Source of the DNA: Burkholderiales bacterium
GTDB lineage: Bacteria > Pseudomonadota > Gammaproteobacteria > Burkholderiales > Burkholderiaceae_D
Assembly (NCBI GenBank): GCA_016197345.1
Contig: JACPVY010000467.1
Location: 1 to 11,020, forward strand
Direction of reading: 5' to 3'
Length of the DNA stretch: 11,020 bases
The first letter of the stretch is position 1. Every line of letters starts with the position of its first letter. The notes beneath the pieces were generated by a model, which had not been told where the DNA came from, did not search any database, and was given only the letters and a program-made list of their open reading frames with translations. Shown here piece after piece: positions 1-11,020 of the stretch. Both the position numbers and the translations under genes were made by a program.

Positions 1-384
1 AAAGCAGGCGATATGCCTTTTGACATCGTGATCGCTTCGCCAGACACCATGCGTATCGTCGGTACCTTGGGTCAAATCCTCGGTCCACGCGGTTTGATGC
101 CTAACCCAAAAGTTGGCACCGTGACCCCAGACGTCGCTACCGCAGTGAAAAATGCAAAAGCTGGTCAAGTGCAATATCGTACCGACAAAAACGGTATCAT
201 TCACTCGACTATCGGCCGTAAATCGTTCACTGAAGAACAACTCAAAACTAACTTGGTTGCTCTGATTGAAGCGTTGAACAAAGCTAAACCAGCATCTTCC
301 AAAGGCGTGTATATGCGCAAAGTGTCGATTTCTTCGACCATGGGCATTGGTGTACGTCTGGATCAAGCTTCTTTGGCAGCGTAA
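1..384 (+). CDS. rplA: 50S ribosomal protein L1, C-terminal part (5' end outside the window)
   Basis: L1 binds 23S rRNA at the mobile L1 stalk, helps release deacylated tRNA from the E site, and in many bacteria represses its own operon by binding the rplK-rplA mRNA. The frame is open from base 1 (AAA GCA GGC GAT ATG), so the first ATG at 13 is internal and not the start. The 127 visible residues should be about residues 105-231 of a usual 231-residue protein. They carry the L1 family signature around [20 protein letters not shown], followed by [10 protein letters not shown], and the normal C-terminal stretch [21 protein letters not shown]. The TAA stop is at 382-384. The gene is the end of the rplK-rplA unit directly upstream of rplJ. 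No anomaly is seen in the visible part. Confidence 0.97.
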
Positions 385-422
385 TCTGCTAGCCCTGTTT
401 GCAGGGCAGTAAAAAATTAAGT

Positions 423-458
423 CCCGTCGCGCAATTTTGTGCGGCGGGCGTTTCTTTG
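423..458 (+). terminator. Putative rho-independent terminator or attenuator after rplA
   Basis: CCCGTCGCGCA (423-433) pairs with TGTGCGGCGGG (438-448) as an 11-bp stem with two G-U pairs and a 4-nt loop, followed by CGTTTCTTT. The GC-rich stem with a T-rich tail fits an intrinsic terminator that separates the rplK-rplA unit from rplJL-rpoBC. The tail is interrupted by C and G, so termination may be partial. A smaller hairpin (GCCCTG 392-397 with CAGGGC 402-407) lies just upstream, but A residues follow it and not T, so it is not a + strand terminator by itself. Confidence 0.6.
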
Positions 459-460
459 GG

Positions 461-690
461 CTAAACCGAATGGTTTAGGCAATCAAAGACCGTTGGGCTA
501 AGCGCAGCAGGTAGGCGTGAGGTTAAACGCCGGTTTTACCGGAACCCAACGCAGATGGTGTACCCGAACGAGTTTGTAGTCTCAACTGCATGAGAAGTGT
601 TATGCCAGTAGAACTCCTAACGTCGGACGCCGTGTTCGAAACGATGTGAGGCAGAAAAATCATCCGATTTAACGCCAAAACATCATTACT
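461..690 (+). ncRNA. Putative L10 leader (autoregulatory 5' region of rplJ mRNA)
   Basis: In many bacteria the leader upstream of rplJ is bound by L10 or the L10-L7/L12 complex, which represses translation of rplJ and rplL. The position here matches. Visible structure: CTAAACC (461-467) with GGTTTAG (472-478). A long-range stem CGTTGGG (491-497) with CCCAACG (545-551) encloses two mutually exclusive inner hairpins, GGCGT (514-518) with ACGCC (527-531) and CCGGT (530-534) with ACCGG (538-542). Nearer the gene, CCTAACGTCG (616-625) pairs with CGATGTGAGG (642-651) with one A-G mismatch, and AAATC (657-661) pairs with GATTT (666-670). The closed stem about 150 nt before the start resembles the L10-binding domain of the E. 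coli leader. The exact bounds and a kink-turn cannot be confirmed by eye. A promoter for rplJL may also lie here, but no convincing -35/-10 pair was found. Confidence 0.6.
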
Positions 691-695
691 GGAGG
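691..695 (+). promoter_or_regulatory. rplJ ribosome binding site
   Basis: GGAGG lies 6 nt before the GTG at 702. It decides the start: the in-frame TTG at 696 directly abuts the Shine-Dalgarno with no spacing and cannot be used, and the protein from GTG begins [15 protein letters not shown] as expected for betaproteobacterial L10. Confidence 0.85.
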
Positions 696-701
696 TTGAC
701 C

Positions 702-1202
702 GTGAGTCTCGATCTGAATGGCAAAAAGGCCGTTGTAGCCGAAGTTACTGCGCAAGTTGCAAAAGCGCAAACTATCGTCGTGGCCGAATACCGTGGCATC
801 CAGGTTAGTCACTTGACGCAACTGCGTGCAAAAGCGCGTACCCAAGGTGTGTACCTGCGTGTGTTGAAAAACACGCTCGCTCGTCGCTCCGTGGATGGTA
901 CGCAATTTGCCAGCCTGTCCAATGAAATGACCGGTCCATTGATTTATGCAATTTCGGAAGATGCTGTTGCTGCGGCAAAAGTCATCGCTGATTTCGCAAA
1001 AACCAATGACAAATTGGTCGTGAAGGCAGGTAACTACGCTGGTAAATCGCTCGATAAAGCGGGCGTGGTAGCGTTGGCAAGTATCCCAAGCCGCGAAGTG
1101 CTGTTGGCCCAATTGGCCGGCATTATGCAAGCACCTGTGTCTGCATTTGCACGTGGTTTGGCTGCTTTGGCAGCAAAGAAAGAAGCTCCAGCAGAAGCGT
1201 AA
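702..1202 (+). CDS. rplJ: 50S ribosomal protein L10
   Basis: L10 anchors the L7/L12 dimers to 23S rRNA at the base of the ribosomal stalk and, with them, represses its own mRNA leader. The 166-residue product matches the usual family length of about 165. It has the N-terminal rRNA-binding domain ([26 protein letters not shown], split here as [16 protein letters not shown] and [10 protein letters not shown]), then [16 protein letters not shown], and an Ala-rich C-terminal helix ([20 protein letters not shown]) that docks L7/L12 dimers. The start is GTG at 702, with GGAGG 6 nt upstream. The stop is TAA at 1200-1202, and rplL begins 71 nt later. The 71-nt gap contains a T-run (about 1215-1221) and a weak hairpin TTATT/AATAA (1246-1260), but nothing I would call a terminator. 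Confidence 0.97.
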
Positions 1203-1273
1203 TGCCTGCTTGAGTTTTTTTCTCGCGTAAAAACTAATCTTGATGTTATTACTGAAATAATTAGGAGTTTCAA

Positions 1274-1654
1274 ATGGCAATTAGCAAAGAAGATATCTTG
1301 GAAGCAGTTGGTGCGATGTCCGTAATGGAATTGCATGACTTGGTTAAAGAATTCGAAACCAAATTTGGCGTGTCCGCAGCTGCAATGGCAGTTGGTACTG
1401 GCGGCGGCGGTGGCGACACCGGTGCAGCTAAAGCTGAAGAACAAACTGAATTCACCGTGATCTTGGCTGATTTCGGCGCGAACAAAGTTTCCGTCATTAA
1501 AGCAGTTCGCGAAATCACCGGTCTGGGCTTGAAAGAAGCTAAAGACTTGGTGGATGGCGCACCAAAACCATTGAAAGAAGGCATCTCGAAAGCTGATGCT
1601 GAAGCAGCTAAGAAGAAGTTGGAAGAAGCAGGCGCGAAAGCAGAAATCAAGTAA
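1274..1654 (+). CDS. rplL: 50S ribosomal protein L7/L12
   Basis: L7/L12 is the multicopy stalk protein that recruits and stimulates the translational GTPases EF-Tu, EF-G, IF2 and RF3. The product is 126 residues, slightly longer than the 121 of E. coli. The N-terminal dimerisation domain is about residues 1-33 ([20 protein letters not shown] onward). A flexible Ala/Gly-rich hinge follows at about 34-55, containing a run of five glycines ([16 protein letters not shown]). The C-terminal factor-binding domain is about 56-126, with the conserved [20 protein letters not shown] and [13 protein letters not shown] segments. AGGAG (1263-1267) lies 6 nt before ATG 1274, and TAA ends the gene at 1654. 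It is cotranscribed with rplJ and normally made at a 4:1 or higher ratio to L10. Confidence 0.97.
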
Positions 1655-1669
1655 GCGTTTGTCTTGCAT

Positions 1670-1688
1670 GGCGCACAGCTTGTGCGCC
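1670..1688 (+). other. Hairpin 1 in the rplL-rpoB spacer
   Basis: GGCGCACA (1670-1677) pairs perfectly with TGTGCGCC (1681-1688) around a 3-nt loop GCT. It is stable but no T-run follows (CGAGTCAAAG), so it is not a typical intrinsic terminator. It may be an RNase III or 3'-stabilising structure on the rplL side of the transcript. Confidence 0.6.
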
Positions 1689-1690
1689 CG

Positions 1691-1750
1691 AGTCAAAGCC
1701 CAGAGCCTCATTCGCAAGAGGAGGTTCGGCTTTGGCTCCTTTGTCGTTTG
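1691..1750 (+). terminator. Putative rplL-rpoB attenuator hairpin
   Basis: AGTCAAAGCC (1691-1700) pairs with GGCTTTGGCT (1728-1737) over 10 bp with one G-U, with an inner CCTC (1706-1709)/GAGG (1718-1721) helix, followed by CCTTTGTCGTTTGG. In E. coli the same spacer holds a partial terminator and an RNase III site that lower rpoBC expression relative to rplJL. Position and shape suggest the same role, but the weak T tail allows readthrough. After it, 1751-1928 holds no hairpin or gene that I can support. Confidence 0.5.
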
Positions 1751-1937
1751 GAAAATGGCTGAGTAGATTTTTGCATGTTTGCTGCTAGAGCAACAATGGC
1801 AACGACCGCATGAATTTGCACAGTGTCCCTGGAAAGTAGAAGGGCAAAGAATTGAGGTTTCGTTAATTGGCGAAATGTTTTGCATAGCGCCCTCGAAATC
1901 TGAATTCTCTATCCTTCCTGTCACTCACGGAGTGTTC

Positions 1938-4481
1938 ATGCACTACTCATTTACTGAGAAGAAGCGCATTCGCAAATCATTCGCAAAGCGCGCTAACGTT
2001 CACCACGTTCCGTTCCTGCTGGCGACCCAGCTCGAGTCGTATACGAGCTTTTTGCAAGCGGACAATCCACCGTCCTTGCGCAAAAATGAGGGTTTACAGT
2101 CGGCCTTCACATCCATCTTTCCAATTGTCTCGCACAATGGCTTCGCGCGGCTGGAATTTTTATCATATGTATTAGGCGACCCACCTTTTGACGTGAAAGA
2201 ATGTCAACAGCGTGGCTTGACCTTTGCATCGCCTCTGCGTGCTAAGGTGCGGCTGGTGATTCTCGACAAAGAATCCCCAACCAAGCCAGTCGTGAAGGAA
2301 ATGAAAGAGCAAGAAGTTTACATGGGCGAATTGCCTTTGATGACTTCGACTGGTTCTTTCGTCATCAACGGTACTGAGCGTGTTATCGTTTCTCAGTTGC
2401 ATCGTTCCCCTGGTGTGTTCTTCGAACATGACCGTGGCAAAACCCATTCCTCGGGCAAGTTGTTGTTTTCTGCCCGTATCATTCCATACCGTGGTTCATG
2501 GTTGGACTTTGAGTTTGACCCGAAAGACATCTTGTTCTTCCGCGTCGATCGTCGCCGCAAAATGCCAGTGACGATTTTGCTCAAAGCCATCGGCATGTCG
2601 CACGAGCAAATTTTGGCGAACTTCTTCGTCTTCGATAATTTCATGCTGCGCTCTGACGGCGGCGAAATGGAATTCGTTGCCGAACGTTTGCGTGGTGAAG
2701 TCGCGCGTTTTGACATCGTTGACAAAACGGGCAAAACCATCGTCACCAAAGATAAGCGTATCAATTCCCGCCATGTGCGCGATATTGAAGGCGCAGGTAT
2801 CAAATATATTTCCGTACCAGAAGATTATTTGTTGGGTCGCGTGCTGGCCACCAATGTCGTCAATCCTGACACCGGTGAAATCGTCGCTAACGCCAATGAT
2901 GAGTTGACCGAAGAAGTATTGGCAAACTTGCGCGAAGCACGCGTGACCGATATCCAAACCTTGTACACCAATGATTTGGATCAAGGTGGCTATATCTCGC
3001 AAACCTTGCGCATGGATGACACCACTGACCAAGTCGCTGCGAAGATCGCGATTTATCGCATGATGCGCCCAGGCGAGCCACCAACCGAGGAATCGGTGGA
3101 AGCCTTGTTCAATGGCTTGTTCTATAGCGCAGAACGCTATGATTTGTCGGCTGTTGGTCGTATGAAGTTTAACCGTCGCATTGGTCGCGATGAGTTGACG
3201 GGCGACATGACTTTGTCGAACGAAGATATCTTGGCCGTCATCAAAATCTTGGTTGAGCTGCGCAATGGTCGCGGCGAAGTCGATGATATTGATCACTTGG
3301 GTAATCGTCGTGTGCGTTGCGTCGGTGAATTGGCAGAAAACCAATTCCGTGCAGGTTTGGTGCGTGTCGAACGTGCTGTCAAAGAACGTCTAGGCCAAGC
3401 CGAAACCGACAACCTGATGCCGCATGATTTGATCAACTCCAAGCCGATTTCGGCTGCAATTCGCGAGTTCTTCGGTTCTTCGCAGTTGTCTCAGTTTATG
3501 GATCAAACCAATCCGCTGTCGGAAATCACCCATAAGCGCCGTGTTTCGGCCCTTGGCCCCGGTGGTTTGACGCGTGAACGCGCTGGCTTTGAAGTACGTG
3601 ACGTGCATCCAACCCACTATGGTCGTGTGTGCCCGATTGAAACGCCTGAAGGTCCAAACATTGGTCTGATCAACTCGCTGGCGTTGTATGCTCGCTTGAA
3701 TGAATACGGCTTCTTGGAAACGCCATATCGTAAAGTAGAAAACAGCTTGGTGACGAACCAGATTGACTACTTGTCGGCGATTGAAGAAGGCCGCTATATC
3801 ATCGCGCAGGCGAATGCGACGATTGATAAAGATGGCCGTCTGTGCGACGAATTGGTGTCTTCGCGTGAAGCAGGCGAAACGATTTTGGTCTCGCCAGAAC
3901 GTATCCAATACATGGACGTGGCGCCAGGTCAGGTGGTGTCGGTTGCAGCTTCCTTGATTCCGTTCCTCGAACACGATGATGCGAACCGCGCATTGATGGG
4001 TGCCAACATGCAACGTCAAGCAGTACCTTGCTTGCGCCCGGAAAAAGCAGTGGTCGGTACCGGTATCGAACGTACGGTAGCAGTTGACTCCGGCACGACG
4101 GTGCAGGCAACCCGCGGCGGTATCGTGGATTACATCGATGCGGGCCGTGTTGTGATTCGCGTCAATGATGATGAAGCGATTGCAGGTGAAGTCGGCGTTG
4201 ATATTTACAACCTGATCAAATACACCCGTTCGAACCAAAACACCAATATCAACCAACGTCCTATCGTTCAAGTTGGTGACCGTGTTGCTAAGGGCGACGT
4301 GATTGCTGACGGCGCTTCGACCGATTTGGGCGAATTGGCTTTGGGTCAAAACATGTTGGTGGCATTTATGCCATGGAACGGTTTGAACTTCGAAGATTCG
4401 ATCTTGATCTCGGAAAAAGTGGTGGAAGACGACCGCTATACCTCGATATTTTATTTAATATTGCTCGTGACACCAAGCTAG
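1938..4481 (+). CDS. rpoB: RNA polymerase subunit beta, N-terminal part (rpoB broken by a frameshift)
   Basis: Beta forms, with beta', the catalytic core of RNA polymerase and carries the rifampicin pocket. The ATG at 1938 follows GGAG (1929-1932) by 5 nt and gives the typical start [18 protein letters not shown]. The frame is also open upstream to 1779, but that part is not RpoB-like. Residues 1-836 are intact and colinear with the family. The rifampicin cluster (about 512-540, [12 protein letters not shown] then [12 protein letters not shown]) keeps the sensitive residues D522, H532 and S537 (E. coli D516, H526, S531). The acidic [13 protein letters not shown] segment lies near the end. After DDRYTS at 4445 the homology stops. 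The frame then reads [11 protein letters not shown] and ends at TAG 4479-4481, where the family has about IHIEELTVVARDTKLG. The rest of the protein continues in the -1 frame (4463-6034). See the junction feature; an assembly error is likelier than a dead essential gene. Confidence 0.93.
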
Positions 4482-6034
4482 GCGCAGAAGAAATCACCCG
4501 TGATATCTCCAACTTGGCAGAAAACCAATTGGCACGTTTGGATGAATCCGGCATCGTCTATATCGGTGCTGAAGTGCAAGCTGGTGACACGCTGGTCGGT
4601 AAGGTAACGCCAAAAGGCGAAACCCAATTGACGCCAGAAGAAAAACTGTTGCGCGCGATCTTCGGTGAAAAAGCCTCAGACGTGAAAGACACCTCGCTGC
4701 GCGTGCCTTCGGGCATGGTCGGTACCGTGATCGACGTTCAAGTGTTTACTCGCGAAGGCATCCAACGCGACAAACGCGCACAGCAAATTATCGACGACGA
4801 GCTGAAACGCTATCGTTTGGATTTGAACGATCAGATGCGTATCGTTGAAGGCGATGCATTTGCCCGTTTGGAAAAAATGTTGATCGGCAAAGTTGTCAAT
4901 GGCGGCCCGAAAAAGCTGGCCAAAGGCGTGGCGATCACCAAAGAATATCTGGACGATTTGGACAAATACCACTGGTTCGACATCCGCCCAGCGGAAGACG
5001 ACGCAGCGGCAGCGTTGGAAGCGATCAAAGAATCTATCGCTGAAAAACGTCACCAATTCGATCTAGCGTTCGAAGAAAAACGTAAGAAACTGACGCAAGG
5101 CGATGAACTCCAGCCTGGCGTGCAGAAGATGGTGAAAGTGTACTTGGCCGTGAAACGTCGCTTGCAGTCTGGCGATAAGATGGCAGGTCGCCACGGTAAC
5201 AAGGGTGTGGTTTCCCGTATCGTGCCAGTTGAAGATATGCCTTACATGGCAGACGGCACCCCAGCAGACATCGTGTTGAACCCATTGGGCGTTCCTTCAC
5301 GGATGAACGTGGGTCAGATTTTGGAAACTCACTTAGGCTGGGCGGCAAAAGGCTTGGGCTTGCGTATCGGCGAAATGCTGAAAGCCAAAGCTGAAGTGGA
5401 AAAAGTACGCGGCTTCCTGAACACGATTTACAACGAAACCGGTAAAACTGAAGATCTAGACAGTTTCTCCGACGCTGAAATCATGGACTTGGCGAAGAAC
5501 CTGCGTAACGGTGTGCCATTTGCTACGCCAGTGTTTGACGGTGCGAACGAAGAAGAAATCTTGCGCATGCTCGATTTGGCCTATCCAGACCATATCGCTA
5601 AGCAATTGGGTATGACGCCTTCGAAAAACCAGGTCACGATGTATGACGGTCGTACTGGCGAATCTTTCGAACGTAAAGTCACCGTTGGCTATATGCACGT
5701 GCTGAAACTGCATCACTTGGTTGATGACAAGATGCATGCACGTTCCACTGGCCCTTACTCGCTCGTGACGCAGCAACCATTGGGCGGTAAAGCGCAATTC
5801 GGTGGCCAGCGCTTCGGTGAGATGGAGGTGTGGGCATTGGAAGCTTACGGCGCATCGTATGTGCTGCAAGAAATGTTGACCGTGAAGTCGGATGACGTCA
5901 ATGGCCGTACCAAAGTGTATGAAAACTTGGTCAAAGGTGATCATGTGATCGACGCTGGTATGCCAGAGTCCTTCAACGTGTTGGTGAAGGAAATCCGCTC
6001 GCTCGGTATCGACATCGACCTCGAAAGAGAATGA
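4373..6034 (+). CDS. rpoB: RNA polymerase subunit beta, C-terminal part (rpoB, -1 frame)
   Basis: This frame carries the remainder of beta. The first in-frame ATG is 4373, but 4373-4462 is out-of-frame rpoB sequence and not homologous protein. True RpoB sequence starts at 4463 ([18 protein letters not shown]) and runs to [18 protein letters not shown] and TGA at 6032-6034. It includes [32 protein letters not shown], the active-site segment [12 protein letters not shown] (K at codon 5177-5179 and K at 5201-5203, equivalent to E. coli K1065 and K1073), and the C-terminal [20 protein letters not shown] clamp-anchor region. Adding 836 residues before the junction, 9 missing and 523 after gives 1368, the length I expect for this group. 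No Shine-Dalgarno is apparent before ATG 4373 or near 4463, so independent translation is doubtful. Confidence 0.9.
4446..4462 (+). other. All-A/T junction that breaks the rpoB reading frame
   Basis: The 17 bases atattttatttaatatt contain no G or C and sit between CCTCG (4441-4445) and GCTCGTGACACC (from 4463). The family has nine codons here, roughly I-H-I-E-E-L-T-V-V (E. coli residues 831-839), or 27 nt. Ten nucleotides are therefore missing and the frame shifts by -1. The tract has a 5-bp inverted repeat (ATATT 4446-4450, AATAT 4457-4461). Neither frame encodes anything like the conserved peptide. The true foreign core may be slightly shorter, because the first AT and last TT could be native (ATC and GTT codons). 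Confidence 0.9.
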
Positions 6035-6046
6035 TCATAGGAAAAC

Positions 6047-6072
6047 GCGAGAAACTCGCTACTGTTTCTCGC
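6047..6072 (+). other. Hairpin A in the rpoB-rpoC spacer
   Basis: GCGAGAAAC (6047-6055) pairs perfectly with GTTTCTCGC (6064-6072) around an 8-nt loop, starting 13 nt after the rpoB stop. No T-run follows, so termination is unlikely. RNA processing or 3'-end protection of the rpoB message is possible. Confidence 0.6.
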
Positions 6073-6104
6073 AGCGCCTAGTAAAGCAATTTTGGAAGTA
6101 AAAT

Positions 6105-6131
6105 CTTCGCCCGACTTCGTGTCGGGCGAAG
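6105..6131 (+). other. Hairpin B in the rpoB-rpoC spacer
   Basis: CTTCGCCCGAC (6105-6115) pairs perfectly with GTCGGGCGAAG (6121-6131), 11 bp with a TTCGT loop. It is followed by GTCATTTAG and not by a T-run. It is the strongest structure in the spacer and could be an attenuator or ribonuclease target; function is inference. Confidence 0.65.
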
Positions 6132-6186
6132 GTCATTTAGCTAGTACGCAGTTTGGAAGCGGATTTCGTTCCCGGTATAGACGGAA

Positions 6187-6205
6187 CCTGAGTCGCAAGA
6201 CTAGG
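6187..6205 (+). other. Hairpin C with GCAA tetraloop in the rpoB-rpoC spacer
   Basis: CCT-G-AGTC (6187-6194) pairs with GACT-AGG (6199-6205): 7 bp with one bulged G, closed by a GCAA (GNRA-type) tetraloop. GNRA loops are common in structured RNAs, which hints that the spacer folds as RNA. An overlapping alternative pairs GTTCC (6168-6172) with GGAAC (6183-6187). Confidence 0.45.
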
Positions 6206-6270
6206 CTCTCCCGACTATGCGAACAGGGTCAGACGAATAGACTCTTCTCTCGCAGCACTATTCAGCCACC

Positions 6271-6295
6271 AAGCGTCATTGACGCTTTACTGGAG
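6271..6295 (+). promoter_or_regulatory. Hairpin next to the rpoC ribosome binding site
   Basis: AAGCGTC (6271-6277) pairs perfectly with GACGCTT (6281-6287) around a 3-nt loop ATT. The Shine-Dalgarno GGAG (6292-6295) follows 4 nt later, 6 nt before ATG 6302. A hairpin this close to the binding site may affect ribosome access or keep the site single-stranded. Confidence 0.55.
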
Positions 6296-6301
6296 TGACA
6301 A

Positions 6302-9300
6302 ATGAAAGCACTGCTCGATCTATTCAAGCAAGTTCAGCAAACCGAAGTATTCGACGCGATCAAGATTGGTCTGGCGTCCCCTGAAAAAATCCGTTCGTGG
6401 TCCTACGGCGAAGTGAAAAAGCCGGAAACCATCAACTACCGCACCTTCAAGCCAGAACGTGACGGCCTGTTTTGCGCCAAAATTTTTGGCCCTATCAAAG
6501 ATTACGAATGCCTGTGCGGCAAATATAAGCGCTTGAAACATCGCGGTGTGATCTGCGAAAAATGCGGCGTTGAAGTGACCTTGGCCAAAGTGCGTCGTGA
6601 ACGCATGGGCCACATCGAATTGGCATCCCCTACTGCGCATATCTGGTTCTTGAAATCCTTGCCATCCCGTTTGGGTATGGTGCTGGACATGACCTTGCGT
6701 GATATCGAACGCGTTTTGTATTTTGAAGCATATGTTGTGACCGATCCTGGCATGACCCCGCTGAAAAAATGCCAAATCATGTCGGAAGACGACTACGCTG
6801 CTAAGTACGAAGAATACGGCGATGATTTCACCGCATTCATGGGCGCCGAAGGTATCCGTGAATTGCTGCGCTCGATCGACATTCACCGCGATGCAGAAAC
6901 CTTGCGCGTCGAATTGCGTGAATCGAAATCCGAAGCCAAGATCAAGAAATACGCTAAGCGTCTGAAAGTATTGGAAGCATTCCAACGTTCCGGCATCAAG
7001 CCAGAATGGATGATCATGGAAGTGTTGCCAGTGTTGCCACCAGAGTTGCGCCCATTGGTGCCACTCGATGGCGGCCGCTTTGCGACCTCTGATTTGAATG
7101 ACTTGTATCGCCGCGTCATCAACCGTAACAACCGTTTGAAGCGCTTGATGGAATTGCGCGCACCGGAAATCATCACCCGCAATGAAAAGCGGATGTTGCA
7201 AGAAGCGGTTGACTCCTTGCTCGATAACGGCCGTCGCGGTAAGGCTATGACTGGCGCGAATAAGCGTCCGTTGAAATCCTTGGCTGAGATGATCAAAGGT
7301 AAGGGTGGTCGTTTCCGTCAAAACTTGCTGGGTAAGCGCGTCGATTACTCGGGTCGTTCCGTCATCGTGGTGGGGCCACAGTTGAAATTGCATCAATGCG
7401 GCTTGCCAAAATTGATGGCTTTGGAATTGTTCAAACCATTCATTTTCAATAAATTGGAATTGATGGGCTTGGCGACCACGATTAAAGCAGCGAAGAAATT
7501 GGTGGAAGTGCAAGAGCCAGTGGTGTGGGATATTCTGGAAGAAGTCATCCGCGAACATCCAGTCATGCTGAACCGCGCACCGACCTTGCATCGCTTAGGT
7601 ATTCAAGCATTTGAACCTGTGCTGATCGAAGGTAAAGCAATTCAACTGCATCCACTGGTTTGCGCCGCATTTAACGCCGACTTTGACGGCGATCAAATGG
7701 CGGTGCACGTACCATTGTCGATTGAAGCGCAGATGGAATCGCGTACCTTGATGTTGGCATCGAACAATATTTTGTTCCCATCGAACGGCGAACCGTCGAT
7801 CGTGCCTTCACAAGATATCGTGTTGGGTCTGTACTATGCGACCCGCGAAAAAATCAACGGCAAAAACGAAGGGATGTTGTTCCCTGACGTGTCCGAAGTG
7901 ATTCGCGCTTACGACAACAAAGAAGTCGAACTGACGACCCGTATCACGGTGCGTATCGTCGAATATCCGAAGAACCCAGTCACGCATGAATTCGAACGCA
8001 CTGTCACGCGTTACGAAACCACCGTTGGCCGTTCGATTTTGTCGGAAATTCTGCCAAAAGGTTTGCCATTCTCGGTGCTGAACCGCGCCTTGAAGAAAAA
8101 AGAAATTTCGAAGTTGATCAACACCTCAGTCCGTAAGTGCGGCTTGCACGCGACGGTAATCTTCGCTGATAAATTGATGCAGTCCGGTTTCCGCTTGGCG
8201 ACTCGTGCTGGTATCTCGATCTGCGTCGACGATATGTTGGTACCACCACAAAAAGTGACCTTGATCGCTGCTGCTGAGCAAGAAGTGAAACAGATCGAAC
8301 AGCAATATGCTTCCGGTCTGGTGACCTCCGGCGAACGCTATAACAAAGTGGTCGATATTTGGGGTAAAGCCGGTGATGAAGTCGGTAAGGCGATGATGGA
8401 CCAGCTCAAAGTGGAAGACGTCATCAAACGTGACGGCACCCACTCGCAGCAAGAATCGTTTAACGCGATTTACATGATGGCTGACTCCGGTGCGCGTGGT
8501 AGTGCAGCCCAGATTCGTCAGTTGGCAGGTATGCGTGGTCTGATGGCGAAACCGGACGGTTCGATTATCGAAACGCCGATTACCGCGAACTTCCGCGAAG
8601 GTCTGAACGTTCTGCAGTACTTTATTTCTACTCATGGAGCACGGAAGGGCTTGGCCGACACCGCATTGAAGACAGCGAACTCCGGTTACTTGACGCGTCG
8701 TCTGGTTGACGTGACACAAGATTTGGTCGTGATTGAAGATGATTGCGGTACCGTCAACGGCGCTGCAATGAAGGCGATGGTTGAAGGCGGTGAAGTGATC
8801 GAAGCCTTGCGCGATCGTATCCTCGGCCGTGTTGCTGCGACCGACATCATTCATCCAGAAACCCAAGCGACCTTGTACGCTGCGGGCGAGTTGCTGGACG
8901 AAGACATGGTGGAAGAAATCGAACGCCTGTCTATCGACGAAGTGAAAGTACGTACCCCACTGACTTGCGACACCCGCTATGGTCTGTGCGCGAAATGCTA
9001 TGGCCGCGATTTGGGCCGTGGTGTGTTGGTCAATGCCGGTGAAGCAGTTGGTGTGATCGCAGCGCAGTCGATTGGTGAACCAGGTACCCAGTTGACGATG
9101 CGTACCTTCCACATCGGTGGTGCGGCATCGCGTGCAGCAGTGGCTAGCTCGGTCGAAGCGAAATCGAACGGTACTATCCGGTTCACTTCGACCATGCGCT
9201 ATGTGACCAACGGCAAAGGCAACCAAATCGTGATTTCGCGTTCTGGCGAAGTCTTGATTACGGATGACCATGGCCGCGAACGCGAACGCCATAAAGTGCC

Positions 9301-10546
9301 TTACGGTGCAACCTTGATCGTCAAAGACGGCATGGTGATCCGCGCTGGTACGGCATTGGCAACGTGGGACCCATTGACCCGTCCGATTATTACTGAATAC
9401 TCCGGTACGGTGCGTTTTGAAAACGTCGAAGAAGGCGTGACCGTTGCACGTCAAGTCGATGATGTGACGGGTCTGTCGACCTTGGTCGCCATTGATGCGA
9501 AACGTCGCGGTACTTCGACCGGTAAGAGCTTGCGTCCGCAAGTCAAACTGTTGAACGAAGCAGGCGAAGAAGTGAAAATCGCTGGCACCGAACACTCGGT
9601 GACGATTGGCTTCCAAGTCGGCGCGCTGATCACCGTGAAAGACGGCCAGCAAGTGACGGTGGGTGAAGTGCTGGCACGTATCCCAACCGAATCGCAGAAA
9701 ACCCGTGATATTACCGGTGGTCTGCCACGCGTTGCTGAACTGTTTGAAGCACGTTCGCCAAAAGATGCAGGTATGTTGGCTGAAGTGACTGGTACCGTGG
9801 CGTTTGGTAAAGAAACCAAGGGCAAACAGCGTCTGGAAATCACCGACATGGACGGCAACAAGCATGAGTTCTTGATCACCAAGGACAAACAAGTGCTGGT
9901 GCATGACGGCCAAGTTGTGAACAAAGGTGAGATGATTGTTGACGGCCCAGCCGATCCACAAGACATTCTGCGTTTGTTGGGGATCGAAGCGCTGGCACGC
10001 TATATCGTTGACGAAGTGCAGGACGTGTATCGTTTGCAAGGCGTGAAGATTAATGACAAGCACATCGAAGTGATCGTGCGTCAAATGCTGCGTCGCGTGC
10101 AAATCGTTGATGCTGGCGACACCGATTACATCGTCGGTGAACAAGTCGAACGTTCGGAATTGTTGGATCAAAATGATCGCGTTATCAGTGAAAACAAGAT
10201 TCCAGCAACCTACGAAAACGTCTTGTTAGGTATTACCAAAGCGTCGTTGTCGACCGATTCCTTCATCTCGGCAGCGTCGTTCCAGGAAACCACCCGCGTC
10301 TTGACCGAAGCCGCGATCATGGGCAAGAAAGACAGCCTGCGCGGCCTGAAAGAAAACGTCATCGTTGGTCGCTTGATCCCAGCAGGTACGGGCTTAGCGT
10401 TCCACCGTGCACGCAAAGAGAAAGAAAGCTGGGAAGCGGAAGAACGCACCGCCTTGCTGCAAGCTGAAAAGCTGGCACGCGCAGCGGAGCATGAAATCGC
10501 TGAAGCTGCTCATCTGGCAGCAGGGGCTGATCCGCTAGGGATGTAA
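6302..10546 (+). CDS. rpoC: RNA polymerase subunit beta'
   Basis: Beta' holds the catalytic magnesium and most of the DNA clamp. ATG 6302 follows GGAG with 6-nt spacing, and TAA is at 10544-10546. The 1414-residue product is full length and unbroken. Visible landmarks: the N-terminal zinc site C70, C72, C85, C88; the catalytic NADFDGD at 458-464 with D460, D462, D464; the bridge helix starting near 774 ([20 protein letters not shown]); the second zinc site C815, C889, C896, C899; and the trigger-loop start M933-R934-T935-F936-H937. These match E. coli numbering exactly or by +1. The C-terminus ends in an Ala-rich helix ([20 protein letters not shown]). The gene is 267 nt after rpoB, a long spacer for this pair (about 77 nt in E. 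coli, from memory). The strong terminator 20 nt downstream marks the end of the operon. Confidence 0.98.
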
Positions 10547-10565
10547 TCCTGATCGGATAGCACAG

Positions 10566-10609
10566 TAGAAACAACAACGGCAGCCGCGAGGCTGCCGTTG
10601 TTGTTTCTA
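10566..10609 (+). terminator. Strong intrinsic terminator after rpoC, potentially bidirectional
   Basis: A perfect 20-bp stem runs from 10566-10585 to 10590-10609, closed by a GCGA (GNRA) tetraloop. The GC-rich upper part (CGGCAGCC/GGCTGCCG) sits on an A-rich left base (AGAAACAACAA) and a T-rich right base (TTGTTGTTTCT). Because the stem base is A-rich on one side and T-rich on the other, it could also stop transcription coming from the right. It starts 20 nt after the rpoC stop and very likely ends the rplJL-rpoBC transcript. Confidence 0.88.
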
Positions 10610-11020
10610 GCGGCTGAATTGCTGCATGGGAAGGTTTTCTTGGGTAAGTTAATTGCTTGATTGCCTAATTTTTTAAGGCGGTGAAGGTGAAAATCGGGGA
10701 AAATCGCAAGGATCGCCCCTAACTCCCCGCACAATTGATGTTGTCGCGAAAGTCGAAAACGTAGGGTGGGCGACTCGCCCACCATTGCCGATGATTAATT
10801 TGAATGCTTTTTTTGGTAATGAAATTAATCGAAGTAATGCTAAAAGTATTTTTAAAATCAAAGACGGTGGGCAACTTGACCGAACACCGACAGACAACAT
10901 GTTGCCCGCCCATGCGAAAAGCAACAACACTTTTTGCGACAGCCTTACGATGGGCAAGAGCAGTTTGGCTGCAAATTTGCGAAATTTTGTGCCCGAATTA
11001 GTTTTGCAACAACCTCAATT
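10610..11020. other. Gene-free region downstream of rpoC
   Basis: No open frame here has both a plausible ribosome binding site and a recognisable product. The region is more AT-rich than the genes and contains a weak inverted repeat CGGGGA (10695-10700)/TCCCCG (10724-10729), the palindromic repeat cluster at about 10764-10911, a hairpin GCGAAAAG (10914-10921)/CTTTTTGC (10930-10937, one G-U), and the palindrome GCAAATTTGC (10971-10980). In many betaproteobacteria rpsL-rpsG-fusA follow rpoC, but nothing of rpsL is seen before the window ends. Confidence 0.6.
10764..10911. repeat. Palindromic repeat cluster (BIME/MITE-like, two GGTGGGC units)
   Basis: Unit 1: GGTGGGCG (10765-10772) pairs with CGCCCACC (10776-10783) around a 3-nt loop. 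Unit 2: GGTGGGCAAC (10866-10875) pairs with GTTGCCCGCC (10901-10910), with one G-U and a 25-nt loop. The left sides are imperfect direct repeats: an AAA-GTC-AAAACG-like lead plus GGTGGGCGACT (10748-10777) against the same pattern ending GTGGGCAACTT (10854-10877). Between them is an AT-rich linker with its own inverted repeat, GATTAATTT (10793-10801)/AAATTAATC (10822-10830). The outer ends GGGTGGGC (10764-10771) and GCCCGCCC (10904-10911) are near-inverted. This looks like a dispersed extragenic palindromic element; dispersal cannot be shown from one window. Confidence 0.5.

What the first reader, a model, noticed from the sequence alone, without database searches (positions are those of the whole stretch)
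4441..4481. rpoB interrupted by a 17-nt all-A/T segment that replaces nine conserved codons
Directly seen: RpoB is perfectly family-like through DDRYTS (4445) and again from ARDTKLG (4463) in the -1 frame, while the 17 bases between contain no G or C in a balanced-composition gene. The lengths fit: 836 + 9 + 523 = 1368 residues, so 27 nt were replaced by 17. This is not a homopolymer slip or a simple indel; it is a local replacement. Explanations in order of likelihood: (a) assembly or gap-closure error, (b) a real lesion in a duplicated or non-essential copy, (c) a real split beta subunit. The position (E. coli about 831-839) lies just after the conserved E813/D814 segment and is not one of the dispensable regions I recall as tolerating splits, which argues against (c).
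Basis: partly seen in the sequence, partly recalled or inferred. Interest (0 to 1): 0.7.

Follow-up and report, generated by a model that had tools for sequence, protein, structure and literature searches.

The report
Assembly error inside rpoB gene
The essential RNA polymerase gene rpoB looks broken here by a short A/T-only patch, but this is most likely a local error in a fragmentary draft genome assembly rather than biology.

Summary
At 4446-4462 a 17-base all-A/T patch stands where relatives have nine codons (E. coli RpoB about 831-839). The frame is lost (net -10 bases) and the N half stops at 4479-4481. Both halves are otherwise open, similarly close to the same relatives, with coding signal up to the patch. 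Of 109 related loci examined, the 107 that reach the site keep exactly nine residues there; so do 236 of 240 listed database proteins, and the other 4 begin at or after the site. The window is one contig of a 675-contig, 68%-complete draft in which this is the only rpoB found. In 70 readable contigs (0.47 Mb) a frame-switch survey found three more breaks (acyl-CoA dehydrogenase, flgD, gspK/gspL) with internal sequence missing, though none has an A/T patch and all lie in contigs I had picked for A/T runs. A complete same-genus genome gave one unexamined candidate in 0.40 Mb. No slippery site, good internal start, nearby template or second copy supports a working split gene. No reads were available, so the error is inferred, not shown.

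The parts
4446..4462 (+). 17-base all-A/T patch standing in place of nine codons; net loss of 10 bases and of the frame
1941..4481 (+). rpoB N-terminal part: 835 family-like residues to 4445, then an off-frame tail to the stop at 4479-4481
4463..6034 (+). rpoB C-terminal part, 523 residues from ARDTKLG, in the -1 frame
6302..10546 (+). rpoC, 1414 aa, uninterrupted (context)
1274..1654 (+). ribosomal protein L7/L12, uninterrupted (context)
696..1202 (+). ribosomal protein L10, uninterrupted (context)
1..384 (+). ribosomal protein L1, C-terminal part, cut by the contig start (context)

Best explanation
The 17-base A/T patch is a local assembly or gap-closing error in a fragmentary draft genome of an Oxalobacteraceae bacterium. 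The organism itself most likely carries an ordinary, uninterrupted rpoB. Shown: the patch, the frame loss, conservation of the site in each examined relative that reaches it, a single rpoB found in the draft, and other broken genes in the same draft. Inferred: that the draft is a metagenome or similar assembly, and that the assembler or a gap filler wrote unsupported bases across a badly covered spot.
For: The contig is one of 675 in a 2.995 Mb, 68.17%-complete draft. One N half and one C half are found in it, both at this place. Of 109 related loci (80 kept of at least 597, plus 29), 107 reach the site and have exactly nine residues there: 106 by pattern and L037 by eye; the matches in L033 and L053 end at their contig ends before the site. 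Of 240 listed proteins (the best 120 of each of two searches), 235 match by pattern and P0081 by eye; 4 begin at or after the site. Coding signal runs up to the patch in both frames. Both halves have similar GC3 (0.565, 0.581), largely the same nearest relatives, and similar DNA identity to the same-genus genome (84.5% over the last 1545 bases of the N half, 83.2% over the C half), so this is one gene with a local fault rather than a two-species join. The frame survey finds further breaks on C16, C30 and C40. FlgD jumps from profile position 55 to 120 of 197; GspK stops matching at 259 of 307 and GspL begins at 45 of 392. The acyl-CoA dehydrogenase region has 34 bases between two aligned blocks where the same-genus genome has 381. 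PMC7111523 (passages read) describes local assembly errors unsupported by any read as a known class in draft metagenome genomes and a source of wrong protein sequences in databases.
Against: No reads could be examined. The other three breaks are losses of roughly 200-350 bases without an A/T patch, so they are not the same lesion type, and real deletions in those genes are not excluded. All three lie in the 14 contigs fetched because they hold A/T runs (82 kb); none appeared in the 55 other readable contigs besides the window's own. The control genome gave one candidate in 400 kb, not examined. The two short N runs found (2 and 24 bases) may be scaffold gaps but may also be masking by the operators. 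The nine other isolated A/T runs that I looked at in this draft read by eye as ordinary codons or intergenic DNA, so A/T filler is not a general habit of the assembly.
Confidence: 0.92

Rival explanations
1. A real lesion in this rpoB copy, with an intact copy elsewhere in the genome (missing from the draft) or in the rest of the population.
For: The draft is only 68% complete, so a second copy could be missing. In one search, two of 59 relatives (G008, G035) give two long matches to the 500-base probe on separate contigs, not followed up; a third, G037, gives two complementary pieces.
Against: No second match in the held part. This copy sits in the standard rplA-rplJ-rplL-rpoB-rpoC order with uninterrupted neighbours and no other visible damage.
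Confidence: 0.05
2. A real split beta subunit made as two polypeptides.
For: Both halves are open and conserved on either side of the patch. The C-half frame has an ATG at 4373 with a GGTGG 11-15 bases before it.
Against: Nine residues kept in all 107 examined loci that reach the site would be absent from both pieces. The ATG at 4373 would add 30 off-frame residues; the next starts (ATG, GTG or TTG) in that frame lie from 4514 on, inside conserved sequence. The site follows the conserved NFED segment. That splits are tolerated mainly in dispensable regions is recalled; paper searches (no paper; seven listed, none opened) gave nothing used.
Confidence: 0.01
3. A real gene rescued by programmed frameshifting or bypassing.
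For: The C half follows in the -1 frame with an overlap.
Against: No X XXY YYZ heptamer starts in 4374-4481. The product would still lack the conserved residues, and none of the examined relatives shows the arrangement.
Confidence: 0.01

Closest known systems
Bacterial RpoB (Pfam RNA_pol_Rpb2_1, _2, _3, _45, _6, _7)
   Same: Both halves carry the family's domains in order; Rpb2_6 is cut at the patch, profile positions to 105 in the N half and from 111 in the C half
   Different: Nine codons are replaced by 17 A/T bases and the frame is lost
Local assembly errors in metagenome-assembled genomes (PMC7111523, passages read)
   Same: Short wrong consensus inside a coding gene of a draft genome, flanked by correct sequence
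   Different: The defining sign, no read supporting the consensus, could not be tested here

Membership tests
Local assembly error in a draft genome | Consensus in the region lacks support by even one read | not testable with these tools
   no reads held; definition from PMC7111523, passages read
Local assembly error in a draft genome | Relatives lack the lesion | tested here: met
   107 of 109 loci reach the site and all 107 lack it; 236 of 240 proteins lack it and 4 begin at or after the site
Local assembly error in a draft genome | Other faulty joins in the same assembly | tested here: inconclusive
   three further breaks in 70 readable contigs, but of another form, all in A/T-selected contigs, and real deletions are not excluded
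Duplicated rpoB with one decayed copy | A second rpoB in the genome | tested here: not met
   single matches in the 68%-complete draft
Naturally split beta subunit | Own start signals for the C-terminal part | tested here: inconclusive
   one ATG at 4373 with a weak upstream GGTGG
Naturally split beta subunit | No loss of conserved residues at the split | tested here: not met
   nine residues lost that all 107 examined loci reaching the site keep
Programmed -1 frameshift | Slippery heptamer before the zero-frame stop | tested here: not met

The most novel reading that the evidence does not exclude
A living bacterium whose only rpoB is interrupted in a highly conserved domain and is expressed as two beta fragments lacking nine otherwise conserved residues.
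Probability: 0.01. Interest if true: 0.9.

Novelty: not a real feature. Interest (0 to 1): 0.06.

Why it matters
If the patch were real it would overturn what is known about an essential enzyme. As an artefact it matters only as a warning: gene breaks in fragmentary drafts, even inside marker genes such as rpoB, should be checked against reads before they are read as biology.

Tried and rejected
Adapter trimming: a few of the listed C-half proteins begin near this site, one (P0158) with residues LFRS that I recall as translated Illumina adapter. Three relatives' sites lie 3, 3 and 2 edits from the recalled 13-base adapter core (43, 28 and 2 of 1000 shuffles come as near), so there is a mild likeness; but distance 3 or less is found in 86 of 1097 tiles of the window, and this genome's own bases at the site are unknown. 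Counts of adapter-like words in the draft were too small to use. Not adopted, not excluded.

Shared k-mers between co-occurring species: the site is not a peak of DNA conservation among 33 relatives or of 21-mers shared with 28 loci. Rejected. G037 has its two matches on separate contigs that appear to meet near window 4408; noted only.

Templated insertion: the longest match of the patch elsewhere in the window is 9 bases (+) and 8 (-), at chance level. The exact 17-mer occurs once in the genome.

Patch as a degraded version of the family codons: its fit to 28 family segments is no better than shuffled patches (89 of 500 reach the mean, 119 of 500 the maximum), and its reverse complement scores the same. 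Rejected.

Two-species chimera: not supported, with the limit that the 109 full-length proteins compared came from the N-half search. A/T filler as a general habit of the assembly: of 47 runs of 14 or more in 58 contigs, 11 are isolated; of the 10 looked at, the nine besides rpoB read by eye as natural codons or intergenic sequence; L155 was not looked at. No same-species protein was seen in the listings: the best is 96% over the searched region. Of the 50 adjacent frame-switch pairs only the 4 that passed my cut (12 or more codons before a start) were examined. Structure prediction was not run; it would not decide the question.

Full report
What is there. The window is contig C127 of an unnamed draft genome: 675 contigs, 2,995,108 bases, 68.17% complete, 0.41% contamination. 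That it is a metagenome-type assembly is inferred from these figures. It holds rplA (cut by the contig start), rplJ, rplL, rpoB and rpoC in the usual order; the genes other than rpoB are uninterrupted. RpoB is family-like for 835 residues to 4445 and again for 523 residues from 4463 in the -1 frame. The 17 bases between, 4446-4462, are all A or T. The zero frame stops at 4479-4481. Against the same-genus genome the alignment of 4301-4620 is normal on both sides and has a 10-base gap only at the patch.

Is it more than chance. An all-A/T run of this length is only mildly unusual (22 of 400 shuffles of the window, 8 of 400 of rpoB, 4 of 400 codon shuffles). The next longest runs in rpoB are 10 and 9 bases. 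The striking part is the loss of conserved codons. I examined 109 related loci: the 80 kept of at least 597, and 29 of the relatives' matches. 107 reach the site and all have exactly nine residues between the conserved flanks (106 by pattern; L037 by eye; the matches in L033 and L053 end at their contig ends before the site). In the 240 listed proteins of two searches, which each scored about 8000 and listed 120, 235 match by pattern and P0081 by eye; P0142, P0158, P0160 and P0206 begin at or after the site. Query residue 834 aligns with residue 829 of the E. coli chain, so the patch stands at about 831-839.

What it is. Only one N half and one C half were found in the held genome, both here. 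Codon signal reaches the patch from both sides. P0001 ranks first for the N half and second for the C half among 109 full-length proteins (all gathered with the N half); GC3 is 0.565 and 0.581; DNA identity to the same-genus genome is 84.5% over the last 1545 bases of the N half and 83.2% over the C half. This looks like one gene with one local fault. An essential gene with an otherwise undamaged sequence and a frame-destroying fault in a highly conserved domain points to the assembly.

Is the assembly prone to faults. I took 102 contigs of the draft; 32 were masked, leaving 70 (469,562 bases). A frame-switch survey found four candidates: rpoB, and breaks on C16, C30 and C40. On C40, FlgD jumps from profile position 55 to 120 of 197. 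On C16, GspK stops matching at 259 of 307 and GspL begins at 45 of 392. On C30, an acyl-CoA dehydrogenase relative that is a single frame of 601-614 residues in the seven best-matching relatives has 34 bases between two aligned blocks where the same-genus genome has 381; its upstream piece matched no NCBIfam model and its downstream piece and the FlgD pieces score below the curated cut-offs, as pieces may. A control of 400,000 bases of the complete same-genus genome gave one candidate, not examined. Limits: the three further breaks are losses without an A/T patch, real deletions are not excluded, and all three lie in the 14 contigs (82,117 bases) that I had fetched for their A/T runs, with none in the 55 other contigs besides the window's own. 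The rate is not an unbiased estimate. Two contigs carry short N runs of 2 and 24 bases, either scaffold gaps or masking.

How it most likely arose. The assembler or a gap-filling step wrote unsupported bases across a badly covered spot. PMC7111523 (passages read) describes such errors as a known class, suspected to be prominent with one assembler and occasional with all, recognised by lack of support from any read, and says that leaving them uncorrected puts wrong protein sequences into databases. That step is inferred; no reads are held.

Rivals. A decayed second copy, a split subunit and a programmed frameshift were tested as far as possible and are unsupported, though the C-half frame does have one ATG at 4373 with a weak GGTGG before it. 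Adapter trimming, shared k-mers, local templating and degraded codons were tested as causes of the patch and not adopted.

Verdict. On checking I lowered its confidence from 0.93 to 0.92 and raised a real lesion from 0.04 to 0.05, because the N runs may be masking and the other breaks may be real deletions.

Noticed in passing
L139 (contig C30) near 1099: Acyl-CoA dehydrogenase relative broken by a frame-shifting loss of roughly 350 bases relative to the same-genus genome.
   Followed up: partly
L141 (contig C40) near 6011: flgD broken with about 65 profile positions missing.
   Followed up: partly
L135 (contig C16) near 2598: gspK and gspL run into each other with the end of one and the start of the other missing.
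   Followed up: partly
P0158: A C-terminal RpoB fragment standing for 33 member sequences begins MLFRS just before DTKLG, which looks like translated Illumina adapter (recalled), a possible database contaminant.
   Followed up: no
G008 and G035: Two relatives each give two long matches to the rpoB probe on separate contigs, either two rpoB genes or contamination.
   Followed up: no
L134, L136, L140, L145, L153 (contigs C8, C22, C31, C104, C6): Several contig ends in this draft are very A/T-rich, 13-22% G+C over 60 bases.
   Followed up: no
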